A stretch of 64,000 bases of DNA from Persicimonas caeni (GTDB lineage: Bacteria; Myxococcota_A; Bradymonadia; Bradymonadales; Bradymonadaceae), in contig NZ_CP041186.1 of the NCBI RefSeq assembly GCF_006517175.1, positions 7,343,074-7,407,073 of the forward strand, written 5' to 3'. Shown piece by piece: positions 1-64,000 of the stretch (position 1 is its first letter; every line of letters starts with the position of its first letter). The notes beneath the pieces are model-generated. The model saw only the letters and a program-made list of their open reading frames with translations, made no database searches and was not told the DNA's origin. The position numbers and the translations under genes are program-made.

Positions 1-2
1 CG

Positions 3-425
3 GGAGGGACCAAGGTGGAGGCGGGTGTCGACGTGGTCGACATCTACCCCACGGTCATGGATGCGCTGGGCGCCGAGCGGCCCGACGACCTGCAGGGCAA
101 GAGCATGATTCCGCTCATTCACAACCTGCACGGCGGCTACCCGGAGCCGGCCATCGCCACGCAGTACAAGATCCACTACGCCATGCAGATGCAGCAGTGG
201 AAGCTGTACCTCAAGCGCGGCGACTACGAGCTTTACGATCGCAACGCCGACCACTTCGAGAAGAAGGACGTCTCGGCCAAGCATCCGCTCGCCAGCCGCT
301 TTATGCTCGACGCGATGGGGTGGTTCCGCGCCCACCGCAAAGAGTGGGATAAGGCGACGTGGGGCGTCCCCAGCAAGGTCGCACCGGGCTTCATGGAGAA
401 GGTGTCGGGCGCCAAGAGCGACTGA
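3..425 (+). CDS. Sulfatase, C-terminal fragment (5' end outside window)
   Basis: The reading frame is open from the first bases, so the gene begins upstream and only about 140 C-terminal residues are visible. The segment VDIYPTVMDALG is the conserved sulfatase C-terminal block (usually D-x-x-PT-x-x-x-x-G). The ending around YELYDRNADHFEKKDVS matches the typical 'ELYDL..DP.E..N/D' tail of arylsulfatase and N-sulfoglucosamine sulfohydrolase-like enzymes. The catalytic Cys/Ser motif that becomes formylglycine lies outside the window, so activity and substrate cannot be judged. A GTG at 15 is internal, not a start. The next gene begins 17 bases after the stop and may be co-transcribed. Confidence 0.8.
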   Translation, partial: GGTKVEAGVDVVDIYPTVMDALGAERPDDLQGKSMIPLIHNLHGGYPEPAIATQYKIHYAMQMQQWKLYLKRGDYELYDRNADHFEKKDVSAKHPLASRFMLDAMGWFRAHRKEWDKATWGVPSKVAPGFMEKVSGAKSD

Positions 426-442
426 AACGAACAAGGAACTCT

Positions 443-1345
443 TTGATTCGAGCAGTTGAGAATCGGAGGACTAAGATCGCACCGCATTACCTCTTTACCA
501 ACCCGCTCCCAAGACGCAGCCGTGCCCTCGGGGGCGTGGGGCCTGCCGTTTTGGTCGTCGTTGTCTTCTTGTTTGCTGCGGCGCCAGCCGACCTTTCGGC
601 GCAGGAGCACGGTGAGCCCGCCGACGAGCAGCGTAAGCTCAACAATGAAGCCGTCGTCGCCCTCGGCGACGGTGAATATACACGGGCTATCTCGCTGCTC
701 GAGCAGTCGCTTCACATGGGCGAAATGGATGTCGTTTATCTGAACCTGGGCCGCGCCTACCAACTCGCCGGCCGATGCGAAGACGCGGAGGCAGCGCTGC
801 TCGAAGTCGAAGGTGCTCCCGTCTCCAAGGGCGTGCCAGAGGGATTCGTCGCCGACAAGACCCAGCAGTATCTGGAAGAGGTTCGGACCACCTGTGAGCC
901 TGATGTCGCTCATTCTGCTCCGACGGACGACGACGTGCAGCAGGGCGTCGGCGTGCGAGTGGCCCCACCCGCCAAAACCTCGCCAGTGGAGTCTAGCGAA
1001 GCCCATACGCTCGGTTACGTGCTAACCGGGGCCGGCCTTGCTGCAGGCGGCACCGCGCTGGTGCTGAATATCTTGGCGAGAAATGTCGAGGAGCACGCCA
1101 TCGACCAAGCTAGTTCGTCGAGTCCAGTCTCCCCGGCGGTCATCACCCAACGCGAGTTCGCCGAGGAGCGCGAACGCTATGAGGCGCTCCAAACCGGCGC
1201 GCTCTCCTCCGCGCTGGTTGGCGGTGCGCTCATCGGCGCTGGGCTCTATGTGCTACTGACCGACGACGAGGGTCAATCACAAGCATCCGTCGGCCTAGAG
1301 GCCGGCAAAGGCGTGCTGGGCGTGAGCTTTGGCGGTTCGTTTTAA
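443..1345 (+). CDS. TPR-containing membrane/periplasmic protein
   Basis: This is a protein of about 300 residues if it starts at TTG 443, which has an AAGGA ribosome site at 433-437. The longer frame from 359 would run through the upstream sulfatase gene and is less likely. Residues about 31-47 are strongly hydrophobic and are followed by a possible cleavage site after LSA (about 53), so it is exported or anchored. Residues about 60-125 look like one or two tetratricopeptide units (NNEAVVALGDGEYTRAI, then VVYLNLGRAYQLAGR). Two further hydrophobic stretches near 190-210 and 250-270 are probable membrane helices. No enzymatic motif is visible. Small TPR proteins with C-terminal helices like this are common next to lipoproteins in myxobacteria-like genomes. 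The function is unknown. Confidence 0.7.
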   Translation: MIRAVENRRTKIAPHYLFTNPLPRRSRALGGVGPAVLVVVVFLFAAAPADLSAQEHGEPADEQRKLNNEAVVALGDGEYTRAISLLEQSLHMGEMDVVYLNLGRAYQLAGRCEDAEAALLEVEGAPVSKGVPEGFVADKTQQYLEEVRTTCEPDVAHSAPTDDDVQQGVGVRVAPPAKTSPVESSEAHTLGYVLTGAGLAAGGTALVLNILARNVEEHAIDQASSSSPVSPAVITQREFAEERERYEALQTGALSSALVGGALIGAGLYVLLTDDEGQSQASVGLEAGKGVLGVSFGGSF

Positions 1346-1359
1346 CCGAGGAGAGGACC

Positions 1360-2448
1360 ATGAAAGCTTGTCACCGGACTCTGCTCGCAGGAATCGGCCT
1401 GCTCTCAGTCGTATCACTTTCGAGCGGCTGCAAGGCCGACTTCGATGCGGCCGACTATACTTTCGCGTGCGATCCGAGCCGGCCTTCGGACTGCGCCGAA
1501 GGCTTCGAATGCGTCTATGTGCCCAGCCAAGGAACCGAGCTTTGCGTCGAGGGAGGCGCGAGCTTCGACGCGGGAAGCGATGCCACCTCGGTGCCCGACG
1601 TGCTCTCTGACACGGCGGATGGATCACAGGACGGTTGCGATGCGAGCAGTTGCGCGACTCGCTACCAGCAGGTGGTCAGCGCCGAGGCCCATTCTTGCGG
1701 GCTCGAGCTCGACGGCACGGTGGAATGCTGGGGGTGGCCGGGCGAGGGGCGCACCGCAGCGCCTGATGGAACCTTCACCAAGATTGCCGCTGGCGAAGAC
1801 CATACCTGCGGAATCACCACCGAGCAGCATATCGAATGCTGGGGGAAGTCCTCCGAGGAAGGTCGCACTGAGGGCCAAGAGGGCCCGTTTGTCGATCTCG
1901 CCGTTGGCACCCACCACAACTGCGCGTTGCGCCCAGGCGGCAGCGTCTTTTGTTGGGGGGCCAATTCGTTCGGGGAGAGCACCCCGCCGGATGCCACCTT
2001 CGAGCAGATATCTGCCGGCAGCGCTCATACCTGTGGCATCGACACCGACGGCTCGATATCGTGTTGGGGCTTCGACTCCGACGACGCGACCAATGCTCCC
2101 TCCGGCGCCTTCAAGCAGGTCTCGGTGGGCGATGGCGTCACCGAGCGTACCAGTTGCGCAGTTGCCATGAACGGCGACGTCACATGCTGGGGCACCAATG
2201 GCTACCGCCAAGCTGATGCGCGTCCGGGACCGTTCAGGCAAGTTTCTGTGGGCGTGAAGCACACCTGCGGAGTGCGAACGGATGGAAGTATAGACTGTTG
2301 GGGGGCGAACCCCTTTGGGCAGCTCGGGCCGGTCCAGGGAGTGTTCGTGCAAGTGAGCGCCGGTGAGTCACACACCTGCGCGGTCGCCGAAGACGACAGC
2401 GTCAAGTGCTGGGGCTACTCCGAGGATGGTCGGCTCGACGCTCCGTGA
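1360..2448 (+). CDS. RCC1-repeat lipoprotein (single beta-propeller)
   Basis: This is a protein of 362 residues with a clear lipoprotein signal: a basic start, a hydrophobic core and a lipobox ending at Cys24 (SLSSGC). A strong GAGGAGAGG ribosome site precedes the ATG. An Asp/Ser-rich tether (about 65-100) leads to seven repeats of about 43 residues. Each repeat ends in C-W-G and carries an upstream 'H-T-C-G' or variant (for example HTCGI, SISCWG), which is the RCC1/BNR-like unit. Seven repeats would close one seven-bladed propeller. The paired Cys in every blade suggests one disulfide per blade, which suits a surface or periplasmic location. A binding role is inferred; no ligand can be named. 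Confidence 0.85.
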   Translation: MKACHRTLLAGIGLLSVVSLSSGCKADFDAADYTFACDPSRPSDCAEGFECVYVPSQGTELCVEGGASFDAGSDATSVPDVLSDTADGSQDGCDASSCATRYQQVVSAEAHSCGLELDGTVECWGWPGEGRTAAPDGTFTKIAAGEDHTCGITTEQHIECWGKSSEEGRTEGQEGPFVDLAVGTHHNCALRPGGSVFCWGANSFGESTPPDATFEQISAGSAHTCGIDTDGSISCWGFDSDDATNAPSGAFKQVSVGDGVTERTSCAVAMNGDVTCWGTNGYRQADARPGPFRQVSVGVKHTCGVRTDGSIDCWGANPFGQLGPVQGVFVQVSAGESHTCAVAEDDSVKCWGYSEDGRLDAP

Positions 2449-2510
2449 GCGCGATACGAGTCGCTGAACCGGTATGGCCGAGCCTCCCCACTGCTTGTTG
2501 GTGTATTCGC

Positions 2511-3392
2511 TTACTCGGCCGCCCGAGCCTGTTCGGATTGCTCGGTTTTGTCGAAGAACTCGATGGTGCGATAGGGGTAAGGAATCTCGATGCCGGCCTC
2601 GTCGAGGGCGTATTTGACAGAGGTTGCGACCTCATCCTGGGCGTTTTTGACTCCCGAAATCGTCGAGGGGGTCCAGTAACGGATGTGGAAGTTGACCGAG
2701 CTGTCGCCGTGCTCCATCAAAAAGATCTGAGGCGCGGGATCTTCGAGCACCGTCTCACAGCCGTTGACGGCCTCGCGAATGACCTCGCGAGCCGTCTCGA
2801 TATCCTCGTCGTAGCCGATACCGGTCACAAACGTGGTGCGTCGGTGGGGGAACGCGGTGCGCACGGTCATCGGGTTGGTGAAGATGGCCGAGTTGGGGAT
2901 GATGACGCGTTGGCCGTCGTAGGTCTCGATGCTGGTGCTGCGAATCGAGATATGCTCGACCGTGCCCTCGTAGCCGTTGGTCTCGATCTGGTCGCCGATG
3001 ACGAACGGGCGGCCCGACAAGATGAGGATACCCGCCAAAAAGTTCTCGAAGATATCCTTGAACGCAAAACCGATGGCCACACTGGAGAGGCCGAGCACGC
3101 TGACCAGGTGGCCGGCACTCAACCCCGGGAAAATGATCGCCGCGGCGGCAAAGGCGCCGACCACGATGACCAGCACCTTGGTGATCGTGCCGAAGAGGCT
3201 CTGGAGGCTCTTGTCCTCGGTGAACCGGCTCGAGAAACCCGACACGGTGCGCTTGGCTAGCGAGGCCAAGACCAAGAACACCACGAACACGACAATCGCG
3301 ATGCCGATAGCGGGCACGATGGCCAGAAACGAGTTCACGTACTCCAAGAGTACATCTTGGAGCTTCAACAGTTGGTTGACGGATTCATCCAT
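2511..3392 (-). CDS. mscS: MscS-family small-conductance mechanosensitive channel
   Basis: At 293 residues the protein is close to the E. coli MscS length. It has three transmembrane helices (about 22-43, 67-88 and the Gly/Ala-rich pore helix 93-115, which includes SVLGLSSVAIGFAFKD). The cytoplasmic beta domain follows, with the family signature 'RPF.IGD.IE..G..G.VE.I..R.T.I...DG..V.IPN' (residues about 128-170). The protein should open under hypo-osmotic membrane tension to release solutes. It converges with the RCC1 lipoprotein gene and is followed upstream by an independently terminated SEC-C gene, so it is probably monocistronic. Confidence 0.93.
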   Translation of the reverse strand: MDESVNQLLKLQDVLLEYVNSFLAIVPAIGIAIVVFVVFLVLASLAKRTVSGFSSRFTEDKSLQSLFGTITKVLVIVVGAFAAAAIIFPGLSAGHLVSVLGLSSVAIGFAFKDIFENFLAGILILSGRPFVIGDQIETNGYEGTVEHISIRSTSIETYDGQRVIIPNSAIFTNPMTVRTAFPHRRTTFVTGIGYDEDIETAREVIREAVNGCETVLEDPAPQIFLMEHGDSSVNFHIRYWTPSTISGVKNAQDEVATSVKYALDEAGIEIPYPYRTIEFFDKTEQSEQARAAE

Positions 3393-3434
3393 AGACGACT
3401 GCGTCGATCAGAATTAACGAAGCTTAGAGCGCGC

Positions 3435-3478
3435 AAAAAATAACCCCCAAGCGCAAGCGGTCAAGCGCGAGGGGGTTA
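3435..3478 (-). terminator. Rho-independent terminator of the SEC-C gene
   Basis: The arms 3441-3454 (TAACCCCCAAGCGC) and 3465-3478 pair with only two mismatches. Read on the minus strand, the hairpin is followed directly by the complement of AAAAAA (3435-3440), a U-tract. It lies just past the stop of the minus-strand gene ending at 3514 and before the mscS start. Confidence 0.85.
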
Positions 3479-3513
3479 CCGTGTTCTATGATGCAGTGAG
3501 GGGGCTCAGAGGT

Positions 3514-4125
3514 TCATTCTTTCTCTTTGGCCCACTCGTAGCCCAGGTCGTCGAGCGACAAATCACCGTCTTCGACGGCGTCTTTGGCGCGCTCGTGACG
3601 CTCGATGTCCCACACGCGCAGGCCGCGGTGGTCGACGGAGCGCTGATTGCCCTCAGCGTCGAGCTCATTGGGCCGAAGGATGATGACCGTGTAGCGGTAG
3701 CTGGTCGCGCGCGGGTCGCTGAGCCCCTCGGTCAACAGCAGGTAGTGGTCGCTGCCGTCGAGGCGGATGCGCCGAAGATCGGCGTCGCTTCCGGCGACCA
3801 GGATCTCTTCACCGGCGTCGGCCGCCTGGATGTAGTCGGTCTTGCTGGCGAAGCGCTCGCGAAAGGGGCCCTCCGAGTGGGTCATCTCGTAGAAGAGGGC
3901 GAACATGTTGTTCTCGCGCACTTGGCGCAACAGCTTGAACATGCCCCAGGCGTTGGTTCCCTGATGGATCAGGTCCTCGACGCCTGCCGAGCGCTTCTCG
4001 GCCTCACGCTGCATGCGGTGGGCGCGCTGGCAGCACTTTTTGTACTTGCGCCCACTGCCACACGGGCAGGGATCGTTACGACCAATATCCTCGGGCACTT
4101 CCGACAGGGGAATGGGATTCGACAT
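3514..4125 (-). CDS. SEC-C zinc-motif protein
   Basis: The protein has 203 residues. The N-terminal stretch GRNDPCPCGSGRKYKKCC (about 15-32) is a complete SEC-C motif, the CxC...CC zinc-binding tail also found at the C-terminus of SecA and in YchJ/UPF0149-like proteins. Here it is N-terminal. The remaining 170 residues are alpha/beta in composition, acidic toward the end, and match no family I can name. An AGAGGA ribosome site precedes the ATG. SEC-C motifs often mediate contact with the Sec machinery or ribosome, but no partner can be inferred from the flanking genes. Confidence 0.75.
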   Translation of the reverse strand: MSNPIPLSEVPEDIGRNDPCPCGSGRKYKKCCQRAHRMQREAEKRSAGVEDLIHQGTNAWGMFKLLRQVRENNMFALFYEMTHSEGPFRERFASKTDYIQAADAGEEILVAGSDADLRRIRLDGSDHYLLLTEGLSDPRATSYRYTVIILRPNELDAEGNQRSVDHRGLRVWDIERHERAKDAVEDGDLSLDDLGYEWAKEKE

Positions 4126-4210
4126 GGCGAAATCCTCTACAAAAGTTCAAATGGAAAACGTGTGACGAAAAACTAGTAGACTCAGTCGAGCCGGACCAGC
4201 GCGAGGTGGC

Positions 4211-4915
4211 CTAGCGGAACTGTACGCGCTGGCGTTGCATCGGCATGCGGTCCAAGTGGAACTGATACCACAGCTGATTCCAGCTACGCATCTTCATTTT
4301 GCGGTTGTTCTTGAGCGCCTTGAGGTTGCGCTCGGTCTTGTCGTGGCCGTCCAGGTGCTCCAAGCCCCGGTTGAGTACGTCGATGGCCTTGTCGCGCTGC
4401 TTGGTCTTCCACAAGCAGTAGGCGTACAGGTTCCAGAGCAGCGCCTCTTTTTTGTTGGCCGCCACGGCCTCCTCGAAGACGCGCTCCATCTCGTCGAACT
4501 TGCGACGCTTGTAGTAGAGCACACCGAGCATGGCTTTGGCGGTCCAGTTTTTGGCGAACGCGTTCTTCAGGTAAGGCTCGGCCTCGTCGAAGCGCTGGGC
4601 GACGTACAGAAGCGTACCGATCTGCGCGTCGATCTGGGCCTTGACGAAGAACTGCCACTTTCCAATCGGGTAGCCCGATTTGAAGATCTCGACGGCGCGG
4701 TCGATGTTGCGGCTCTGAAGCTGCTGCTGAGCCTGCTCGGCCAGCGCCTGTACCTGCTTCATGGAGCGGCGCGCCAAGTAGAAATAGGTACCCAGAAGCG
4801 CGATGACGCCCGGCACAATGCCGTAAAGAAGCGAGAAGTCCCCGCCGCCCACGGCGAAGCCGAAGAGCAGCGTGGCGACGACGCCGGCGCCCAATGCAAT
4901 GAGAAGGTTATACAT
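4211..4915 (-). CDS. Membrane-anchored TPR protein
   Basis: The protein has 234 residues and two hydrophobic helices at the N-terminus (about 2-22 and 28-48). A basic connector and TPR-like helical pairs follow (for example LLWNLYAYCLWKTKQRDKAID near 150-170). The C-terminal 30 residues are rich in Arg, Met and Trp. The topology puts the TPR domain in the cytoplasm if the two helices form a hairpin. No catalytic motif is present. It lies between the SEC-C gene and glyA on the same strand, with 60 bases to glyA, and could be read from the glyA promoter. The function is unknown. Confidence 0.7.
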   Translation of the reverse strand: MYNLLIALGAGVVATLLFGFAVGGGDFSLLYGIVPGVIALLGTYFYLARRSMKQVQALAEQAQQQLQSRNIDRAVEIFKSGYPIGKWQFFVKAQIDAQIGTLLYVAQRFDEAEPYLKNAFAKNWTAKAMLGVLYYKRRKFDEMERVFEEAVAANKKEALLWNLYAYCLWKTKQRDKAIDVLNRGLEHLDGHDKTERNLKALKNNRKMKMRSWNQLWYQFHLDRMPMQRQRVQFR

Positions 4916-4975
4916 ATCTTGGTGTTGAAATTCTGGTGCAGTGAAGTCCTGTCAGTTTCCGGCTGAACAATGCAC

Positions 4976-6229
4976 TCAAGGCACCGGGAATTCCCCGCAC
5001 AGCTCTTCGACTTCGCCGCGAATGCGCTCGAGCACGGCGTCGTCGTCGGCGTTGGCGATGGCCTCGTCGGTCCAGGCGACGATCTGGCGCATCTCGTCTT
5101 CCTTCATGCCGCGGGTGGTCACCGACGGGGTGCCGATGCGGATGCCCGACGGGTCGAACGGCGAGCGCTCGTCGAACGGGATGGAGTTGGCGTTGCACAC
5201 GATGCCGGCCTTGGCCATCGCCGTCGAGGCGATCTTGCCGGTGCTTCCTCGGCCGGTGACGTCGACGAGTAGCAGGTGGTTGTCGGTGCCGCCGCTGACG
5301 AGGTCGAACCCGCGCTCGTTGAACGCATCGGCCATGGCGCGAGCGTTGCTGACGATCTGAGCGGCGTAGTCCTTGAAGTCGGGCTGCAGCGCCTCCTTGA
5401 AGGCAATCGCCAGGGCGGCGATGGCGTGCATGTGAGGGCCTCCCTGCAGGGCAGGGAAGACCGCCCGGTCGATGTCCTTGGCATACTCCTCTTTGCACAT
5501 CAACAGCCCGCCGCGCGGGCCGCGCAGCGTCTTGTGCGTGGTCGACGAGACCACGTCGGCCACGGGGACCGGGCTGGGGTGGACGCCGGCGGCGACCAGT
5601 CCCGAGATATGGGCGATGTCGGCGACGAGCTTGGCGCCGACCTCCTCGGCGATCTCGGCGAAGCGCTCGAAGTCGATGGTGCGCGGGTAGGCCGAGGCGC
5701 CGCAGAAGATGACCTTCGGCTTGACCTCTTTGGCGACGCGGCGCACCTCGTCGTAGTCGATGAGGTGGGTCTCCTTGTCGACGCCATAGTGGTGGGCGTC
5801 GTAGAACCGCCCGGAGAAGTTGACCTTCCAGCCGTGGGTCAGGTGGCCGCCGAAGGGAAGCCCCATCCCCAGTACCGAGTCACCGACGTCGCACAAGGCG
5901 TAGTAGGCCGCCAGGTTGGCCGGAGAGCCCGAATAGGGCTGCACGTTGACGTGCTCGGCGCCGAAGAGCTCCTTGCCACGGTCACGCGCCAGGTTCTCGA
6001 CCGCGTCGGTGAAATCCTGCCCCTCGTAGTAGCGTCGACCCGGGTAGCCCTCGCTGTACTTGTTGGTCAGCACGGAGCCGGTTGCCTGCAGCACCGCCCG
6101 CGAGGTGTAGTTCTCACTGGCGATGAGCCGAATCGTGTTGGCCTGGCGCTCTTCCTCGGCGCGGATGATGTCGTAGACGTCTTGATCAGTCTGAGCGACG
6201 GCGTCGAGTTCGTGGTGCGGGTCAGTCAT
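4976..6229 (-). CDS. glyA: Serine hydroxymethyltransferase
   Basis: At 417 residues this is the normal bacterial length. The enzyme interconverts serine and tetrahydrofolate with glycine and 5,10-methylene-THF, using pyridoxal phosphate in the cytosol. The PLP-binding lysine sits in STTHKTLRGPRGG (Lys about 233), the family signature. Other conserved blocks are ASENYTSRAV near the N-terminus, the GRRYYEG segment and the QPYSGSPAN block. The start ATG has a GGAG site about 8 bases upstream. The gene supplies one-carbon units for purine synthesis; purF lies 5 kb away. Confidence 0.97.
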   Translation of the reverse strand: MTDPHHELDAVAQTDQDVYDIIRAEEERQANTIRLIASENYTSRAVLQATGSVLTNKYSEGYPGRRYYEGQDFTDAVENLARDRGKELFGAEHVNVQPYSGSPANLAAYYALCDVGDSVLGMGLPFGGHLTHGWKVNFSGRFYDAHHYGVDKETHLIDYDEVRRVAKEVKPKVIFCGASAYPRTIDFERFAEIAEEVGAKLVADIAHISGLVAAGVHPSPVPVADVVSSTTHKTLRGPRGGLLMCKEEYAKDIDRAVFPALQGGPHMHAIAALAIAFKEALQPDFKDYAAQIVSNARAMADAFNERGFDLVSGGTDNHLLLVDVTGRGSTGKIASTAMAKAGIVCNANSIPFDERSPFDPSGIRIGTPSVTTRGMKEDEMRQIVAWTDEAIANADDDAVLERIRGEVEELCGEFPVP

Positions 6230-6252
6230 GTCGGGGCTCCGAGGTGGATAGA

Positions 6253-6258
6253 GTTATA
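6253..6258 (-). promoter_or_regulatory. Candidate -10 element for glyA
   Basis: On the minus strand these bases read TATAAC, 24 bases before the glyA start codon. No convincing -35 box is found at the usual distance, so the assignment is weak. Confidence 0.25.
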
Positions 6259-6290
6259 CTGCTCGGTGGATTCGAATCGTTGGTCGAGCG

Positions 6291-6322
6291 GTGAAGCCCC
6301 GAGGCTCACCTCGGGGCTTCAC
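6291..6322 (-). terminator. Perfect 14-bp hairpin after the Fe-S oxidoreductase gene
   Basis: GTGAAGCCCCGAGG (6291-6304) pairs perfectly with 6309-6322 around a CTCA loop. It lies about 45 bases beyond the stop of the minus-strand gene ending at 6366. No U-tract follows, so it may act as a T-less terminator or as an mRNA 3'-end stabiliser. Confidence 0.55.
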
Positions 6323-6365
6323 ATGCGATACGTTCCGCGGGCAGCAAGTGTCGCCGCTCCGCCGA

Positions 6366-8447
6366 TTACTCTGCGGCGGCCGGAGCCGTGTCGGGCTCGG
6401 TGGTTACCGGCTTTTTGCGCGTGACCATGTTGTCGGCGATCAGTTCGGCCAAGTCGAGCAGGCGCACGTGACCGGCGCCGCGGTGCTTGAGGCCGTCGTC
6501 GAACATCGTCAGGCAGAACGGACAGTTGACCGCGATGGCATCGGGATCGGTCTCCAGCGCCTGGTCGGTACGCTCGACGTTGACGCGCTTGCCCAGGTCC
6601 TCCTCCATCCACATGCGACCACCACCGGCGCCGCAGCAGAAGCTCTGGCGCTTGTTGAGGTCCATCTCCTGGCGCTCGACGCCGGGGATGCTGTCGAGGA
6701 CGTCGCGCGGATCGTCGTACGATTTGTCCCAGCGACCGATGTAGCACGAATCGTGGTACGTGATCTTCTGGGTGCCCGCGTGGTTCAACTTGATGCGTCC
6801 GGTCTTGAGCAGGTCGGCCAAAAACTCGGTGTGGTGGACCACTTCGTAGTTGCCGCCGAGCTGCGGGTACTCCTTGCCAATCGTGTGGAAGCAGTGCGGA
6901 CAGGTCGTCACGATCTTGGTGACGCCGTAGTTGTTGAGCGTCTCGATGTTCTGGGTGGCGAGCATCCAGTACAGGTACTCGTTACCGATACGCCGCGCCG
7001 GGTCGCCGGTGCAGGCTTCTTCGGGGCCCAGAATCGCGAACGAGGAGTCCGCCTCCTTGAGGATCTTGGCGAACGACTTGGTGACGCGCTTTTGGCGATC
7101 GTCGAAGCTGCCGGCGCAACCAACCCAAAAGAGGTATTCGGGCGCCTCGGACAGCTCGCTCAGCAGCGGGATGTCGAGTCCTTCGGCCCAGTCGGCGCGG
7201 TACGACCCGGAGATGCCCCACGGGTTCGAGTTGTTCTCCATGTTACGGAAGGTCCGGCTGACCTCCGGGGAGAAGTCGGCTTCCATGAGCGCCAGGTAAC
7301 GACGCATGTCGACGATGGTGTCGACGTGCTCGATGAACACCGGGCAGTTGGCCACACACGCGCCACAGGTCGTGCAGGCCCACAGCTCCTCGCGGGTGAT
7401 CACCTCGCCGGTCAGGCGCGGGTAATCCTCGGGGAGCTCTTCTTTGTTGCGCACGACCATCTCGCCTTTTTCCCGAAGCGTGTCCTTGATCTTGTGGATG
7501 ATCATCATCGGGTTGAGCGGCTTGCCGGTGTTGAACGCCGGGCAGTAGTGCTCGCAGCGGCCACACTCGGTGCACGCATAGGTGTCGAGCAGCTGCTTCC
7601 AGGTGAGCTCCTCGACGTAGCCGACGCCGTACGACTCGAGGTTCGGATCCTCCATGTCGATGGGGTAGAGCGCGCCGTTGGGCTCGTGCTTCTTGAAGAA
7701 GATGTTGGGCATGGCACCGATAAGGTGCAGGTGCTTTCCGAACGGAATGTAGTTCGCAAAGAAGACGACGATGCCCAAGTGGATCCAGTAGTTGACGTGG
7801 TAGAGCCAGAAGAAGCCTGCGCGATCGAGCCCGGCGCCGGCGAACAGGTTCGCGGTCGCCAGAGCAATCGGGGTGAAGCGCGGATCGTGGCCTAGGGGCT
7901 GATCGGTCATGTAGGCGATCTCGGCGCCGTTGGCCATGAACTTGGTCAGCATCAGGCCGCCGATGAGCGCCAAAATAACGGCGGCGTCTCCGGAGGCCAG
8001 ACTGTGCTGGGGGCGCACGATGTAGCGGCGCACCGCGGCGATACAAATCGCCACGAAGACGATGCCGCCGAAAATGTCCTGCAAGAAGAGCATGACATTG
8101 TAGGTCCCTTCACCCACCAGATACGAGAAGTGGAAGTCAAAGACCACCGCTCGGATCATGTACTCGATGGTCTCGAGCTGGAGGATGAGGAATCCCCAGA
8201 AGATAAAGAGGTGGACCATGCCCGCCGGCTCTTGAATGACGCGACGCTGGCCGATGACATAGGTCAAGAACCCTTTGATGCGCTCGGGCACATCGTTGAT
8301 CTTGAGCTCGCCTTTTCCCCACGCCACGTAGCGCAGCAGCCAGTAGACCGTGCGTGCGGCAAAACCAAATCCGACAACGAGCAGGAGGGCGATCAGTCCT
8401 CGCCGTACCCACTCATGAACTTCACCTGCAACGAGAGCTGTTTCCAC
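6366..8447 (-). CDS. Membrane-bound (Fe-S) oxidoreductase, FadF/EtfD-like (heterodisulfide-reductase-related)
   Basis: This is a 693-residue fusion. An N-terminal membrane domain has about six helices (residues about 15-250) with His residues suitable for haem b, like NarI. A two-cluster ferredoxin segment follows with CTECGRCEHYCP (about 290) and CTTCGACVANCP (about 356). Two cysteine-rich CCG domains come last (VGCAGS, CPHCFHT, YHDSCYIGR, FCCGAGGGRM, NCPFC). This architecture is that of FadF of Bacillus, EtfD of mycobacteria and the Geobacter Etf-menaquinone oxidoreductases, which pass electrons from fatty-acid-derived ETF to quinone. No etfAB lies nearby, so the donor is inferred. The GTG start has a GAGGAG ribosome site. 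Confidence 0.85.
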   Translation of the reverse strand: METALVAGEVHEWVRRGLIALLLVVGFGFAARTVYWLLRYVAWGKGELKINDVPERIKGFLTYVIGQRRVIQEPAGMVHLFIFWGFLILQLETIEYMIRAVVFDFHFSYLVGEGTYNVMLFLQDIFGGIVFVAICIAAVRRYIVRPQHSLASGDAAVILALIGGLMLTKFMANGAEIAYMTDQPLGHDPRFTPIALATANLFAGAGLDRAGFFWLYHVNYWIHLGIVVFFANYIPFGKHLHLIGAMPNIFFKKHEPNGALYPIDMEDPNLESYGVGYVEELTWKQLLDTYACTECGRCEHYCPAFNTGKPLNPMMIIHKIKDTLREKGEMVVRNKEELPEDYPRLTGEVITREELWACTTCGACVANCPVFIEHVDTIVDMRRYLALMEADFSPEVSRTFRNMENNSNPWGISGSYRADWAEGLDIPLLSELSEAPEYLFWVGCAGSFDDRQKRVTKSFAKILKEADSSFAILGPEEACTGDPARRIGNEYLYWMLATQNIETLNNYGVTKIVTTCPHCFHTIGKEYPQLGGNYEVVHHTEFLADLLKTGRIKLNHAGTQKITYHDSCYIGRWDKSYDDPRDVLDSIPGVERQEMDLNKRQSFCCGAGGGRMWMEEDLGKRVNVERTDQALETDPDAIAVNCPFCLTMFDDGLKHRGAGHVRLLDLAELIADNMVTRKKPVTTEPDTAPAAAE

Positions 8448-8652
8448 GACTCTTAGCTCCTCTTGAGTATAGCCTGAAACGACCCGCTTCCTTTAGTAAC
8501 GGGCGCATGGGCCGTTGACCGCCACGTTACATAACCGACTCGCGGCCGAACGGCAACCCGAGCGAGGCGACAGTGTGGGTCGACGTAAACAAGTGAACCA
8601 GTTAGACTCGCACACGTTAGATGCAACCCACCGTCTACTGGAGCGCTCAACC
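8448..8652. promoter_or_regulatory. Divergent intergenic region between the Fe-S oxidoreductase and Hsp70 genes
   Basis: These 205 bases lie between divergent starts and must hold both promoters. On the minus strand TATACT (8466-8471) is a possible -10 for the oxidoreductase gene, but no good -35 accompanies it. GTAACG (8496-8501) and CGTTAC (8525-8530) form a dyad with extra GGCG/CGCC complementarity. It does not match the CIRCE heat-shock operator. A TTGACC at 8515-8520 lacks a correctly spaced -10. Confidence 0.35.
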
Positions 8653-10350
8653 ATGTCTGACTTGGTCGTTGGAATCGACCTCGGTACGTCGAACTCAGTC
8701 ATCACCGTCTCGCTTGAAGGCGAGCCCATTGTCATCCCTGACGAGCAGGGCAACCGTATCCACCCGTCGATGGTCTACTTCCGTGAGGACGGGCGCACGG
8801 TGGTGGGCAACCGGGCAAAAGGGCACCGCGTCGAGGATCCGGCGCATACGGTGTTCAGCGCCAAGCGCCTGATCGGTCGTCCGTACAACGACCCGGATGT
8901 GAAACTACTGATGGGCTCGTTTCCTTTCCCGATCGTCGAAGCGGGCGACGGTTCGCCGCGTTTCCACGTCTATGATCAGCTCCATCCGCCCGAGGGGATC
9001 TCGGGCCGAGTGCTGCACTACTTGAAGGGCCTCGCCCAAGAATATCTGGGCCAAGAGATCTCCAAAGCAATCATTACGGTGCCGGCGAACTTCGACGAAG
9101 GGCAGCGCCGGGCGACCAAACGAGCGGCCGACCTGGCCGGCCTCGAAGTACTTCGCCTGATCAACGAGCCCACCGCCGCAGCGCTCGCTTATGGCCACGG
9201 CCAGGGCAAACGTGAGCGTGTGGCGATCTATGACTTTGGCGGCGGCACCTTCGATATCACCATCCTCGAGCTTCGCGGCGACGTCTTTCAGGTCTTGTCG
9301 ACCGCCGGCGACAGCTATCTGGGCGGCGACGACTTCGATAACCGCCTGGTCCAGGCGATGCTCAACGCGTTCGAGAAGCAGTACGGCTACGATCTGTCCG
9401 GCGAAATGTCGGTGCGACAACGCCTCAAGGCGGTGGCAGAGGATGTTAAGCACAGTTTGAGCGACCGCGAGTCGGTCACCGTGCAGGTAACCGAATACGT
9501 GCCGGGCAGCCTGACCGAGCTCGACCTGGAGTTTACCCTCGACCGTAACGCCTTCGACCGCCGCTGCGCCGACATCGTCGACAAGTCGCTCGAGACCTGC
9601 GAAGAGGCGCTACGCGTCGCCGGAATGCAGCGCGCAGAGATCGATCACCTGGTCTTGGTGGGCGGCTCGACGCGCGTGCCGCTGGTTCAGCAGCGCGTCC
9701 AGCAATTCTTCAACCGTCGCCCGGTCGTCGACATCAACCCCGACGAGGTCGTCTCCATCGGCGCGGCGATCTTGGGGGCCTCGCTCGTCACCAGCCAGGA
9801 CGCGCCCGAGCAGTCGCACTTCCCGATGATGAACGCCGGCGCCTCGATGAATGCGGACGGTTCGGTCTCGGTCGACGCTCAGATCGACAACGACGACTCT
9901 TGGATCGACTCGTTGGAGCAAGAGCAGCAACGCCAGCAGCAAAGCCGCGGGCCCGTGCTCATCGACGTCACGCCGCATGCCCTGGGGGTGGCGACCGTCG
10001 GCGGCGTCATGGACATCATCATCGAGCGCAACGGCTCGCTTCCGCTCGAGCGATCGCGCTACTTCTCGACCTCACGCGACAATCAGACGCGCGTGGTTCT
10101 TCCCATCTATGCCGGCAATAGCCGACGCATCGAGGATAACCGTCAGTTGGGTAGCCTCGAGTTGACCGACATCCCCCCGGGGCCGCGCGAGGATGTCAAG
10201 ATCGAGGTGGCCTTCGAGGTCGACACCGACGGCATGCTCAGCGTGCGCGCCACCGACATGCGTACGGGAATGAACCAGTTCGTCCGCCTGTCCATTACGG
10301 GCCAGACGGAGGTCGAAGAGGAGTACGACGCGACCGATCTATTGATGTAG
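8653..10350 (+). CDS. Hsp70-family chaperone lacking the alpha-helical lid
   Basis: The protein has 565 residues from ATG 8653; the frame is open further upstream, but homology starts at MSDLVVGIDLGTSNS. The full actin-like nucleotide-binding domain is present: phosphate-1 loop GIDLGTSNS, INEPTAAALAYG, phosphate-2 YDFGGGTFDIT and adenosine motif LVLVGGSTRVP. A substrate-binding beta-sandwich follows (about 440-550), but the protein stops at EEYDATDLLM without the roughly 100-residue helical lid of DnaK (638 residues in E. coli). A Gln/Asp-rich insert (about 390-425) separates the domains. No dnaJ or grpE is adjacent. It is probably an accessory Hsp70 rather than the main DnaK. Confidence 0.88.
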   Translation: MSDLVVGIDLGTSNSVITVSLEGEPIVIPDEQGNRIHPSMVYFREDGRTVVGNRAKGHRVEDPAHTVFSAKRLIGRPYNDPDVKLLMGSFPFPIVEAGDGSPRFHVYDQLHPPEGISGRVLHYLKGLAQEYLGQEISKAIITVPANFDEGQRRATKRAADLAGLEVLRLINEPTAAALAYGHGQGKRERVAIYDFGGGTFDITILELRGDVFQVLSTAGDSYLGGDDFDNRLVQAMLNAFEKQYGYDLSGEMSVRQRLKAVAEDVKHSLSDRESVTVQVTEYVPGSLTELDLEFTLDRNAFDRRCADIVDKSLETCEEALRVAGMQRAEIDHLVLVGGSTRVPLVQQRVQQFFNRRPVVDINPDEVVSIGAAILGASLVTSQDAPEQSHFPMMNAGASMNADGSVSVDAQIDNDDSWIDSLEQEQQRQQQSRGPVLIDVTPHALGVATVGGVMDIIIERNGSLPLERSRYFSTSRDNQTRVVLPIYAGNSRRIEDNRQLGSLELTDIPPGPREDVKIEVAFEVDTDGMLSVRATDMRTGMNQFVRLSITGQTEVEEEYDATDLLM

Positions 10351-10431
10351 CTCGGTGCGGCGTTGCATTCGACCCAAAACCTGTTATGGATGCAGCCGAA
10401 TCAACCGCACCGTTACATATATCGGCATCGC

Positions 10432-11205
10432 ATGTTCGAATTAAGACACAGAGTAGCCATCGTGCTGGTAGGTTTTTCCCTCCTCGGCACGGCGTGTGAG
10501 TCCGACGAATTCCAAGATGCGCCCAGCGCCAGTGCCCCCGACCGGGCTCAGGCGCAGGCCCCGAGCGCCACGCCACCTGCGCGGCCCGGCGCTTCGCAAA
10601 ACCTGCCGGCGGATCATCCCCCGGTCGCCCAGCGCGGCGGCACGGCGGCAGGTGGCCAAATGGGCGGAGGGCAAATGGGAGGCAACTCCCAGGTAGCGCC
10701 GCCGCAGACCGACCAGCAGGGCATGTCTCCCTCACAATTCGGCAAGGTAGGCCCGCTGCGCTGGTCGACGCCCGAGTCTTGGCGCGCGGTCAAGCCGGCG
10801 TCGAGCTTTCGCCTCGCCGAGTATCACCTTCCGGGCGAGCAAGGCGGGCAGCCGGCCACTTTGACGGCCTTCTATTTTGGCAAGGGCGCAGGTGGCTCGA
10901 TCCAAGCCAACTTCGACCGCTGGGTCGGCCAGTTCACCCAAACCGAAGCCAAACCGGTGCAGACCACGCGCCAAGTCAATGGCTTGAAGGTCCACCTGAT
11001 CGATGTGTCGGGCACCTTCCAAGTCGGCGCGGCTATGGGCGGGGGGCAGGCGCAGCCGAATTGGCGCATGCGCGGCGCAATCGTCGAGAGCCAGGCGGGC
11101 AATTTCTTCTTCAAGTTGACTGGACCGAAGTCGACGGTGGCCGCTCACCAAGATGGTTTCGAGAGTTTTGTTTCGAGCTTCAAGGCCGCCGGCTCCGGAG
11201 AATGA
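10432..11205 (+). CDS. Lipoprotein with a Pro/Gly-rich linker, unknown function
   Basis: The protein has 257 residues from ATG 10432. A signal peptide ends in the lipobox LLGTAC with Cys about 22. Residues about 25-100 are a low-complexity Ala/Pro/Gln/Gly linker with a duplicated GGQMGG. The globular part (about 105-257) begins with LRWSTPESWRAVKPASSFR and contains an alternating beta pattern ending in FVSSFKAAG. This resembles small periplasmic domains that read 'W..P..W' in planctomycete and myxobacterial lipoproteins, but I cannot name a family. The gene lies 81 bases after the Hsp70 gene on the same strand, so co-transcription is possible. Confidence 0.72.
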   Translation: MFELRHRVAIVLVGFSLLGTACESDEFQDAPSASAPDRAQAQAPSATPPARPGASQNLPADHPPVAQRGGTAAGGQMGGGQMGGNSQVAPPQTDQQGMSPSQFGKVGPLRWSTPESWRAVKPASSFRLAEYHLPGEQGGQPATLTAFYFGKGAGGSIQANFDRWVGQFTQTEAKPVQTTRQVNGLKVHLIDVSGTFQVGAAMGGGQAQPNWRMRGAIVESQAGNFFFKLTGPKSTVAAHQDGFESFVSSFKAAGSGE

Positions 11206-11301
11206 CGGCGCGACACGCGGCGGGAATGTCCGCGTGCGGCGACCGTTGTGTAGACCGGATTGACGAGACAGTCATCGAACTAGCAGCCAATTTGTCGTGA
11301 A

Positions 11302-11315
11302 GCCTCCACGGAGGC
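11302..11315 (+). promoter_or_regulatory. Small dyad in the purF leader
   Basis: GCCTCC and GGAGGC, separated by two bases, form a 6-bp dyad 16 bases before the purF start and include an SD-like GGAGG. If folded, it would tie up that purine stretch. The regulatory meaning is speculative. Confidence 0.25.
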
Positions 11316-11331
11316 GAGGGTAGCAGGCGAT

Positions 11332-12828
11332 ATGCTCGACGAAGAACGCAGACATCTCATCGAGGAAGAATGCGGTGTGTTTGGTATTCTCGGCAACGAG
11401 GAAGCCGCCAATCACACCTATCTTGGCCTGCACGCTCTGCAGCACCGCGGCCAAGAGAGCGCCGGCATCGCGACGACCATCGCGGGCGACCACAACATGT
11501 ATGTGCAGCGCCGCCAGGGGTTGGTCAGCGAGCAGTTCACCGAAGATGTGCTCTCGCGGCTGCCCGGCGACGCCGCCATCGGCCACGTGCGCTACAGCAC
11601 CTCGGGTGAGTCGGCGATTCGCAACGCCCAGCCTATCAGCGTCTCGACCAAGTACGGCCCCATCGCTCTGGCGCACAACGGCAACTTGACCAACGCCGGG
11701 GCGCTTCGCGCGAAGCTCGAGTCTCAGGGGAGTATCTTCGGCACCACGACCGACACCGAAGTGATCGCGCACCTGATCGCGAAGAGCCTGGCAGACAATA
11801 TGCTCGACGCGATCATCGACGCGCTCAATCAGGTACAGGGCGCCTTTAGCCTGGTCTGCCTGACCCCCGAGTTCATGATCGGTCTGCGTGATCCCAACGG
11901 GGTGCGCCCGCTATGTGTGGGACATCTCGATGGCGCACGTGTGGTGTCGAGTGAGCCCACGAGCTTCACGCTGATGGGCGCATCGTTCGAGCGCGAGCTC
12001 GAGCCCGGTGAGATGTTTGTCACCTACCGCGACGGCACCGAAAAGTGGATGGAGCCGTTTCGCAAGCAAACGCCCACGCCTTGCATCTTCGAACTCGTGT
12101 ATTTCTCGCGGCCTGACAGCACGGTTTTCGGACGCGATGTCTATGGCGTGCGCAAGCGCATGGGCAACATTTTGGCGCGTGAGTCGGGTGTGGAGGCTGA
12201 CGTGGTCGTCCCTGTCCCCGATTCGGGAGTACCGGCGGCGCTCGGCTTCGCCCAAGAGAGCGGCGTGCCGTACGAAGTCGGCTTGGTGCGCAGCCACTAC
12301 GTGGGGCGCACCTTCATCGAGCCGTCTAGCCAGATTCGGCACTTCGGCGTCAAGCTCAAGCTCAGCCCGGTGCAGTCTGTGCTGGAGGGCAAGCGGGTGG
12401 TGGTCGTCGACGACTCGATTGTGCGCGGCACCACGTCGCGCAAAATCATCAAGATGGTCCGCGAGGCGGGCGCCAAAGAGGTGCACTTTCGCGTGGCCAG
12501 TCCGCAGACCACGCACCCGTGCTTCTACGGCATCGACACCCCCGAGCGCAGCCAGCTCATCGCTGCGAGTCACTCGCTCGAGGAGATTCGCAAGTATATC
12601 ACCGCCGATACGCTGGCTTACTTGTCGATCAAGGGGCTGCGTGAAGCCGTGAGCACGAACACCGAGGACGGCCAGTCGGGCTTCTGTGAGGCATGCTTCA
12701 CGGGCGATTACCCGATTCCGTTGGCGAGCAACGACCGCAAAAAGGCTGCTGAGGAGCCCGGCAAAGAGAAGGTCGAGGCAACGGTCGGCGAGCCCGGCGA
12801 GATGGTCGGCGCGCCGCCAGCGGAGTGA
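11332..12828 (+). CDS. purF: Amidophosphoribosyltransferase
   Basis: This protein of 498 residues catalyses the first committed step of purine synthesis (PRPP plus glutamine to phosphoribosylamine). The N-terminal propeptide MLDEERRHLIEEE precedes the nucleophile in CGVFGI, so it is the processed type. The N-terminal glutaminase has LQHRGQESAG and RDPNGVRPL. The C-terminal transferase has the PRPP loop VVVDDSIVRGTT. Cysteines at PCIFE, HPCFYG and GFCEACF match the four ligands of the oxygen-sensitive [4Fe-4S] cluster of the Bacillus-type enzyme. A hydrophilic C-terminal tail of about 35 residues is extra. The gene stands alone, without other pur genes. Confidence 0.97.
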   Translation: MLDEERRHLIEEECGVFGILGNEEAANHTYLGLHALQHRGQESAGIATTIAGDHNMYVQRRQGLVSEQFTEDVLSRLPGDAAIGHVRYSTSGESAIRNAQPISVSTKYGPIALAHNGNLTNAGALRAKLESQGSIFGTTTDTEVIAHLIAKSLADNMLDAIIDALNQVQGAFSLVCLTPEFMIGLRDPNGVRPLCVGHLDGARVVSSEPTSFTLMGASFERELEPGEMFVTYRDGTEKWMEPFRKQTPTPCIFELVYFSRPDSTVFGRDVYGVRKRMGNILARESGVEADVVVPVPDSGVPAALGFAQESGVPYEVGLVRSHYVGRTFIEPSSQIRHFGVKLKLSPVQSVLEGKRVVVVDDSIVRGTTSRKIIKMVREAGAKEVHFRVASPQTTHPCFYGIDTPERSQLIAASHSLEEIRKYITADTLAYLSIKGLREAVSTNTEDGQSGFCEACFTGDYPIPLASNDRKKAAEEPGKEKVEATVGEPGEMVGAPPAE

Positions 12829-12854
12829 GGACTATCTAGCGGCTAATTGGGCGG

Positions 12855-12922
12855 ACAAGAAACAATTTGAGGGTCGTGTTAGCGAGAGTGGTTGCTAACA
12901 CGACCCTCAAATTGTTTCTTGT
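12855..12922. terminator. 29-bp perfect inverted repeat between convergent genes
   Basis: The arms 12855-12883 and 12894-12922 are exact reverse complements around a 10-base loop. The arms carry A-rich and T-rich outer ends (ACAAGAAACAATTT and its complement). The hairpin therefore ends in a T-rich flank on both strands and can serve as a bidirectional terminator for purF and the CPBP gene, which ends at 12926. Its length is unusual; a dispersed palindromic repeat element is the alternative. Confidence 0.75.
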
Positions 12923-12925
12923 ATC

Positions 12926-13726
12926 CTAAAATAGTCCCGAAGAGAGCTTCTGGCCCACGACCAACAGGTCCATCGTCACGCCCACGCCCCAGTGCAGCAG
13001 TGCCCCGGGGATCCACGACTTGCTCTGGATCGCCAGATACCCGAGCGCCAGGCCGGCGATGATGGCGCCCAAAGTCTCGGGCACCGGCTTCGAGAAGTGA
13101 ATCATGCAGTAGGGCACGGTCATGATCACGACGGCGTAGTAGCCGAACTTCTTGAAGAGCGCGAAGATCAGAAACCCTCGGAAGAACGCCTCCAGCGAGA
13201 AGAATTGCACTCCGTAGGCCACCTCGTAGAGCACGAAATGTGCCACCGAGTCGGTCGCGTTGTCGTAGAACGGGTACTTGTGCTGGAAGCTCTCCGTGAA
13301 GCTCATCGCCACCAGAACGGGCAGCATCACCAGGTAGAGGAGGGCGTAGATCTTGCCGTGGCCCTTCTTCCACATGCGAAAGCCATAGTCGCGCGGCGAT
13401 TCACGAAACCACCACACGATGCAAGCCAGGGGGATGACAATACGCAGAAGGATGCTCGCCAGGGCCCAACCCCAGTAGGGGATCAGCCCGCGGTAGACAC
13501 TCGTGTCGAGGTCGAGGGCGCCGGCGATGGCCATCTCGACGGTGTGGCTGCGGAAAAATCCGGGGCGACCGTAGTAGAAAAACACGGTCAACAGCACGCA
13601 TGTGAGCACGAGCACACCCACGGTGCGCCCGTCGAGAGAGACGGGCGCACCTCCGTTGGCTCTGAGTTCAGCGCGGGCTTCAGCCAGAAAGTTACGAAGG
13701 GAAGTAAACAGCGGGTTTTTCATCAA
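12926..13726 (-). CDS. CPBP-family intramembrane protease-like protein
   Basis: The protein has 266 residues and about six to seven membrane helices. The C-terminal half resembles the CPBP/Abi (CaaX-protease-like) domain: LEAFFRGFL at about 178, an H in YCMIHFSK, and a third motif LLHWGVGVTMDL. In canonical members the first motif is EExxxR; here it reads LEAFFR, so the first glutamate is Leu. The second Glu, the Arg and the His residues remain. The gene sits 3 bases after the EF-hand-like lipoprotein stop on the same strand, so the two are likely co-transcribed. The substrate is unknown, and activity is uncertain because of the altered motif. Confidence 0.75.
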   Translation of the reverse strand: MMKNPLFTSLRNFLAEARAELRANGGAPVSLDGRTVGVLVLTCVLLTVFFYYGRPGFFRSHTVEMAIAGALDLDTSVYRGLIPYWGWALASILLRIVIPLACIVWWFRESPRDYGFRMWKKGHGKIYALLYLVMLPVLVAMSFTESFQHKYPFYDNATDSVAHFVLYEVAYGVQFFSLEAFFRGFLIFALFKKFGYYAVVIMTVPYCMIHFSKPVPETLGAIIAGLALGYLAIQSKSWIPGALLHWGVGVTMDLLVVGQKLSSGLF

Positions 13727-13729
13727 AGA

Positions 13730-14335
13730 CTAGCGGCGGGTCCAGGAGTCGGCGCGGCCGTCGGCATCGATGTCACGGCCGATACGGTCGAGAGAGCCCT
13801 CTTCATAGAACTCCCAGTAGTCAACCTTCGAGTCTTGGTTGAGGTCTTTCTCGACGCGAATGATCTTGCCATCGGCGTAGTAGCGCGTCTCGACGACTTC
13901 GGACGCATCCTCGGAGAGCACCTCTTTTTTGACCAGTTCGCCATTGCCAAAGTAGCTCACCGTGTCGGCCTTGCCATCGAGATCGACATCGAGGCGCTCT
14001 TTGAGCGGGGTTCCGTTCTTGTTGTACAGGCGCACAATGTCGATCTTGCCGTCGGAGTTGACGTCGACTTCTTTTTTGCGAAGTCGGCGCTTGGTGATCG
14101 ACTTGTCATCGGGGTCGGGGTACTCCTCGAAATACTTGACCACGTCGGGCTTGTCGTCCTCGTCGAGGGTGTACCGCTCGACGATGAGCCCGTCCTCCTT
14201 GGAGGTCGTCAGGCTCGGGCCCAGGTTCTGCAGGCCGTCGTCGCGGCCCTTCTTTGCGGCTTCGTCGCTGCTGCAGCCGGCAGCGCTGGCTGCCACAACG
14301 GCCACGAGGCCGACGAATGCGAAAAGACGTTTCAT
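13730..14335 (-). CDS. Lipoprotein with EF-hand-like calcium loops
   Basis: The protein has 201 residues and a lipoprotein signal with the lipobox SAAGC at Cys21. After a short linker come four or five Asp-rich loops of the D-x-[ND]-x-[DG]-x-x-D type: LDEDDKPDV, DVNSDGKIDI, DVDLDGKADT, DLNQDSKVDY and DIDADGRADS. They are spaced about 25-35 residues apart and resemble dockerin or EF-hand-like calcium loops. Calcium binding and a surface location are inferred. It is the first gene of a probable two-gene operon with the CPBP protein. Confidence 0.8.
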   Translation of the reverse strand: MKRLFAFVGLVAVVAASAAGCSSDEAAKKGRDDGLQNLGPSLTTSKEDGLIVERYTLDEDDKPDVVKYFEEYPDPDDKSITKRRLRKKEVDVNSDGKIDIVRLYNKNGTPLKERLDVDLDGKADTVSYFGNGELVKKEVLSEDASEVVETRYYADGKIIRVEKDLNQDSKVDYWEFYEEGSLDRIGRDIDADGRADSWTRR

Positions 14336-14783
14336 GATGCTACTCCAAGGTGATTCGCAAGCTCATCCGACGTTCAGATGTGGGCAAATTAGCACAGATA
14401 CCCAGCCGGTGCGAACTTTTGTGGTGCACCAGACTTCACGTGCGGTGCAGCGCTGGCTGACGTGGTTCCACGTTTGTAACCCTCGGTCGAGCTTTGCATC
14501 AAGCAGGGTTTTGTTGCCGGAACCGTGGTGACGGTGGCACTTGCCTGGCTTGTCTCGATCTCGAGGCTGGCAATTGCGAATTCCAAGTCAGCAAAGTGCC
14601 GAGCAGTTTGACCTGTGCTCGCGCAGTGAGTTATGAAGGCGCGACCAAAGGTCCGGCATCGATTCGGCATAAACGCAAATGCCCATTGGTTGTGGACCCG
14701 GGACAGATAACATCTCTCGCGAGAACGTTCGCCCTCGAGGCGCTCGATGGCGCCAGAAGGTCTTCTGACGGACAACGCTTAGT
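14336..14783 (+). promoter_or_regulatory. 448-bp non-coding region before lepA
   Basis: No credible gene lies here, although open frames exist on both strands. It separates a minus-strand lipoprotein gene from lepA. A 10-bp palindrome TCTCGCGAGA lies at 14715-14724 and a CAGAAG-GT-CTTCTG dyad at 14754-14767, close to the lepA start. The stretch is less GC-rich than the flanking genes around 14390-14650. Confidence 0.5.
14608..14637 (+). promoter_or_regulatory. Candidate sigma-70 promoter upstream of lepA
   Basis: TTGACC (14608-14613, 5/6 match) is followed after 18 bases by TATGAA (14632-14637, 4/6 match). Transcription would start near 14645 and give a leader of about 140 bases. Confidence 0.35.
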
Positions 14784-16601
14784 ATGGCGAAACGCAAAAT
14801 CGACCAGAATAAAATCCGCAACTTTTCGATCATCGCCCACATCGACCACGGAAAGTCGACGTTGGCGGACCGGATCTTGGACGAAACGCGCGCGATCGAA
14901 GCGCGTGACAAAAAAGAGCAGTTCCTCGATTCGATGGATCTCGAGCGGGAGCGCGGGATCACCATCAAGGCGCAGTCGGTGCGCTTGGAGTACGAGGCCG
15001 ACGACGGCGAGACGTATTTGCTCAACCTCATCGACACCCCGGGTCACGTCGACTTCACCTACGAAGTCTCGCGTAGCCTGCAGGCGTGCGAGGGGGCTGT
15101 GCTGGTCGTCGATGCCTCGCAGGGCGTCGAAGCCCAGACGGTGGCCAACGTCTACTTGGCGCTGGACGCCGATCTCGAGCTCATTCCGGTGCTCAACAAG
15201 ATCGACCTTCCGGCTGCCGATGTCGACCGGGTCAAAGAGGATATCGAGGAGACAATCGGCCTCGATGCAACCGATGCGATCCCGGCGAGCGCCAAGAACG
15301 GCATCGGGATCCACGAGATTCTCGAGGCGGTCGTCGACCAGGTTCCCCCGCCCGAAGGTGATCCGAACGCGCCGCTCAAGGCGTTGGTCTTCGACAGTTG
15401 GTTCGACCCGTACCGCGGCGTGATCAACCTGGTCCGCGTGACTCAGGGCACGCTCAAAAAGGGCGAGAAGATCAAGTGGATGGCGTCGGGGGCCAAAGGA
15501 GACGTCGAAGAACTCGGCGTCTACACCCCCAAACCCACTGCGGTCGATTCACTTGGCCCCGGCGAGGTCGGGTTCGTCATCTCGATGATCAAAGACGTCG
15601 GCTTGGCCAAGGTCGGTGACACTGTCACCTCGGCCAAGAACTCGGCCGACGAGCCGTTGCCCGGCTTCAAAGACGTCAAGCCGATGGTCTTCTGCGGGTT
15701 TTTCCCGGTCGACTCTTCCGACTATGATGAGCTCAAGGATGCGCTCGAGAAGTTGTCGCTCAACGATTCGAGCGTCAGTTTCGAGCCCGAGACCAGCCAG
15801 GCGCTCGGCTTCGGGTTTCGATGCGGCTTCCTCGGCCTGCTCCACATGGAGATCATCCAGGAGCGCCTCGAGCGTGAGTACGACCTCGACCTGATCACGA
15901 CCGCACCGTCGGTCGTCTACAACGTCTTCACCAAAGAGGGCGAAGTCCTCAAGGTCGAAAACCCGAGCGAGCTGCCCGACGTGCAGGATATCGACACGAT
16001 CGAGGAGCCGTACGTCCGCGCCACGATTCACGTGCCGCCCGATCATGTCGGTCCCGTCCTGAAGTTGTGTGAAGAGCGACGCGGCGAGCAGAAGGACTTG
16101 CGCTATTCCGGGCCGAACCGAGTCATCCTCACCTACGAGATTCCGATGAACGAGGTGATGTATGACTTCTACGACCGCCTCAAATCCTGCTCGCGAGGCT
16201 ACGCGAGCTTAGATTATGATGTGATTGGCTATCGTCCGGGGGATCTGGTCAAGCTCGATATCCTGGTCAACAAGGAAGTCGTCGATGCATTGAGTATCAT
16301 CGTGCACCGAGACTTCGCCTATGATCGGGGCAGAGCGCTGGCAAAGAAGCTCAAAGAGGTCATTCACCAGCAGCTCTTCGAAATCCCCATCCAGGCAGCC
16401 ATCGGCTCGAGGGTGGTGGCTCGAGAGACCATCCGGGCGCTGCGCAAAAACGTCACCGCCAAATGTTATGGCGGCGACGTGAGCCGAAAGCGCAAGCTGC
16501 TCGAGCGCCAGAAGGAAGGCAAGAAGCGCATGAAGCAAGTCGGGACCGTCGAAATCCCGCAGGAGGCCTTCCTTGCTGTACTGAGTATTGACGAAGACTG
16601 A
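14784..16601 (+). CDS. lepA: Elongation factor 4 (ribosome back-translocating GTPase)
   Basis: The protein has 605 residues, against 599 in E. coli. GTPase motifs are intact: [13 protein letters not shown] (G1, about 17-29), GITIKAQ (G2), DTPGHVDF (G3), NKIDLP (G4) and SAKNGIG (G5). The EF-G-like domains and the LepA-specific C-terminal domain follow, with [16 protein letters not shown] near 570. It rebinds stalled or pre-translocation ribosomes and assists initiation. lepA followed closely by lepB (10 bases apart) is a classical gene pair. Confidence 0.98.
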
Positions 16602-16611
16602 CGGGGCGAGC

Positions 16612-17562
16612 GTGGCGAACACCAACACAACCGAATCGAGAGACCTGGAAGGGGCGCGCCAGTTCGTGCGCCACGCTCAGGGGCGTCTCGATCGTGCCCA
16701 CGGGCTGTCGGATGACGTACAGCGTCAGCTCCAAAACCGCCTCAATGAGGTGCGCCATCTCATCGAGGATGGCGAAGCCGAAGCTGCGCATGCCAAGATC
16801 GACGAGCTGTCTCCGTGGCTCGACAAGCAGCTCGAAGGCAAAGAAAAGACGGTGCTGCGCGAGTATGCCGAGAGCATCGGTCTGGCCATTCTGTTCGCGT
16901 TGATCCTGCGCGGCTTTGTCCTCGAAGCGTTCAAGATTCCCACCGGCAGCATGATCCCGACGCTGTTGGTCGGCGACCACCTCTTCGTCAACAAGTTCAT
17001 CTATGGCATTCGCGTGCCGTTCACCGAGACGTACCTGACGCGTTTCGAACAGCCCGATCGCGGCGAAGTCATCGTTTTTAAATTCCCCGGCGCCGAGGCC
17101 AGGCAGTATCTGGCCAAGCAGCCGGCCTCCAGGCGCGAGTGCATCGACACGGCGAGCCTGGTGGAGGAAAAAGACTTCATCAAGCGCATCGTGGGCATCG
17201 AAGGCGATACCGTCGAGCTGCGTGACAATCAGCTCATTATCAACGGTGAGCCGGTCGAGCGTACCTTTGTGAGCAAAGAGTCGACGGGCAACTACCTCTT
17301 CCCGCATCAAGTCTCCGAAGTCGAGGAGCTCAACGGCCACGAGTACACCATCCAGTACTCGGGCAAACACGAGAATTTCGGGCCGATCAAGGTCAAGAAG
17401 GACCACGTCTTCGTCATGGGCGACAACCGGGACAACTCCTCGGACGGTCGCTGCTGGGGGCAGGTCCCTGTCGAGAATATCAAAGGCCGGGCGATGATCA
17501 TCTGGTTATCGCTCGGGCCCGACTCGATTCGCTGGGATCGGCTCGGGCAGGTGATTCATTGA
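16612..17562 (+). CDS. lepB: Signal peptidase I
   Basis: The protein has 316 residues from GTG 16612; a TTG at 16588 would overlap lepA and lacks a ribosome site. The enzyme removes signal peptides from exported proteins at the periplasmic membrane face. The catalytic Ser is in IPTGSMIPTL and the general-base Lys in FIKRIVGIEGD. The C-terminal signature VFVMGDNRDNSSDGR is complete. One transmembrane helix (about 85-107) precedes the Ser. The N-terminal 85 residues form a charged, helical cytoplasmic extension (RLDRAHGLSDDVQRQL) that is longer than usual. Many lipoproteins in this window would use LspA instead. Confidence 0.95.
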   Translation: MANTNTTESRDLEGARQFVRHAQGRLDRAHGLSDDVQRQLQNRLNEVRHLIEDGEAEAAHAKIDELSPWLDKQLEGKEKTVLREYAESIGLAILFALILRGFVLEAFKIPTGSMIPTLLVGDHLFVNKFIYGIRVPFTETYLTRFEQPDRGEVIVFKFPGAEARQYLAKQPASRRECIDTASLVEEKDFIKRIVGIEGDTVELRDNQLIINGEPVERTFVSKESTGNYLFPHQVSEVEELNGHEYTIQYSGKHENFGPIKVKKDHVFVMGDNRDNSSDGRCWGQVPVENIKGRAMIIWLSLGPDSIRWDRLGQVIH

Positions 17563-17599
17563 GTCGGATAAACCTACAACTGTAACACGGCTGATCCCG

Positions 17600-18535
17600 A
17601 TGGATTTAATTGGACTGAAAGACCTCTCGACGCAGCAAATCAACCAATTTCTCGATCGGGCCGAGGCGTTGCTCGATGGCGATGGCAATCATAGAACGCC
17701 CGCCAAGTACCGAAGGGAGCTCGACGGCGTGTCCGTCGCGCTCCTTTTCTTCGAGCCGAGCACGCGAACACGCGTCAGCTTCGAACTCGCCGCCAAGCAA
17801 CTCGGCGCGCACACCGTGCGTGTGGGCAGCGAAGAGAGCAGCATCCAGAAGGGCGAGTCGGTGCTCGACACCTGCCGCAACCTCGAAGCGATGGGCCTCG
17901 ATGCGCTCGTCGTACGCCACAACGAGCGGCATCTGCCCTACGCGGTCAAAGATCGCGTCGACATCCCGCTTATCAACGCCGGCAATGGAAGCGGAGAGCA
18001 CCCGACTCAGGCGCTCATCGATGCGCTGACCCTTCGGCGCGCTTTTCGCCGACGCGGCGAGCCACTCGAAGGGAAGCGGGTGGCCATCATCGGCGATATC
18101 GTCCACAGCCGAGTAGCGCGAAGCGACGTTTATGCGCTGCGCAAGCTGGGCTGTGAGGTCGTGCTCGCCGGCCCGTCGATGCTCGTGCCGAAGGACGGCG
18201 ACGAGAAGTGGAACGCCGAGCGGGCCACCAGCCGCGACGAGGCGCTTGCCGACGCCGATGCGGTCATCATGCTTCGCGTCCAGCAGGAGCGCATCCACGG
18301 TGAGTTGGTCGATGCCAACCTGTATGTGCGTGAGTGGGGCATCGACGCTCAAGTCGTCGACGAGTGCATGAAGCCCGGCGCCTTTATTCTGCACCCCGGG
18401 CCGGTCATTCGCGGCATGGAATTGACCGCCTCGGTCGCCGACAGTGAACAGAGTCTCATTTTGGAGCAGGTTGGCTACGGCATTGCCGTGCGCCAGGCCG
18501 TGCTCCTCGAATGTCTTCAAGAAATCAACAGCTGA
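17600..18535 (+). CDS. pyrB: Aspartate carbamoyltransferase catalytic chain
   Basis: At 311 residues it is of standard length. It condenses carbamoyl phosphate with aspartate in pyrimidine synthesis. The carbamoyl-phosphate site FFEPSTRTRVSFE (about 50-62) and HPTQALIDA (about 134) are intact. GDIVHSRVARS and HPGPVIRGME mark the aspartate domain. No pyrI regulatory chain lies alongside. The gene ends 10 bases before carA, so the two first steps of the pathway are coupled in one operon, though carB and pyrC are not in the window. Confidence 0.97.
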   Translation: MDLIGLKDLSTQQINQFLDRAEALLDGDGNHRTPAKYRRELDGVSVALLFFEPSTRTRVSFELAAKQLGAHTVRVGSEESSIQKGESVLDTCRNLEAMGLDALVVRHNERHLPYAVKDRVDIPLINAGNGSGEHPTQALIDALTLRRAFRRRGEPLEGKRVAIIGDIVHSRVARSDVYALRKLGCEVVLAGPSMLVPKDGDEKWNAERATSRDEALADADAVIMLRVQQERIHGELVDANLYVREWGIDAQVVDECMKPGAFILHPGPVIRGMELTASVADSEQSLILEQVGYGIAVRQAVLLECLQEINS

Positions 18536-18545
18536 AGAACGGACC

Positions 18546-19736
18546 ATGAGCAGTCAAAACAACAAAGAGAATCGCGAACCGGCTCTGCTGGTGCTCGAGG
18601 ATGGCACTTGTTTCGAGGGCGTCGCCGCAGGAGCCAGCGGCGTGGCCGTCGGTGAGGCCGTCTTCAACACGAGCATGTCGGGTTATCAAGAGATCTTGAC
18701 CGATCCGTCGTATGCCGGCCAACTCGTCACCCTGACGATGCCGCATATCGGAAATTACGGCGTCAATACTGCCGACATGGAGTCGGCCACCATTCAGGCA
18801 GCCGGCTTGATCGTGCGAAGTATCTCGGAGACGCCGAGCAACTACCGATCGGAGATGAGCCTTCCCGACTGGCTCGCCGATAACGAGATCGTCGCCATCA
18901 CCGAGATCGACACCCGCGCGCTGACACGTCACCTGCGCGACAAGGGCGTCATGATGGCGGTCATTGCCCACGGGGCCACCGCCGAAGACGCCGAGCGTTG
19001 GCAGAAACACCTCGCCGACCAACCTGATTACGGCTCCGGCGAGTTCGTCGGCAAGGTGGCTCACAACGAGCCGCTGTCGGTGGTCGTCCACCCCGAGGTG
19101 AGCGGCGAAGAGGAGCTTGGCGAGGCGCGCGTCGAACTGGTGCCTCATGACCCGGATGCCGGCGATGAGCGTCCGCACGTGGTCGTCATCGACTACGGCG
19201 TCAAGTTCAGTATTCTTCGCAATCTCGACGCCCAGGGGCTGCGCCTGACGCTGGTGCCTGGCTCGACGAGCATGGACGAGATTCGCGAACTGAAGCCTGA
19301 CGGCATCATGCTGTCGAACGGGCCGGGCGACCCGGCGCGCCTCGACGATTACCTCGCCACCGTCAAAGGCGTGGTCGAAACTTACCCGACCTTCGGCATT
19401 TGCCTGGGTCATCAGTTGCTGGCTCGTGCGCTCGGCGCCGAGACCTTCAAGCTGCCGTTTGGCCACCGCGGACCGAACCAGCCGGTCAAGAACATGTCGA
19501 CCGGCAAGATTGCGATGACCAGCCAGAACCATGGCTACGCAGTACGCTCGGAGACGCTGCCGGCGGATCTCGAGGTCACCCACATCAACCTCAATGACGA
19601 AACCGTCGAGGGCTTTCGGCACAAGAGCTTGCCGGTGCTGTCGGTCCAGTATCACCCCGAGGCTGGGCCGGGGCCGCACGACGCAGTCGACTTCTTCGAC
19701 GACTTTGCGAAGATGGTTCGTGAGGCTTCGGCCTAA
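18546..19736 (+). CDS. carA: Carbamoyl-phosphate synthase small (glutaminase) subunit
   Basis: The protein has 396 residues from ATG 18546; the frame extends upstream inside pyrB but homology begins here. It releases ammonia from glutamine for CarB. The class I glutaminase triad is visible: Cys in FGICLGHQL, then His and Glu in SVQYHPEAGPGPH. The CarA N-terminal domain is recognisable from GEAVFNTSMSGYQEILTDPSYAGQ. A 25-residue hydrophilic insert (about 165-215, with EVSGEEELGEARVE) precedes the glutaminase domain. It is second in a pyrB-carA operon. Confidence 0.96.
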   Translation: MSSQNNKENREPALLVLEDGTCFEGVAAGASGVAVGEAVFNTSMSGYQEILTDPSYAGQLVTLTMPHIGNYGVNTADMESATIQAAGLIVRSISETPSNYRSEMSLPDWLADNEIVAITEIDTRALTRHLRDKGVMMAVIAHGATAEDAERWQKHLADQPDYGSGEFVGKVAHNEPLSVVVHPEVSGEEELGEARVELVPHDPDAGDERPHVVVIDYGVKFSILRNLDAQGLRLTLVPGSTSMDEIRELKPDGIMLSNGPGDPARLDDYLATVKGVVETYPTFGICLGHQLLARALGAETFKLPFGHRGPNQPVKNMSTGKIAMTSQNHGYAVRSETLPADLEVTHINLNDETVEGFRHKSLPVLSVQYHPEAGPGPHDAVDFFDDFAKMVREASA

Positions 19737-19769
19737 TACTACAACGTCACTTTCGACGTGAGCGACACT

Positions 19770-19788
19770 GGTCCGGCTTTGCCGGGCC
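19770..19788 (+). terminator. Weak hairpin after carA
   Basis: GGTCCGGC and GCCGGGCC (19770-19777 and 19781-19788) pair over 8 bp with one G-U pair and a TTT loop. No U-tract follows. It lies between carA and the AI-2E transporter gene and could end the pyrimidine operon. Confidence 0.3.
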
Positions 19789-19843
19789 GGGTCGTGATGG
19801 GGCCGCGCGGTGGCCAGACTCTTCTGACGGATAGAACGCAAGC

Positions 19844-21427
19844 ATGAGCAACGGCAGTAACTCCACGCCTCACGGCCCCTCGGGGGGCGACGACTCACGT
19901 GCGCCTTGGTACCGGCGCATCGGTCGCGGCCGCAAACTGGTGTTGCCGTTGATCACGCTGGGTTTCTTGGTCGTCATTCTGGCCCTGTTTCACTCCATTC
20001 TGCTGCCGTTCGTCTTTGCTTGCGCGCTGGTCTACCTGATGGAGCCGGTGGTGCGCAGGCTGTCGCCGAAGATGCCTCGCTGGGCGGCGGTCATTCTGGT
20101 GTATCTCGCCTTTTTCGGGATTGTGACCGGCGGGGTGATTTTTGTGGTGCCTCGCTTTGTCAGCGAGATCGTACGTTTTGCAGAGACCGTACCCGAGACG
20201 GTCGCCGAATTCCGCGAAGAGAACCTGCCGGGGATCAACGATCGCGTGCAGAAGTTCCTCGAGCATTACCTGCCGGTGACGCCACCAACTCCCGATTACG
20301 AGCCGGCCAAGCGCGTCGTTCATGAGGCGTGGCAGGACGCCTCGCGGCGAGCGGCCGCGACCGCGGTGGCCAAGGCGCGTGGTCGCGCGGCCGCCGACAT
20401 GGAAATCAAGGTCGAGTTGTCCGGAGAGCAGGGCCAACTCGAACGCACCTACAAAGTGACCCCTTCAGCGCGTGACGCGCGTGAGGTCGACTGGGGCGTC
20501 GAGCACGGCGAATGGGGCGTCGTGGGGGCCACAGATTCACCGGTGGTGCGCCTCGTGCCGGGCTCCGACGGCAGCTACGAGATCTACTTGAGCGAGGGGG
20601 AGGTCGAGGTTTCACGCGTCGAAGACGACGTGTGGACGGTGCGGCGCCCCGTGGCTGAGAACGCCGACCAGAGAACCTTGCAGGTCGGCTCGCTCGTCGA
20701 TCTCGAGGCGCGGGTCAACGAGATGATTGAGGGCGCGATTAGCACCTCTCACGACCGCATCGCCTCTGTGATCAGCTACGCGCAGGCGCTCTTGGTGGGA
20801 GTGATCCAGGCGCTCGTGGCTATCATCCTGACCTTTATGGTCGCCGCCTTCATGTCCATCGATTTGCCCAGCTTTACCGGGTTCTTCCGGGACATGGTGC
20901 CGCGTGACTACCGAGAGGGCTACGACGAACTCTTGAGCCGCGTCGACCGGGGACTTTCCGGCGTCATCCGTGGCCAATTGCTGATCTGCTTGGTGAACGG
21001 GATTCTCACCTTTGTCGGGCTCGTCATCCTCGATATCAAGTTTAGCCTCCTCTTGGCGGTGGTCGCCGGAGTGCTTTCGCTGATTCCGATCTTCGGCACG
21101 ATCATTTCGACGATTCCGATCGTGCTCATCGGGATGATGAACGGATTTTTGACCGGATTGGCGGCATTGGGGTGGATCCTGCTCATTCACTTCATCGAAG
21201 CCAATATCCTCAACCCCCAGATTATCGGCACGTCCGCGCATATCCACCCGGTGATCGTCATTTTCGCGCTGTTGGCCGGGGAAAGCACCTTCGGGTTGGT
21301 CGGGGCGCTGTTGGCCGTGCCGGTGGCCTCGATCATTCTCGAGTTGTTCAAGTTTGTGCGCGACAAGATTCGCACCAACGATGGCGCCCCCGGCGCGGAC
21401 GCTGTTCCGGAGACGTCATCGCCCTGA
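19844..21427 (+). CDS. AI-2E/PerM-family transporter
   Basis: This membrane protein of 527 residues has the family layout: two or three N-terminal helices (about 27-50, 55-75, 80-105), a long extracytoplasmic segment and five C-terminal helices. Conserved blocks include SVISYAQALLVGVIQALVA, the GVIRGQLLICLVNGILTFVG block and LLIHFIEANILNPQIIG near residues 445-460. The family is put forward as an exporter of autoinducer-2 or as a cation/proton antiporter. The loop between the helix groups (about 115-290) is much larger than in typical 350-residue members and carries Glu/Arg-rich beta-like sequence. The gene stands alone between the pyrimidine operon and the PP2C fusion. Confidence 0.88.
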   Translation: MSNGSNSTPHGPSGGDDSRAPWYRRIGRGRKLVLPLITLGFLVVILALFHSILLPFVFACALVYLMEPVVRRLSPKMPRWAAVILVYLAFFGIVTGGVIFVVPRFVSEIVRFAETVPETVAEFREENLPGINDRVQKFLEHYLPVTPPTPDYEPAKRVVHEAWQDASRRAAATAVAKARGRAAADMEIKVELSGEQGQLERTYKVTPSARDAREVDWGVEHGEWGVVGATDSPVVRLVPGSDGSYEIYLSEGEVEVSRVEDDVWTVRRPVAENADQRTLQVGSLVDLEARVNEMIEGAISTSHDRIASVISYAQALLVGVIQALVAIILTFMVAAFMSIDLPSFTGFFRDMVPRDYREGYDELLSRVDRGLSGVIRGQLLICLVNGILTFVGLVILDIKFSLLLAVVAGVLSLIPIFGTIISTIPIVLIGMMNGFLTGLAALGWILLIHFIEANILNPQIIGTSAHIHPVIVIFALLAGESTFGLVGALLAVPVASIILELFKFVRDKIRTNDGAPGADAVPETSSP

Positions 21428-21521
21428 TCGAAGCTTGGAGAGCAAGCGTCTCTGTGCGATTGTTAGAGGCAGCAATTATACCCAAGATGTCGACAAGAGT
21501 CGTTGATTTGCAGGAGTAAGC

Positions 21522-23006
21522 ATGGAGGTCCAGTTCTGGGCGACGACAGACACGGGTCGGGTCCGGGATCACAACGAGGACAATTTCCTCGTCGATAGTG
21601 ACCTCAATCTGTTCGTTGTCTGCGACGGCATGGGTGGTCACGCCGGTGGCGAAGTCGCCAGCGCGATCAGCGTACGCACGATCCACGAAGTGGTCAGTTC
21701 GAGGCGTGAGGTCATCGAGAACCTGGAGCGTGAACCCTCCAATCCTTCGCACCGAGACACGTTGTTGGGGCTGCTCGAGCGTGCAATCACCGAGGCCTCC
21801 AACCGCGTCTATGCCGCCGCGCAGCACGACTCGACGCGAAAAGGCATGGGCACGACCTGCAGCGCGCTGATTGTGTGCGGTGGGCGGGGCTTTGTGGGAC
21901 ACGTGGGCGATTCGCGTATCTACCGGGTCCGCTCGGGCCGAGTGGAGCAGTTGACCGACGATCATTCGTTGCTCAACGAGATGATCCGCCAGGGCCGAGC
22001 CAAGGCCGGCGACTCCATTCCCAATCAAAACGCCGTCACTCGTGCCGTGGGTGTGCGCGACTCGGTGGAGGTGGACGTCGACGAGATTGAGATTCTCGAC
22101 GGCGACCGATTCCTGCTGTGTAGCGATGGTCTCAGCGGGTATCTCGAAAGTGACGGTCAAATCCTCGATCTGCTCGACGGTGAAGACCTCGAGGTGATCG
22201 CCGAGGCGTGCATCGACCATGCCCTCGACAGCGGCGGAAAGGACAATATCACCGCCATCCTCGTGGACGCCTCGAGCACCGGCGCGGCCAAGCAAACGCG
22301 TCTCGACAGCCGCGTGGTCGAGATGATCGCCTCCAGCCCGATCTTCGAGCACGTCACCCCCTCGGAGTTGGCCTCACTGGCAGAAGTGGCCGAGCGCCAC
22401 GGCTTCGAGGCCGGGGCGACCATCATCGACAAGGGCATGTCGGCCGAATCATTGTGTCTGATCGTCAAAGGATCGGTGGGCGTGCTCGGACCCGAGGCCA
22501 ACGTGACGGTGTTGGAGACCGGCTCGTTTTTCGGCGCGATGAGCCTCGTCGGCGGGGCCCCGCCGGATGAAGCCTGCGAGGCTCTCGAGCCGACCAACCT
22601 GCTGGTATTTCGCCGACAGCCGCTCTTTGCGCTGTTGCGTGAGCGCCCCGAGCTCTCCTCGAAGGTGCTCTATGGACTGGCCAGCACCTTTGCTCGTCAA
22701 TTGCGTCGCGTGCCGGCCGATTTGCGCAACGAGCCGAGGCGTTGGGACGAGGTGAGCATCCAGGGCGAAGACGAGACGCCGGCCCCCGGCTCTCTGGTCG
22801 TCAAGCCTCGCCGCTCCAAAGCGGCGGCCGAAGGGGAGGGCGACGCCAGTTCATCGAGCCCGGCGTCGAAGGATCACGTCTCTGAAGAAGACGAGACTCA
22901 GGTGCACGTCAAGTTGTCTGACGTCGACATGGATGAGGTCGATCTCGAAGACCTGCGCAGCACGATCAAGCTCGACCTCGATGACGAGAGTATCGAGGAG
23001 CTCTAA
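21522..23006 (+). CDS. PP2C-type Ser/Thr phosphatase fused to a cyclic-nucleotide-binding domain
   Basis: The protein has 494 residues and a good AGGAG ribosome site. Residues 1-245 are a PP2C/Stp1 phosphatase: RVRDHNEDNF, VCDGMGGHAGGE, GTTCSALIV, GHVGDSRIYR, TDDHSLLNEM, LCSDGLSGY and GGKDNITAIL supply the metal-binding aspartates. Residues about 260-385 form a cNMP-binding jelly roll (SPIFEHVTPSELASLAEV, then DKGMSAESLCLIVKGSVGV and GSFFGAMSLVGG). The phosphate-cassette Arg is not obvious. The tail is acidic. It probably dephosphorylates targets of Hanks-type kinases such as the one at 36114-37784, with an added small-molecule or scaffold input. Confidence 0.9.
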   Translation: MEVQFWATTDTGRVRDHNEDNFLVDSDLNLFVVCDGMGGHAGGEVASAISVRTIHEVVSSRREVIENLEREPSNPSHRDTLLGLLERAITEASNRVYAAAQHDSTRKGMGTTCSALIVCGGRGFVGHVGDSRIYRVRSGRVEQLTDDHSLLNEMIRQGRAKAGDSIPNQNAVTRAVGVRDSVEVDVDEIEILDGDRFLLCSDGLSGYLESDGQILDLLDGEDLEVIAEACIDHALDSGGKDNITAILVDASSTGAAKQTRLDSRVVEMIASSPIFEHVTPSELASLAEVAERHGFEAGATIIDKGMSAESLCLIVKGSVGVLGPEANVTVLETGSFFGAMSLVGGAPPDEACEALEPTNLLVFRRQPLFALLRERPELSSKVLYGLASTFARQLRRVPADLRNEPRRWDEVSIQGEDETPAPGSLVVKPRRSKAAAEGEGDASSSSPASKDHVSEEDETQVHVKLSDVDMDEVDLEDLRSTIKLDLDDESIEEL

Positions 23007-23016
23007 AGGCAGCATC

Positions 23017-23694
23017 ATGCAATCAAACTCTATGAAATCTTGGCTTATATTGGGGACCTGCCTGGCGACGCTGGCTGCGTGCGACGGCAACGGAAAAGCG
23101 ACGCCAAACGACAATTCGACAGGTCCTGCTCCGACTACCGACGGCAAGCTCGTCTTTAGCGACGATTTCGAAGACGGCACGTTTCGACCCGAATGGGAGC
23201 GAGGTCAGGGCGAAGACGGCGTCGGCAAGTGGCGTGTCGAAGACGGTGCGGTCATCGGGGTCGACATCAAAAATGACCCGCTTTGGCTCAAACAGGAGCT
23301 GCCCGATAAGGCCCGCATCGAATTCGACGTCACCGCGCTCTCGTCGGTGGGCGACATTAAAGTCGAAGTCTTCGGCGACGGCGTCAAGCACGAGTCGGGC
23401 TACATTCTGATCTTTGGCGGTTGGAAGAATACGCTCGATGTGATCGCTCGCCTCGACGAGCACGGCAAAGATCGCAAGGCACGCAATACCCATGGCGTCG
23501 TCCCTGGCCATACCTACAACATGGCCATCGAGCGCACCGATTCGACCTTGCACTGGTTCGTCAACGGCAAACACTTCATGACCTATGAGGACCCACAGGC
23601 GCTCACAGGTGACGGCCATCGGCACTTCGCCTTCAATATTTGGTCGGCGCCCGTCAAATTCGACAACGTCAAAGTCTACGACTTGGCCAAGTAA
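23017..23694 (+). CDS. Lipoprotein with a concanavalin-like beta-sandwich domain
   Basis: The protein has 225 residues. Start ATG 23017 (a second ATG at 23032 is possible) leads into a signal with the lipobox LAACDG. After a short Asn/Pro linker, LVFSDDFEDGTF...W opens a beta-sandwich of the LamG/ConA-like type (similar to DUF1080/DUF1961 folds): WRVEDGAVIG, LDVIARLDEHG, YNMAIERTDSTLHWFVNG and VKFDNVKVYDL. Such domains usually bind or cleave glycans, but no catalytic residues can be assigned. The gene begins 10 bases after the PP2C fusion and is likely in the same operon. Confidence 0.78.
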   Translation: MQSNSMKSWLILGTCLATLAACDGNGKATPNDNSTGPAPTTDGKLVFSDDFEDGTFRPEWERGQGEDGVGKWRVEDGAVIGVDIKNDPLWLKQELPDKARIEFDVTALSSVGDIKVEVFGDGVKHESGYILIFGGWKNTLDVIARLDEHGKDRKARNTHGVVPGHTYNMAIERTDSTLHWFVNGKHFMTYEDPQALTGDGHRHFAFNIWSAPVKFDNVKVYDLAK

Positions 23695-23777
23695 GTTGTC
23701 GTCGTTGCCGAATACGCTACCGGTCTGCTATATTCGCTGAAAGGCTTCCTTTTTTAAGTTCAGCGCAAGACGGGCGA

Positions 23778-25091
23778 ATGGACACTAGATTAATCCTTCA
23801 AATTACCCTCGGGGTGCTTCTCGCCCTGATTTTAGTGGTCGGCGGACTGATCACCTATGAACTGACTCGCGACGCGAGTACGCAGGTGGTCGAGCGGGTC
23901 GTCGAGAAAGAAACCGACGAAAAGGAAAAGGAGAACCCGTGGGCCTCCGAGGCCAACCGAAAGGCGGCCATCAAATTGGTCAAGCGCCAGACGGTGGAGG
24001 GGATGCCTGAGGAAGAAGGCGACGAGGAAGAGGCCGCCGAGGCCACGACCGTGGCCGACATCCTGGATGATGCGAAGTTCGTCAAAGAGAAGCTCAAGAT
24101 CACCAGCGCCAAGCCCAGTGGCTGGGAGGCGACCTGGTGGGGTGAAACGAAGTACGGCCCCCAATACTACTTGGTGCGCTATGCCTTCGAAGACGCCAAT
24201 ATCCGCATCGGACCGGCTTGGCTTGTCGACTTGAAGGGGCAGAAGGTCGTCCCCAAAAACGTGCTCGCCAAGGTCGCACAAACCCCCAAGAAGGGTGTGG
24301 AGTCGGATTATTACGACAAGGCCCAACAGGTCGTTGCCGCCATCACCAACCACCGCTTCGAGTCCGGGGTGAACTTGGGCGGCGCTTTGTTGCTCTACTT
24401 CAAGGAGCGCGCCGAAAGCTCCGATGAAGACACCATCTTGGGCTGGACCATTGATCACGACCGCGGCAATAAGTTCGACGCCTATTTTCAGTGGGTCGAA
24501 GAGGGCTCGCCGACCTACGCCGAGTTCAAGTTCGACTACGACCGCAAGGCGCTTCGAGCGATCAACCTGCAGGCAGCTGACATCATGCGCGCTGGCGAGG
24601 AGTTCGATCAGAAGAATCCGGTCGACATCATGCCGCAAGAGTTCGACAGCAAGAAAAAGCGCTTTGTCGACGGCGCCTGCAAGAAGATGCCGCGCCACCC
24701 GGGCTGTCGCTCGCTGGTGCACGTGCTGTCGAATGACGCCCTCATCGAGTCGCTCGAGTGGATGCTCACCGCGCAGGCCAAGACCCGCGAGGAATTCGAG
24801 GTCTGCAAGAGCAAGGGCAACTGCCGTTTCATGCCCCAGAAAAAGGACAAGAGCGTCTACCGCATCCTCTACGTTTACAATCTCGAGAAGAAGGATAAGT
24901 TCGACCGCAGGCACGTTGAAGAAGAGTGGGCGTGCAAGCACAGCCTGAAGGCCGGCGACGAGGAGAAGTCGGACGATTGGGCATCCAAAGGCAACTGCAT
25001 GGCCTGGGATATCGACGTAAAGAGCGGTGAGATCACGCCGGTCGACCAGACGAGCACCTTGGCCTATCGAGCTATCCACCCGCGCTCGTAG
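23778..25091 (+). CDS. Single-pass membrane protein of unknown function
   Basis: The protein has 437 residues from ATG 23778. One N-terminal helix (about 4-28, LILQITLGVLLALILVVGGLI) is followed by a highly charged Glu/Lys-rich stretch (about 35-85), which would place a large C-terminal domain in the periplasm. The domain (about 95-437) has WWGETKYGPQYYLVRY and several cysteines in the last third (ACKKMPRHPGC, EVCKSKGNCRF, WACKHS, GNCMAW) that could form disulfides. I recognise no family. It follows the ConA-like lipoprotein on the same strand with 83 bases between. Confidence 0.65.
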   Translation: MDTRLILQITLGVLLALILVVGGLITYELTRDASTQVVERVVEKETDEKEKENPWASEANRKAAIKLVKRQTVEGMPEEEGDEEEAAEATTVADILDDAKFVKEKLKITSAKPSGWEATWWGETKYGPQYYLVRYAFEDANIRIGPAWLVDLKGQKVVPKNVLAKVAQTPKKGVESDYYDKAQQVVAAITNHRFESGVNLGGALLLYFKERAESSDEDTILGWTIDHDRGNKFDAYFQWVEEGSPTYAEFKFDYDRKALRAINLQAADIMRAGEEFDQKNPVDIMPQEFDSKKKRFVDGACKKMPRHPGCRSLVHVLSNDALIESLEWMLTAQAKTREEFEVCKSKGNCRFMPQKKDKSVYRILYVYNLEKKDKFDRRHVEEEWACKHSLKAGDEEKSDDWASKGNCMAWDIDVKSGEITPVDQTSTLAYRAIHPRS

Positions 25092-25123
25092 CGACACGAG
25101 CGCCCACCGACTCCAAGAAATCT

Positions 25124-25726
25124 ATGGACCGCGATGAACTCGTGCGACTCGCCGGCGAGAAGCTGGCGAGTTCGATCTTTCGAGACGCGCCCACCGACGT
25201 GGCCTCCCTCGAGGCACGACCGATAGGCGAGTTTACGGGCAATGAGGTGCGTCTCTTCATCTACCGTGACGTCCTCGATGAGCTCGCCTTCGCCGCATCA
25301 TACCGCCACGAGCCGTCCTTCGCGGTGCTTATCGGCGCGTTCGCCGTCGACGACGTCGGCCCTTTCCTCGAGGTGACCGGCTTCTCTCGCTTCCAGCACA
25401 TCGCCACGCTGGACACCCTCTACAATTCGCTCAAGCCCGAACTCGACGATATCGTCGACGAGGTGTCCATGCAGCGAACCCCTGAGGACCATATCGTGGG
25501 CGTCTTTGTCGGCGCGCGGGGCTCGGGCGGCAAGTTGTCCGCCGAGGTCGCCAGAGCGCACCTGAGCCTCTTCAACGTGCCTTACCAGGTGGCCGTGGTC
25601 TCCGATCCCGACGCCAGCCAACTCGGCGTCTACGCTCGCCCGCCGGCGAGCCGGTTCTACAACTCCCCGTTCTGGGTGGTGGAAGTGAAGGGAGAGGAAG
25701 GGGAGAGAGCGGGGGAGGAAGAGTAA
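25124..25726 (+). CDS. Small protein resembling a metal-less JAMM/MPN domain
   Basis: The protein has 200 residues, no signal peptide and no helices. Its pattern follows the JAB/MPN fold: a helix (RDVLDELAFAAS), a Glu-containing strand EPSFAVLIGAF, then HIVGVFVGARGSGGKLSAEVARAHLSLF... and a strand with VAVVSDPDASQLGVYA. In active JAMM proteases the corresponding segment is VGWYHSHP....pS..D; here the two His are replaced (VFVGARG) and only the Ser remains. If correct, it is an inactive MPN-minus scaffold. The family call is my inference from pattern only. The gene lies 32 bases after the preceding gene. Confidence 0.6.
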   Translation: MDRDELVRLAGEKLASSIFRDAPTDVASLEARPIGEFTGNEVRLFIYRDVLDELAFAASYRHEPSFAVLIGAFAVDDVGPFLEVTGFSRFQHIATLDTLYNSLKPELDDIVDEVSMQRTPEDHIVGVFVGARGSGGKLSAEVARAHLSLFNVPYQVAVVSDPDASQLGVYARPPASRFYNSPFWVVEVKGEEGERAGEEE

Positions 25727-25835
25727 GGCTTACCTATCCTAACCCGTCTTCCTCCATCCTCAACCTTCTTCCACCTTGATGTTGACGAACGCGCACGAAT
25801 GTTGTGTCAATGTCACGCGACTCAGAACTTTTTAA

Positions 25836-27194
<1,359 letters not shown>

Positions 27195-27200
27195 GGCCCT

Positions 27201-27233
27201 GCGAGCTGCCGAGGCGCCGCCTCGGCAGCTCGC
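27201..27233 (+). terminator. Perfect 16-bp hairpin after eno
   Basis: GCGAGCTGCCGAGGCG (27201-27216) is the exact complement of 27218-27233, 6 bases beyond the eno stop. The inner three or four bases would open to form the loop. It is very GC-rich and has no U-tract, so it is a T-less terminator candidate. Confidence 0.6.
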
Positions 27234-27250
27234 CCATGCGCACACCCCGA

Positions 27251-27280
27251 TTGACACCCCCCCCCCCCACACGTTACTAC
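27251..27280 (+). promoter_or_regulatory. Perfect -35 box followed by a C12 tract, putative prfB promoter
   Basis: TTGACA (27251-27256) is an exact sigma-70 -35 hexamer. It is immediately followed by twelve C residues (27257-27268) inside what would be the promoter spacer. The best -10 at 17-18 bases is poor (TTACTA or TACTAC, 27274-27280). The C tract could vary in length by replication slippage and so tune the spacing. Confidence 0.4.
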
Positions 27281-27376
27281 CCAAACCTTGCCGACGCCGG
27301 AATAGCGGCGTGGTTCACGGCATTGTTTATAGCCGTAAATCGGCCAAGTGGATTCCAACACCCGAGAAAGCCCAAG

Positions 27377-28508
27377 ATGAGTAACGAACTGAGCTCGAAA
27401 ATCGACGACCTCAAAGAGCGTCTGACCGAGCTCCGGAGGTATCTTTGACCTGCCTCAAAAGCAGGCACGCCTCGAGGAGCTAGACGCCATCAGCCAGGAC
27501 CCCAGCTTCTGGGACGACTCCGACCGCGCTCAAGAGTTGATGAAGGAACGCGGCGAGATCGAAGGGCTTCTGGAAAAATTCGACGCCCAGCAGACCAACG
27601 TCGAGGAGGCGCGTGTCTTCATCGAGCTGTCCGAGGAAGTCGGCGGCGATGAGGATTCGCTCGCCGAGGCTCGTAATCTGCTGCAGCAGACCGAACGGGA
27701 AGTCGAGTCGCTCGAGACTCGCCGCATGCTCGGCGGAGAGCACGACGACCACAACGCCATCTTCTCGATCAACTCCGGCGCCGGCGGCACCGAGAGCCAG
27801 GACTGGGCGGACATGCTTCTGCGCATGTACCTGCGCTACATGGAGAAGAAGGGCTGGAAGGCCGAGATCACCGACAAACAAGACGGCGAAGAGGCCGGCA
27901 TCAAAGGGGCCGACATTCTGGTCAAAGGCGAGTACGCCTACGGGATGCTCAAGGCCGAGGCCGGCGTCCACCGTCTGGTGCGCATCAGTCCGTTCGATAG
28001 CAGCAGCCGCCGCCACACGAGTTTCGCAGCGGTATCGGTCGCCCCGGAGATTGACGACGACATCGAGATCGAGATCAACGACTCGGATCTTCGCATCGAC
28101 ACCTACCGCGCCTCGGGCGCTGGTGGTCAGCACGTCAACCGGACCGATTCGGCGGTGCGTATCACCCACCAGCCGACCGGCATCGTCGTTCAGTGCCAGA
28201 ACGAGCGCTCGCAGCACAAAAACCGCGCCACCGCCATGAAGATTCTGCGCGCCAAGCTCTATGAAAAAGAGCTGCGTGAGCGCGAAGAGCGCGCCGCTGC
28301 CGAGCACTCCGAGCAAAAGGACGTCGCCTTCGGCAGCCAGATCCGGTCCTATGTGTTGCACCCGTACAAGCAGGTCAAGGACCTGCGCACGGGCGTGACC
28401 ATCGGCAACACCGACTCGGTGCTCGACGGTGACCTCGACGAGTTCATCGAAGCCTACCTGCTCCAGCAGGGCGGCGAGACCGAAGAGGAGCCCGCCGAGG
28501 CGAGTTGA
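27377..28508 (+). CDS. prfB: Peptide chain release factor 2, with programmed +1 frameshift
   Basis: Translation starts at ATG 27377 and reaches an in-frame TGA at 27446-27448 after 23 codons. The context is the autoregulatory RF2 site: SD-like GGAGG (27435-27439), TAT, CTT, then TGAC. Skipping one base (27446) joins codon 23 to GAC 27447 and gives a product of about 376 residues. The downstream protein has the UGA-recognition motif S-P-F in VRISPFDSSSRR, and GAGGQHVNRTDS with the GGQ that triggers peptidyl-tRNA hydrolysis. RF2 ends translation at UGA and UAA, and low RF2 raises frameshifting, so the gene senses its own product. Confidence 0.96.
27434..27449 (+). promoter_or_regulatory. RF2 programmed frameshift site
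   Basis: The bases CGGAGGTATCTTTGAC hold the three required elements: an internal SD-like GGAGG three bases before the slip codon, the slippery CTT, and a UGA stop followed by C, a weak termination context. The spacing matches the E. coli prfB site. Confidence 0.95.
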
Positions 28509-28580
28509 CGCATCTCGTGTGCAGACGTCGCCCGAGGGCGGCGTCACTCATTACCCATCTAAGAGGCTTTTCGAGCCGAC

Positions 28581-30167
28581 ATGTCCTACGAACGATTCAT
28601 CGGGCTTCGCTACTTGATGGCCAAGAAGCGAACCCAGGTCGTCTCCATCATCACGCTGATCTCGATCTGCGGGGTCGCCCTCGGGGTGACCGCGCTGATC
28701 GTGGTGCTCAGCGTTATGGGCGGCTTCAAAAAGGACCTCAAAGACAAGATCTTGGGGACCAAGGCCCACGCCGTAGTCCAAGCGGCCGAGGGAGACGATT
28801 TGGTCGACGCCGGACAGGTGGCCAAGACGGCCGCGGCGATGGAAGGTGTCACGGGCGCCGAGCCGTTTCTGGAGGCCGAGGTCATGGTCTCGAGTCCCAC
28901 GAACCTCAGCGGCGTGATCCTTCGCGGCATCGATCCCGATCGGGTCGGCCAGGTCAGTGAGCTCTCTCAAGACATGGTCGAGGGCAACCTCAAATACCTG
29001 CAGAACCCGCGTCCGATGCTCGAGAAGCTCGACGAGGAGCGCGAGCGACATATCAACGAGATTCTCGACCGCGTCGGCTCCGAGAAGGATGACTTCGAGG
29101 AGGAGACGGCGGGCAGCGAAGACAAAGGCGCTGCTCCCGCCGACGACGTGACGGCTGACGACGAAGCGGCCGACGATGCCTTCGACATGCCTCCGCTTCC
29201 TCATCAAGGGTCCGCCGAGCAACAAGCGGCAGGAGAGGAGGGCGACGACGAAGGTGAGATGATCATGCCGCCCATCGCCGAAGATGAAGACGGCGAGGGC
29301 GCCATGCCTCCCATCTTCGGTGACGGCGAGGGTGAGGGCGACGACGCGAGCCGACAGGATGAGGCCCCCGATTACGAGGCGCTTCCTGGGCTGGTCATCG
29401 GTCCCGAACTCAAAAAGTCGCTGCAGGTCGAGCTGGGCAGCGAGGTCAACGTGGTCACGCCCGAAGGTGAGATGGGCCCCACCGGCCTGATGCCGCGCAG
29501 CCGCCCGTTTCGCATCGTCGGCATCTTCAAGACGGGGATGTACGAGTACGACGCGAATTACGCCTACACGAGCTTCTCGGATGCCAAAGACTTCCTGAAC
29601 CGAAAGGGAGCCAGCGGCGTCGAGATCAAGACGATCGACGCCAACCTGGCCATCGAGATCGCCGCCGATCTTCAAAAGAGCTTGGGACCCAAGTACGAGG
29701 TCCTCGATTGGCAGGAGATGAACCGAAGCCTGTTCTACGCGCTCGAACTCGAGAAGATCGCCATGTTCGTCGTGTTGACGTTCATCATCCTCGTCGCAAG
29801 CTTCAGCATCATCGCGATGCTCATCATGATCGTCATCGAGAAGGCGCGCGATATCGCTATCTTGAAGTCGATGGGTGTGCCCGACGGCGGAATTCGACGC
29901 ATTTTCGTCTTCCAGGGGCTCGTCATCGGCGGGCTGGGCGCGTTGATTGGCCTTGTGGGTGGCCTTGGAATCTGCGCCTATCTCAGCGTCTACGGCGTGC
30001 CCCTCGACTCCGAAGTGTACTACATCTCGAAGCTGCCGGTGGAGGTCAACGCCTGGGAGGTCGGTGCAGTCATCGTCTGCGCGCTGTTCATCAGTTGGGC
30101 GGCGACGATTTATCCGGCTTACCTGGCCTCGAAACTCAAACCGGTCGACGGACTACGATATGACTGA
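28581..30167 (+). CDS. LolC/LolE-type lipoprotein-releasing permease with an acidic insert
   Basis: The protein has 528 residues; E. coli LolC and LolE have about 400. The N-terminus FIGLRYLMAKKR and helix 1 (about 22-47, ending in LSVMGGFKKDL) are family hallmarks. The last 140 residues hold three helices of the FtsX-like domain, with KARDIAILKSMGVPDGGIRRIFVFQG as the cytoplasmic coupling segment. The extra length is a low-complexity Asp/Glu-rich insert (about 165-265) inside the periplasmic domain. With the overlapping ATPase gene it should extract lipoproteins from the inner membrane. A single permease type suggests a homodimeric complex. Confidence 0.9.
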   Translation: MSYERFIGLRYLMAKKRTQVVSIITLISICGVALGVTALIVVLSVMGGFKKDLKDKILGTKAHAVVQAAEGDDLVDAGQVAKTAAAMEGVTGAEPFLEAEVMVSSPTNLSGVILRGIDPDRVGQVSELSQDMVEGNLKYLQNPRPMLEKLDEERERHINEILDRVGSEKDDFEEETAGSEDKGAAPADDVTADDEAADDAFDMPPLPHQGSAEQQAAGEEGDDEGEMIMPPIAEDEDGEGAMPPIFGDGEGEGDDASRQDEAPDYEALPGLVIGPELKKSLQVELGSEVNVVTPEGEMGPTGLMPRSRPFRIVGIFKTGMYEYDANYAYTSFSDAKDFLNRKGASGVEIKTIDANLAIEIAADLQKSLGPKYEVLDWQEMNRSLFYALELEKIAMFVVLTFIILVASFSIIAMLIMIVIEKARDIAILKSMGVPDGGIRRIFVFQGLVIGGLGALIGLVGGLGICAYLSVYGVPLDSEVYYISKLPVEVNAWEVGAVIVCALFISWAATIYPAYLASKLKPVDGLRYD

Positions 30168-30978
30168 CGAACGCAAAGTGCTCATCGAGAGCGAGGGGCT
30201 GACCAAGCGGTTTTTGCACCGCGGCAAGACGCTCAGCGTGCTCGAGGATATGGATTTCAAGATTTACGCCGGCGACCAGATCGCGGTGATGGGGCCCAGC
30301 GGGGCGGGCAAGAGTACGCTGCTCCAGCTCATCGGCACCCTCGACGAGCCCACGGCTGGTCGGTTGTTGTTCGACGGCGTCGACCTATTTGCCAAGTCTT
30401 CGTCGCAGCTGGCCGAGTTTCGCAACCGCGAAGTCGGCTTTGTCTTCCAGTTTCACCACCTGCTTCCGGAGTTCACCGCGTTGGAAAACGTGGCGTTGCC
30501 GGGGCTGATCGCGCGCATGCCGCGCGCCGAAGCAGAAGACCGCGCCGAGGAGCTGCTGACCAAGGTCGGACTCAAAGAGAGGCTGCATCACCAGCCGGGT
30601 GAGTTGTCCGGTGGAGAGCAGCAGCGCGTGGCGATCGCCCGCGCGCTGTTCATGAAGCCGCGACTGTTGTTGGCCGATGAGCCGACGGGAAACCTTGACC
30701 TAAAGACCGGGGCTGGGATACACGCTGTTCTCCGTGAGCTCAACGAGGAGACCGGGGTTACGGTGATTGTCGTAACCCACGACCCTCGACTTGCGGAAGA
30801 GATGCCGATAAAGCTCGTGCTCGACGATGGTAGATTGCTGCCTTTCGAAGCAGGAGATGACACTGTCGGCGACCGGATCCCCGAAGAGCTGCTCCACGTC
30901 GAGTCATCGAACCCCAAGCAGTTGCGGGCCCGCGCGAAGGAAGGCGACGAAGTCGCTGATCGCATGCTTAATGGTTGA
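30160..30978 (+). CDS. lolD: LolD-type ABC ATPase
   Basis: The protein has 272 residues from ATG 30160, overlapping the permease gene by 8 bases. Walker A GPSGAGKST, Q-loop FVFQFHHLLPEF, ABC signature LSGGEQQRVAIARAL, Walker B LLLADEPTGNLD and switch His in VVTHD are all present. The HHLLPEFTALENV segment is typical of the LolD/MacB class. It drives release of outer-membrane lipoproteins toward LolA. A C-terminal tail of about 45 residues (GDRIPEELLHVESSNP...) exceeds usual LolD length. Confidence 0.93.
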   Translation: MTDERKVLIESEGLTKRFLHRGKTLSVLEDMDFKIYAGDQIAVMGPSGAGKSTLLQLIGTLDEPTAGRLLFDGVDLFAKSSSQLAEFRNREVGFVFQFHHLLPEFTALENVALPGLIARMPRAEAEDRAEELLTKVGLKERLHHQPGELSGGEQQRVAIARALFMKPRLLLADEPTGNLDLKTGAGIHAVLRELNEETGVTVIVVTHDPRLAEEMPIKLVLDDGRLLPFEAGDDTVGDRIPEELLHVESSNPKQLRARAKEGDEVADRMLNG

Positions 30979-31012
30979 TTGAATTGTGCCCGGTGCGCAC
31001 ACAAGGGAAAAC

Positions 31013-33583
31013 GTGAGTCGCGCTCGCCGCATACGCCACATGGCGTCACAACACGCTGACGACGACCTACCCATACGTCTGCGAGGACGCTGGCTTTGGG
31101 CTGGGGTGATCTTTGCGCTCTCCTGCGCTCTGGCGTCGCCTGCCGGCGCTCAGACCGACCCGCGTCGCGACCTCGGCACCCAGTTGCCGGCCGACGAGCA
31201 GCGCGCCGAGGAGGAGTTGCCCGAGGACCTCGAGCCGGTCGGGACGGCCACCGTCCCGGAGGGCCGCGCCGCCACAGAGGGGCAGACGGTCGATGTCGTC
31301 CAGGTGGTCGGCAACCGACGCGTCGAGGCCGACTCGATCCTGCAGCGGGTTCAGACCGAGCAGGGAAAGCCTCTCGACCTGGCCACCGTCTCTCGAGACA
31401 TCCAGCGCATCTTTGAGCTGGGCTACTTCAGTGACATTCAGGTTGATGCCACCGTCACCGAGGACGGAAAAGTCGTCGTCTCCTACGTCGTCGAAGAGAA
31501 ACCGGCGATCGCTCAGAATCAGTACGAGGGCAACGACGAACTCAGCGCCGACGAAATCGGTGAGGTCGTCGACTTGGAGCGCTTCGCCATCCTCGATTTG
31601 GCAAAGGTCGAGCAAAACGCCCAGAAGATTCGCGAACTGTACGCCGAAAAGGGCTACTACCTGGCCGAAGTGAACTACGAGATCACCGAGGCGCCCGGAC
31701 GCGCCGACTTGGCCGTGGTGACCTTCCAGATTCAGGAGTTTTCCAAGGTCGAGGTCAAAAAGATCACCTTCCTCGGCAACGAGAATCTCTCTGACAAGCA
31801 GCTGTCCAACATCATGGCGACCCGCGAGGGGAGCTACTTCTCGTTCCTGACCGACTTCGGCACCTTCAAAGAGCAAGCCTTCGAGGCGGACCTGCAGCGG
31901 CTGACCGCGTTCTACTACAACCACGGCTTCGTCCAGGTGAACGTGGGCATGCCCTCGATTCGCCTGTCTCGTGATAAGCGCTACCTCTACATCACGATCA
32001 ATATCGAGGAAGGCGAGCAGTATTTCGCCGGCAGCATCGATATCCAGGGCGACCTCATCAGCGAGAAGGAAGAGCTGTTCGACCTGGTCAAGCTCTCCAA
32101 GGGAGACGTCTTCGACTACGGCCGCATGCGCCAGGACATCGAGCAGCTGCGCAACCTCTACCGAAACGCCGGCTTCGCCTACGTCAACGTCAATCCACTG
32201 ACGCGTATCAATCAGGACGACAACACCGTCGACCTGACCTACGACATCCAGAAGGGCAACAAGGTCTACATCGGCCGCATCGAGATCGTCGGCAACAAGA
32301 AGACGCGCGATTACGTGATTCGTCGCGAGCTCGAAATCGAGGAGGGCGAGCTCTTCTCGTCGGCCGCCTTGGACGCCTCGCGCCGCGAGGTTCGCCGACT
32401 GGGCTATTTCGACAAGGTCGACGTGACGACCCAGCGCGGGGCGCGTGACGACTTGATCAACGTGCGTGTGGAGGTCAACGAGACCCGCACGGGCACTTTC
32501 CAGGTCGGTGCCGGCTTCTCGAGCACCGAGAGCTTCATCGCCAACGCCCAGATTTCGCAGAACAACCTTCTCGGGCGCGGCCAGAGCCTATCGTTCCAAG
32601 CCCAGCTTTCGAGCATTCGTACGCTGTTCAACCTGAAGTTCTCCGAGCCGTGGTTGCTCGGCTCGCGCTGGAATTTCTCGTTCGACCTGTACAACTTCGA
32701 GTACGCGTTCCAAGACTTCACCCGTCAGTCGACCGGTGGCAACCTGACCTTCGGCTATCCGATTTCGGAGGCGTTCGAGCTGCAGATCCCCGGCGAGTTG
32801 CTCGCCTCGGCGACCTACAAGCTCGAGAACGTCGACGTCGAGGCCGGTGGCCAGAGCGGGGCGGATAACCAGGGGACCGGCGCCTTGTTCGGCGGCGGAC
32901 TTACAAGCAGTATCCAGGGCGGTCTCTTTTACGACGACCGTGACAACCGCCTCTTCCCGACCGACGGCCAATTTCATTCGGCCAAGGTGGAATTTGCGGA
33001 CCGCAACTTCACGTTAAGCGAAAACGAGTTCCTCAAGTTCGACTTGGAGACTCGCTGGTATTTCCCGGTCTTCTGGGAGTTCGTGCTCCGATTGCAGGGA
33101 GAGCTCGGCTACGTGACCAACCTGGACCCGCAGGGTGCTGTGCCGCTGTTCGAGCGTTATTTCGTCGGTGGTCCCCAGACGGTTCGTGGCTTCGATCGCT
33201 TCTCGCTGGGACCGATTCGCGAGGTGGCCGACGAAGACGGCGATCCCGGCTCGGAGCTCGACGCGTTCCGCATCGGCGGCAACAAGCGTCTGATCTTCAC
33301 TGCCGAGGTCGAGTTCCCGATTTTCACGGCTGCCGGCATCAAGGGTGTCGTCTTCGCCGACATGGGTAACGCCTTCGACAACGACCAACCGTTCTCGCTG
33401 GTTCCTGATTTGTTCGCCGATCGCGAAGAGCGTTTTGACGACGCTTTGCGCACCTCCGTCGGATTTGGCTTCCGGTGGCTCAGCCCGATCGCGCCGCTTC
33501 GATTTGAATGGGGTATCCCCCTGGAGCGTCTACGTGGTGAAGAGCCGGTGGTCTTCGACTTCAGCATCGGCAATGCCTTTTAA
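31013..33583 (+). CDS. bamA: BamA/Omp85 outer-membrane assembly factor
   Basis: The protein has 856 residues from GTG 31013, which has AAGGGA four bases upstream; ATG 31040 is an alternative. A signal peptide (LWAGVIFALSCALASPAGAQ) is followed by a Glu/Pro-rich linker. Five POTRA domains (about 95-430) follow, starting VVQVVGNRRVEADSIL and each with the V..I...GN pattern. The C-terminal half is a 16-strand barrel with the diagnostic loop-6 motif GGPQTVRGF near residue 720 and a terminal Phe (SIGNAF). It inserts beta-barrel proteins into the outer membrane, and is clustered with lolD and skp. Confidence 0.95.
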   Translation: MSRARRIRHMASQHADDDLPIRLRGRWLWAGVIFALSCALASPAGAQTDPRRDLGTQLPADEQRAEEELPEDLEPVGTATVPEGRAATEGQTVDVVQVVGNRRVEADSILQRVQTEQGKPLDLATVSRDIQRIFELGYFSDIQVDATVTEDGKVVVSYVVEEKPAIAQNQYEGNDELSADEIGEVVDLERFAILDLAKVEQNAQKIRELYAEKGYYLAEVNYEITEAPGRADLAVVTFQIQEFSKVEVKKITFLGNENLSDKQLSNIMATREGSYFSFLTDFGTFKEQAFEADLQRLTAFYYNHGFVQVNVGMPSIRLSRDKRYLYITINIEEGEQYFAGSIDIQGDLISEKEELFDLVKLSKGDVFDYGRMRQDIEQLRNLYRNAGFAYVNVNPLTRINQDDNTVDLTYDIQKGNKVYIGRIEIVGNKKTRDYVIRRELEIEEGELFSSAALDASRREVRRLGYFDKVDVTTQRGARDDLINVRVEVNETRTGTFQVGAGFSSTESFIANAQISQNNLLGRGQSLSFQAQLSSIRTLFNLKFSEPWLLGSRWNFSFDLYNFEYAFQDFTRQSTGGNLTFGYPISEAFELQIPGELLASATYKLENVDVEAGGQSGADNQGTGALFGGGLTSSIQGGLFYDDRDNRLFPTDGQFHSAKVEFADRNFTLSENEFLKFDLETRWYFPVFWEFVLRLQGELGYVTNLDPQGAVPLFERYFVGGPQTVRGFDRFSLGPIREVADEDGDPGSELDAFRIGGNKRLIFTAEVEFPIFTAAGIKGVVFADMGNAFDNDQPFSLVPDLFADREERFDDALRTSVGFGFRWLSPIAPLRFEWGIPLERLRGEEPVVFDFSIGNAF

Positions 33584-33620
33584 CGACTCGTTCATCGCAT
33601 CAAGCCCGATAGGAGCAAAG

Positions 33621-34175
33621 ATGATTGCTCGCATTATGAAAACCCGTGCTGCCATGGTCATGGCGCAAGTTCTCCTGGCGTTTGGGCTGGTTGTCGGCGT
33701 CACCGCGATCAGCGCGCCTGCGTTCGCTCAGGACGTCAAGATTGGCTATGTGGACCTGCAGCGCGCGCTCTCCGAAGTAGAGGAGGGCAAAAAGGCCAAA
33801 GCTCGCCTCAAGAAAGACTTCGACAAGAAGCAGAAGATGCTGACCGACAAGCAGGAAGAGGTCAAAAAGCTCAAGCAGAGCCTCGAGTCGGGCGCGGCCA
33901 TGATGACCGACGAGGCCAAGCGCAAAAAGGCCATCGAGCTGCAGCAGGAGATGGCTAAGCTCCAGCAACTCTACATGGAGATGCAACGCGACCTGGCTCA
34001 AAAAGAGACCAAGGCGACCCAAAAGATCTTCAAGAAGATGGAACCCATCCTCAACAAGATCGCCAAAGAGAAGGGCTACGACCTGATCCTCGAGAAGACC
34101 GAATCGTCGGTGCTCTTCGCGAAGGACTCGATGGACCTGACTGACGAACTGATCAAACGCTACGACAAAAAGTGA
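33621..34175 (+). CDS. skp: Skp/OmpH periplasmic chaperone
   Basis: The protein has 184 residues with an AGGAG site before ATG 33621 and a signal peptide ending in APAFAQ. The mature start DVKIGYVDLQRALSEVEEGK is the OmpH signature. The middle (about 55-140) is a Lys/Gln/Glu-rich coiled coil forming the tentacles of the trimer. It holds unfolded barrel proteins for BamA, encoded 37 bases upstream. The gene overlaps the following lipoprotein gene by four bases, indicating translational coupling. Confidence 0.93.
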   Translation: MIARIMKTRAAMVMAQVLLAFGLVVGVTAISAPAFAQDVKIGYVDLQRALSEVEEGKKAKARLKKDFDKKQKMLTDKQEEVKKLKQSLESGAAMMTDEAKRKKAIELQQEMAKLQQLYMEMQRDLAQKETKATQKIFKKMEPILNKIAKEKGYDLILEKTESSVLFAKDSMDLTDELIKRYDKK

Positions 34176-36079
34176 AGTATCCTACGCGGTATCTCTTTCC
34201 GGCTCTGCTCGTTGTCCTTGTGACTTCCTCGTGTGAATGCGAGGAACGCGTTCGCCAGATGATCAGCAATCCGGGCGACCGCAAGCAGCAGGTCGAAGAG
34301 GCCAAAAAGCGCCGCCAGAAGAGCGAATCGTCGGCTCCCAAGGAAGAAGAACCCAACGACTTCCCCAAGCAGGCGACGCTCTTCGAGCTCGGCGGCGATT
34401 TGCGCCCCATCGAGGCCACCATCGGCCAGTCCGACGACAAGGATTGGTTTGCGTTGACCTCACAGAATGGTGAGACCTGGCAGGTCGAGGCGACGGTAAC
34501 TCCCAAGTCCGACACGCTCGACCCGGTCATCCGGGTGGCGGTGGCAGACTCCGACGACGCCCCCATTACCTACAATATCGCCGGCCCCGGTGAGCCGGAG
34601 ACCATCCCCATTCTGGCGGTCTCCTCCACGGCGCAACGCGTCATGGTTACTGGGAACGACGGCACCACGGGTGACTACGAGTTCTCCTTCCAGAAGCGCC
34701 TGTCCGGCGGCGCGGTCGAGTCCGAGCCGAATGACGATATCGACGTGGCCACTCGCTTCGAGGCGCCCGGCGAAATCCAAGGCTTCTACGACCGCCCCGA
34801 AGACCGCGACGTCTACTTTGTTCCGCGCAAAAACCTGACGGGCGAGGCATTCACCCTCGAGGTGAGCCCCATAGACGACGTAATGCAGCAGGTGCGCGTC
34901 TACACCCATCGAGACATGAAGGCGCCGTACCTGTCGCTGCACGTGCCGCCCACTGAGGCTGCAGGCCTGCCGAACGTATCGCTCCCGGACGACGTGCTCG
35001 GCGTGTGGATCGTACTCACCGCCGGGGACTCCTTCAGCCGCGACCAGAGCTATCGCCTCAAACTCCTCGGGCATCCGCCCGTAGAGCACGGTCTGGAGGT
35101 CGAGCCGAACGATGATGCCGAGACCGCCCAACAGATCGACTCGAGCACTAAACTGGCCGGGTACTTCCACTCCATCGAAGACGTCGACCATTTTCGACTC
35201 TTTGTGGACGGGATTCCCGAAGAGGGCCAGTCCGCAACCGGGCAGGGCGCTGTGGCGGAGAACGCCGCCGATGCCGGCCTGCCGTCCGATGATATGCCCG
35301 AGCCGGCGAACGACGCTGGCATGGCGCAGGCCGACGCTGGTGACGTTGGCGATGCGGGCTCGGACATCAAGCCTGCGGATCCACTCGACAGAGTTGCCGA
35401 CAAGGAGCCGGCCGACCACGTCGTCCGCGTAACGATTGCCCCCAAGCACGAGAAGACGCGCCTCGCGCTCGCCTGGTCACTTCCGCGCAACCAGGGCTCG
35501 CCCACGGTGCTCGAAGCGTCGGAGCCGGGCGAAAACGTGACGCTCTGCAACACGGTGGTCGAGGATGACTACGTAGACCTCGAGGTCCGCCGATTGGCGG
35601 CTGCCGAGGGCATGCTCGACGCGACCTTCGACTACGGGCTAATTGCCGAGAACGTCCAGGATGTGCCCGGCCTCGAGATCGAGCCCAATGATTCACGCGA
35701 CACAGCCGACAAGCTCGAGCCTACTCAAAAGCGTATCGGTTATATCGCACGCGCCGGTGACACCGACGTCTTTGCGTTCGCCGTGCCTTTCCCCGAGTCC
35801 CCCGCCCAATCAGAAGGCGATACCGGCGCACCGGTTGTCGCGCCCACGCCTCCGACGCCTCGCCAGGTGCAGTTGACGCTCGGCGCCAACAGTCTGAACC
35901 TGGGCTTCAAGTTGCTCGATGACGAGGGTGGGCTTGTGGCACAGGTGAATCGCGCCGGAGCCGGGGCAGAGGAGAAGCTCCAAGTCGACTTGCCCCCGGG
36001 GCTCTATTTCGTGCACGTCGCCGCCAAACGCGGCTCTGCGTGCGAGCCCTACGAAATGTCAGTCAAAGTGGCCGAGTGA
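34172..36079 (+). CDS. Large lipoprotein with PPC-like EPND repeats
   Basis: The protein has 635 residues from GTG 34172 in a GTGA overlap with the skp stop. The signal peptide ends with the lipobox TSSC (Cys about 21). Three or four copies of an E-P-N-D...A motif occur (EEEPNDFPKQA, ESEPNDDIDVA, EVEPNDDAETA, EIEPNDSRDTA). Each is followed by a D.D.F-type turn (DKDWFALT, DRDVYFVP, DVDHFRLF, DTDVFAFA), the pattern of pre-peptidase C-terminal (PPC) beta-sandwich domains. An Ala/Asp-rich linker sits at about 365-410. No protease domain is attached. Coupling to skp suggests an envelope assembly or surface role, which is inference. Confidence 0.82.
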   Translation: MKYPTRYLFPALLVVLVTSSCECEERVRQMISNPGDRKQQVEEAKKRRQKSESSAPKEEEPNDFPKQATLFELGGDLRPIEATIGQSDDKDWFALTSQNGETWQVEATVTPKSDTLDPVIRVAVADSDDAPITYNIAGPGEPETIPILAVSSTAQRVMVTGNDGTTGDYEFSFQKRLSGGAVESEPNDDIDVATRFEAPGEIQGFYDRPEDRDVYFVPRKNLTGEAFTLEVSPIDDVMQQVRVYTHRDMKAPYLSLHVPPTEAAGLPNVSLPDDVLGVWIVLTAGDSFSRDQSYRLKLLGHPPVEHGLEVEPNDDAETAQQIDSSTKLAGYFHSIEDVDHFRLFVDGIPEEGQSATGQGAVAENAADAGLPSDDMPEPANDAGMAQADAGDVGDAGSDIKPADPLDRVADKEPADHVVRVTIAPKHEKTRLALAWSLPRNQGSPTVLEASEPGENVTLCNTVVEDDYVDLEVRRLAAAEGMLDATFDYGLIAENVQDVPGLEIEPNDSRDTADKLEPTQKRIGYIARAGDTDVFAFAVPFPESPAQSEGDTGAPVVAPTPPTPRQVQLTLGANSLNLGFKLLDDEGGLVAQVNRAGAGAEEKLQVDLPPGLYFVHVAAKRGSACEPYEMSVKVAE

Positions 36080-36113
36080 ATCGGCAGGCGGTGCGAGGCG
36101 ACGGGCGACGCGA

Positions 36114-37784
36114 CTAGAAGAGTTCGAAGATGCCCGCGTAGTGTAGATATCCGAGCGCGGCCGCTCCGAGAAGGAGCAAGACGACCGCGCTTATCCAGAT
36201 GGCTCCGGAGTTGCGGCGACGCGATTGAAATTCGTCGACCGACAACTCTTCGGAGCTCCCATCACCTTCTTCTCCCCACGTCCATTCTCCGCCACTCGGC
36301 GCGGCGTCGAGTTCGCCCGAGTCGTGCAGGTTCTGGCTCGGCGCGCTTTGCGCGGACGGAGTTTTCTGTGACGCCGTGTCCACGGGCGACGAGGGCGCAG
36401 GCTGCGCCTGTTGCGGAGTATTCGGGCCTTTTTTTCGGCCCGGGCGGCCCTCACCCTTCTTGTTGGTAAGCAAGATTACGTCATCGTCGGGCCCCGGCTC
36501 GAGCACGGTGATGATCGACGAAGACGATGCTCCCGAATCGAAGCCGGGTGGGGCCACGTGGAGGTCAGACCCGCTCGATAGCCCGGAGCTCTCCGTCAGC
36601 GACGACGAGTCTGTCAGGCTCGAGCTGACAGCTCCTTGCCGGACACGGTCGCGATCTGAGCCTGGCGGCACGGATCCGAAGGGGATCGACTCGCGCTTGG
36701 GGGCGCCGTCAGTGACCGAGGAGTCTCGGGCTGCCAGCATGGCATCGGTGTTGTGGGGCGTCCGTGGAGACAGCACGTCGGAACCCTCGACTTCGTAAGC
36801 CGCGGTGCGCTCGAAGGCGATATTGGCAGAGTCGAGGTCGTCAGCCGTGAGGTCCGGAAGCTCGACGGTCGGCGGCTCTTCCTCATACTCGATGCGCTCG
36901 AGCATGTCGGTGGGCCCGGCGCTGATGGCCTTGAGGAACTCCTCGGCCGACGCGAATCGATCGCCTTTTTCCTTGGCCAACGCCTTTCGTATGACGCTCT
37001 CGAAGCGTGAGCCTCGCAGGGGGCCCTGCGGGAAGCGCGGCACCTCCTCGAAGAGGTGACAGCGCATCACTTTGACCGGGTTGTCATCCTTGAAGGGCGG
37101 ACGCCCGCAGGCCATCTCGTACAGAATGACGCCCAGCGCGTACAGGTCGGTGAGCGCGTCGACTTCTTCGCCGGCGGCCTGCTCGGGCGACATGTAGGTG
37201 GGCGTGCCCACCGTGCTTCCGCTCATGGTCAGCTTACGCAGCTTGGTGTCGCCTTCTTTTTGGGGGTCGGGCATGGCCAGCTTGGCGATGCCAAAGTCGA
37301 GGACTTTGACGAAGTCTTCTTCGCTGCCCACCCGTGTCAGGAAAATATTCTCCGGCTTGAGATCCCGGTGAATGATGTTGTGCTGGTGGGCTTCGTGCAG
37401 GCTTTTGAGGACCTGGCGGCCGATGTGCAGGATGCGGTCCATCGACACGGTCGGCTTGCGCATCAAGACGTCGGCGAGGTCTTCACCTTCGAGCATCTCC
37501 ATGACGATAAACAGCAGGTTGTCCTGCTTTCCGTAGTCATGGACCGTGATCGTGTTGGGGTGGCGCAGGCGACTTGCCAAGCGCGCTTCGCGCCGAAACC
37601 GCTCGACGACGTCGGTGATGGCCATGAACTTGGGTGGCAGGATCTTGATCGCCACGTCCCGGTCCATGTTCATCTGCCGCGCGCGGTACACCATCCCAAA
37701 CCCTCCGCGGCCGATCTCCTCGGTGAGCTTGTACCGGTCCGCTAGAACGGTGCCGGGGCTGACTATGCTGTCGCTATCGCTCAT
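36114..37784 (-). CDS. Hanks-type Ser/Thr protein kinase with C-terminal membrane anchor
   Basis: The protein has 556 residues. The N-terminal kinase domain (about 16-285) is complete: glycine loop IGRGGFGMVY, VAIKIL lysine, catalytic IIHRDLKPEN, VLDFGIAKL and MSPEQAAG in place of APE. A Ser/Gly/Pro-rich disordered region (about 310-520) holds many possible phosphorylation sites. One helix at about 531-550 (ISAVVLLLLGAAALGYLHY) ends the protein, with almost no extracytoplasmic sensor. It converges on the PPC-like lipoprotein gene. The PP2C fusion at 21522 could be its opposing phosphatase. Confidence 0.94.
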   Translation of the reverse strand: MSDSDSIVSPGTVLADRYKLTEEIGRGGFGMVYRARQMNMDRDVAIKILPPKFMAITDVVERFRREARLASRLRHPNTITVHDYGKQDNLLFIVMEMLEGEDLADVLMRKPTVSMDRILHIGRQVLKSLHEAHQHNIIHRDLKPENIFLTRVGSEEDFVKVLDFGIAKLAMPDPQKEGDTKLRKLTMSGSTVGTPTYMSPEQAAGEEVDALTDLYALGVILYEMACGRPPFKDDNPVKVMRCHLFEEVPRFPQGPLRGSRFESVIRKALAKEKGDRFASAEEFLKAISAGPTDMLERIEYEEEPPTVELPDLTADDLDSANIAFERTAAYEVEGSDVLSPRTPHNTDAMLAARDSSVTDGAPKRESIPFGSVPPGSDRDRVRQGAVSSSLTDSSSLTESSGLSSGSDLHVAPPGFDSGASSSSIITVLEPGPDDDVILLTNKKGEGRPGRKKGPNTPQQAQPAPSSPVDTASQKTPSAQSAPSQNLHDSGELDAAPSGGEWTWGEEGDGSSEELSVDEFQSRRRNSGAIWISAVVLLLLGAAALGYLHYAGIFELF

Positions 37785-38029
37785 TACATTCTCGGGCGGG
37801 GTTGTCCCCGTGCCCTTGTACCAGTGGATGCTCGCGATGCACCGATCTGGACTGCTTCATACCTTCCGCCGACTCGCTCGTTGGGTTCGATGACCCACAG
37901 TCACTTCGCTACAAGCAGTGCCGATTGACAGGATGAGGGAATATTCGCCACCTTCAATGATACTCAATCTGGCGTTTCATACAAACAAGACCTTGGAACA
38001 ACACGATTACTCCAACTCCGCAGGGCCCT
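37785..38029. promoter_or_regulatory. Divergent intergenic region, kinase and methyltransferase genes
   Basis: These 245 bases are less GC-rich than their surroundings and must contain both promoters. An exact TTGACA occurs at 37925-37930 on the plus strand, but no acceptable -10 lies 16-18 bases downstream; GATACT near 37959 is 28 bases away. No dyad or operator stands out. Confidence 0.35.
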
Positions 38030-39928
38030 TTGAAGCACTCAATCCTGTCACAAGCGCCCTCAGAGGCCATTCAACATCTGGCTCGGCTCGCCTGGGTTCA
38101 TCTGCTCGGACCTCAGACCGAGTTTTGTGGAGATCGGATTCGGGAGCATCTCGTCTCGGTGATCGACGAACGAATTGTCGATGACTGGCTGGCTCGAATC
38201 GACAACGAGTCGCTTCGCCCAGCTGACATCGCCGACATCGAGTCGATCCAGCAGACCCTCGACGACGGTGTCCGACGCCGACACGGCATTTATCTAACCC
38301 CGATGCCGCTGGCCGACGCGCTCGCGGCGACCGTCGAGGCCGACGCCGGGGAGGCGGTCGTCGATCTCTCTGCGGGCGCCGGCACATTGCTCACGGCCGT
38401 CGTTCGCCGTCACCCTCACGTGCGCGCCATCGGCGTCGAGAAAAACCCCTTGCTCGCTCTCGCGGCGGCCCTCAACCTCGTCGCCGAGCGGAGAAAATCG
38501 GGGCAGGGCGAGGCGCTCGAAGATCGCATCTTTGTCGGCGACGGTCTGGCCCGCGACCCGAGGTGGAGCGAATTCGAGGGCCGGGCAGCCGCCGTGGTCG
38601 GCAATCCGCCCTATGTGCGCGAGAAGGGCAATCGCGCGCTCTTCGAGGAGCTTCGCAGTCGGCACGAGCACCTGGCTGCGTTTTTCGGCCCGCGCATGGA
38701 CCTGCTCTACTTATTCTTCCACCGCTCGGCGTCCTTTGTGCGTCCCGGTGGCCGACTGGCGATGCTCACCACGGCCTATTGGCTGACCGCGACGAATGCG
38801 AGTCGAGTCCGCAGAGACATGACCCAGCGGCTGCGTCCCCAGGTGTTGATTCGCGTCGAGTCGACCGGAGTGTTTTCTGACGCCCCCGGCCAGCATTCGC
38901 TGCTGAGCGTCTTTGGCGCGCCGGGCGAGGCGCCTGCGAGGCTGCGCGCATTGTCACTCGAGGACGAGCCGGCCGACTGGTCTGCGCTGGTCGAGGCGTT
39001 GCTCTCCGAACAATGCGAGACGCCGCAGGTCCGCGAACAGCCCTCCCACCGGCTGGGCGCGGACCGATGGACCCCCTTCGCCGACGCGGCGACCGACCGC
39101 TGGGCGCGACGCCTCGAGGAGCAGGGGACGCCGCTTTCGTCCCTGCTCGTCGATCGCCAGGGTTTTGTCAGCGGCGCCGATCGCTTCAGCGGGCGTCATC
39201 CGAAGCGCTACGCGCCCGGCGCGCCCGTTCCTGACAAGGGAGAGCCCATCTTCTTGTTCGAGCGCGGCGCGGTGCCCGCTGAACTCGCGCAGTTGGGGCC
39301 GACCGTCGTGCGCCCATTGGTGCGCGCGGGCAATCTCGAACCAAACGGGGTGATTATCACACCGCCCTCACAGGAGTTTGCGCTCTACATTCATGGTGAA
39401 GTGGGGGCCGCGGCTGAGGCAGTCTTGGAGACCCACTTGGGCCGGTTCCGCCCCGTGCTCGAGCACCGCCGAGAGGTCCGCACCGGCAGCATGCCGTGGT
39501 ATCGCATCCACTGGCCGCGCGACCGGGCCGAGCAGACCGGCCCGAAGCTCGTGGTGCCGCGCCGTGCTCCTTCGCCCCGATTTGCGCTCGACCTATCCGC
39601 CAGCGCTATCTCGAGCGACTGTACGTATCTGATCCCGCCTGACGAGGTCGACGAGCCGCTTCGCTACCTGGTCACGCTGATGGTCGTCCTCAACAGCGAC
39701 CTCATCGCTCGGTATCTGCGCAACTACGGCAAATCGAAAGGTCGTCAGCTCGAATTTTACTCCGAGCCGCTTCGCACCCTGCCGCTGCCGCTGAGGCTCG
39801 CCGATGGCTCGCTCGAGATCATCGAGAAACTCGTCGATTCGGACACACGACTCCGGTGGAGCGAGTTAATCGACGCGCGGCTCGCAGGGCTCTTTCCTGC
39901 CCGGGCGAACGACCCGGTTTTAGCATGA
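38030..39928 (+). CDS. Solitary Eco57I-type N6-adenine DNA methyltransferase
   Basis: The protein has 632 residues from a TTG start with AGGG upstream. The SAM-binding motif VVDLSAGAGTLL lies near 104 and the catalytic motif IV as VGNPPYVREKGN near 190. The order, and the GIYLTPMPLADALA helix before the SAM motif, match gamma-class N6-adenine methyltransferases of the Eco57I/TaqI type. The C-terminal 250 residues resemble the TaqI-like recognition domain (KGRQLEFYSEPLRTLPLP). No PD-(D/E)xK nuclease motif is seen within it or next door. It may regulate transcription or be a remnant of a restriction system. The exact base of the start should be checked. Confidence 0.85.
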   Translation: MKHSILSQAPSEAIQHLARLAWVHLLGPQTEFCGDRIREHLVSVIDERIVDDWLARIDNESLRPADIADIESIQQTLDDGVRRRHGIYLTPMPLADALAATVEADAGEAVVDLSAGAGTLLTAVVRRHPHVRAIGVEKNPLLALAAALNLVAERRKSGQGEALEDRIFVGDGLARDPRWSEFEGRAAAVVGNPPYVREKGNRALFEELRSRHEHLAAFFGPRMDLLYLFFHRSASFVRPGGRLAMLTTAYWLTATNASRVRRDMTQRLRPQVLIRVESTGVFSDAPGQHSLLSVFGAPGEAPARLRALSLEDEPADWSALVEALLSEQCETPQVREQPSHRLGADRWTPFADAATDRWARRLEEQGTPLSSLLVDRQGFVSGADRFSGRHPKRYAPGAPVPDKGEPIFLFERGAVPAELAQLGPTVVRPLVRAGNLEPNGVIITPPSQEFALYIHGEVGAAAEAVLETHLGRFRPVLEHRREVRTGSMPWYRIHWPRDRAEQTGPKLVVPRRAPSPRFALDLSASAISSDCTYLIPPDEVDEPLRYLVTLMVVLNSDLIARYLRNYGKSKGRQLEFYSEPLRTLPLPLRLADGSLEIIEKLVDSDTRLRWSELIDARLAGLFPARANDPVLA

Positions 39929-39933
39929 TTTTT

Positions 39934-39975
39934 CGTTGCCTACCGCCATGTTGTTTATAAACATCGTTGGCAACG
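39934..39975 (+). promoter_or_regulatory. Nested dyad upstream of the hybrid kinase gene
   Basis: CGTTGCC (39934-39940) pairs with GGCAACG (39969-39975). Inside lies the AT-rich 10-bp palindrome GTTTATAAAC (39953-39962), flanked by ATG and CAT. It begins just after the methyltransferase stop and sits about 75 bases before ATG 40051. It could be an operator for the kinase gene or a terminator-like fold. Confidence 0.45.
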
Positions 39976-40050
39976 ATCGGTGCATCTTTCGAGTCATACC
40001 TCGGCATCGACTTCGAATCTGGTGCACCCGAACGAGCTCAGGCGGCGGAT

Positions 40051-43000
40051 ATGGCAAATTCGAGGAGTAGTTCTCGCGGTGGGGATGATTCTTTCGTCGA
40101 TCCACGCGGGTTGCTCGTGGGGGTGGGGGCCTCGGCCGGCGGGCTCGATGCCCTTCGCTCGCTGTTCGGGGCGCTGCCAGCCTATCCCGGGATGTCCTTT
40201 CTCGTGGTTCAACACCAGGCTCCCTCTCAGAAGAGCTTGTTGCCCGAACTCATCGCTCAGGTGACGCCGATGCAAGTCACCGAGGCCGAGCCCGACGAGA
40301 TGATCCGCCCCAACCGTGTCTACGTGTGCCCACCTCAGACGGTGCTGTCGGTGGAGGGGATGCGCATTCGGTTGCGCGAGGTGGAATCGCCCGACGAGCG
40401 ACGTACTCCAATCAGTCGCTTTCTCGAGTCGCTGGCCGACGCACATGGCCGGCGCGCCGTGGGCGTGATCCTCTCGGGGGCGGGCTCCGATGGCACCTTT
40501 GGGCTTCGCGCCATCAGCGACGCGGGCGGCATGACGCTCGTCCAAGACTGCAAGAGCGCACAATTCGACAGCATGCCGCGCAGCGCCATCGCAACCGGCG
40601 TGGCGGACTTCGAACTCCCTCCCGAACAAATGCCCGAAGTGCTCGGCGAGCACCTCGAGTATCTCGAGCGCCTCGATGCGCGCGAAAGTGACGACCTCCT
40701 CGCCCATCAGATTCTCGAGGCCATCGACGGTATCGCCGACGCGGTGCGCGAGGAGACGCGGCACGACTTTGGCAGCTACAAATCGAGCACCCTTGTTCGG
40801 CGCATCAAACGGCGCATGCAGATTCTCCGGATCACCTCGGTCGACGCTTACGTCGAGCGCCTGCGCGAAGAGCCGGCCGAAGCCGGCGCGTTGTGCCAGG
40901 AGTTGCTCATCAGCGTCACGGCCTTCTTTCGAGACGCGGCTGCCTTCCAGGCGCTGGAGCGCGAGGTCATCCCCAAGCTATTCGAGGGGCGCGAGGTAAA
41001 CGATCGCGTGCGCATCTGGATACCCGGCTGCGCAACCGGCCAAGAGGCCTACTCGTTCGCCATGCTGGTGTGCGAGTACCTCGACTCACGCCCCGATGAC
41101 GAGCCGTTGCCGAGCGTTCAAATCTTCGCCACGGACATTGACGAGAGCGCCATTCGCGTGGCGCGCCAGGGCGTCTATTCGACGCGCGCCGTCGATCAGT
41201 TGAGCGAAGAGCGACTGGGCGAGTTCTTCATACGTCGCGGTGAGCAACTCCAGGTCTCCTCGCGGCTTCGCGAGATGTGTCTCTTTTCGGTCCACAACGT
41301 CATCAGCGATCCGCCGTTCTCGAGCCTCGACCTGATTTCGTGCCGAAATATGCTCATCTACTTCGACGCTTCCCTGCAAAAGCGTGTCGTGCCGCTGTTT
41401 CACTACTCGCTCGAAGAGGACGGCTTTCTCTTCTTGGGGAGCTCGGAGACGCTCACCTCCCACAAAGACTTGTTCGCCGCGGTCGACAGCCGTCACCGCA
41501 TCTGGAAACGGCGCGCAGACGCCCCTCGCCGGTTGGTCACGCCCCCGAAGATGTCGCAGAATTGGCGGCCGAGTCGGCTCGCGCCGAAGGCTCGTCAGGT
41601 GCCCGACATCTACGACACCATGCAGCAGGTCTTGCTCGAGCGTTATGCGCCCGAGGCAATCATCGTCAGCGGCGAAGGTGAGGTTCTGTGCGCCTGTGAG
41701 GAGGCAGGGGACTTTTTGCAGATCGCGGGTGGCGTCTTTCAAAACAATGTCGTGAAGATGGCCCGCTCGGGGCTGCGCGTCGGTATTCGAACGGCCCTGG
41801 CCGAGGTCCGCAAGACAGGTGAGCGCATCGAGCGCGATGATCTGTCCATCAAGACCGACACCGGGATCCAACCGGTCAAGTTGAGCATCGAGCCGTTGCC
41901 TCACGCCGCGCGCGACGCGGACCTCTACATCATCGTGTTCGAACGAATCGGATCGGTCATGGGCGCGCTGCCGACCAACGTGCGCTCGCCTGACGAGGAG
42001 GCCGAATCGCTCATCGTGCATCTCGAGCGCGAACTCAGCAGCACCCGCGACGACTTGGAGTGCACCGTCCAGGAGCTCGAGGCGTCCAACGAGGAGTTGA
42101 AGTCGACCAACGAAGAGTTGTTGTCGATGAACGAGGAGTTGCAATCGGCCAACGAGGAACTCGAAGTCTCCAAGGAGGAGCTCGAGGCGGCCAACCAGGC
42201 CCTCTCGCGGGCGAACGCCGACCTGGAAAACCTGCTGATGAGCACGCAGCTGGCGACGGTATTCCTCAAAGACGACGGCACGGTTCAGCGGTTCACCCCG
42301 GCTATCGTTCGTATCTATCACCTGCCCGACCAGGACATCGGTCGGCCGCTGTCTCATATCAACCATCGGCTCAAAGAGATGCCACCGTTGCCAGACCCCG
42401 ACGAGCTGCGCAGGCGTGAAGCAGCTATCGAACACGAAGTGCGGACCCCGGACGGCGACTTCTACATCCGGCGGGTGCTGCCGTACTTTACGCCCGACGG
42501 GCCGGACGCTGGCATGGTGGTCACCTTTATCGACGTGACCGAACTCAAACGGGCGCAGGAGCGCGCCTCGCGCCTCGCCGCCCTCGTCGAGTCTTCCAGC
42601 GAAGCGATTATCGGAGAGAGCCTCGATGGGACGATCACTGCGTGGAACCGCGGCGCAGAGGCGATCTACGGCTACACGGCCGAGGAGGCGGTGGGCAAAG
42701 ACATGTCGCTGGTCATTCCAGCGGAGCGCCAAGACGAGCTCGAGCAGGTGATGCGTCGGGTGCGCGCCGGCGAATGCGTCGAGCCGTTCGAGACCGTGCG
42801 CGTCGACCAGCAGGGCAATCGACTGCACGTGTGGCTGACACTCTCGCCGGTGACCGACAGCCGCGAGCAAGTGGTCGGCATCTCGGCGATCGCTCGCGAC
42901 GTCACCGCGCTGAAAGTGGCCGAAGACGAGTTGCTGCAGCGCTCGGTGCAACTGTCGCAGGCCAAGAAGAAGGCAGACGCCGCCAATCAGGCCAAGAGTC

Positions 43001-44559
43001 AGTTTCTGGCGAATATGAGCCACGAGATCCGCACACCGATGACGGCTATCCTGGGCTATGCCGAAGTCTTGCGCGCCCACACCGAGAATCCCGACGATCT
43101 GCAGTGCGTCGAGACGATCAAGCGCAACGCGGATTATTTGCTCGAGATCATCAACGATATCTTGGACCTTTCCAAGATCGAGGCGGGCAAGCTCGACCTC
43201 GACTTGTCGCGCGTCGCGCCCGACGAATTGCTCGCCGAGGTCATCTCGCTCATGCAGGTGCGCGCCGAGGAGAAGCGCATTCCGCTGAGCCTCGAATTCG
43301 TCGGCAAGTTGCCCCGATATATCGAAACCGATCCCAAGCGACTTCGGCAGGTGCTCATCAACCTGGTCGGAAACGCCATCAAATTCACCGACGACGGACA
43401 GGTGCGCGTGCGGGCGAGCTTCGAGGGCGAGGGGCGTCCGATGCTGTGCTTCGACGTTGCCGATACCGGCATCGGAATTCCGGCCGAGCAACAGGACGGG
43501 CTCTTCGAGCCGTTCAGCCAGGTCACCAGTCCCGACAAGGCCAAGCACGACGGGACCGGGCTCGGGCTCACAATCTGCAAGAGGCTGGTCGATGCGCTCG
43601 GCGGTGAGATTTTGGTCGACAGTGCACGCGGCGAGGGCAGCACCTTCTCGGTCAAGGTGCCTGTGCGCAGCAGCAACGATCTCGAACTGGTCGAGCCCCG
43701 CCAGGGTATCATGATTCCGCAGGAACCTCGGGTCTCCAACGAGCGCTGCATCGACGCGCGAGTGCTGGTGGTCGATGACCGGCACGATATCCGCTACTTG
43801 GCTCGCTTCTTCCTCGAGCGCAGCGGGGCCGAGGTCGAGGTGGCCGAAAACGGCGCCCAAGCCGTGGCGCGCGTCGACGAGGCGCGCTCCGCCGGCACTC
43901 CGTTCGATATCGTGGTCATGGACATGCAAATGCCGGTGATGGACGGGTACGAAGCCGCGCGCCAACTGCGGGCAAACGGCTTCGAGTTGCCCATCCTCGC
44001 GTTGACCGCGGCCGCCATGCCCGCCGACCGCGAGCGCTGCTTTGAAGCGGGGTGTACGGACTACACGAGCAAACCGATCGACGGCCACGTGCTCGTCGAG
44101 CGCATCGCCCACCTGTGCGGCGTGGGTCAGGGAGACCAATCTCGAGCAATCAACGAGCTTCCAACCCACGCAGCCATGCCGAGCGTGCTGCTGGTCGACG
44201 ACAGCGTCGATACGTGTAACGCCTGGCAGATCTTGCTCGAAATGGAGGGGATCGCGGTGAGCACCTGCCAGACAGGCGCCGAAGCTATCGAACTCGCCGC
44301 CGAGGCGTCTCCGGAGGTGGTGGTCCTCGACCTCGGCCTTCCGGACATCAGCGGCTACGAGTTGGTGGAGCAAATGACCGAACTCGACGCGCTGGCCAAC
44401 GCCACCTTCATCGCGCTCTCGGGACGCAGCCAGCCTGAGGATATCGAGCGCTCCCTGGCGTCGGGTTTCGACCATCATCTGGTCAAACCGGCCGGTCGAC
44501 ACGACCTCCTGGCCCTTTTTGAGACCTCAGATCCCCCTAAACCGGCGCTTGACGGTTGA
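40051..44559 (+). CDS. CheB-CheR-PAS-histidine kinase-REC-REC hybrid regulator
   Basis: The protein has 1,502 residues from ATG 40051 (TTG 39967 is an alternative). Order: CheB methylesterase (about 20-215) with catalytic Ser in GASAGG, His in VVQHQ and Asp in SGAGSDGTFG; CheR methyltransferase (about 225-490) with SAM motif IPGCATGQEAY; a PAS-like segment (about 520-630); a coiled coil of N-E-E-L repeats (about 670-723); two PAS domains (about 725-970); HisKA with phospho-His in MSHEIRTPM (about 989); HATPase with DTGIGIP and GTGLGL; and two receivers (about 1235-1345 and 1378-1495) with phospho-Asp in VMDMQMPVMDG and VLDLGLPDISG. No transmembrane helix is visible, so it is cytosolic. No che operon is nearby, so its input is unknown. 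Confidence 0.95.
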   Translation: MANSRSSSRGGDDSFVDPRGLLVGVGASAGGLDALRSLFGALPAYPGMSFLVVQHQAPSQKSLLPELIAQVTPMQVTEAEPDEMIRPNRVYVCPPQTVLSVEGMRIRLREVESPDERRTPISRFLESLADAHGRRAVGVILSGAGSDGTFGLRAISDAGGMTLVQDCKSAQFDSMPRSAIATGVADFELPPEQMPEVLGEHLEYLERLDARESDDLLAHQILEAIDGIADAVREETRHDFGSYKSSTLVRRIKRRMQILRITSVDAYVERLREEPAEAGALCQELLISVTAFFRDAAAFQALEREVIPKLFEGREVNDRVRIWIPGCATGQEAYSFAMLVCEYLDSRPDDEPLPSVQIFATDIDESAIRVARQGVYSTRAVDQLSEERLGEFFIRRGEQLQVSSRLREMCLFSVHNVISDPPFSSLDLISCRNMLIYFDASLQKRVVPLFHYSLEEDGFLFLGSSETLTSHKDLFAAVDSRHRIWKRRADAPRRLVTPPKMSQNWRPSRLAPKARQVPDIYDTMQQVLLERYAPEAIIVSGEGEVLCACEEAGDFLQIAGGVFQNNVVKMARSGLRVGIRTALAEVRKTGERIERDDLSIKTDTGIQPVKLSIEPLPHAARDADLYIIVFERIGSVMGALPTNVRSPDEEAESLIVHLERELSSTRDDLECTVQELEASNEELKSTNEELLSMNEELQSANEELEVSKEELEAANQALSRANADLENLLMSTQLATVFLKDDGTVQRFTPAIVRIYHLPDQDIGRPLSHINHRLKEMPPLPDPDELRRREAAIEHEVRTPDGDFYIRRVLPYFTPDGPDAGMVVTFIDVTELKRAQERASRLAALVESSSEAIIGESLDGTITAWNRGAEAIYGYTAEEAVGKDMSLVIPAERQDELEQVMRRVRAGECVEPFETVRVDQQGNRLHVWLTLSPVTDSREQVVGISAIARDVTALKVAEDELLQRSVQLSQAKKKADAANQAKSQFLANMSHEIRTPMTAILGYAEVLRAHTENPDDLQCVETIKRNADYLLEIINDILDLSKIEAGKLDLDLSRVAPDELLAEVISLMQVRAEEKRIPLSLEFVGKLPRYIETDPKRLRQVLINLVGNAIKFTDDGQVRVRASFEGEGRPMLCFDVADTGIGIPAEQQDGLFEPFSQVTSPDKAKHDGTGLGLTICKRLVDALGGEILVDSARGEGSTFSVKVPVRSSNDLELVEPRQGIMIPQEPRVSNERCIDARVLVVDDRHDIRYLARFFLERSGAEVEVAENGAQAVARVDEARSAGTPFDIVVMDMQMPVMDGYEAARQLRANGFELPILALTAAAMPADRERCFEAGCTDYTSKPIDGHVLVERIAHLCGVGQGDQSRAINELPTHAAMPSVLLVDDSVDTCNAWQILLEMEGIAVSTCQTGAEAIELAAEASPEVVVLDLGLPDISGYELVEQMTELDALANATFIALSGRSQPEDIERSLASGFDHHLVKPAGRHDLLALFETSDPPKPALDG

Positions 44560-44638
44560 AAGCGGACCCACAAGGCGTTAACTTCCGCTCTCCAAGCGCT
44601 CCCATTTGTGGGGTGAGCCGCGTAGTAGTCAGGGCAGT

Positions 44639-47600
44639 ATGAAGTTACGTCGTATCCAACTTGTCGGCTTCAAGTCCTTCAAGGACAAAGTCACCATCGA
44701 GCTCAGCGATGACATGAACGGCATCGTGGGGCCGAATGGGTGTGGTAAGAGTAATGTTGTCGATGCGCTCAAGTGGGCCATGGGCGACATGTCCCCCAAG
44801 AGCCTTCGCGGCTCGTCACTCTCCGATGTCATCTTCGCCGGCAGTGAGAACCACCGCCCCGGCGGCATGGCCGAGGTGACGCTCACCTTCGAGAACGAGC
44901 TCGCCAACGAGGCGGCCGAGCCCGCCGAGCCCACCGCTCCGACACGGCAAGCGGCCAGGGCCGAGCAAGCCGCCCGCGAGCAGCGCGAAGCGCGCGCCGA
45001 ACAACACATGCAGCCCGATTCGTCGGAGCCCGTCGATTCCGACGATGCCGAAGACGCAGAAGACGCAGACGCAGAGGGCGCAGACGAGTCGGCGCCGGTA
45101 TGGAACAACGATTCCATTCCGCGCGAGTACCGCGAGATGCCCGAAATCTCGATCACCCGCCGACTGCACCGCTCGGGCGACAGCGAATACCTCATCAACA
45201 ACGTTCCCTGCCGCCTGATGGACATCCAGAACCTGCTCGCCGGCACCGGGCTGGGGAAGCAGGGCTACTCGATTATCGAGCAGGGCCAGATCAGCTTTGC
45301 CGTGAGCGCCAAGCCCTCCGAGCGGCGCCTGATCATCGAGGAGGCCAGCGGCATCACCCGCTACAAGGCCCAGCGTGACCGATCTCAACGCAAGCTCGAC
45401 CGCACCGAGCAGAACCTCCTGCGGGTGCGCGACGTCGTCCGCGAGGTCGATAAGCAGCTTCGCAGCCTCGAGCGCCAGGCGCGTCGCGCCGAGCGTCACA
45501 AGGAGCTGACCGAGGAGCTTCGCACCCTCGAGATCGCCCAGATCGTCGACAAGCGCAGCGAACTCGCCGACAGGGCGGCAAAGCTGCGAAAACGCCTTCA
45601 AGAGGGACGCACCGACGTCGAGAAGGCGCGCTCGTCGCTCAAAAAGCTCGAGGGCAAGCTCTCGAACCAGAAGGTCGAAGCGTTCCAGGCCGAAAAGAAG
45701 CACGCCGAGCTGACCGAGCATTTCTACAAGCTCGATACGAAGCTCAACCTCGCCAAGTCGAACCGCAAGCACCTCGTCGACTCGGTCGAAGACGCCAAGG
45801 CGCGCCACCAGGAGGCGCTTCGCGAGCGTGAGAGCCAGGAAAAACGAAAAGAGGGTCTGTCCGCCGAGCTCGAGCGCGTCCGCGCCGAGTTGGCGAACTT
45901 CGACGAGTCTCCCGAGGACACGCACGCACGCATCAAGGAAGCCGAAGACGAGTTGGCCGCCGCGAAGAAGCGGCTGCGCGAGGCGGAACGCGAGCGAAAC
46001 GAGACGCGCTCGAAGCTCGACGAGGCGAGGTCGAAGCTTCGACGCCTCGACGACCGCCGCGAGTGGCTGTCGTCGCAGCGTGACGAACTCGCCCAACGCA
46101 AGAAACAAGTAACCGAGCAGATCGACGGCGTCGGCCGCGAGGTCGAGGACCTTCGCCGCGGGCTCAACCGCCTGGCGATGGACGTCGAGCGCGCCGACGG
46201 TGAGGTCGAGCAGAAGCGCGAAGACCGCCAGAGCGCCGAGATGCGCCTGTCGACCGCGCGCGAGCGCCAGAAGGAATCACGCGCCGAGCTCGAGCAGATT
46301 CGCTCGGAGCGTATCGAGGTGTCGGCCCGCGTCGACAGCCTCGAGGCCATGCGCCGCCGCGGCGATGGCTACGCCCAGGGCGTCCAAGAGGTGCTCGAGT
46401 GGGCGGCCGAGACCGGCCGCGAAGACGTGCTCGGCCCCGTCGGCGACTTCCTTAGCGTCGAGGAGGGCGACGAGGCTGCCGTGGCGGCATTCTTGGGCGA
46501 TCGCCTCGGCGACGTCGTCGTCACCCACCGCGAGGCGGCCCTCGAGGCGCTGGCCATGCTCACCGACGACGAGGTCGGCCGCGCCGGCTTCTACGTGCTC
46601 AGCGCGCCCGACGCCGACCCACGCGAAGAGGTCGGTGCGCTGCTCGACAAGCTCGCCGTCGTCGACTCCCTGGCCGAGCTTCCGCCCCGTAGCGAGCGCG
46701 ACAGCGACAAGATCGCCTGGGCGAGCACCTCGGGCGACATCGAGTTTCACGACGGGCGTATCGTGGGCGGTCACGTCGGCGACCAGGCCGAGAGCGTGCT
46801 GCGCCAGGCGCGCGAGCTCGAGCAGTTGAGCGAGCGCCTGTCGAAGCTGCAGCTCTGGGAAGAGGACGCCAAAGAGGAGTACGAGATCGCCGAGGAGGAC
46901 GTCGAACTCGGCCAAGAGCGCCTGGCCAAGGCGCGTCAGGCGGTCGAGCAGGCGTCTCTCGAAAAGCGGCGCATCGAGCAGGAGCTCTCCTCGGAGCAGC
47001 GCGAGCTCGAGCGCACCGAAAAGCGCCTGCGCCGCATGAAGGCCGAGGTCGAGCCGCTCGAAGAGCGCCACCAGGAACTCGCCAAAGAGGCCGACGGGCT
47101 CGGCGAGCAGCGCCAATCCCTCGAGGACGCGCTTCCGGAGCTCGAGCAGCGCCTCGAGACGAGCACCGAGGCCTTCGAGATCATGCAGAGCGAGCTCGAA
47201 GCCCAGCAAAGCGCGGTCACCGAGCGCAAGGTCGAGCTCGCCGAGGCCAAAGAGCGTCGGCGCAACCTGCAGGAGAGCGTCAAGCGCCTGGAGCGCTCGC
47301 TCGAGTCGACCGGGCGCCAGATCGAGAAACTCGAGCGCGAGGCCAAAGCCCAGGCCGAGCGCCTCGAGGAATTCGAGGAGAAGTCCGACTCGACCACCCG
47401 CGAGGTCGTCGAACTCGACACCCAATACAAAGAGGCCAAAGAGGCCGCCGAGGCCGCCCGGCAGAAGCTCGACGCGGTCAACGACGAGGTGCGCGAGCTC
47501 GAGGTCAAGATCGTCGAGCGCCGCCGCGACGTCGAACAGAACGTCGGCAGCGTCCAGCAGACCGAGATGTCGCTTCGCGAGCTCGGCGTCGAGATCGAGC

Positions 47601-48349
47601 ACGTCGACCGCAACTTGCGCGAGCGCTTCGAGCTGTCGATTCCCGAGGCGCGTCAGATCGCCGAGGAGGTCGAGCTCGAGCCCAAGCAGCGCGACAAGCG
47701 CGTCCAAAAGCTCAAGCGCAAGATCGACAAAATGGGCGCGGTCAACCCGATGGCCGTCGACGAGTACGAGGAAGCCAAGGAGCGCAAGGAGTTCCTCGAG
47801 GAGCAGCAACTCGACCTCGAGGCGTCGGTCGACGACCTGCGCAAGGCGATTCGTCGCATGGACCGCGAGAGCAAGAAGCGCTTCCGGGACACCTTCGACG
47901 CGGTCAACGCGAAGTTCCAGGAGTTCTTCCCGCGCCTGTTCCGCGGCGGCCACGCCAAGCTCAAGCTCACCGACCCAGACAACGTGCTCGAGTCGGGCGT
48001 CGACATCGAGGTCAGCCCGCCGGGCAAGCGCCTGCAGAACGTCAGCTTGCTCTCCGGTGGCGAAAAGGCGCTCACCGCCGTGAGCCTGATCTTTGCGATC
48101 TTCTCGCTCAAGCCCACGCCGTTCTCGGTGCTCGATGAGGTCGACGCCCCCCTCGACGAGGCCAACGTGGGCCGATTCGCCGAGATGGTGCGCGAGCTCA
48201 GTCAGCAGAGTCAGATGATCGTCATCACCCACAACCGGCGCACCATGGAGTCCTGCGACACCCTCTATGGTGTGACCATGGAAGAGCCGGGCGTCTCCAA
48301 AATCGTCTCTGTACGGCTTCACGAGATCGACGACCGCCTCGCTTCTTGA
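44639..48349 (+). CDS. smc: Chromosome segregation ATPase SMC
   Basis: The protein has 1,236 residues from ATG 44639. N-terminal head with Walker A GPNGCGKSN (about 32-40), two long coiled coils, hinge (about 575-710, GDGYAQGVQEVLEW to GRIVGGH), and C-terminal head with signature LLSGGEKALTAV (about 1137) and Walker B VLDEVDAPLDEANV. It organises and separates sister chromosomes with ScpAB, which are not in the window. Residues about 90-158 carry an Ala/Glu/Asp-rich insertion, not normally found in bacterial SMC, between the head strands FENEL and ISITRRLHRSG. Confidence 0.97.
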   Translation: MKLRRIQLVGFKSFKDKVTIELSDDMNGIVGPNGCGKSNVVDALKWAMGDMSPKSLRGSSLSDVIFAGSENHRPGGMAEVTLTFENELANEAAEPAEPTAPTRQAARAEQAAREQREARAEQHMQPDSSEPVDSDDAEDAEDADAEGADESAPVWNNDSIPREYREMPEISITRRLHRSGDSEYLINNVPCRLMDIQNLLAGTGLGKQGYSIIEQGQISFAVSAKPSERRLIIEEASGITRYKAQRDRSQRKLDRTEQNLLRVRDVVREVDKQLRSLERQARRAERHKELTEELRTLEIAQIVDKRSELADRAAKLRKRLQEGRTDVEKARSSLKKLEGKLSNQKVEAFQAEKKHAELTEHFYKLDTKLNLAKSNRKHLVDSVEDAKARHQEALRERESQEKRKEGLSAELERVRAELANFDESPEDTHARIKEAEDELAAAKKRLREAERERNETRSKLDEARSKLRRLDDRREWLSSQRDELAQRKKQVTEQIDGVGREVEDLRRGLNRLAMDVERADGEVEQKREDRQSAEMRLSTARERQKESRAELEQIRSERIEVSARVDSLEAMRRRGDGYAQGVQEVLEWAAETGREDVLGPVGDFLSVEEGDEAAVAAFLGDRLGDVVVTHREAALEALAMLTDDEVGRAGFYVLSAPDADPREEVGALLDKLAVVDSLAELPPRSERDSDKIAWASTSGDIEFHDGRIVGGHVGDQAESVLRQARELEQLSERLSKLQLWEEDAKEEYEIAEEDVELGQERLAKARQAVEQASLEKRRIEQELSSEQRELERTEKRLRRMKAEVEPLEERHQELAKEADGLGEQRQSLEDALPELEQRLETSTEAFEIMQSELEAQQSAVTERKVELAEAKERRRNLQESVKRLERSLESTGRQIEKLEREAKAQAERLEEFEEKSDSTTREVVELDTQYKEAKEAAEAARQKLDAVNDEVRELEVKIVERRRDVEQNVGSVQQTEMSLRELGVEIEHVDRNLRERFELSIPEARQIAEEVELEPKQRDKRVQKLKRKIDKMGAVNPMAVDEYEEAKERKEFLEEQQLDLEASVDDLRKAIRRMDRESKKRFRDTFDAVNAKFQEFFPRLFRGGHAKLKLTDPDNVLESGVDIEVSPPGKRLQNVSLLSGGEKALTAVSLIFAIFSLKPTPFSVLDEVDAPLDEANVGRFAEMVRELSQQSQMIVITHNRRTMESCDTLYGVTMEEPGVSKIVSVRLHEIDDRLAS

Positions 48350-48452
48350 TATGGGGTGGGTCGGGCTTAAGTAACTTCTTGCGATGCGCGGCCCTTGCTG
48401 CGCGTCGACGCTTTCAATATCTGAATTTTCTGGATTACTTCAGGACAGTTGC

Positions 48453-50240
48453 ATGACCACTCTCATCCCCAATCTCGCGTCCGTGTTGGTGCTCGCGCAG
48501 GCCGAAGGCGGCCTCGACCCGGTCACGATCGGCCTGATCGCTCTGGCGGTCGTCGTGCTCATCATTCTGGTCTTCGCGGTCGTCCGATCGCTTAGCAAGC
48601 CGGAGAAGCCCGAGATCACCGAGCGCCGCCCGCCCACCGAAGAGGGCAAGGTGCCGACCAAAGATGTGCTCGAAGAGCGCATGGAGGTCGAAGAGCCCGT
48701 CGAGATCACCGACGACATGTCGCTCGCCGAGATCAAGCGCATCAAGGCCGCGCGCGTCAAAGGGAAGGGCAAGCGCCGCGAGACGGCCGCCGAGGCGACC
48801 GAACGCGCCAAGCGCGAGCGCGAAGAGGCCGAGCGCAAGGCCAAGGAAGCCGCCGAGAAGGCCGAGGCTGAAGAAGCCGAGGAGGCCCCGGAAGAGCCGG
48901 TCGAACAAGAAGAGCCGGTCAAAGAGCCTGTCGAAGAAGAAAAGCCGGCTGAAGAAGAGAAGCCGGTCGAAGAGGAAGAACCGGCCGAAGAAGAACCGGT
49001 CGAAGAAGAACCGGCCGAAGAAGAACCGACTGAACAAGAAGAGCCCGAGGTCGTCGAGGGACCCGACGTCTCCGAAGGCACCGAAGTCGCCGAAGGCCCG
49101 GAGGTCGGCGAGGGCGCCGACGTCACCGAGGGAGCCGAGGTCACCGAAGCTCCCGAGTCCGAGCGCAAGGTCAAGCGCAAGCTTCCGCGGCCCCTCCCCA
49201 AGCCCAAAAAGCGGCCCAAGCCGGAGCCCGAGGTCCGAGAAGAGCCCGAAGCTCCGGAAGAAGAACCGGAGCCGGTCGCCGACGAAGAACCCGAGCCGGC
49301 CGTGGAAGAAAAACCCGCGCCCGAGCCGGAGGCCTCCGAGCCGAAGACGCTCGCCCAGGGGCTCGAGAAGACCCGCTCGGGCTTCATCGACCGCCTGAGC
49401 AACCTCTTCAGCAGCGAGAAGCTCGACGAAGACATCGTCGACGACGTCGAAGAGATCTTGTTCACCGCCGACATCGGCCCGCACGTCGCCCAGGAGATCC
49501 TGATGGCGGTCGAAGAGGGCTTGAGCGGCGAAGAGAAGCGCGATCCGGGGCGTATCTGGGGCTTTATTCGCGACTACTGCGCCAAGCTCCTCAAAGCCCA
49601 CGAGGAGCCGCTCGACCTCGACAGCGCCAAACCCTACGTCATGCTCGTCGTGGGCGTGAACGGCGCGGGCAAGACCACCACCATCGGCAAGATGGCCAGC
49701 AAGTACCGTGACCAAGGCAAATCGGTCCTGCTCGTCGCCGGCGACACCTTCCGCGCCGGCGCCGTCGACCAGCTCGCCATCTGGGCCGAGCGCACCGACA
49801 TGCCCATCCACCAGGGCGAGCAGGACGCCGATCCCTCGGCGGTCATGTACGCCGGCATCGAGCGCGGCATCGAAGAGGACGTCGACGTCATCATCTGCGA
49901 CACCTCCGGCCGCCTGCAGACCAACGTCAACCTGATGGACGAGCTCGCCAAAATGGCGCGCGTCTCCGGCAAGGCGCTCGACGGCGCCCCCCACGAGACC
50001 ATGCTCGTGCTCGACGCCAACACCGGCCAGAACGCCATCATCCAGGCCAAGAAGTTCAACGAGGCCGTCGAGATCAGCGGCATCGCCCTGACCAAACTCG
50101 ACGGCACCGCCCGAGGCGGCGTCATCCTGGGCATCTGCGACGAGCTCGAAGCCCCCGTGCGCTATATTGGCATCGGCGAGAGCGTCGAGGACCTGCGCGA
50201 ATTTGACGCCGACGAGTTTGTCGAGGCGTTGTTTATGTAG
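48453..50240 (+). CDS. ftsY: Signal recognition particle receptor FtsY, membrane-anchored
   Basis: The protein has 595 residues from ATG 48453 with AGGA upstream. One helix (about 25-46) is followed by about 250 residues of Glu/Pro/Lys-rich sequence, then the NG GTPase domain (about 315-595). G motifs: VGVNGAGKTTTIGK (about 398), DTFRAGAVDQLA, ICDTSGRLQ, LTKLDGTARGG and GIGESVEDLREF at the end. It docks SRP-ribosome complexes to the Sec translocon. An N-terminal transmembrane helix differs from the E. coli amphipathic anchor. The gene follows smc by about 100 bases. Confidence 0.96.
   Translation: MTTLIPNLASVLVLAQAEGGLDPVTIGLIALAVVVLIILVFAVVRSLSKPEKPEITERRPPTEEGKVPTKDVLEERMEVEEPVEITDDMSLAEIKRIKAARVKGKGKRRETAAEATERAKREREEAERKAKEAAEKAEAEEAEEAPEEPVEQEEPVKEPVEEEKPAEEEKPVEEEEPAEEEPVEEEPAEEEPTEQEEPEVVEGPDVSEGTEVAEGPEVGEGADVTEGAEVTEAPESERKVKRKLPRPLPKPKKRPKPEPEVREEPEAPEEEPEPVADEEPEPAVEEKPAPEPEASEPKTLAQGLEKTRSGFIDRLSNLFSSEKLDEDIVDDVEEILFTADIGPHVAQEILMAVEEGLSGEEKRDPGRIWGFIRDYCAKLLKAHEEPLDLDSAKPYVMLVVGVNGAGKTTTIGKMASKYRDQGKSVLLVAGDTFRAGAVDQLAIWAERTDMPIHQGEQDADPSAVMYAGIERGIEEDVDVIICDTSGRLQTNVNLMDELAKMARVSGKALDGAPHETMLVLDANTGQNAIIQAKKFNEAVEISGIALTKLDGTARGGVILGICDELEAPVRYIGIGESVEDLREFDADEFVEALFM
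48897..49040 (+). repeat. In-frame 15/18-bp tandem repeat in ftsY
   Basis: The last four units (48981-49040) are 15 bases each, of the form CCGGCCGAAGAAGAA, encoding P-[AVT]-E-[EQ]-E. Upstream are degenerate 12-18-base units of the same kind. The repeat codes for the acidic linker and keeps frame, so copy-number change would alter only the linker length. Confidence 0.8.
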
Positions 50241-50307
50241 CGCCTCTGGCGGCCGTTTGGGGTCGCAAGACATCTCGAGGCTCGCAGAACAAAGGCGGCT
50301 TGTGATT

Positions 50308-50500
50308 CAACCCTTCGACGGGGGCAAAATCACAAGTCGCCTTTGTGTTTGGACCCTCTCGAGGGGGTCGAAAACCAAAGCCGCCTCATCACAGGACCCT
50401 CTCGAGGGGGACGAAGATCAAAGCCGCTTTGTGTTTCGGACCATCGGAGGGGGTCGAAACACGAGGCGAGCTTGTCCGCGGACCCTCAAGGGTGACACCA
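50308..50500. repeat. Tandem array of about 43-bp imperfect palindromic units
   Basis: Five units start near 50308, 50351, 50394, 50438 and 50480, giving steps of 43, 43, 44 and 42 bases. The shared core is GGACCCTCTCGAGGGGGTCG, itself palindromic, then AAA...CAAAGCCGC(T)TTGTG. CAAAGGCGGCTTGTGATT just before 50308 pairs with AATCACAAGTCGCCTTTG ending near 50346, so the units also pair between neighbours. The array lies after the ftsY stop and is non-coding. Confidence 0.85.
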
Positions 50501-50502
50501 CG

Positions 50503-50536
50503 AAAAAAGCCCCCGACCCAAAAGAGGGCCGGGGGC
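50503..50536 (-). terminator. Rho-independent terminator of the 50564-51349 gene
   Basis: GCCCCCGACCC (50509-50519) and 50526-50536 pair over 11 bp with one G-U. On the minus strand they are followed by the complement of AAAAAA (50503-50508). It lies 28 bases past the stop of the minus-strand gene and abuts the palindromic array. Confidence 0.88.
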
Positions 50537-50563
50537 CGCAGACGCGGCAGGCGCCAGTATCGA

Positions 50564-51349
50564 TCACACGACCGGCTCGACGACGTCGTCGTCAACGGTG
50601 TCGTCAGCGACCGGCTCGCCGGTTTCGGGATCAATGTCCTCGACGGGGCGATTGCGCCGGTAGGCGTCTGCGACGATCTCGTTTTGGCGCTGGAACTCGG
50701 CCAGGAGCCTGTCGCGGGTCTCGGCGTCGGTCCCGTGGGCCGCGAGCGCCCGGAAGATCAGGTGGGCGAATTGCTCCAGCCCCTTCGCGCGAGCGTTTTT
50801 GACGTCGGCGTAGGACACCTGCTGGCGGGAGTCTTTTTCGAGTTCGGCGCGAAATTCGACCACCAAGTCGGCGAGCTTGTCTGCGTGACGGCGCACGCCG
50901 ATGGCGTCGACATGTGCGGCCAAGTCATTATCAAAGCGCTCGAGCAACACGTTCATGTTGGCCAACTGCTCCTCGAAGCTCTGCGTGACGAGTGCGAAGA
51001 GGCCTTCGGGAAAGGCCTCGACGAGGAACGTGCGGGCCTGGTCGGCCGTGACGTCTTCGCCGACGCTCTGGCCCTCGGCGACCGCGTGCATCCCCGAGAG
51101 GACACGGTCGATATCGGCGTCGACCTCCATGGCGCGTCCACGCGCATTGGAGGACTGGGACTTGGAGCGCTTGTAATTCTGCTCCACATTCAGCGTGTCG
51201 CCGTCGACGGCCAACGACGCGTCGCAATCAGCGACGAGTTCGGTGTCGCCCAACTCCTCGGCGACCTGTCGCATCGCCTGGGCGACGAACATGCGCCGGC
51301 CAGTCGGCAGCTGACGGCTTTTCAAAAAATCAAATAGCGGATGATTCAC
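50564..51349 (-). CDS. Cytosolic protein of unknown function
   Basis: The protein has 261 residues from a GTG with a strong GGAGGAG ribosome site. It has no signal peptide or membrane helix. It is largely alpha-helical and acidic; the region about 95-205 (ADQARTFLVEAFPEGLFAL, then LANMNVLLERFDNDLAAHVDAI) reads as long helices or a short coiled coil. The C-terminal 30 residues are Asp/Val-rich and disordered. I recognise no family. It is convergent with ftsY and ends in its own terminator, so it is a single-gene unit. Confidence 0.7.
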   Translation of the reverse strand: MNHPLFDFLKSRQLPTGRRMFVAQAMRQVAEELGDTELVADCDASLAVDGDTLNVEQNYKRSKSQSSNARGRAMEVDADIDRVLSGMHAVAEGQSVGEDVTADQARTFLVEAFPEGLFALVTQSFEEQLANMNVLLERFDNDLAAHVDAIGVRRHADKLADLVVEFRAELEKDSRQQVSYADVKNARAKGLEQFAHLIFRALAAHGTDAETRDRLLAEFQRQNEIVADAYRRNRPVEDIDPETGEPVADDTVDDDVVEPVV

Positions 51350-51755
51350 GTGACTCTCCTCCCACCGTAGGCGGGATCAAACAAAGGTGAACGGACGAAC
51401 AGATTCGCGGCGCCTGCCGCTGCCGCGTCGTGTCCCCAGCGCTACTTCGTTGTGGAGATAGGCCGCGATTCTAGCGTATGTTCGGTGAAAATCCAGCGCG
51501 AGTCGGCCTCGGGCGTCGAACGCCCGGATTTTTGCGCTGCAGGCCTTGCGCGAAGGTGGCTGTCGTGTTGCTCTGGCATCTGTGTGAGCCGCATGCGGCG
51601 CGGACGCGCCCTGTATTCTGCTGTGCACTACCTTGCCGATCAAAAAGGGGCTGTGCTATACCAATGGCAGAGGAATTGAGCATTGATTGAGTAGCCTCTG
51701 GCTGATGGAACGCAGCGCACGGCGCTGCCACTGATTCCTGTCGCACGGACAGCAA
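51350..51755. other. 406-bp intergenic region between divergent genes
   Basis: This contains the promoters of the minus-strand unknown gene and of the plus-strand barrel operon. Open frames here on both strands have no protein-like features. Apart from the candidate promoter at 51633-51662, nothing stands out. The bases near 51640-51680 are relatively AT-rich. Confidence 0.5.
51633..51662 (+). promoter_or_regulatory. Candidate sigma-70 promoter of the barrel/MoxR operon
   Basis: TTGCCG (51633-51638) and TATACC (51657-51662) are separated by 18 bases, and each matches 4/6. They lie about 95 bases before the first barrel gene. Confidence 0.35.
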
Positions 51756-52481
51756 ATGACACAGCTCAAATCGTCGCCCTCGCTTCTGGTCAGTCTCCTG
51801 ATCGGCCTGTTGGTGGTCATCGCCGCCCAACCGGCCCTCGCTCAAGAGACGACGCGCCAAGAGTTCGATGACACCATCCACGTCATCCAGCGCAAGCCGG
51901 TGTTGCAGAAGGGCCGCTTTGATCTCGTCCCGCGCTTTGGCGTATCGGTCAACGACTCGCTGTACCGCCACTACAAAGTTGGGGTGAATGGAAACTACCA
52001 CTTCAGCGAGAGCGTCTATCTGGGCGGTCTGTTCGAGTGGTACAACTTCGGCGACGCCCTCGGCGGGCCCACCGACGCCTTCAACGAGACGGCCAACGAG
52101 ACGCGCACCAACGCCGACGTGGCCGTACTTAACTGGGTCGGCGGCCTGGAGCTGGGCTACAAGCCCATCGTCGGCAAGTTCGCCTTGGCCGACTCGTTCA
52201 TCATCTTCTACGACGTCGGCCTGACCGCCGGCGGCGTGGGCATCGACGCCGAGAGTCTGGCGTTGTCGTCGGGCGACGTCACCTTCGGTGGCACGGTCAG
52301 CGCAGTCAGCCGCATCTTTTTGAACGATTGGATGGCCGTGAATCTCGAGGTTCGCGACGTCATCTACTCCGCCGACCTGCGCGGCGCGCCTGGCTCGTTG
52401 ACGAATATCGTGACGGTGGCTGGTGGCCTGAGCCTCTACCTGCCCACGACGTTCGAATACTCCGACCAAGTCGCCGAATAG
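51756..52481 (+). CDS. Outer-membrane beta-barrel protein (first of a pair)
   Basis: The protein has 241 residues with a signal peptide ending QPALAQ (about 30). The mature part alternates polar and hydrophobic residues in eight or so strands: KGRFDLVPRFGVSVNDS, VGVNGNYHFSESVYLGGLFEW, LELGYKPIVGKFAL, IIFYDVGLTAGGVGID and LTNIVTVAGGLSLYLP. This resembles the small outer-membrane barrel family found in myxobacteria. It shares the VP..G...ND and PIVGKF..... motifs with the next gene product, so the two are paralogues. A pore or structural function is inferred. Confidence 0.82.
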   Translation: MTQLKSSPSLLVSLLIGLLVVIAAQPALAQETTRQEFDDTIHVIQRKPVLQKGRFDLVPRFGVSVNDSLYRHYKVGVNGNYHFSESVYLGGLFEWYNFGDALGGPTDAFNETANETRTNADVAVLNWVGGLELGYKPIVGKFALADSFIIFYDVGLTAGGVGIDAESLALSSGDVTFGGTVSAVSRIFLNDWMAVNLEVRDVIYSADLRGAPGSLTNIVTVAGGLSLYLPTTFEYSDQVAE

Positions 52482-52555
52482 AGCAGGGCGCTGGCGCCCT
52501 AACGAATCCAAATGATTGGGTCTAATTTCTGGTGCAATCGACAGTGAGACAATTC

Positions 52556-53305
52556 ATGACGCGCCAAACCCTCTGTCGCCTGTTCACGCTGCTGACCATC
52601 TGCGCGGCTTCCTTTGCCTTCGACTCCGAGGCTTATGCCCAGGAGAGCCGCGAGACGGCTCGTGAGTCGGGCTCGGTGATCCGCCACCAGCTCCTGTACC
52701 GCTCGACGCGCGTCGAGTTGGCGCCGATGCTGGGGATGACGCTCAACGATGCCTACCTGCGAAACGGCATCGTCGGGGCGACGCTGTCGTATCACCTCAC
52801 CAACGAGTGGGGCTTGAGCGCAGTGGCCGGCTACGGTGTGGCGCAGCTCGACACCGACCTGCGCAACAGCGTCGAGGCCAAGCTCGAGGAGAACGCCAGT
52901 GACGAGCTCAACCAGCTGTCGTACTCGCATATCCAGTGGCTCGCCGGCCTCGAAGTCAACTACGTGCCCATCGTCGGCAAGTTCTCGTTGTTCAACAGCA
53001 TCATCACCAACTATGACGTCCACCTGATCGCTGGGTTCACCTTCATCGGCGAGACGGCCCAGTCGGCCATCGACGGCGGTGAGGTCGACTCGCAGCTCGA
53101 AGGCTTGCGTCCGGCGCCCACCGTCGGCCTGGGCACGCGCTTTTTCCTCGGTGACGGCATCTCGGCCAATATCCAGTTGCGCGACTACCTGTACAGCCGC
53201 TCGGAAGTCAGCACGCTCACCTCGGATCCCGAGTTCAAGAACAACTTCATGTTGACCCTGGGCATGAGCTTCTTCTTTCCTCAGGAAGTCAAGATCTCGC
53301 GGTGA
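52556..53305 (+). CDS. Outer-membrane beta-barrel protein (second of a pair)
   Basis: The protein has 249 residues from ATG 52556; GTG codons at 52532 and 52544 are alternatives. The signal peptide ends EAYAQ. Strands mirror the first barrel: RVELAPMLGMTLNDAYLRN, GATLSYHLTNEWGLSAVAGYG, EVNYVPIVGKFSLFNSII, YDVHLIAGFTFIG and a final FMLTLGMSFFFP with aromatic residues near the end. It differs by a longer helical insert (about 95-120). Its stop overlaps the next gene start in a GTGA, indicating translational coupling to the TPR protein. Confidence 0.82.
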   Translation: MTRQTLCRLFTLLTICAASFAFDSEAYAQESRETARESGSVIRHQLLYRSTRVELAPMLGMTLNDAYLRNGIVGATLSYHLTNEWGLSAVAGYGVAQLDTDLRNSVEAKLEENASDELNQLSYSHIQWLAGLEVNYVPIVGKFSLFNSIITNYDVHLIAGFTFIGETAQSAIDGGEVDSQLEGLRPAPTVGLGTRFFLGDGISANIQLRDYLYSRSEVSTLTSDPEFKNNFMLTLGMSFFFPQEVKISR

Positions 53306-56300
53306 GCTTCAACTTCGAGCAGCGCGCTCAAAAAGCGCTCGATCGCGGCCAACCGGTCCGATCTGCAGTTCTCTTAATCGAGGGCCTCAAACGTCAGCCA
53401 GACGAGCGAGCCGCCCTCGATTTTCTTATCGACCTCTACGTCGATGAGCTTACCTCGGCAGGACTCGAGTACGATCTTACGGGCGTGCTCGTCCTGCAGT
53501 CTGACTCCGAACAGCTTTTTCGAGATATTCTGAGGCGCCTCGACCCGGCCGGGAAGGCGTCGATGGGACGCGAACTCGTGCGTGCGGCCAACGAGCACGG
53601 CTACGACCTGACGTGGCCGCCTGCGCCCGAGCCCGCGCCGGCGCCGACGGCGGAGCCGATGCCCGAGCCTCGACCTCCCGCACAGACGGAGCCGTATTCG
53701 TCCCCCGAGCCGGAGCTGGAGCCAGCGATCACAGAGCCGACGCCGGAGCCGGAACCCGAACGAGCACCGGTCGAACTCCAGCCGGAACCGGAACCCGTTG
53801 ACCGAGCCTTAGAAACGAATATGGAGCCCGAGCCCGCGCCCGAGAGGCAGACCCCGGAGACGAAAGAGCACAACCCGCCGCCCGCTGCCGCGTCGAAGCG
53901 CAAGGGGCGCCTCTTGCTTGTGGTGCTGGTGCTCGTGGCTGGACTCGGCGGCTACGTTTGGTGGAGTTCGGGGCCGGATACGAGCAGCGTAGCCGCGCTC
54001 GACGCCAGCATCGAGAGCGTCGACCCGGCACAACAGACCCAGATCGATGAGCTTTTCGCCGCGACCTCCAAACGCGACCTCGCAAGCCCGGCATTTGCCG
54101 AGCGCCGCGCCTTTCTAGAGGCGGTACGCGCCGCCGAGTGGGGCGAGGCATCGGCTTCGGCACCGGGCGGCGAGACCGTCTGGGGCATCGCAGCCAAGGC
54201 AGCTTCCTTTGCACTGCAGCGAGATTTCGAGCGGGCGCTGGCAGAATCGGCGCGTTTGGAGCGTCAGTTCCCACACCAGTTCGCCTCGTTTTGGGCACGC
54301 GCGTTCGTCGCCGAGGCGCGCGGACGCTTCGCGACGGCGGTTCGCCTCTACGGCCGAGGCCACGAGGCAGCGCCCGAGTTTGCGCCCATGCTCACCGGGC
54401 AGTTGCGCGTGCTCGTTCGCCAGGGCCGTCAGGACGAAGCTCGAACGGTCCGCCAGAAGCTCGCCAACCTCAACCGGGCCAACCCCTATGCTTCGATGCC
54501 GGTGGTCGACATCGCGCTCGAAGACATGGCGCCAGGCGAGCCAGACGAAGCAACCGACCAGCCTGGCGAAAAGACCGGCCAGCCCAACGAAAACAACGGC
54601 CAGAAGGAGCAACTGGAGAACGCCTCTCCGAAGCCGCGCTTTATCCATTCAGTGGAGAGCCTCGAGCGTGCGCTCGACCTGATTCGACAGGACAAGCCGC
54701 GCGACGCGCTGGGACACGTCGACAAGGCTCTCGAACGAGAGCCGATGCTCGGCGGCGCGCTCCTGGTGGCCGGTATGCTGCGGGTCGCCGCGGTCGATAT
54801 CGACGGGGGCGTCGCCTCGTTCACGAGCCTGGCCCAGCTGCCCGGGCTCGACATGAACGCCCGTTGGCTGCTCCAAGTCGTCGCGCCGCGCGCGCTCACT
54901 GCGGCGGGCCGCGCTGACCTCGCGTACCAATTCGTTCCACCGGTCAAGGATGCCGGCCGGGTGACGCCCCGGGACTCCAGCGACAAGGGCAAGCCCTTGC
55001 CCGAGCCGGTGGTGCCGCTTTTGTCGGTCGAAGAGCAGGTGCAAACCGAGCCGCTCGCGCGTGAGGCATTGCTCGCGCGTGCCGAAGTGCTGAGCGTGCT
55101 CGGCTTTGGCGTCGCGGCGACCGAGACGCTCGAGCTTCTCGGTGGCATCGACGACGTCGCCGACCGTGTCGGTTTCGAGCGCACCATCGTCGAGATCCGG
55201 CGCGGCAATCGTTCTGCTGCCCGTGGCGCGGCTCGTGCCCTGCCCGAAAGCGCGCCCGGCCACAGCGCGAGAGCGGCGCTGGCCTATCATACCGGCCGCT
55301 ATGCAAATGCGATCGAGCACGCTCGTGCAGCGCTCGAGGCCCACAAGGGCGCGGGTGACGTGACCACGTTGCGCTACCTCGCGCTCAGCCTGACGGCTTC
55401 GGGAAGAGGGCGCGCAGCGCTCGTCGCGTTGGACGAGGCCCAGGTGGCGGCATACGCCCGCGCCGAACTCGACGCGCTTCGCATGCGGGTGCTCGGCCGA
55501 CGCGGCCCCAAAGCCGAGAGCTCGACGACGAGCTACGAGACCTTCGCGGCCACGTCTCCGACGTCCCTCGAGCGACTGCTCGACCTCGCCGACGTCGCCT
55601 TTTGGCACAAGCGCTTCGAGCAAAGCCGCGAGTGGACAGACCAGGCCCTGGCGCTGGCCCCCGAACATCCTGAAGCCAACTGGATGCGTGGTCTGCACGC
55701 GCAGGTCGCCGGCGACGACAAGACGGCGCGCGCCCATTTTCGCGACGCGTGGCGAAGCGGCGCCGACGACGCACGCATGCTCATCGAGCTGGGACGCATC
55801 TACTTGAGCCTGGGCGAACCCAAGCGCGCCCAGCGGTCCTTTTACAAGGCATTGCTCAAGGACCGCACGAGCGTCGAGGCCCTTCGTGGCCTCGGAGAAG
55901 CTTATTTGGAGCTCGACGCTCGGGTAGGGCGCCGCGACATGGCGCGCATTCTTCGCAGCTATGCGGGCTCGTCGGCCTTTACGGCGCAGGCGACCGAAAC
56001 CCTCAAGTGGCTGGCGATCTTGAACGGCTCGCGCAAGGGCAACGAGAAGGGACTGGCGTATCTGACAAAGGCCGCGGAGTTGATGGGTGAGTCGGCCACG
56101 CTCTTGATCGAGCGCGCCCACTACCACAAGGCGCGCGGCGAGTTTGCCCTGGCGCGAAAGATGTACGCCAAGGCGCTCGAGAAGAACGGGACCTTGGCGC
56201 CCGCTCGACTCGGCCTGGCGCGCATGGCGCTCGAAGGGGGCGACGAGGCGCTCGCGCGCACTCAATTGCAACGCTACCTTGCTCTGGCCCCCGACGGCGA

Positions 56301-56367
56301 CGATGCTCAGTGGGCGCGCGACACACTCGCGAACCTCACGACACCGTCGAACTCGGCGTCGGAATAG
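53302..56367 (+). CDS. Large single-pass TPR protein
   Basis: The protein has 1,021 residues. The first 110 are helical and cytosolic. A Pro/Glu repeat linker (about 112-200, PEPAPAPTAEPMPEPRP...) leads to one helix (about 203-220, LLLVVLVLVAGLGGYVWW). The remaining 800 residues are periplasmic, with perhaps 12-15 TPR-like helical pairs such as ANWMRGLHAQVAGDDKTARA and MLIELGRIYLSLGEPKRAQ. A second acidic, Gln-rich linker lies at about 410-445. No enzyme motif occurs. The protein probably scaffolds the envelope complex encoded by its neighbours, linking cytosol to periplasm. Confidence 0.85.
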   Translation: MSFNFEQRAQKALDRGQPVRSAVLLIEGLKRQPDERAALDFLIDLYVDELTSAGLEYDLTGVLVLQSDSEQLFRDILRRLDPAGKASMGRELVRAANEHGYDLTWPPAPEPAPAPTAEPMPEPRPPAQTEPYSSPEPELEPAITEPTPEPEPERAPVELQPEPEPVDRALETNMEPEPAPERQTPETKEHNPPPAAASKRKGRLLLVVLVLVAGLGGYVWWSSGPDTSSVAALDASIESVDPAQQTQIDELFAATSKRDLASPAFAERRAFLEAVRAAEWGEASASAPGGETVWGIAAKAASFALQRDFERALAESARLERQFPHQFASFWARAFVAEARGRFATAVRLYGRGHEAAPEFAPMLTGQLRVLVRQGRQDEARTVRQKLANLNRANPYASMPVVDIALEDMAPGEPDEATDQPGEKTGQPNENNGQKEQLENASPKPRFIHSVESLERALDLIRQDKPRDALGHVDKALEREPMLGGALLVAGMLRVAAVDIDGGVASFTSLAQLPGLDMNARWLLQVVAPRALTAAGRADLAYQFVPPVKDAGRVTPRDSSDKGKPLPEPVVPLLSVEEQVQTEPLAREALLARAEVLSVLGFGVAATETLELLGGIDDVADRVGFERTIVEIRRGNRSAARGAARALPESAPGHSARAALAYHTGRYANAIEHARAALEAHKGAGDVTTLRYLALSLTASGRGRAALVALDEAQVAAYARAELDALRMRVLGRRGPKAESSTTSYETFAATSPTSLERLLDLADVAFWHKRFEQSREWTDQALALAPEHPEANWMRGLHAQVAGDDKTARAHFRDAWRSGADDARMLIELGRIYLSLGEPKRAQRSFYKALLKDRTSVEALRGLGEAYLELDARVGRRDMARILRSYAGSSAFTAQATETLKWLAILNGSRKGNEKGLAYLTKAAELMGESATLLIERAHYHKARGEFALARKMYAKALEKNGTLAPARLGLARMALEGGDEALARTQLQRYLALAPDGDDAQWARDTLANLTTPSNSASE

Positions 56368-56432
56368 GCTTTCGCCGCCGCGGTGTTTTTCGTTCGGCCA
56401 ATCGCACCTACAACCGAGGACGCCTCTGACCG

Positions 56433-58364
56433 ATGGGGCCATTGTCACACAAAGTGTCAACCAGGCGGCTCATCCTCCCATGGATGATCGGCCTCTTTGT
56501 GTGCGCGGGGGTTCTGTGCGCACCGTCGGTCGACGAGGCAAACGCCATCGAACTGAGAGTGCGCGCCAAGAGCGCGCTCGATACGAGTGTGACCGCTGCC
56601 GGTACGATGGTGCGCGTGAGCGGCTCACTTCGCGACGAACTCGACCGCGGCTTGCCCCAGCGCGAGATCGTCGTCTTCTTCAGCAAAGAACGGCGACATC
56701 GCCGTCACCCCGACGCCAGTGAAACGCTCTATACGGACCGGCGCGGTGGGTTTAGCACTCAGCGCGAGCTCGAACCGGGCACCTGGCACGTCTCTGTGAT
56801 GTTCGAGGAGACCGAGCACGTCACGGCCAGCCGCATCGTGAAGTCGCTCGAGGTCGAGCCGGCCCCGGTCGATTTGCGCACCCAGATCCCCAGGCTCGTG
56901 ATCGGGCAGGTACCATCGGTGCCGGTGCGGGTGCGCGCCTCGGTCGCCGGTGTCGGCCTGCAAGCCAAAGCCGAAGTGCTCGTCAACGACGTTTACGCTG
57001 GCGAGACGCGCCTCGATCAGTTTGGCCGCGGCACCGTCGATGTCGCCGGCTCGCTTTCGCCCGGGCTCAACGAGGTGCGCGTGCGTATCCCCGAGGGCCG
57101 CCATCGCGACGTCGTCGAAGAAGTCGGAGAGCTGCGCGTGAGCGCCGAGGTCGACGCGACGGCGTCCTTTCAAGAGGTTGTCGAGCGCCTGCAGCGCGGT
57201 CTGGCCGTCGAGGGACGTCTCACCGACGAGCGCGGTCCGCTTCCGGGGGTGCGAGTGGCCGTCAAGATTCGCCGCGAGGACCAAGGGGAGCCGTCCGAGG
57301 AGAGTGAGCAAGCCGAGCAGATGTCTCAACTGCCGGGCTCATCTGCGCGCGGCGACGAGCAGGCACGTTACGAGCGCTTCGTCACGACCGACGAGCAGGG
57401 GCGTTTCCGCGCGTTTTACTCCGGCGACAAGCTCGAAGACGGCATCTGGCATGCCCAGACGGCCATCGTGCCCGAACTTGGCGCCGAGATCGCTGTGCCG
57501 ACCGCGCCCGTCGAGCTCGATCGGACGACTTCGCGTTGGATTCTCAACGCACTGGGACTCCTCGGGTTGATCGGCGGACTCGCGCTGTTGTTGCAGCGAT
57601 TTTGGCAGGTCATCGAAACTCAGCTCCAGCGACGCCGTCACGAGCGCGAGAGCGAAGAGCGCGCCGAGATGGCGCTCAAAGACACCGAGGCGTTGTCCCC
57701 CCACAGCCTCGGCGTGGACGAGAAACCCGTCGACACCGCGCCCGACAACACGCGGCTGTCAGGAATGGTGTGGGATATTTGGAAGGATCGACCGGTGGCC
57801 GATGCCGAGCTCGTCGTGTGGCGCGATGGAGAACGGGTCCGCACCGAGCACGCGACCGGGCAAGCTTCGCCACGTGCAGGGATCTTCATCATCGATGGGC
57901 TCACGGCCGGAGCTTACGAGCTCGAGGTGCGCGCACGCGGCTTCATGCCGGGTAAACTCAGCTTTCGATTGCCTCACAAGGGGCGACTGAGCAATGTACG
58001 CCTCGACCTGGTCGCCGTGCCGCTCAAGATTCGCAGGCTCTACCAGTCCCTCGTCGAAACCCTCGACGGCCAAGACCTCTGGGGACGCCTGTCGCCGCGT
58101 GAAATCGAGGCTGCGCTGCTCGAGGTGACCGACGAAGCGACCCAAGACACCGGCAGCCCCGCTCGCCGCGCGTTTCTACGCTCGCTCGAGCACAAGCTGG
58201 CCCAGGCGGGCGACACGCTCAGCGGCGAGGAGCTGGTGTCGATGATGACTTCGGTGGTCGAGGAGACCTATTTCAGCGGACGCACCTTCGACACCTCGGT
58301 GTGGGAGCTCGCGCGCGATATCGCCCTGCAGCTTCGGGACCGCCAGGGGGAGGGGGCGTCGTGA
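56433..58364 (+). CDS. Membrane protein with carboxypeptidase-regulatory-like domains
   Basis: The protein has 643 residues. A signal peptide (residues about 10-39, ending EANA) leads to a periplasmic part with repeated beta-sandwich domains, including GRLTDERGPLPGVRVAVK...TTDEQGRFRAFY near 260-330. One helix follows (about 369-391, WILNALGLLGLIGGLALLL). On the far side is another carboxypeptidase-regulatory-like unit (SGMVWDIWKDRPVADAELVVW, ending AGAYELEVRARGFMPG, about 430-500), then a helical tail. Such Ig-like domains bind proteins or glycans; there is no catalysis. The gene overlaps the DUF4350 gene by four bases. Confidence 0.82.
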   Translation: MGPLSHKVSTRRLILPWMIGLFVCAGVLCAPSVDEANAIELRVRAKSALDTSVTAAGTMVRVSGSLRDELDRGLPQREIVVFFSKERRHRRHPDASETLYTDRRGGFSTQRELEPGTWHVSVMFEETEHVTASRIVKSLEVEPAPVDLRTQIPRLVIGQVPSVPVRVRASVAGVGLQAKAEVLVNDVYAGETRLDQFGRGTVDVAGSLSPGLNEVRVRIPEGRHRDVVEEVGELRVSAEVDATASFQEVVERLQRGLAVEGRLTDERGPLPGVRVAVKIRREDQGEPSEESEQAEQMSQLPGSSARGDEQARYERFVTTDEQGRFRAFYSGDKLEDGIWHAQTAIVPELGAEIAVPTAPVELDRTTSRWILNALGLLGLIGGLALLLQRFWQVIETQLQRRRHERESEERAEMALKDTEALSPHSLGVDEKPVDTAPDNTRLSGMVWDIWKDRPVADAELVVWRDGERVRTEHATGQASPRAGIFIIDGLTAGAYELEVRARGFMPGKLSFRLPHKGRLSNVRLDLVAVPLKIRRLYQSLVETLDGQDLWGRLSPREIEAALLEVTDEATQDTGSPARRAFLRSLEHKLAQAGDTLSGEELVSMMTSVVEETYFSGRTFDTSVWELARDIALQLRDRQGEGAS

Positions 58365-59711
58365 CCTCTCGACTCCGACAGCTAGTGTGGGCTGTGCTCG
58401 TCGTCTGCCTGGTTACGGCCGCATCGACGGTCGTCGCCCAAGAGAGCCCGGGCGGAAAAGACTTCGACCCCGCGAGCGACGCGTGGACCGGTTTGAGCCG
58501 GTTGGTCGCACTCGCCGAGAAGCAGGGCATCACCATCGAGGTCGTCGACCAGATCGATTGGTCCGAGCAGAGCCCTGACGAGCCGATTATCTTCGTCTAT
58601 CCCACCAGCGGCCTCGAAATCGCCAATGCCGCCAACTACGTCGTCGACGGCGGTCGCCTCTTCATGGCCGACGACTACGGGGCGAGCCCGGCGTTTTTAG
58701 ATCGGCTCGACGTCAGCCGGGTCAACGTCGCCATGGGCGAGCTGCCTCACGACCGCTTCGTGCAGGGGAACCGCGCGCTTCCGATCTTCGAGCCCACCGG
58801 ACGACACCCTTTGCTCGAGGGGGTCGACACTGTCGTGGCCAACCATCCTGCGGTCTTGCTCAACGTCGGCGGCCCGGTCGTCTCCTATGACGAAGGCGGC
58901 GGATTGGTCTACGACATGAACCTCGGTGACGGCAAAGTCGTTCTCTTCGCCGACGCGAGCCTCGTCATCAACCACATGCTCAGCGTCGCCGACAATTCGG
59001 TGCTCGTGCAAAACGCGCTCGATTACATCTGCACGGGCCAAGAGCAGTGCCGAGCCAAGCTCATCGTGCGCGATTTCGAGCAGTACGGACGCTACACGCC
59101 TCGTCAGCCGGATGATGACTCGCCCGACACGCTCAGCGCGCAGCTCGACGAGCTCAACGAAGCCATTAGCGAATTTATGGAGGAGATGCCCGCCGGCAGG
59201 CTGCTCTACTACCTGAGCATTTTGCTCGCCGGCGGACTCGCGCTCTACTTGGCCGCAGTATTTCGCCTACGCGCCTCTCGCCCCTACAGTGAGTATGTCG
59301 ACAACACGACGCGCGAGGTTCCGTCGCCGCAAAGTGAGTTCGATTGGAACCTGTCGCGCTTTGGCGACGGCGGCCGTGAGACGAATTATGCGCTGCCGCT
59401 GGCCATCTTGAAGGAGGTCTTCGAGGAGTTATTCTTGGAAGACCTCGGCTATTGGCCCATCAGCGGCGAGAATCGACCCAGCGTCGAGAAGTTGGGCCGA
59501 GAGTTCGGGCGCAAGTACACGCAGGGGCACCTGCCGACCGAAGCTCAACGCATGGAGCAAGAGGTCACCGACCTGTTGGCCACCTACGCCAGAATACCGA
59601 CACGCCACCGGGTCTTCCTGGACAGCGATGCTTACTTTAGCGAGCGCGACCTGATAAAAATATACCGGCGCACCCGCCGTGTGCTGGAGATCATGGGACT
59701 CGAGGGAGAGT

Positions 59712-59740
<29 letters not shown>
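58361..59740 (+). CDS. DUF4350-family membrane protein
   Basis: The protein has 459 residues from GTG 58361 in a GTGA overlap with the preceding gene. A signal peptide ends at VVAQ (about 27). The periplasmic domain (about 28-230) has the DUF4350 / GATase-like pattern: FVYPTSGLEIANAANYVVDGGRLFMADDYG and GKVVLFADASLVINHML. One helix lies at about 283-303 (LLYYLSILLAGGLALYLAAVF), followed by a cytosolic helical region of 150 residues. DUF4350 proteins regularly accompany MoxR and DUF58 genes, as here. The domain lacks an obvious catalytic Cys. Confidence 0.87.
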
Positions 59741-60731
<991 letters not shown>

Positions 60732-60743
60732 GGACGCCAGCGC

Positions 60744-62390
60744 GTGAATCCTCATCTGACAACACGCGGCGTCTTCGTCTTTGTCTGTGCGATCGTCTTC
60801 CTCGCCGCGGGCGCGGTCACCGAGCAGCCCCTCTTGCTGCTACTCGGTCAAGTCCAGGTGGCCGTCCTCGCCATTTCTTTTCTGCTGTGCGTGGTGGCTG
60901 CGCTCGCCCTCGATCGGCGCTTCGTGCGCATCGAGGTCCGCGACGACTCCGGCTCGAAGCGCTTTCGGTCGACCGGCGTGATGACCGGCGAGAAGACCGA
61001 CGTCGACGTCTACATCAGCAACGATGCCTGGGTGCCCCTGTACGGCCTGGCCCTCGAGCCGTTTGGCGCGCGGGCGCTGGGGTTGGGTGACATCGACGAT
61101 TATTTTCACCTGCCCACGAAGGCCGAGGTTTCAGCGCCGTTGACGGTCGAAGCAGCGCGCTCCGGACGCTGGACGTTGCAGGGCTTCGACGTCTCCATCA
61201 GCGACCCGCTGGGGCTGCTCTCCGCGCGCGATTACTTGCCGTGCCTACACGCCTTCGAGTGCTTTCCCCAGCGCAGTCACCGGCGAGACCAGAGCGCGCG
61301 CAACCTCGGTGCGTTCGCGCTCCAGCATGGTGGCAAGCACGTGGTGCGCCAGATCGGCACCGGAAGCATGGTGCGCGAGCTGCGCGACTATCAACCCGGT
61401 GACCCGCTTCGCCACATCGCCTGGAAGGCGACCGCACGAAATCGCCGGCTCATCTCGCGCGACTTCGAGCGCGAGGTCAACCTGAGCATGTACCTGCTGC
61501 TCGACATCTCCACGTCGATGCGCGGCGGGCAGTGGGAGGGGCAGAAGCTCGAGCATGGCGTGGAGTCGGTCGCCGAATTGGCCACGAGCGTCATCGGCGC
61601 GCGTGACCGCGTCGGGTTGATGACCTTCGACGAAAAGCTGTACGGCCACATCCCACCGGCGACGGCGCCGTCCCATCTGGCCCGCATTCTGCGCCACCTC
61701 GTCGGCGTCAATTCGGTGGTCGACGACGAGCTCACCGAATGGGGCGAAGTCGAACTCGCCCAGAAGCTCGCCGACTACTTGGTCGTCCAGGAGCGCCTCG
61801 ATTTTCGTCGCGGCGACGACGTCGAGCCGGAATCGGGCGTCAATATCAAGCTCCTCGAACGCTGGCTTCGCAGCGTGATTCGCCTCGAGAAGGAGAAGTT
61901 CGACTCGCCCATCCTACACGACGGCCTGCTCGACGAAGAGACGTCGCTGCTGCGGCGTTTTGCGCAGCTTCGCGGTGTGGAGGTGCCTTATCGGGTCGAG
62001 GCGCGCCTGGGGCTCAAGGAGCGTGGCCTCAATCAGGCCATCGAACGCATCGTGACGACGGCCAAAGAGAGCCAATGGATCGTTGTGATCAGCGACCTGT
62101 GCGGTGTGATGAACACCGAAGTCGTCACCCGCTCCATCCGCTTGGCACAAATCAAAGGCCACGCGGTTCGCTTCCTGGTGCCGTTTACCCCCGCCTATTA
62201 TGAAGACGATCATGACGGCTCGGAGCGCTACAGCATCAGCCGTGAGCTCTTTTCGACCCGTGAGCGCGAAGAGCGCCTCAAGATCGCCAGCCATCTTCGC
62301 AAGCTGGGCGTCCAGGTTGACTTTATGAAGCCGGGCCAGTCGGCCTTGCAGTTGTTATTGGGTGGGAGAGGGCGGCGCGTGGCGTCTTAG
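60744..62390 (+). CDS. DUF58-family vWA-like protein
   Basis: The protein has 548 residues from GTG 60744. Two N-terminal helices (about 8-26 and 30-50) are followed by a beta-rich segment. The DUF58 core (about 205-290) contains RELRDYQPGDPLRHIAWKATARN and the metal-ion-dependent adhesion-like motif DISTSM near 253. The C-terminal part continues the vWA fold (WIVVISDLCGVMN). It is the expected partner of the adjacent MoxR. It is the last gene of the operon and converges on pgsA, with an 8-base gap and no visible terminator. Confidence 0.92.
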   Translation: MNPHLTTRGVFVFVCAIVFLAAGAVTEQPLLLLLGQVQVAVLAISFLLCVVAALALDRRFVRIEVRDDSGSKRFRSTGVMTGEKTDVDVYISNDAWVPLYGLALEPFGARALGLGDIDDYFHLPTKAEVSAPLTVEAARSGRWTLQGFDVSISDPLGLLSARDYLPCLHAFECFPQRSHRRDQSARNLGAFALQHGGKHVVRQIGTGSMVRELRDYQPGDPLRHIAWKATARNRRLISRDFEREVNLSMYLLLDISTSMRGGQWEGQKLEHGVESVAELATSVIGARDRVGLMTFDEKLYGHIPPATAPSHLARILRHLVGVNSVVDDELTEWGEVELAQKLADYLVVQERLDFRRGDDVEPESGVNIKLLERWLRSVIRLEKEKFDSPILHDGLLDEETSLLRRFAQLRGVEVPYRVEARLGLKERGLNQAIERIVTTAKESQWIVVISDLCGVMNTEVVTRSIRLAQIKGHAVRFLVPFTPAYYEDDHDGSERYSISRELFSTREREERLKIASHLRKLGVQVDFMKPGQSALQLLLGGRGRRVAS

Positions 62391-62398
62391 CCTCACGC

Positions 62399-63016
62399 CT
62401 ATTCTCGACCGGTGGCCTCGGACTGCACCTTCTCGATCGCCTCCAAGAATCCCTTGAAGTACTCGTAGGCGCTCTGGAGGCTGAAGATCACCGAGATGAT
62501 CAGGAGCCACAGTCCAATCAGGTGGAAGTTCAAGCGAAACTCGATGAACCAGTAGTCGACCAGGTATTCGTAGTGGATGATCAGGCCGAGTAGGCCGGTC
62601 ATCTGGAAGGCGGTCTTGAACTTGCCGCCTTGTCCGGCGGCGATGATAAAGCCCTCGCCGGCGGCAATGCTTCGAAGACCCATGACCGAGAATTCACGGG
62701 CCAAGATGATCATGACGAGCCACGGCGAGATGCGTCCGAGGGGAAGGAGCATCAGCAATGTGGCCATGACCAGCAGTTTGTCGGCCAGCGGGTCCAAAAA
62801 CTTTCCGGTGAGGCTCACCAGGTTGCGCTTTCTGGCCAGATAGCCGTCCAACCAATCCGTGACGCTGGCCACCCAGAAGAGCAACACCGCAATCAACCCG
62901 GACATCGGATCGCCGTAATAGATAAACAGCGACACCACCGGGATCAGCGCGATCCGAAAGAGCGTCAGGAGGTTGGGAAGGTTGAAGATGTCCTCGCGAA
63001 TCGTGGCCGCGCTCAC
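62399..63016 (-). CDS. pgsA: CDP-diacylglycerol--glycerol-3-phosphate 3-phosphatidyltransferase
   Basis: The protein has 205 residues and about five membrane helices. The CDP-alcohol phosphotransferase motif D-G-x2-A-R-x8-G-x3-D-x3-D is complete in DWLDGYLARKRNLVSLTG + KFLDPLADK (about 53-79). The N-terminal NLPNLLTLFRIALIP is typical of PgsA. It makes phosphatidylglycerol phosphate, the precursor of PG and cardiolipin. GTG 63014-63016 overlaps the upstream transglycosylase stop by four bases, so the two genes are translationally coupled. Confidence 0.95.
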   Translation of the reverse strand: MSAATIREDIFNLPNLLTLFRIALIPVVSLFIYYGDPMSGLIAVLLFWVASVTDWLDGYLARKRNLVSLTGKFLDPLADKLLVMATLLMLLPLGRISPWLVMIILAREFSVMGLRSIAAGEGFIIAAGQGGKFKTAFQMTGLLGLIIHYEYLVDYWFIEFRLNFHLIGLWLLIISVIFSLQSAYEYFKGFLEAIEKVQSEATGRE

Positions 63017-63699
63017 TTAGACTCCTCTTCCTTCTGGTAGATCTTGTACCAATAGAAGACCGACGCGACGTAATCGCGGGTCTGCGGGTAAGGAATGCCG
63101 TCGTAGCGTTTCACGGCGGCATCTCCGGCATTATAAGCAGCCAAAATCAAGTTGATGTCGCCGTCATATCGGTCGATCAGGATGCGCAGGAACTTCGCGC
63201 CACCGTAGATATTCTGCCTGGGATCGAACGAGTCGGTCACATTGAGGCTAGCCGCGGTGCGCGGCATCAGTTGCATCAGCCCCTGGGCACCGGCGTGGCT
63301 CTCCGCGTTCGGCTTGAATGCACTCTCCACGCGAATGACTGCTTTGATGAAGCCAAAGGGGACATCGTAGGCTTCGGACGCTTCGGCGATGATGTCGTCG
63401 AATGCGTCTTCGCCTTTGCGCTTGGAGTGCTTTCTGCGCTTTCGCTTGGTCTTCGTGCTCGAAGACTTGCTGGCGCTTCGCTTGCGAATCTTTTTGTCTT
63501 TGGTCGACGTCTTTGAGCCACCGGAGAGAACCTCGAGAAGCTTGTAGCCAGACTTCTTCTCGGTGGTGATGAGGATTTTGCCGTCGGGCGTCTCGTAGCG
63601 GTAAAGCTCGGCGCTCGCCGGCGAGGGCACGAGCACGCTCGCGCACATCAGGACGGCGGCGAGCAAGAAGCCCTGGAGTTTTGGACGTGCTGTGGTCAT
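63013..63699 (-). CDS. Lytic transglycosylase (Slt family, DUF4124-like N-terminus)
   Basis: The protein has 228 residues. The signal peptide ends SPASA, followed by ELYRYETPDGKILIT, a short DUF4124-like beta unit. A very basic Lys/Arg/Ser linker (about 65-95) may contact peptidoglycan or DNA-like polyanions. The SLT goose-lysozyme fold (about 100-225) has catalytic Glu in VIRVESAFKP, then AGAQGLMQLMP and ILAAYNAGDAAV. It cleaves murein to 1,6-anhydro products. It is coupled to pgsA. Confidence 0.93.
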   Translation of the reverse strand: MTTARPKLQGFLLAAVLMCASVLVPSPASAELYRYETPDGKILITTEKKSGYKLLEVLSGGSKTSTKDKKIRKRSASKSSSTKTKRKRRKHSKRKGEDAFDDIIAEASEAYDVPFGFIKAVIRVESAFKPNAESHAGAQGLMQLMPRTAASLNVTDSFDPRQNIYGGAKFLRILIDRYDGDINLILAAYNAGDAAVKRYDGIPYPQTRDYVASVFYWYKIYQKEEESK

Positions 63700-63742
63700 C
63701 TGCGCGGCTCGTGGAGTATCGCAACTCCTCTACCAATAGCGC

Positions 63743-63787
63743 ATGGGGAGGCAGGGACGCAAGTTTTGGGCGTCCCTGCCTCCCCAT
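63743..63787 (-). terminator. Perfect 18-bp hairpin after the Cys-rich gene
   Basis: ATGGGGAGGCAGGGACGC (63743-63760) exactly complements 63770-63787 around a 9-base loop. It lies 15 bases beyond the stop of the minus-strand gene ending at 63802. No U-tract follows on that strand. Confidence 0.6.
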
Positions 63788-63801
63788 TTAGCGTAACTCG
63801 T

Positions 63802-64000
63802 CTAGCGCGTGCAGTATCCACCCGTCGCGCAGGTGCCGGTGCGGCAATCCGTGCCGTCCCAGCAACTCGTGGTGCAGAAGCCGTTGACGCAGGTGGCGTC
63901 GCCGGCGCAGTTGCTGTTGTCACGGCACTCGTAGCCAGCGCGGTAGTCGGGGCGACATACGCCGTGGTCGCACATCATCTGGCTGCCGCAGTCGGCGTCG
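63802..64000 (-). CDS. Cys-rich repeat protein, C-terminal fragment (5' end outside window)
   Basis: The minus-strand frame is open to the window edge and ends at TAG (63802-63804), giving 65 visible residues. They hold about ten cysteines in a C-x(5-6)-C-x(4-5)-C rhythm: ADCGSQMMCDHGVC, then YECRDNSNCAGDATC, VNGFC and TTSCWDGTDCRTGTC. This resembles the Dickkopf-like or EGF-like 'C...G.C' units of secreted lipoproteins in Bradymonadales and Myxococcota. The last residues (GGYCTR) end cleanly. The full length and export signal lie outside. Confidence 0.75.
   Translation of the reverse strand, partial: DADCGSQMMCDHGVCRPDYRAGYECRDNSNCAGDATCVNGFCTTSCWDGTDCRTGTCATGGYCTR

Follow-up and report, generated by a model that had tools for sequence, protein, structure and literature searches.

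Phased arrays of palindromic repeats accompany DUF6261-like genes in Persicimonas caeni and in other genomes

In ParB-parS systems, iterons and operator arrays, proteins bind sites that are palindromic or repeated and spaced in phase with the helix. CRISPR arrays consist of short palindromic repeats at regular steps, and in type III toxin-antitoxin systems RNA repeats lie upstream of a ToxN-like toxin with a terminator between the two. REP palindromes, which form intergenic clusters (BIMEs) and are associated with RAYT (TnpA_REP) transposases, bear a GTAG (or CGTC) tetranucleotide at one end (PMC3733652). In TIGR-Tas systems, the arrays adjoin a gene, their repeats are locus-specific, and some of the arrays are palindromic (PMC12045711).

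The array that we followed up lies in a 64,000-nucleotide stretch of the Persicimonas caeni genome (hereafter, the window; contig NZ_CP041186.1, positions 7,343,074 to 7,407,073), between ftsY and a convergent DUF6261-like gene. The nearest known system in architecture is TIGR-Tas, as in both cases one protein is encoded beside a long array of short locus-specific repeats. However, the units here are 42-44 bp long, column profiles show one or two cores per unit, and the spacers, which are conserved in young arrays, drift by point mutation; neither dual 9-nt guides nor the TIGR-Tas alternation of two repeats of 8-12 nt with hypervariable spacers of 9 nt is seen. None of the 45 family members examined matched a Nop domain in Pfam, nor did a Nop structure appear in the rows of the fold search, though a remote relation could escape both. 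The likeness to CRISPR extends to spacers that have diverged in old arrays (for example L203), but the repeats here are 14-16 bp, and the spacers of young arrays are near-identical, with no guide-like turnover. The window units are repeats throughout, in agreement with the original prediction that CRISPR-type spacer diversity is absent, and no cas gene was recognised by reading the ORFs around the array, where the flanking genes are smc, ftsY and the DUF6261-like gene. In contrast to type III toxin-antitoxin systems, the array is downstream of its gene, and Pfam matched the protein, predicted to be all-helical, to nothing of the ToxN type. ParB-parS, iteron and operator arrays share the phased, palindromic or repeated character of the sites, but here the sites are locus-specific and located 3' of a gene, and no ParB, Rep or HTH domain was recognised. 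When tried as explanations, the REP/RAYT, CRISPR, type III toxin-antitoxin and PADLOC models each failed their defining tests.

The window array (array A) had been described as five tandem palindromic units, and this description is accurate: the units follow each other at 43-bp steps over positions 50308-50494. TRF reports a match at 50310-50459 with period 43 and score 142, a repeat finder and the autocorrelation at lag 43 agree, and a covariance model of the unit places copies of the first palindrome (P1) at 50308-50327 (CAACCCTTCGACGGGGGCAA), 50351-50370 (GGACCCTCTCGAGGGGGTCG), 50394-50413 (GGACCCTCTCGAGGGGGACG) and 50437-50456 (CGGACCATCGGAGGGGGTCG), at exactly 43-bp spacing. The fifth copy at 50480-50494 (GGACCCTCAAGGGTG) is degenerate and was recognised by sequence. 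Matching 6-mers at lag 43 occur in this region 87 times as often as expected from composition, and the palindromy of the unit exceeds that of shuffles (p 0.007). It had also been noticed that the neighbouring arms around CTTTG...CAAAG can pair, and there is indeed a second palindrome (P2, CAAAG..CTTTG; ACAAAGGCGGCTTGT, ACAAGTCGCCTTTGT, CAAAGCCGCTTTG), interleaved with P1 at about 21 bp centre to centre, so that each unit holds two alternating palindromes. The P2 copies lie at 50289-50303 (ACAAAGGCGGCTTGT, associated with the inverted repeat 50277-50307/50328-50358), 50331-50347 (CACAAGTCGCCTTTGTG), 50375-50390 (CAAAGCCGCCTCATC, degenerate), 50418-50433 (TCAAAGCCGCTTTGTG) and 50461-50476 (CGAGGCGAGCTTGTC, degenerate). 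Since the first of them lies just to the left of 50308, where the array had been taken to begin, we extend array A to about 50286-50494.

Array A belongs to the convergent gene at 50564-51349 (minus strand), not to ftsY. This gene encodes a protein of 261 aa from a GTG start, and the convergent terminator noted earlier is present as a GC-rich hairpin followed by a T-run at 50509-50536 on the minus strand, between the gene and the array, and is the intrinsic terminator of this gene. On its 5' side is a leader with a predicted -10 box (51350-51473, minus strand; TAGAAT at 51468-51473), the promoter being assigned by analogy with duplicated modules described below. The proposed association with smc-ftsY does not hold, because the relatives whose ftsY was found have no array 3' of it, and arrays elsewhere follow DUF6261-like genes. 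In the relatives whose orientation allowed a reading by eye, a barrel-protein gene homologous to window ORF 51756-52481 mostly comes immediately after ftsY; the closest relative (FtsY 81% identical) has another convergent gene there. Array A and gene 50564-51349 are therefore an addition of this lineage. Separately, we observed that the N-terminal part of FtsY contains a long acidic, internally repetitive stretch (window 48891-49321), and similar stretches occur beside the FtsY of relatives.

The window protein has 12 paralogues in this genome, most of the paralogues being 20-35% identical to each other. Pfam family DUF6261 (PF19775) is matched by 7 of 11 aligned paralogues (best E 1.5e-10) and by 31 of 45 aligned members of the wider family, and, like DUF6261, the family is multi-copy in genomes. 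The window protein alone has no PF19775 match and joins the family only through the paralogue alignment at 20-31% identity, and many DUF6261 members elsewhere have no array. Its AlphaFold2 model is all-helical (pLDDT 86); the family proteins are acidic, with a pI of about 5, and no DNA-binding domain was recognised in them. Fold searches against the PDB returned generic helical bundles only, which are little informative for such folds, and a PDB sequence search with a deeper family profile gave no match. Neither NCBIfam nor PHROGs matched the family, the PADLOC defence models matched none of 11 members at E 0.01 or better, and plasmid and phage collections held no homologue of the window protein. 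DUF6261 is found in 21 of the 57 genomes of the class, in up to 52 copies per genome, and across the phylum 34 of 379 genomes have window-type members. The 52 copies are in a 4.2-Mb genome (G052; L283-L295, L362, L363), where nearly all of the copies that were read lack arrays, the exceptions being two window-type copies. The literature that we searched reports no function or repeat association for DUF6261 and no such arrays, and we found the pairing of a DUF6261 gene with a phased array described nowhere.

We detected arrays independently of their sequence as the dominant lag of matching 6-mers, in the range 25-70, within 600 nt after the stop codon. This lag is 41-44 nt 3' of 11 of the 13 paralogues in this genome (Fisher, 2e-13) and of 22 of 24 copies from other genomes (Fisher, 6e-25), the latter comprising 23 of the same family and one from G031, most of which were not used in forming the idea; both p values are optimistic, since the lag threshold (19-fold) was chosen after the data had been seen and some copies are orthologues or duplicates. 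By comparison, among the remaining ORFs of this genome 8 of 286 are followed by a lag of 41-44 nt (3 of 56 where the intergenic region is long), and it occurs on the 5' side of 1 of 25 of the same DUF6261-like genes. Our genome-wide statements draw on sequence searches and 400 kb of control sequence. Arrays follow 3 of 3 copies in a genome of another class (G077) and both window-type copies of G052, and G025 has one clear and one weak case, while other lineages are patchy, with arrays at 2 of 15 copies in f14, 1 of 7 in f5 and 4 of 26 in f3. A loose DNA match to the unit led to a further genome of the same class (G031), which holds six arrays of 42-bp units with GACCCCTCNNGAGGGGTC and a different second palindrome. 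Four of the six follow copies of a single gene on the 3' side, with 5' truncation in some copies, and hhalign relates the intact product to the window protein (probability 94.7, E 6e-8). At two contigs of G031 (C487 and C588; L134, L198), 5'-truncated or frameshifted DUF6261-like copies retain the array, like L207 in P. caeni. We thus have little doubt that a module of a DUF6261-like gene with a 3' array exists.

The period of the arrays is constant and their sequence locus-specific. At the paralogues, the steps are 41-44 bp and the cores differ greatly, as in ACGACCGCGGTCGT (13 copies, steps 42-43), ACCATCGCGATGGT (11 copies, steps 41-42), AGGACCCnGGGTCCT (11 copies, steps 42-43 with one double step), GGGCTCGCGAGCCC and others. 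Units at many loci are palindromic; clear palindromy is absent from L205, L266, L274, L366 and L369. A half-site GACC..GGTC, which we considered as common to all arrays, turned out to be typical of this genome only and not of other genomes. The terminator near the stop codon recurs at 19 of 37 loci, nearly always before the array, versus 2 of 80 random stretches. Gene and array duplicate as one piece: in the pairs L203/L204 (95% identical) and L202/L207 (99%), homology starts at the -35 region, covers leader and gene, and stops where the array ends; the gene of L207, in this genome, is truncated on its 5' side, but the array is retained. We also observed 82% identity over 212 nt between the leaders of L202 and L205, in a region some 210 nt upstream of the start codons, with proteins only 33% identical; modules have perhaps exchanged a structured leader RNA.

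The differences between L203 and L204 amount to 1 of 140 positions in the cores (0.7%), 6 of 867 in the CDS, 2 of 244 in the leader and 25 of 358 in the spacers (7%), and cores and spacers differ in divergence with p 0.003 in this test of one duplicate pair. In L203, an old array with a constant step, likeness is 85% among the 13 cores and 34% among the spacers, against 29% at random. From this comparison, the cores and the spacer length look to be under selection, and the spacer sequence does not. Between the halves of the palindromes, we counted 46 one-sided changes and one compensatory change, with pairing at the level of shuffled halves; such independent variation is unlike that of an RNA stem and like that of two half-sites. 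In the orthologous arrays L268 and L273, gTTC..gAAc has become gCTC..gAGc in nearly every unit with the flanking spacer still recognisable, as expected for a changed preference of a reader. The motif GYTCNNGARC occurs in all six tails of the subfamily L210-L212, L267, L268 and L273, whose proteins span three genera. The motif has a mean of 2.5 in these tails; the corresponding means are 0.03 for the 33 other tails and 0.1 for the controls. A general coevolution of protein and array is weak at less than 60% protein identity (Mantel test of array words against protein similarity, r 0.08, p 0.05).

The sole other site of the window unit in the 8.05-Mb genome is array B (C1:4722406-4722589; L087 8407-8590), 74% identical to array A over the whole array. 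Between the two arrays, the P1 cores are 69% conserved and the rest likewise 69%, so that the cores show no extra conservation. Array B lies in a divergent intergenic region about 280 bp upstream of a gene resembling RAYT (NCBIfam NF047646 at E 4e-19, which falls short of the cut-off of that model), for which reason a REP system was first considered; within the 18 kb read around it, no DUF6261-like gene or remnant was found. An unrelated repeat of about 130-166 bp (GCTGCGGCCGGGAGACCGCAGGGCGGGCC..., partly tandem; L087 8651-10434) flanks the RAYT gene on both sides and is possibly its cognate repeat. This genome has an unusual load of IS200/RAYT-type transposases, with 26 ORFs matching Y1_Tnp (PF01797; L061-L086), and none of these 26 loci from the Pfam search carries the unit.

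The position of array B and the Y1_Tnp-like ORFs would fit a REP/BIME cluster mobilised by a RAYT transposase, as the original prediction of a REP-like cluster had it, but we consider this most improbable. Only two arrays of the unit sequence exist in 8 Mb, at odds with the high copy number of dispersed single or paired REP units, and the units stand head to tail in phased tandem. GTAG is absent from array A, and its two GACG are not at a regular end of the unit; besides, the RAYT gene at array B is flanked by a different repeat, and the arrays follow DUF6261 genes, a non-transposase family, rather than RAYTs. A local neutral tandem duplication, or a terminator or stability element of ftsY, is nearly as improbable. 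In its favour, this genome alone has the unit sequence at this place, and relatives do not conserve it at ftsY. However, the same architecture and period recur at paralogues and in other genomes with other sequences, which is not what neutral duplication would give, and the cores are conserved while the spacers drift. A role in mRNA stability, also proposed before, is unlikely, as the convergent gene is terminated before the array is reached and the arms lack covariation in the arrays tested.

More serious, though still unlikely, is the possibility that the repeats are transcribed from a promoter of their own and that the DUF6261 protein binds or processes the repeat RNA, in the manner of type III toxin-antitoxin or TIGR systems. 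The tandem units beside one gene, the hairpin-capable, locus-specific palindromes, the helical acidic protein with no recognised DNA-binding domain and the comparable placement and locus specificity of TIGR-Tas arrays (PMC12045711) speak for it, but the halves of the palindromes do not covary, several palindromes reach the centre with no loop, a terminator often separates gene and array, and Rfam matches neither arrays nor leaders. Moreover, spacers that drift fast by point mutation, and units that are near-identical in young arrays, are unlike guides. Unlikely as well is a selfish module of gene and array that mainly moves or duplicates itself, its array serving as a recombination or transposition end and not as a platform for binding. 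This would account for whole-module duplicates with sharp ends, 5'-truncated copies that keep their array in P. caeni (L207) and G031, the lineage-specific presence between ftsY and the barrel gene, the orphan array B, and up to 52 DUF6261 copies per genome. On the other hand, no transposase or terminal repeats were recognised, the low identity of most paralogues indicates that duplication is rare, and after duplication the cores are as conserved as the CDS.

The best explanation overall, which we hold tentatively at somewhat under even chances, is a phased array of DNA sites read by a locus-specific factor. The general idea of a protein-binding array in the original prediction thus remains the best one, and its tie to smc-ftsY fails. 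In the module, of which array A forms the 3' end, a promoter, a leader of about 120-240 nt, a DUF6261-like gene and often a terminator precede the array of 42-44-bp units. The cores are probably selected as short DNA motifs at fixed spacing, and so as sites at the DNA level rather than RNA stems. Four turns of B-DNA correspond to 42 bp. Each array would then line up dyad-symmetric sites on one helix face for a factor matched to the locus. The simplest candidate is a dimer of the DUF6261 protein encoded next to it, and the bound factor would build a local nucleoprotein complex. That the neighbouring protein is the reader of its array is suggested by linkage and joint duplication only, and we put it forward as a possibility. 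It is weakened by the acidic nature of the protein, which has no known DNA-binding domain, by the non-palindromic arrays, by the equal conservation of cores and remainder between arrays A and B, and by the weak correlation of arrays and proteins; the many DUF6261 copies with no array in f3, f5 and f14 weaken the explanation as a whole. The sites are unlikely to be operators of their own gene, since they are downstream of it and a check of six genes showed no array core in the promoter regions, cores also being rare elsewhere; this makes autorepression through them unlikely.

An uncharacterised family with up to dozens of copies per genome thus accompanies a phased repeat array in one lineage. 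The DUF6261 proteins of this clade may be factors that each bind the array of their own locus, a large family not described so far, in which protein and sites change together and the pair duplicates. If so, one genome would hold at least a dozen orthogonal pairs of protein and DNA (or of protein and RNA). Should every protein read the array beside it, nature would have supplied many diversified, mutually orthogonal pairings of protein and nucleic acid, and the arrays would provide a first handle on the function of DUF6261.
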